Below, one piece after another: positions 1-9,853 of a stretch of 9,853 nt of DNA (position 1 is its first letter; each line of letters starts with the position of its first letter). The notes beneath the pieces were generated by a model. It worked only from the letters and a program-made list of their open reading frames with translations. It was not told the origin of the DNA and made no database searches. Both the position numbers and the translations under genes were made by a program. Origin of the DNA: a bacterium (GTDB lineage: Bacteria; Desulfobacterota; DSWW01); assembly GCA_030609865.1 (NCBI GenBank), contig JAUWSZ010000040.1:1-9853 (forward strand), given 5' to 3'.

Positions 1-314
1 ATCTGCAGCGGGGCATCCTGCTGCGCGAGGGGTGGAAGGCCAGGGAATCGGATGTCCCCGCAGGATTCAATTTCACCGAGCCGGTTCAGTCCGACATGCT
101 CAATCCTCAACTGCTCGTGCCGGGCCCCACAGAAGAGCCGGTCTCTGTAAGGGGGAATGTCCTCGACAGGGAAAAATTCGAGGCGATGCGACAGGATTTT
201 TACGAACTTCGTGGGTGGGATCCCAAGACGGGCCTGCAGACGCGCCGGATTCTCGAACGGCTCGGCCTGTCCGACATTATCCCGGAGATGACAACGAGAG
301 GGCTGGTTGCCTGA
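1..314 (+). CDS. Aldehyde:ferredoxin oxidoreductase, C-terminal end (5' truncated by window)
   Basis: The reading frame is open from base 3 and ends in TGA at 312-314, giving about 103 residues. The tail carries the usual C-terminal signature of tungsten AOR-family enzymes: an REGW segment near the start (family: REGF), then YELRGWDPKTG followed by an ILERLGL helix. AORs use a tungsto-bispterin and a [4Fe-4S] cluster to oxidise aldehydes to carboxylates with ferredoxin, in the cytoplasm. The cofactor-binding parts lie outside the window, so the subfamily (aldehyde, formaldehyde or a specialised benzoyl-CoA-type relative) cannot be decided. The gene ends about 70 bp before the next promoter. 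It is probably a separate transcript, and no clear hairpin-plus-T-tract terminator is visible. Confidence 0.85.
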   Translation, partial: LQRGILLREGWKARESDVPAGFNFTEPVQSDMLNPQLLVPGPTEEPVSVRGNVLDREKFEAMRQDFYELRGWDPKTGLQTRRILERLGLSDIIPEMTTRGLVA

Positions 315-331
315 ATCGAACCCACCTTCAA

Positions 332-345
332 ATGAACCGGTTCAT
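332..345. promoter_or_regulatory. Perfect 14-bp palindrome, candidate operator
   Basis: ATGAACCGGTTCAT is a perfect palindrome without a spacer. It lies 18 bp after the AOR stop and 39 bp before the -35 box of the following operon. Palindromes of this size and base make-up are typical targets of TetR-type dimeric regulators, which often control acyl-CoA pathway operons. No regulator gene is in the window, so the assignment is inference. Confidence 0.45.
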
Positions 346-384
346 CCTCTGTCTTCGCTTTTCCACAAATGACACCCTCCGTTC

Positions 385-414
385 TTGACAAGTCGTATGA
401 ATACCCCTCATAAA
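385..414 (+). promoter_or_regulatory. Sigma70-type promoter of the DUF35/thiolase operon
   Basis: A perfect -35 box TTGACA (385-390) is followed after 18 bp by CATAAA (409-414), one change from TATAAA. The predicted start is near 421, leaving a leader of about 55 nt before the DUF35 gene at 476. The leader holds two Shine-Dalgarno-like runs: AAGGAGG at 444-450, and AAGGAG at 463-468, which serves the ATG at 476. Confidence 0.6.
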
Positions 415-475
415 TAGAAGCGTTGGCCAAGAACCCTCTTCTCAAGGAGGGACAGAATGACAAAGGAGAAGAACC

Positions 476-937
476 ATGGAAAGTTGGCTGCAGGAAGTCG
501 AACCCCTGACCCTGAAGGGGCAGATCGCAGTACCCTATACGTGGTGGGTCGGCGAAACCGGAAGCCGTTTTCTCATCGCCCTTCGGGACGAGGGAAAGAT
601 CCTCGGCAACCGCTGTGACAGCTGCAACACGGTTTTCGTGCCGCCACGGAAGAACTGCGGCAGGTGTTTCGTCGATACCGGGGAGTGGGTGGAGCTCAGC
701 GACCAGGGGGTTGTGAAGGCCCACACCATCGTCCGGTTCTCCCACCCTCTTCAGCCTGTGGAACCCCCGTTCGCGTACGCAATGATTCAGCTCGACGGGG
801 CGGACGTGAGCCTGGTCCACCTGATCAAGAAAGACCTGGACAAGCTGAAAAATGGCGTCCGGGTCCGGGCGTGCTTCAAGGAACAACAGGAGCGGAAGGG
901 ACACATCCTGGACATCGACGGTTTCGAGATCATCTGA
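476..937 (+). CDS. DUF35 OB-fold/zinc-ribbon protein (thiolase partner 1)
   Basis: This 153-residue protein has the DUF35 layout: an N-terminal helix region, a rubredoxin-like zinc ribbon with Cys47-x2-Cys50 and Cys61-x2-Cys64, and a C-terminal OB-fold ending in VRACFKEQQ and a beta strand. DUF35 proteins bind thiolase-superfamily subunits as obligate partners, for example ChsH2 with Ltp2 in steroid side-chain cleavage and BbsA with BbsB in anaerobic toluene degradation, and help hold the CoA substrate. The start has an AAGGAG Shine-Dalgarno 7 nt upstream. The thiolase-fold gene follows after 21 bp, so this is its most likely partner. All four zinc ligands are present. The precise substrate is unknown. 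Confidence 0.88.
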   Translation: MESWLQEVEPLTLKGQIAVPYTWWVGETGSRFLIALRDEGKILGNRCDSCNTVFVPPRKNCGRCFVDTGEWVELSDQGVVKAHTIVRFSHPLQPVEPPFAYAMIQLDGADVSLVHLIKKDLDKLKNGVRVRACFKEQQERKGHILDIDGFEII

Positions 938-958
938 TCCCCTCGGGTGGAGGACGAA

Positions 959-2101
959 ATGGACAACATAGCCATTGTGGGCGTTGCACAAACCAAGTAC
1001 GAGCGAAAGAAGAAAGACAAGACCTACTACGACCTGGTCTATGAAATGACCCGAGAGGCGATGGACGACGCGGGCCTGACCCTCGAGGACATTGACAATG
1101 TGATCACCGTGTCCAACGACTTCCTCGATGGGCGAACCATTTCCTCCATGGGCGTGGGGGATGCGGCCGGGGCCCACGACAAGAACGTATCCACCGTCGA
1201 GGGGGATGGGACGTTCGGGGCATTCTATGGAGCCATGCGGGTGCTCGGCGGGTTCCGGAGCACCCTGGTCGTGGTTCACGCCAAGGGAAGCGAGGGGGAC
1301 GTTCGAACCGTCACGAACGGCATGTTCGACCCCATATACCAGCGCCTGCTCGGACTGGAGGCGGTCAGTTCCTCGGCACTCCAGGCGAGCATGTACATGG
1401 ATCGTTACGGGCTCACCGAGGAAGATTTTGCCAAGGTTTCGGTTAAGAACCACGGTAACGCAAAGAACAATCCGCTCGCTCATCTCCCCCTGGATCTGAC
1501 CGTCGATGACGTAATGGGTTCGGAAAAGATCGCGGACCCGATCAAACGGCTGGACTGCAGTCCGGTGAGCGACGGCGCGGCGGCCATCATCATTGCCGAC
1601 GAAAGGCACGCCCAAACCGCGAGAACCCGGCCCGTCTGGATCAAAGGCATCGCCCACTGTTCGGACGAGTATTTTCTCGGTGATCGCGACCTGGCCGAAC
1701 CGAAGGCCTTGGGGGACGCTGCAAAGAGGGCGTACGCAATGGCCGGCATCACCGACCCGATCAAGTCCCTCGATGTGGTGGAACTCTACGATGCTTTCAG
1801 CTACATGGAGCCCCTTTGGTTGGAAGGTTTCGGTCTTTGCGGCCCGGGACAAGGCGGGAAACTCCTGGACAAAGGCATCACCTCCATGTCCGGGTCACTG
1901 CCCGTCAACCCCTCCGGAGGAGTCCTCTCCGCGCATGCCATGCTGGTGGCCGGATTGGCCCGTATCATCGAGTCGGTTCTCCAACTCAGGGGAGAGGCCG
2001 GCGAGCGGCAGGTGGAAGGGGCAAAGACGGCACTGGCTCACGGCATCAACGGACCCTGCGGCCAGAGCCACTGCGTGTGGATTCTGAGCAACGAGAAATG
2101 A
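959..2101 (+). CDS. Thiolase-fold protein without the nucleophilic Cys (probable acyl-CoA lyase/aldolase-like), copy 1
   Basis: This 380-residue SCP2-type thiolase-superfamily protein begins MDNIAIVGVAQT, the usual first strand and loop. ATG 959 is preferred over an in-frame GTG at 947, because GGAGG (949-953) sits 5 nt before the ATG. The NHGNA motif (164-168) and NPSGG (317-321) are present. However, the VExACxSG nucleophile motif reads VEGDGTFG (80-87), with Gly84 at the Cys position. The HDCF motif reads YDAF with Tyr277 replacing His, and the GHP motif reads AHA (His326). A normal thiolase mechanism is therefore unlikely. The Ltp2 retro-aldolase, also a DUF35 partner, shows a similar repurposing with Tyr in the active site. 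It lies 10 bp before the second thiolase-fold gene. A structural, non-catalytic subunit is also possible. Confidence 0.85.
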   Translation: MDNIAIVGVAQTKYERKKKDKTYYDLVYEMTREAMDDAGLTLEDIDNVITVSNDFLDGRTISSMGVGDAAGAHDKNVSTVEGDGTFGAFYGAMRVLGGFRSTLVVVHAKGSEGDVRTVTNGMFDPIYQRLLGLEAVSSSALQASMYMDRYGLTEEDFAKVSVKNHGNAKNNPLAHLPLDLTVDDVMGSEKIADPIKRLDCSPVSDGAAAIIIADERHAQTARTRPVWIKGIAHCSDEYFLGDRDLAEPKALGDAAKRAYAMAGITDPIKSLDVVELYDAFSYMEPLWLEGFGLCGPGQGGKLLDKGITSMSGSLPVNPSGGVLSAHAMLVAGLARIIESVLQLRGEAGERQVEGAKTALAHGINGPCGQSHCVWILSNEK

Positions 2102-2111
2102 GAGGTACACC

Positions 2112-3272
2112 ATGGCACAGAGAGTTGCAATCGTCGGCACCGGTCAGACCGACCACAAGAGCCACCGGCCGGATGTGAACGGCCGGGAGATGATCCACGA
2201 GGCGGTCACGCGTGCCCTGGAAGACTGTGAGCTGACCATCCGGGACATCGACGCCATCGTGATCGGCAACATGGACCATTTCGAGTCGATCAACTACGTG
2301 GACACCTGGAGTGTCGAAGGTTCCGGCGGTGTCATGAAGCCGATCATGAAGGTGACCACCGGAGGAACCACAGGCGCCTCGGTGGCCATTGCCGCCTACT
2401 ATCACGTCGCTTCCGGGTTGTTCGACAGGGTGCTGGCCATCGGTTGGGAGAAGAACTCGGAGAGCGATACCACGGCGGCCATCATTACCTGCAGCGACCC
2501 GATCTGGGACCGGTTCTCCTATTCCGGGGCCATCCCAAGCCTGGCCACCGAAGCGAGCGCATACATGAAACAGTACGGGGCCACACAGGAAGATGCGGCA
2601 CGGGTGGCGGTGAGAGACCGCAACAACGCCATGAACAACCCCCACGCCCACCTGCGCCGGCCCATCACCCTGGAAGACGTCATGGAATCCCCCATGCTCG
2701 CCTACCCGATCAAACTCCTGGATGTCTGCCCCCGGACGGACGGCGCTTGCGCGGTCGTATTCGCGGCAGACGGGACGGCCCAGAAGATGGCGCCGAAGCC
2801 TGCCTGGGTCCACGCTTCCTCGGTCCGCCACACTTACACCTGGTTCGGGGACTCGACCGACTACGACGCAGGGCTCGTTTCCCTGCAGCGGGCTTCCGAG
2901 GAGGCGTACCGGAAGGCGGGCATCGAAAATCCTGCCGAAGAGCTGGACGTGGCCGAACTCTATCTTCCTTACACCTATGCCGGGCTCAAATGGATGGAAG
3001 ACCTCGGATTCTGCGGGCCTGGTGAAGGCCCACGGTTCGTAGGTGACGGGCACACCGAAATGGATGGGAAGATCCCGGTCAACCCGTCCGGCGGCGTGAT
3101 CAGCACCAACTGTATTGGCGCCACCGCGCTGCTGAGGGTGGCCGAAGCAGCCATCCAGCTGATGGGCAAGGGGGGAGCGCGCCAGGTCCCGGATGTGAAT
3201 CTGGCCCTCGCAACCGGCTTCGGTGGTTGCTTCTGGTCCGACGTCATGATCCTGGGGGCCGAGCGCCCCTGA
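2112..3272 (+). CDS. Thiolase-fold protein without the nucleophilic Cys, copy 2
   Basis: This 386-residue protein of the same superfamily begins MAQRVAIVGTGQTDH. An AGAGG Shine-Dalgarno overlaps the stop of copy 1, suggesting translational coupling. At the nucleophile motif it reads VTTGGTTGA (81-89), with Gly85 in the Cys position. The HDCF position reads YLPY (Tyr284, Asp replaced by Leu). The GHP region reads TNC (332-334), so the usual His is also lost. NPSGG (324-328) and the FCGPGEG loop are kept. It therefore keeps the fold and probably CoA binding but has even fewer canonical catalytic residues than copy 1. It is clearly divergent from copy 1, so this is not a recent duplication. It is followed after 22 bp by the second DUF35 gene. 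A thiolase, aldolase or regulatory-subunit role cannot be separated by reading alone. Confidence 0.84.
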   Translation: MAQRVAIVGTGQTDHKSHRPDVNGREMIHEAVTRALEDCELTIRDIDAIVIGNMDHFESINYVDTWSVEGSGGVMKPIMKVTTGGTTGASVAIAAYYHVASGLFDRVLAIGWEKNSESDTTAAIITCSDPIWDRFSYSGAIPSLATEASAYMKQYGATQEDAARVAVRDRNNAMNNPHAHLRRPITLEDVMESPMLAYPIKLLDVCPRTDGACAVVFAADGTAQKMAPKPAWVHASSVRHTYTWFGDSTDYDAGLVSLQRASEEAYRKAGIENPAEELDVAELYLPYTYAGLKWMEDLGFCGPGEGPRFVGDGHTEMDGKIPVNPSGGVISTNCIGATALLRVAEAAIQLMGKGGARQVPDVNLALATGFGGCFWSDVMILGAERP

Positions 3273-3294
3273 GTTCAGAAAGGAGAACCTTTCC

Positions 3295-3774
3295 ATGACA
3301 ACAGAACGAGATTACGACAAATTGCTCACGGTGACCCTGGAAACACCCATGCCCTACGAGTGGTCCGTCGGCATTCACGGGAGCCGGTTCTTCCAGGAGA
3401 TCAAGGAGCGGCAGCGGTTCATAGGGATTCGCTGCCCGGAGTGCGAAAAAGTATATGTACACCCGAGACGGGTCTGCGGTCCCTGCTTCATCGAGATGGA
3501 CGAACTCGTCCCCCTCACGGACCAGGGAACCCTCCGGGCCTTTTCCGTCGTCAATTATCCCTTCCTCGATCCGGATACCGGTGCGCAGCGCCCGATCCCC
3601 TATACCTACGGCTACATACAGATGGACGGGGCAGACAGCATCTTCTCCCACATCATCAACGAGACGGACGTAGAGAAGATCGAGGTGGGCATGAGGGTGA
3701 GGGCCGTTTTCAAGTCGAAAGATGAGATGCAGGGCCACATGAGCGACATCACGTACTTTGACATCATTCGGTGA
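3295..3774 (+). CDS. DUF35 OB-fold/zinc-ribbon protein (thiolase partner 2)
   Basis: This 159-residue DUF35 protein has the same plan as the first gene of the operon. The zinc ribbon Cys47-x2-Cys50 / Cys61-x2-Cys64 is at identical residue numbers, followed by an OB-fold containing GMRVRAVFKSK near the C-terminus. The N-terminus (YEWSVGIHGSRFF) parallels YTWWVGETGSRFL of copy 1, so the two are paralogues. AAAGGAG at 3279-3285 is the Shine-Dalgarno. It is the last gene of the operon and probably partners the adjacent thiolase-fold copy 2. The stop is followed by an AT-rich spacer, then the end of a converging operon. Confidence 0.88.
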   Translation: MTTERDYDKLLTVTLETPMPYEWSVGIHGSRFFQEIKERQRFIGIRCPECEKVYVHPRRVCGPCFIEMDELVPLTDQGTLRAFSVVNYPFLDPDTGAQRPIPYTYGYIQMDGADSIFSHIINETDVEKIEVGMRVRAVFKSKDEMQGHMSDITYFDIIR

Positions 3775-3805
3775 TGGCTGTGAACAACTCGAGGAGATTT
3801 AACTT

Positions 3806-3846
3806 TAACTATTTAATGCAACTAGCTATAATAACTAACTATTTAA
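3806..3846. repeat. AT-rich spacer with an 11-bp direct repeat
   Basis: TAACTATTTAA occurs at 3806-3816 and again at 3836-3846, exactly 30 bp apart. The surrounding stretch (about 3798-3862) is strikingly AT-rich against GC-rich genes on both sides. It lies between two converging operons, so it may serve termination or be a scar of insertion. An AATGC/GCATT pairing (3815-3819 with 3847-3851) could close a long, weak hairpin. No classical terminator is evident. A small GATTC-GAAG-GAATC hairpin lies at 3868-3881. Confidence 0.5.
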
Positions 3847-3901
3847 GCATTGTAAATTGTTAGAGATGATTCGAAGGAATCCCTGTCGGCGAGGTTCGAA
3901 C

Positions 3902-4660
3902 TCAATGGCCGTACAGGTTCATCAACCAGGAGAACGGGGCCGAGATCCTGCCGAATGCCGTGCCCAGGATCCTCGCCGTCCTTCCGTACCTGCCCACGCC
4001 CGCAGGCGGGTTGAGCGGCGGAAACAGGGGTTCTCCCCGGTTGCCGGCACCGGACAGCCTCTCCTCAAATCGAAGCAACGCATCCAGCTGTCCTTCTTCC
4101 CGGATCGGATAGAAAGGGCATTCTCTCGTCTCGTCTTCCCTGCACTGCTTGACGAGTTCCTCTTCAGGCACGCAAGGGGTTCTCATCCTCATCGGGCAGT
4201 TCCCTGCCGTGCAGATTCCATTCGTCACGCCCATAATGCAGACACAGCCGGGAATACAGGTCTCCGGGCCGCCCACGTGTTCCCAGTCCACATCACGCCC
4301 CCCTGCACCGAGCGTATCACAGAACGGAACGACCCTCTTCGTCCCATCCGTGATCCAAAACAGGGTCTTGACCCCCATGGAACAGCTGCACACCCCGATC
4401 GCATCCGACTTCCTGATTTTCCTCCTGAACTGACGAAGCCTTTGATACAGGATCGAGTGCGCACACAAGGCCGCCACCCAGCACGCATCGACCTGGATGC
4501 CCCTTTCTTGCAGGAATCCCTCGAGCTTCTCGAAAGCAGGATCGGCCGTCGCCCCTGAGCTTGCCCCACACCATCCACACCGAAGGATGAAGATACGCTC
4601 CACACCGTCCAGCAACGCGGACAGCTCATCTTGAGGCTTGTATTCTATCTTGATGGACAC
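3902..4660 (-). CDS. Cysteine-rich MTHFR_C (MetV)-like protein, paralogue 2
   Basis: This 252-residue protein starts at GTG 4660-4658 with only a weak purine run (GAAAG) upstream. It resembles the MTHFR_C/MetV family: a strand ending in RCGWC (Cys28, Cys31), a KSDAIGVCSCSMGVKTL segment matching the family's ADAI-acGvGvQ motif, then a Cys cluster at 135/139/141, a GICTAGNC motif (Cys150, Cys155) and a TPC (Cys163) matching the GPC of the family, plus Cys173 and Cys181. It has fifteen cysteines in all. MetV is the small metal-binding subunit of acetogen-type methylene-tetrahydrofolate reductase, but no metF is next to it here. The role is therefore unknown; metal (zinc or Fe-S) binding is inferred. 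It is the last gene of the operon led by the MerB-like selenoprotein gene, 26 bp after its paralogue. Confidence 0.72.
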   Translation of the reverse strand: MSIKIEYKPQDELSALLDGVERIFILRCGWCGASSGATADPAFEKLEGFLQERGIQVDACWVAALCAHSILYQRLRQFRRKIRKSDAIGVCSCSMGVKTLFWITDGTKRVVPFCDTLGAGGRDVDWEHVGGPETCIPGCVCIMGVTNGICTAGNCPMRMRTPCVPEEELVKQCREDETRECPFYPIREEGQLDALLRFEERLSGAGNRGEPLFPPLNPPAGVGRYGRTARILGTAFGRISAPFSWLMNLYGH

Positions 4661-4686
4661 GTTGTTCTTTCAGAGGACGAAGCCCC

Positions 4687-5478
4687 TCAGAACCGGATCT
4701 TCCGAACCGGGGGCTGATCCGTCACCGCACTCATCACGGCAAAAGGCCTGGACAAGCGCGCGAACACGGCGGCAATCGAATGCTTCGACCACTTTCGCTC
4801 GCCCTTGAGCGGCCTGGAGATCTCAAACAGGGGCCTTCGCGGCTCCCCCTCCTGTTGCTTTCTTCTCAGGGTTCGTTCATACGAGACGAGTCTGTCCAGC
4901 AGCTTCTTCTCCTTGACGAAGAAGAAGGGGCAGTCTCGTGCAGGATCCTCCCTGCATTCCTTTACGATCTCTTCCTCCCTCCTGCACGGGACCCGCAGGC
5001 CCTGCACGCAATTGCCGACCGTGCAGATCCCGTCCGTGAATCCCAGCACACATTGGCCACAAGCGGAACACGAGGAGAGGAGTGGGTTGTCTACTTCGTT
5101 GTAGTAGGCACAGCAATAGATGCTGCTCAAGTCGAGGAAGGGAATGACTCGCTTCTTCCGCTTCATGACGAGGTGCACACTGTTCACACCCAGGGGGCAG
5201 CTCACCATGCCGATCGCATCGGCCTGGTCGATTTTCTTTCCGAACTGCTCGATGCTTGCCTGCATGCCATAGGGGACGCAGGGGCAGAAGACGATGCGGT
5301 TTCCGGTTACCTCGATCCCCTTGTCCAAGAGGTAGCCCTCGAGTCTGCGCTTCGCCTCGGCGCTGTGCTCCCACCAGAGAGCAGGGCAGATCCCGCACCT
5401 CAGGAGAAAAAGGCGTTCCACCCCCTGCAGGGACTCTTCGATCTCTTCCCTGGGTTTGTATCGAGTGAGCGCGGGCAT
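4687..5478 (-). CDS. Cysteine-rich MTHFR_C (MetV)-like protein, paralogue 1
   Basis: This 263-residue protein starts at ATG 5478-5476, only 5 bp after the stop of the MerB-like gene. It has a weak AGG before it, so translational coupling is likely. It shares the plan of its paralogue: RCGIC (Cys28, Cys31), ADAIGMVSCPLGVNSV, a GICTVGNC motif (Cys152, Cys157), and VPC (165) followed by Cys175 and Cys183. Its middle cluster is more regular, CSACGQC (Cys137, 140, 143), and it adds CPC (65, 67) and CC (122-123), fifteen Cys in total. This is enough for one or more Fe-S clusters or zinc sites. The C-terminal ~60 residues are basic and less conserved between the two copies. Function is unknown; a metal-binding or electron/methyl-transfer partner for the selenoprotein is inference. 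Confidence 0.74.
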   Translation of the reverse strand: MPALTRYKPREEIEESLQGVERLFLLRCGICPALWWEHSAEAKRRLEGYLLDKGIEVTGNRIVFCPCVPYGMQASIEQFGKKIDQADAIGMVSCPLGVNSVHLVMKRKKRVIPFLDLSSIYCCAYYNEVDNPLLSSCSACGQCVLGFTDGICTVGNCVQGLRVPCRREEEIVKECREDPARDCPFFFVKEKKLLDRLVSYERTLRRKQQEGEPRRPLFEISRPLKGERKWSKHSIAAVFARLSRPFAVMSAVTDQPPVRKIRF

Positions 5479-5483
5479 CGTGC

Positions 5484-6236
5484 CTACATCAGCCCCAGCT
5501 TCATCGCGATGGAGAAGCCGAACTTCTCCAACGGCGACATCCGCCAGTGATCTCCCGCGTCAGGCAGCTTGTCGAGTGTCGCGAGCATGTCGGCCATGTA
5601 CTCGCCCATGTGGGAGACATAGTCCGGCTTGCTTCGGTTCGTGAAGTATGGGCCGGAGAAGAGCTGCATCAAAGAATCGAGGGAGATGATCCCGCCCTTC
5701 CGCTTCTCCTGGAAGCCCTCCCATCTGCGAAGATGTTCTTCCGACCGGAAGAAGAGCATCGTGCTTCAGGAGTAAGGGATGTTGAACATCCATCTTCCGA
5801 TCGGGACGGAGACATAGCCGATCAGCCCCTTCGGCTCCTCCAACTCGATTTTTCCGTCCTTCACCTCGACCCGTATGGGCTCACCGCAATCGAGGCACAC
5901 AGAATCGATTTGCACCGTCTTACCGGGAAAGAGCCAGCAGACCGCCAGCGATTCAAAAGCTCACTGGCCGAACCACTTCTGTTCCCCGTCGATCGTCAAG
6001 CGGTAATGGGTCGGGAGGTTGTTGAAGGGGGCAAAGGAAATGACGGTGTCGCCCTTCGGGTAGAGCCAACCCGCAAAACCGCGGATTGAAAAGAGCTTGT
6101 GGAGCGCTGCCCGGCCTTCCCTGGGCGACACGCCCAGCTCGGCCGCGATCTCGGTGTAGTGTGGCGCCTGCCCCGTGTCCATCATTCCTTTCATGATGAC
6201 ACTGTATGTCCTGTCCAACAGACTCGGTTCAGCCAT
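5484..6236 (-). CDS. MerB-like organomercurial lyase homologue with two selenocysteines (UGA at 5963-5961 and 5768-5766)
   Basis: Read through two in-frame TGAs, one frame gives a 250-residue protein from ATG 6236 (AGGAGGAGG 9 nt upstream) to TAG 5486-5484. Residues about 10-60 form a winged-helix like that of MerB. FAPFNNLPTHYRL (68-80) matches the MerB PF-x-PTPHRV strand. The first TGA (Sec92) aligns with catalytic Cys96, in U-A-F-E against C-A-L-D, so Glu95 replaces Asp99. Cys114 aligns with MerB Cys117. The second TGA (Sec157) aligns with catalytic Cys159, seen as U-S-T-M-L-F-F against C-C-H-V-H-F-F. The spacing between the two is 65 residues against 63. Homology continues through both TGAs, and each has a SECIS hairpin. 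MerB protonolyses carbon-mercury bonds in the cytoplasm; the substrate here is unknown. A 75-residue C-terminal tail extends beyond typical MerB. A pseudogene is the alternative but is unlikely. Confidence 0.88.
5736..5753 (-). promoter_or_regulatory. Bacterial SECIS element 2 (after Sec157 codon)
   Basis: After the UGA at 5768-5766, nt 13-30 form a perfect 7-bp stem, UUCUUCC (5753-5747) with GGAAGAA (5742-5736). It is capped by the tetraloop GGUC (5746-5743). Stem start, loop position (nt 20-23) and loop sequence agree with SECIS element 1 and with the E. coli fdhF element. The stem lies inside coding sequence, as bacterial SECIS elements do. Confidence 0.85.
5933..5949 (-). promoter_or_regulatory. 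Bacterial SECIS element 1 (after Sec92 codon)
   Basis: In the mRNA, after the UGA at 5963-5961, nt 12-28 form a 6-bp stem: GCUGGC (5949-5944) with GCUGGC (5938-5933), including two G-U wobbles. The apical loop is GGUCU (5943-5939). Three more pairs below an internal loop are possible. The E. coli fdhF SECIS has a GGUCU loop at almost the same distance (nt 19-23 there, 18-22 here). The loop G and U are the SelB-contacting bases in fdhF. Confidence 0.8.
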
Positions 6237-6288
6237 AGAGTTCTTCCTCCTCCTACTGAAATGGTAGAGTTTCCCCCTGTCAGCGTAT

Positions 6289-6299
6289 AGGTATCATAC
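6289..6299. promoter_or_regulatory. Short dyad upstream of the MerB-like operon
   Basis: GGTAT-C-ATACC is a perfect 5-bp-arm dyad 53-63 bp before the start codon. The flanking sequence (TATGAT, TATACG on the - strand) is promoter-like, but I cannot place a convincing -35/-10 pair. It may be an operator for the selenoprotein operon. The 6300-6434 stretch beyond it holds no gene I can support. Confidence 0.3.
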
Positions 6300-6434
6300 C
6301 AGATCAAGGACGAAGAATCGAGGGCATGCGACACTCTAAAGAGGAGATATCACCGGTTTTTTCTCCCTTGGCGTTGCCGAAGAGAAGCTGGGATTCAGCC
6401 AGCACCGTACCAAGGTGACGTCACGACTCAAAGG

Positions 6435-6920
6435 CTAGCTACCTGGCTTGTTTCGCTTGTGTTGTTCCCTTATCGCAGCGAGGGCATCGGAGAGGACGGG
6501 CAATACGAGCTTGTCTTTCTGCCTTCCAGTTGCCTCCTTGCTCTTGATGATTCTCTCCAGCGACAGGACGGGTACTTTCAACCTGCCCAAGGGAATGCGA
6601 AGGCAATACTTGATTTCCTCTTCGAACGTCTCAAGCCCATGCATGTGCATCACTATGTCAAACAGATTGACGGATTTGCCCTCAAACATCGGGGGATTCA
6701 TTCCTGCAGGGGGGACGTAAGAGCCTTGGACCTTCTTCAAGGCACTTTCAATGCCTGGATCCTTTAGATCCCTGAACCACAGATCCACGTCCTGCGTCAC
6801 GATGGGTGCGCCCTGCAGTGCCGCTGCAGAAAGCCCTACAATCATGAAGTCAACTTTCTGACGGACCAGTTCCCTGAGGAAGTCAGCCTCTTGATCGGTG
6901 AAAATCAAATCTTTGGCCAC
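6435..6920 (-). CDS. Nucleotidyltransferase-fold protein, probable toxin of an HTH/NTase pair
   Basis: This 161-residue protein starts at GTG 6920-6918, with GGAGGT (6935-6930) 9 nt before it. It carries the minimal nucleotidyltransferase core: the VGLSAAAL helix (Gly29, Ser31), DVD at Asp44/Asp46 as the metal pair, and a candidate third carboxylate Asp88 in NLFDIV. The C-terminal VLSLERIIKSKEATGR-QKD segment is typical of small NTases of the AbiEii/MNT-related group (DUF6036-like). It overlaps the end of the upstream HTH gene by 38 bp, a layout typical of toxin-antitoxin modules. Such toxins transfer nucleotides to RNA or protein targets. A housekeeping role cannot be excluded. Confidence 0.75.
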   Translation of the reverse strand: MAKDLIFTDQEADFLRELVRQKVDFMIVGLSAAALQGAPIVTQDVDLWFRDLKDPGIESALKKVQGSYVPPAGMNPPMFEGKSVNLFDIVMHMHGLETFEEEIKYCLRIPLGRLKVPVLSLERIIKSKEATGRQKDKLVLPVLSDALAAIREQHKRNKPGS

Positions 6921-7263
6921 GTGTCAATGACCTCCGGAGCCGTTCGATGGGTTTTTCCTGTAACAGGAGCAGGGTATGTCTTACGTTTTCCCGATCCGCT
7001 TGTTTGTGCTGGCTCAACACCCGTTCCAACTCTTCCAACAGCGACCTGAACCTGTCTGCCTCGAGGCTTGCTTCGTCCATAAAGGAAGATGGTTTTACGC
7101 CCAGCCGACCTGCAATGGCGATGATGGAGTTGGGCAGCACGGTGTCTTTGCGGGCCAGAGAATAGTACGCGTTCTTGCTGACGCCGGCCTCTTGCAAGAG
7201 TTGATTCAATGAGAGCCTCTTGTTCCGGCACAATCTCTTCAGTTTTTTGCTTGAGATTTTCAT
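6883..7263 (-). CDS. Xre-type HTH regulator, probable antitoxin/autoregulator
   Basis: This 126-residue protein starts at ATG 7263-7261. An open frame extends to 7305, but that extension would cover the operator and promoter, so the internal Met is chosen. Residues about 8-63 form an Xre/Cro helix-turn-helix (SLNQLLQEAGVSKNAYYSLAR with a following helix and GVKPSSFMDE). Residues 66-115 are strongly charged helix, probably a coiled-coil dimerisation or toxin-binding part. It lies at the head of a two-gene operon, with its 3' end overlapping the NTase start. The perfect palindrome just upstream is its likely binding site. Confidence 0.75.
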   Translation of the reverse strand: MKISSKKLKRLCRNKRLSLNQLLQEAGVSKNAYYSLARKDTVLPNSIIAIAGRLGVKPSSFMDEASLEADRFRSLLEELERVLSQHKQADRENVRHTLLLLQEKPIERLRRSLTRGQRFDFHRSRG

Positions 7264-7269
7264 ACCCGA

Positions 7270-7299
7270 ATAGTACCAAAATTTGGTACTACTTGTCAA
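7270..7299 (-). promoter_or_regulatory. Promoter of the HTH/NTase operon with overlapping operator, probably leaderless
   Basis: On the - strand a perfect TTGACA (7299-7294) is followed after 18 bp by TACTAT (7275-7270). A perfect inverted repeat with arm TAGTACCAAA and a one-base centre covers 7271-7291, filling the spacer and most of the -10 box, so a bound dimer would block RNA polymerase. The ATG begins 7 nt after the -10 box, where transcription should start. There is no room for a Shine-Dalgarno, which suggests leaderless translation. Confidence 0.75.
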
Positions 7300-7335
7300 G
7301 AACATGTCGCCGAAATCACGTCCGTATACGCTACC

Positions 7336-7379
7336 ACAAATATGTCTGACTTCGAGGATCCACCGTCCGACAAATATGT
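7336..7379. repeat. 10-bp direct repeat near the broken end of the GH3 stub
   Basis: ACAAATATGT occurs at 7336-7345 and 7370-7379. Related AACATGTC-like words lie at 7301-7308 and, inverted, around 7394-7401. Together they border the point where the GH3 reading frame loses homology. No transposase or terminal-repeat structure is visible, so their origin is unclear. Confidence 0.4.
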
Positions 7380-7400
7380 TTAGTTCTCAATAGACATGTT

Positions 7401-7505
7401 TCATTGGGCCTGAGCCACCTTTTCCTCCAGGGTCATCCGCCCCAGCAGGTCCCGCACTCGGTCTTCAACAGGCAGGCTGAGATCACGATAACTGACTTTC
7501 GACAT
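7401..7505 (-). pseudogene. N-terminal stub of a GH3 (beta-glucosidase family) glycoside hydrolase
   Basis: A 34-codon frame begins at ATG 7505-7503 with GGAG 5 nt upstream and reads MSKVSYRDLSLPVEDRVRDL followed by LGRMTLEEKVAQ, which is the start of glycoside hydrolase family 3 enzymes (usual length about 700-850 residues). It ends at TGA 7403-7401 after AQAQ, and the following sequence no longer matches. The rest of the gene is missing from the window. The stop is not a Sec codon: no SECIS-like hairpin follows, and a TAA comes six codons later. This is a deletion remnant. Confidence 0.7.
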
Positions 7506-7594
7506 CTTTCTCCTCATGATTGGAAGGAGCCTGAACCCGCGCGGTCCTTACCTGTCTGCTAGTCGCAATCGGTTCTTTACTGTCTAAGTCTATC

Positions 7595-7828
7595 TCGTCC
7601 TCGTCTTAGATCCTGTGCCACGCGCTTTCTCCACGCACATAGTTGAGACATTAGCAGCTAACAATTAGCTGTTAGGTATGGGCTCCCAGCGATTGCCCCC
7701 CCGACAGGATGCCCTCGAAGGTGGGGCGGTGGGCTAATACCTAAAAGCTAACGGCTAATTGCCAAGAGAGCCTCTGCCCTTTGATGCCGGACTACAATCT
7801 CCTTTCTTCGATTCGAGGACGAGGACGA
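7595..7828. repeat. Inverted pair of GACGAGGACGA words
   Basis: TCGTCCTCGTC (7595-7605) and its reverse complement GACGAGGACGA (7818-7828, inside a longer GAGGACGAGGACGACGACGAG run) sit about 210 bp apart in opposite orientation. They may be members of a dispersed intergenic repeat family of the host genome; this is an inference from the sequence style. Confidence 0.35.
7655..7761. repeat. Imperfect long inverted repeat with nested hairpin
   Basis: CAATTAGCTGTTAGGTAT (7662-7679) matches the reverse complement of 7737-7761, except for one substitution and a 7-base insertion; the loop is about 57 bp. Inside the left part, CAGCTAA-CAA-TTAGCTG (7655-7671) is a perfect 7-bp hairpin. No gene lies within. 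It could be a small non-autonomous element or a structured repeat. Confidence 0.45.
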
Positions 7829-7915
7829 CGACGAGCGATAATGGGGCAAATACCATAGCTAGATTACACAACTCAAATTGGAAAAAATCACGGACAGGAC
7901 TCTTGAGCCGCGGGA

Positions 7916-9289
7916 CTAACGGCGGCCCATCCTGCGGATCGCTGCGGGGGTGAACATGTCCAGGGGATACTTCTCCTTGAAGCTCCAGGGCAGGCCCTCG
8001 TTCGTCATGCCGAGGGCAACGTAGCGGCCATTCTGCAGGTCGTGGTGAACCTCCATGACCGGGCCGACCATGGGCCGGTCGTAGTAGTTGACCGTGTGGT
8101 CCTCGGAGACACGCCAGATCTCACCCCGGTTATCGTAGAGATCCGCCACCAGGATCGTCCAGGTGTCTTCGTCCATGAAGAAGGTTCGCCTGGAGTAGAT
8201 GTGCCTCGTTCTTTTCTTCAGCTTCGCCTCCACCATCCATACCCGGTGCAGTTCGTACCGCAGGAGCTCCGGGTTGGCGTGACCGGGCCGGATGATGTCC
8301 TTGATCTTGTAACGCGGGTTGTGGACCTTGTAGGAATTGTACGGGACAAACATCTCCTTCTTTCCGACCAGCGTCCACTCGTAACGATCCGGCGCACCGT
8401 TGTACATGTCCAGCATGTCGCTCGTCCGTTGGCCATCCGACGACACGGACGGCAAGTCGTAGGCCACGTTCGGCGCCCTGCGCACCCGCCGCTGCCCCGG
8501 GTTGTACGTCCACGCCTTCCGAGGCTCCTTGACCTGGTCCAGGGTCTCGTGGACGAGCAGAATCTGGCCTGCCATGCGGCCCGGATCGAGCACCTTCCCC
8601 AGGAAATAGATCAGCCGGTTGTTGATGGTCTCGGCGGTCGCGCCCTCCACCGAGTAGGGAAACAAGATCTTCTCTTCCACCGTCACATTCGTGTACGATC
8701 CCCCCGGCAAAGGTGCAACAACAGAGTAGACCCGATGGACCGTGTCGTTCCGGAATCGCGTCAGATGGTTCCAGACCACCTCCACCCCTTCCTTCGGAAT
8801 CGGGAAGGGGATCGACTCCCGGGCGTTTTGGAACCCATTTCCCCCCTCCACGAGTTCCGCCGTCGTAGCATTCCTGACGGCCCAGTCATAGATCCGCTGC
8901 GGGTACGAGGCACTCCGCCGGGTCGGGTACACATTCATCTTGAAGGTGTTCGGGTAGAGCTTGAATAACCCCCTCTGGCCGGGCGACAGTTTATCCGCAT
9001 ATTCCGCCATATCCGCTGCTGTGATCGTAAACAGGATCTTGTCAAGCGAAAACGGGTCGACATAATTCCCGCCCTCTTCGTAACCCTCGGGCAGTTCCTT
9101 GATGCCTCCCTGCCAGGGGGGGATGGTTCCGTGCTCGTTCCCCTTCGGGTCCGCCCCCAGGGGCGTAAGAGTGCCGTCCTTCAGCTTCTCCGCTTCCTCA
9201 GCCGAGACCTTGCCCTCGGCGTTCGTCACGGCCAGAAGCAAAGTCAGGATGCATCCACAAACAGAAGCCCCGCTGAACACTCTTTTCAT
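7916..9289 (-). CDS. DUF1329 family periplasmic/outer-membrane-associated protein
   Basis: This 457-residue protein starts at ATG 9289-9287, with GAGGAG close upstream. An N-terminal signal peptide is visible: basic MKR, a hydrophobic stretch around residues 11-21 (CGCILTLLLAV), and a probable cleavage site after TNA. The mature part matches DUF1329, about 450 residues and rich in aromatics. DPFSLDK-type N-terminal text, the RRAPNVAYD segment and the C-terminal MEVHHDLQNGRYVALGMTNE stretch are characteristic. DUF1329 proteins have a LolA/LppX-like lipid-binding fold and nearly always sit beside DUF1302 barrels; the actual cargo is not established. The DUF1302 gene ends 26 bp upstream, so the two form an operon. 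Hydrophobic-compound export or uptake is inferred. Confidence 0.85.
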   Translation of the reverse strand: MKRVFSGASVCGCILTLLLAVTNAEGKVSAEEAEKLKDGTLTPLGADPKGNEHGTIPPWQGGIKELPEGYEEGGNYVDPFSLDKILFTITAADMAEYADKLSPGQRGLFKLYPNTFKMNVYPTRRSASYPQRIYDWAVRNATTAELVEGGNGFQNARESIPFPIPKEGVEVVWNHLTRFRNDTVHRVYSVVAPLPGGSYTNVTVEEKILFPYSVEGATAETINNRLIYFLGKVLDPGRMAGQILLVHETLDQVKEPRKAWTYNPGQRRVRRAPNVAYDLPSVSSDGQRTSDMLDMYNGAPDRYEWTLVGKKEMFVPYNSYKVHNPRYKIKDIIRPGHANPELLRYELHRVWMVEAKLKKRTRHIYSRRTFFMDEDTWTILVADLYDNRGEIWRVSEDHTVNYYDRPMVGPVMEVHHDLQNGRYVALGMTNEGLPWSFKEKYPLDMFTPAAIRRMGRR

Positions 9290-9315
9290 CTTTTCTCTCC
9301 TCGTTTCTGTCGGCC

Positions 9316-9853
9316 CTAGAAGGTAACGTTCATGCTGAACGAGAGAAAGTCACGGTCGTGGCGTAGATTCTGCTTTCCGCCGCCGAAGTACATTGTGTAC
9401 GACAACGTTGCCGAAACCTTGTGAAGATAGATACCTCTCAGCATCAGGGTCATGATCTTGCTTCCCTCAAGGAAGTTACTGATCGGAGAGGGCGTAATTC
9501 CCTCCACGTCGTGTGACCACGCAAACACAGGTTCAAGCGTGATGGCGCCGATCACATTGTTGAAGGTCAGTACCGTCGCGATACGGTAACCCCACGAAAA
9601 GGGATCCGCAGAGTTCCCTTGCTCGGTGAGCGGCTGTATACCCGCCTCTGTGAAGAAGGGGTTTGCGCTCGTGCTGGTGCCCGGTGCTTCGTAGCGGAGC
9701 ACATCTTTGTCCTCCATCCCGAAGAACCAGGTGCCGCCGGCTTCGCAGAGCAACGCGATCGCGTCCGCGCCCAAGGTAGGCCCAAACAATTTGGTAAACG
9801 TTGCCTGGGCCTGAAGCATATCCTTGCGCTCAAACCCGGAGACATACTCGTTG
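9316..9853 (-). CDS. DUF1302 family outer-membrane beta-barrel protein, C-terminal part (5' end outside window)
   Basis: The frame is open from the window edge to TAG at 9318-9316, about 178 residues. The text SGFERKDMLQAQATFTKLFGP is characteristic of the C-terminal third of DUF1302 proteins (about 550-650 residues in full). It is followed by alternating amphipathic strands (GYRIATVLTFNNV, ITLEPVFAWSHDV, LSYTMYFGGGK) and ends in Phe (SFSMNVTF), the usual BAM recognition residue of outer-membrane barrels. It is the upstream partner of the DUF1329 gene. DUF1302/DUF1329 pairs are often near RND/MmpL-like exporters in Proteobacteria, which would lie beyond the window. This implies a Gram-negative cell envelope. 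Confidence 0.83.
   Translation of the reverse strand, partial: NEYVSGFERKDMLQAQATFTKLFGPTLGADAIALLCEAGGTWFFGMEDKDVLRYEAPGTSTSANPFFTEAGIQPLTEQGNSADPFSWGYRIATVLTFNNVIGAITLEPVFAWSHDVEGITPSPISNFLEGSKIMTLMLRGIYLHKVSATLSYTMYFGGGKQNLRHDRDFLSFSMNVTF

What the first reader, a model, noticed from the sequence alone, without database searches (positions are those of the whole stretch)
5484..6236. MerB-family protein whose two catalytic cysteines are both encoded by UGA (selenocysteine)
Two short ORFs (5961-6236, 5484-5759) and the non-ORF stretch between them join in one frame. The only interruptions are two TGAs, and MerB-like sequence is continuous across both. The TGAs align with Cys96 and Cys159, the residues that bind and cleave the Hg-C bond in MerB. 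A random pseudogene would not place exactly two stops, both TGA, on exactly the two catalytic positions. Selenium binds mercury much more tightly than sulfur, which fits an organometal lyase. Standard annotation would miss this gene. I cannot check whether Sec-MerB has already been reported.
Basis: partly seen in the sequence, partly recalled or inferred. Interest (0 to 1): 0.96.

Follow-up and report, generated by a model that had tools for sequence, protein, structure and literature searches.

The report
Double-selenocysteine MerB organomercury lyase family
A bacterial gene related to MerB, the enzyme that cuts mercury-carbon bonds, has a UGA codon at both catalytic cysteine positions, and so do many of its relatives; both codons are predicted to encode selenocysteine, which would make this a selenium-based branch of methylmercury breakdown that ordinary gene finding likely misses.

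Summary
Window 5484-6236 (-) is one 250-codon MerB frame broken only by TGA at codons 92 and 157, aligned with MerB Cys96 and Cys159. Of 80 homologous loci read, 80 have TGA at 157; at 92, 58 have TGA and 22 Cys. In a separate sample of 297 genomes of one phylum, all 20 strong matches carry two TGAs. SECIS-like hairpins (GGUC-type loop 17-19 nt after UGA) follow both codons, with compensatory changes; the site-92 hairpin decays where the codon is Cys. SelB or a strong tRNA-Sec was found in 48 of 49 relatives' genomes checked for both; the window's own genome is not held. A distant MerB lineage in 8 of 49 genomes also carries two TGAs. A single-Sec MerB-like protein, SaoL ('CU' motif), is in print; I saw no mention of Sec at both catalytic sites, but two key papers were not readable. 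HgcA accompanies the gene more often than expected, MerA rarely. Selenocysteine at both sites is very likely; lyase activity on methylmercury is inferred. Verdict: a real, new variant of a known kind.

The parts
5484..6236 (-). MerB-family gene, 250 codons, ATG 6234-6236 to TAG 5484-5486, two in-frame UGA
5961..5963 (-). UGA codon 92, aligned with MerB Cys96; predicted selenocysteine
   Evidence: TGA in 58 of 80 loci, TGC 19, TGT 3
5933..5949 (-). Predicted SECIS hairpin for UGA 92: 6 bp stem, GGUCU loop starting 17 nt after the UGA
5766..5768 (-). UGA codon 157, aligned with MerB Cys159; predicted selenocysteine
   Evidence: TGA in 80 of 80 loci
5736..5753 (-). Predicted SECIS hairpin for UGA 157: 7 bp stem, GGUC loop starting 19 nt after the UGA
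6246..6254 (-). Shine-Dalgarno-like AGGAGGAGG, 9 nt before the ATG
   Evidence: read from the sequence
5952..5954 (-). Glu95 codon, at the place of MerB Asp99
   Evidence: E95 invariant in the 16 rows of A1; Glu or Asp in 13 of 13 further places that align there (L114 and L116 counted once, L103 does not reach it)
4687..5478 (-). Downstream ORF, starts 5 nt after the MerB stop, DUF5981 (methylene-THF reductase C-terminal type), Cys-rich; likely co-transcribed here
   Evidence: no relative among the neighbouring ORFs of the other loci
3902..4660 (-). Second downstream ORF, 37% identical paralogue of 4687-5478

Best explanation
The gene is a MerB-family gene whose two catalytic cysteine positions are both UGA codons, each followed by a conserved SECIS-like hairpin; SelB would read both as selenocysteine, likely giving a double-selenocysteine lyase that cleaves mercury-carbon bonds. 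Shown: the frame, the two UGAs, their conservation against Cys in relatives, the hairpins with compensatory changes, the predicted MerB fold, and Sec machinery in relatives' genomes. Inferred: insertion of Sec in this organism, and the reaction. Proposed mechanism: the Sec pair takes the place of Cys96/Cys159, a selenolate attacks the Hg of an organomercurial such as methylmercury, Glu95 (place of Asp99) helps protonate the leaving carbon, and Hg(II) is held as a bis-selenolate until thiols or a partner take it. Because 46 of 49 relatives' genomes have no MerA over its cut-off and HgcA is enriched, the likely role is demethylation or turnover of methylmercury in anaerobes, not a classical mer resistance operon.
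For: Read-through frame is MerB; clear fold matches are MerB or MerB2 only. TGA at 157 in 80 of 80 loci; at 92 TGA 58 and Cys 22 of 80. All 20 places at 165 bits or more among 297 genomes of one phylum have two TGAs. Of the 120 database homologues listed (223 found), 45 have W at both sites (as table-4 calling of TGA would give; their DNA was not seen), 71 have Cys at 92 and end exactly before 157, 2 have C/C, 1 S/end, 1 W/P. Distant relatives have Cys codons at 92 in 11 of 11; at 157, 8 of 11 have Cys, one TGA, one Cys followed by TGA, one does not align. Hairpins: synonymous-codon shuffles give mean z -2.13 at UGA157 (58 genes), against -0.39 to +0.11 six or more codons away; pairs 17-32 to 22-27 form in 80 of 80 rows, GGUC loop in 74 of 80; CG to UA double changes. 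At site 92 all six pairs form in 56 of 59 TGA rows but 9 of 22 Cys rows; GC to CG double change in 3 rows. selB in 71 of 78 genomes; selB over cut-off or tRNA-Sec at 58+ bits in 48 of 49. A second MerB lineage with two TGAs in 8 of 49 genomes, with a GGUC hairpin after the second UGA in 6 of 6 read. hgcA in 12 of 16 carriers against 74 of 281 others, Fisher p 1.2e-4; MerA over cut-off in 3 of 49.
Against: No genome is held for the window, so its own sel genes are untested. selB base rates are high in these phyla (263 of 297; 149 of 246), so selB presence discriminates little; carrier G087 showed no selB at E 1e-70 and G009 neither selB over cut-off nor a strong tRNA-Sec. The synonymous-shuffle signal at site 92 is weak (mean z -0.47 to -0.94, strongest four codons upstream of the UGA), and Cys92 genes have a similar mean there but without a local dip; in some TGA92 rows the lowest-energy fold uses another loop. 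The hgcA link is not corrected for kinship or genome size and falls to p 0.006 (7 of 10 against 74 of 281) without six genomes already known; two partial copies, G097 (hgcA present) and G225 (absent), were not counted as carriers. 19 of 49 locus genomes have no HgcA over the cut-off, two of these with strong fragments. No mer operon or widely conserved partner lies beside the gene. Glu in place of Asp99 and the lack of any assay leave the substrate open. Hg(II) bound by two selenolates may be released poorly.
Confidence: 0.72

Rival explanations
1. It is a double-selenocysteine MerB homologue, but not a mercury lyase: it acts on another organometal or organometalloid, or is a metal-binding or metallochaperone protein, as proposed for SAO (Sec-assisted organometallic) proteins.
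For: No mer operon beside it; MerA over cut-off in only 3 of 49 genomes; Glu instead of Asp99 in the near family; five Dehalococcoidia-type loci lie beside a gene that looks like a molybdate-type ABC transporter subunit (named by recall); SaoL is called an organometallic lyase, without a named substrate in the passages seen.
Against: Clear fold matches are MerB/MerB2 only; HgcA enrichment points to mercury; both catalytic positions are kept as chalcogen positions.
Confidence: 0.25
2. It is a pseudogene or a split gene: two stops have broken a MerB gene, or the first 91 codons are a separate protein.
For: Two stop codons in one frame; gene calls end many relatives at such a codon (71 of 120 listed homologues end before 157).
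Against: The same two stops, both TGA, in 58 of 80 loci at 42-75% identity, with no other stop inside the aligned frame of these 58; all 20 strong matches in a phylum sample; Cys at the same positions in other relatives; selection on structure just downstream.
Confidence: 0.02
3. TGA is read as tryptophan or glycine by a reassigned genetic code.
For: Database gene calls show W at both positions in 45 of 120 listed homologues.
Against: 7 of 9 neighbouring window ORFs stop at TGA; where relatives do not have TGA at these sites the codon is Cys, not Trp or Gly; SECIS-like hairpins; carriers span several phyla.
Confidence: 0.02

Closest known systems
SaoL (NCBIfam NF040728), MerB-like organometallic lyase of the SAO system, a selenoprotein
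   Same: MerB-like and Sec-containing; in PMC13188914 Table 1 (section 7, parts 1 and 2 of 3 read, plus passages) and, with the same accession, as 'alkylmercury lyase MerB-like protein' in PMC9312934 (passages)
   Different: SaoL is listed with one Sec in a 'CU' motif; here there are two UGA, preceded by Gln91 and Ser156, one at each catalytic site. The window protein scores 43.7 bits against a cut-off of 140; 0 of 49 carrier genomes have a match over the SaoL cut-off
MerB organomercurial lyase (PF03243; PDB 3f0o, 1s6l) and MerB2 (5c17)
   Same: Fold, and the two catalytic positions
   Different: Cys96 and Cys159 are UGA, Asp99 is Glu; no mer operon
'Organic mercuric lyase MerB2' in a list of predicted selenoproteins (PMC7435645, passage of a table)
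   Same: A Sec-containing MerB-type protein was predicted before
   Different: The passage gives no sequence, motif or Sec count, so identity with this family cannot be decided
Double-Sec metal-binding proteins, e.g. MbdU (NF045648) and the UxxU metal-binding protein (NF041115), in PMC13188914 Table 1
   Same: Two Sec in one bacterial metal-related protein
   Different: Other NCBIfam models; neither was among the models matched by the window protein

Membership tests
MerB (Pfam PF03243) | Match over the curated cut-off | tested here: met
   76.6 bits against 27
MerB (Pfam PF03243) | MerB fold | tested here: met
MerB (Pfam PF03243) | Catalytic Cys96, Asp99, Cys159 | tested here: not met
   UGA, Glu, UGA at these places; the positions are kept but the residues differ, so I call it a MerB-superfamily variant, not MerB proper
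MerB (NCBIfam NF009710, NF033555) | Curated cut-off score | tested here: not met
   38.8 of 193 and 34.7 of 200 bits
SaoL (NF040728) | Curated cut-off of 140 bits | tested here: not met
   43.7 bits; four other members 32.6 to 43.0 and the second lineage's L085 51.3
SaoL (NF040728) | One Sec in a CU motif | tested here: not met
   Two UGA; preceding residues Gln91 and Ser156
Bacterial selenoprotein | In-frame UGA at a position that is Cys in homologues | tested here: met
Bacterial selenoprotein | SECIS-like hairpin just downstream of the UGA | tested here: met
   strong at UGA157, weaker at UGA92; no Rfam family reached its gathering score
Bacterial selenoprotein | SelB and tRNA-Sec in the source genome | not testable with these tools
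   no genome held for the window; relatives:
Bacterial selenoprotein | Selenium in the protein | not testable with these tools
   needs 75Se or mass spectrometry

The most novel reading that the evidence does not exclude
A widespread selenium-based class of methylmercury demethylases exists, with selenocysteine at both mercury-binding positions, working without MerA in anaerobes that often also methylate mercury through HgcA, and overlooked by surveys that define MerB by Cys96 and Cys159.
Probability: 0.45. Interest if true: 0.93.

Novelty: new variant of a known kind. Interest (0 to 1): 0.8.

Why it matters
MerB is the textbook route of biological methylmercury breakdown and rests on a Cys pair. 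A family in which both are UGA, with Cys/Sec and Cys/Cys relatives, is a natural series for asking what selenium does in Hg-C bond cleavage and Hg(II) release. At least one published screen built its MerB model from sequences chosen on conserved Cys96 and Cys159 (PMC9948709, passage), and gene calling stops at codon 92 or 157, so such screens may well miss this family. If the proteins are active, genomic estimates of methylmercury demethylation potential in anoxic sediments, and in mercury methylators themselves, are too low.

Tried and rejected
Viral contigs: 42 pattern matches, none a relative. Plasmids: 8 records, identities 23-28%, not examined beyond the listing. Rfam: no family at gathering score; two chance-level hits, E 0.37 and 7.4, around the second UGA. 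SaoL as the identity was rejected by score and motif. Conserved operon partner: clusters of neighbouring ORFs reached at most 10 of 81 loci, and no cluster of 5 or more loci held a window ORF; window neighbours had hits only in L040, to thiolases. The tRNA-Sec cut-off alone is loose (5 of 14 controls pass), so I used 58 bits. MerA as partner: 3 of 49 over cut-off, 1 of 14 controls; weaker hits there are probably related flavoproteins. selB as a discriminating control in an actinobacterial phylum failed because the base rate is 149 of 246. PDB match for ORF 4687-5478: none at E 1. No distance between residues 92 and 157 in the model was measured; the tools gave no coordinates. Of the weaker matches, G201 and G297 (under 21 bits) were not read.

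Literature: searches (listings, with abstracts' beginnings). Term look-ups without a MerB or lyase hit: PMC5029168 and PMC12013277 and PMC9402790 (MerB and mercury terms); in PMC2398784 only mercury transport entries. Haft and Gwadz 2023 and Haft and Tolstoy 2025 are not held; I read nothing of them, so a double-Sec MerB could be in them.

Full report
1. The observation. Window 5484-6236 on the minus strand is a single frame of 250 codons from ATG to TAG with two internal stops, TGA at codons 92 and 157. A Shine-Dalgarno-like AGGAGGAGG stands 9 nt before the ATG. The joined protein is MerB by Pfam (76.6 bits, cut-off 27); the two ORFs that annotation would give match nothing at E 0.01. Against MerB and MerB2 chains in the PDB the two TGAs fall on the catalytic cysteines, Cys96 and Cys159 (the roles of Cys96, Asp99 and Cys159 are stated in PMC8261052, passages). 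TGA is an ordinary stop codon in this window: 7 of 9 neighbouring ORFs end in it.

2. Conservation. A profile scan of one genome per species found 117 relatives, of which the best 80 were kept. Read through, 80 of 80 have TGA at position 157; at 92 there are 58 TGA, 19 TGC and 3 TGT. The only other stop inside the aligned frame is a TAG at codon 11 of L076. One of the two scan patterns includes residue 92 as Cys or Trp, so one search is not a neutral sample for that site. A neutral one is: P0001 against 297 genomes drawn from the phylum of G019. There, 20 places in 16 genomes score 165 bits or more, and all 20 have two TGAs (one also has a TAA). Eleven lower-scoring places from that sample (27-38% identity) have Cys codons at 92 in 11 of 11; at 157, 8 have Cys codons, L111 has TGA, L112 has Cys followed by TGA, and L113 does not align there. 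Two partial copies were also read: L103 ends before 92, and the G225 pieces (L114, L116) have TGA at 92 and do not align at 157. G201 and G297 were not read. In the protein database 120 homologues are listed of 223 found: W/W 45, C/end 71, C/C 2, S/end 1, W/P 1. The W/W records fit table-4 gene calling of TGA, though their DNA was not seen; the C/end records stop exactly before 157. On a tree of 80 rows (L076 left out) the codon-92 state needs at least 7 changes, 5 forced by well-supported branches, so Sec and Cys have likely exchanged repeatedly at 92 while 157 stayed TGA in all 80 loci.

3. SECIS elements. After UGA157 comes UUCC-GGUC-GGAA within a 7 bp stem, loop 19 nt after the UGA. Pairs 17-32 to 22-27 form in 80 of 80 rows and the loop is GGUC in 74 of 80 (L044 left out). 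The outer pair covaries (CG 50, UA 21, UG 2, unpaired 5 of 78 distinct rows), and the 21-28 pair changes from CG to UA in two Alphaproteobacterial rows with Glu changed to Lys. Folding energy against synonymous-codon shuffles has mean z -2.13 at UGA157 in TGA92 genes (58), against -0.39 to +0.11 six or more codons away, and -1.52 in Cys92 genes (22), against -0.16 to -0.89. After UGA92 the hairpin has 6 bp and a GGUCU-type loop 17 nt away; all six pairs form in 56 of 59 TGA rows and in 9 of 22 Cys rows, and the loop reads GGUY in 43 of 59 and 7 of 22. Three rows swap GC for CG. The shuffle signal at 92 is weak, and in some TGA92 rows the lowest-energy fold uses another loop. The decay of the hairpin where the codon is Cys is the natural control.

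4. Machinery. The window's genome is not held. selB passes the cut-off in 43 of 49 and 28 of 29 genomes of the relatives (L050 not held; L074 and L076 share a genome). tRNA-Sec at 58 bits or more is in 40 of 49; the Rfam cut-off itself is passed by 42 of 49 but also by 5 of 14 controls. 48 of 49 have selB over cut-off or a strong tRNA-Sec; G009 has neither. Base rates are high (263 of 297; 149 of 246), so this shows that the machinery is there, not that it is linked to the gene. Of the 16 carriers in the phylum sample 15 have selB at E 1e-70; G087 does not.

6. A second lineage. Searching the same 49 genomes with a distant MerB protein from G019 found 8 genomes with a gene of its kind carrying two TGAs (L091 to L098). 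It keeps U-A-x-D, that is Sec with the Asp99 equivalent, matches Pfam MerB at 46.3 bits, and in 6 of 6 read by script has a UUCUUCU-GGUC-AGAAGAA type hairpin after the second UGA (L095 and L098 were not caught by the script's pattern). So two UGAs at the catalytic sites occur in two MerB branches. L083 and L111 are further MerB relatives with Cys at the first site and TGA at the second.

7. Function. No mer operon or widely conserved neighbour accompanies the gene; in the window two Cys-rich ORFs follow, the first 5 nt after the stop and of DUF5981 type. MerA passes its cut-off in 3 of 49 carriers. HgcA, the mercury-methylation corrinoid protein, passes in 30 of 49. In the phylum sample HgcA at E 1e-60 is in 12 of 16 carriers against 74 of 281 others (p 1.2e-4), or 7 of 10 against 74 of 281 without six genomes already known (p 0.006). 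Kinship and genome size are not corrected, and two partial copies (G097 with HgcA, G225 without) were not counted as carriers. From this and the MerB fold I infer an organomercury lyase using a Sec pair, most likely for methylmercury made in or near the cell. Other organometals remain possible.

8. Known or new. PMC13188914 (section 7, parts 1 and 2 of 3 read, which hold Table 1) states 119 selenoprotein families and subfamilies and lists one MerB-type entry, SaoL, one Sec, motif CU. PMC9312934 lists a MerB-like selenoprotein with the same accession, and PMC7435645 lists 'MerB2' (passages). The present family fails the SaoL score and motif, and no NCBIfam model passes its cut-off for the members tried. 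L112 has a CU motif at the second catalytic site, which suggests that SaoL's Sec may lie there, but no SaoL sequence was seen. Seven searches, seen as listings, and the passages opened showed no mention of Sec at both sites; the two papers most likely to bear on it are not held.

Noticed in passing
L091 to L098; L085:1384-2130: A second, distant MerB lineage with UGA at both catalytic positions, in 8 of 49 carrier genomes.
   Followed up: partly
L083, L111, L112: Further MerB relatives with Cys at the first site and TGA at or next to the second; L112 reads 'CU', like the motif listed for SaoL.
   Followed up: partly
window 3902-5478: Two Cys-rich paralogues (37% identity) downstream of the gene, the first matching DUF5981 of methylene-THF reductase C-terminal type; no relative among neighbouring ORFs of the other loci.
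   Followed up: partly
protein records with W/W, e.g. P0002 to P0013: 45 of 120 listed homologues carry Trp at both Sec sites, apparently called with genetic code 4; such records hide selenoproteins.
   Followed up: no
L054 to L058: In five Chloroflexota (Dehalococcoidia-type) loci the gene lies just before a ModA-like substrate-binding ORF (named from sequence look and recall, not by a family search).
   Followed up: no
L081: A Cys/Cys MerB in G007 next to an ORF that looks like an ABC transporter substrate-binding protein (recall).
   Followed up: no
window 6435-7305: Two overlapping ORFs without any Pfam match at E 0.01, by look a nucleotidyltransferase-like and a helix-turn-helix-like protein (recall).
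   Followed up: no
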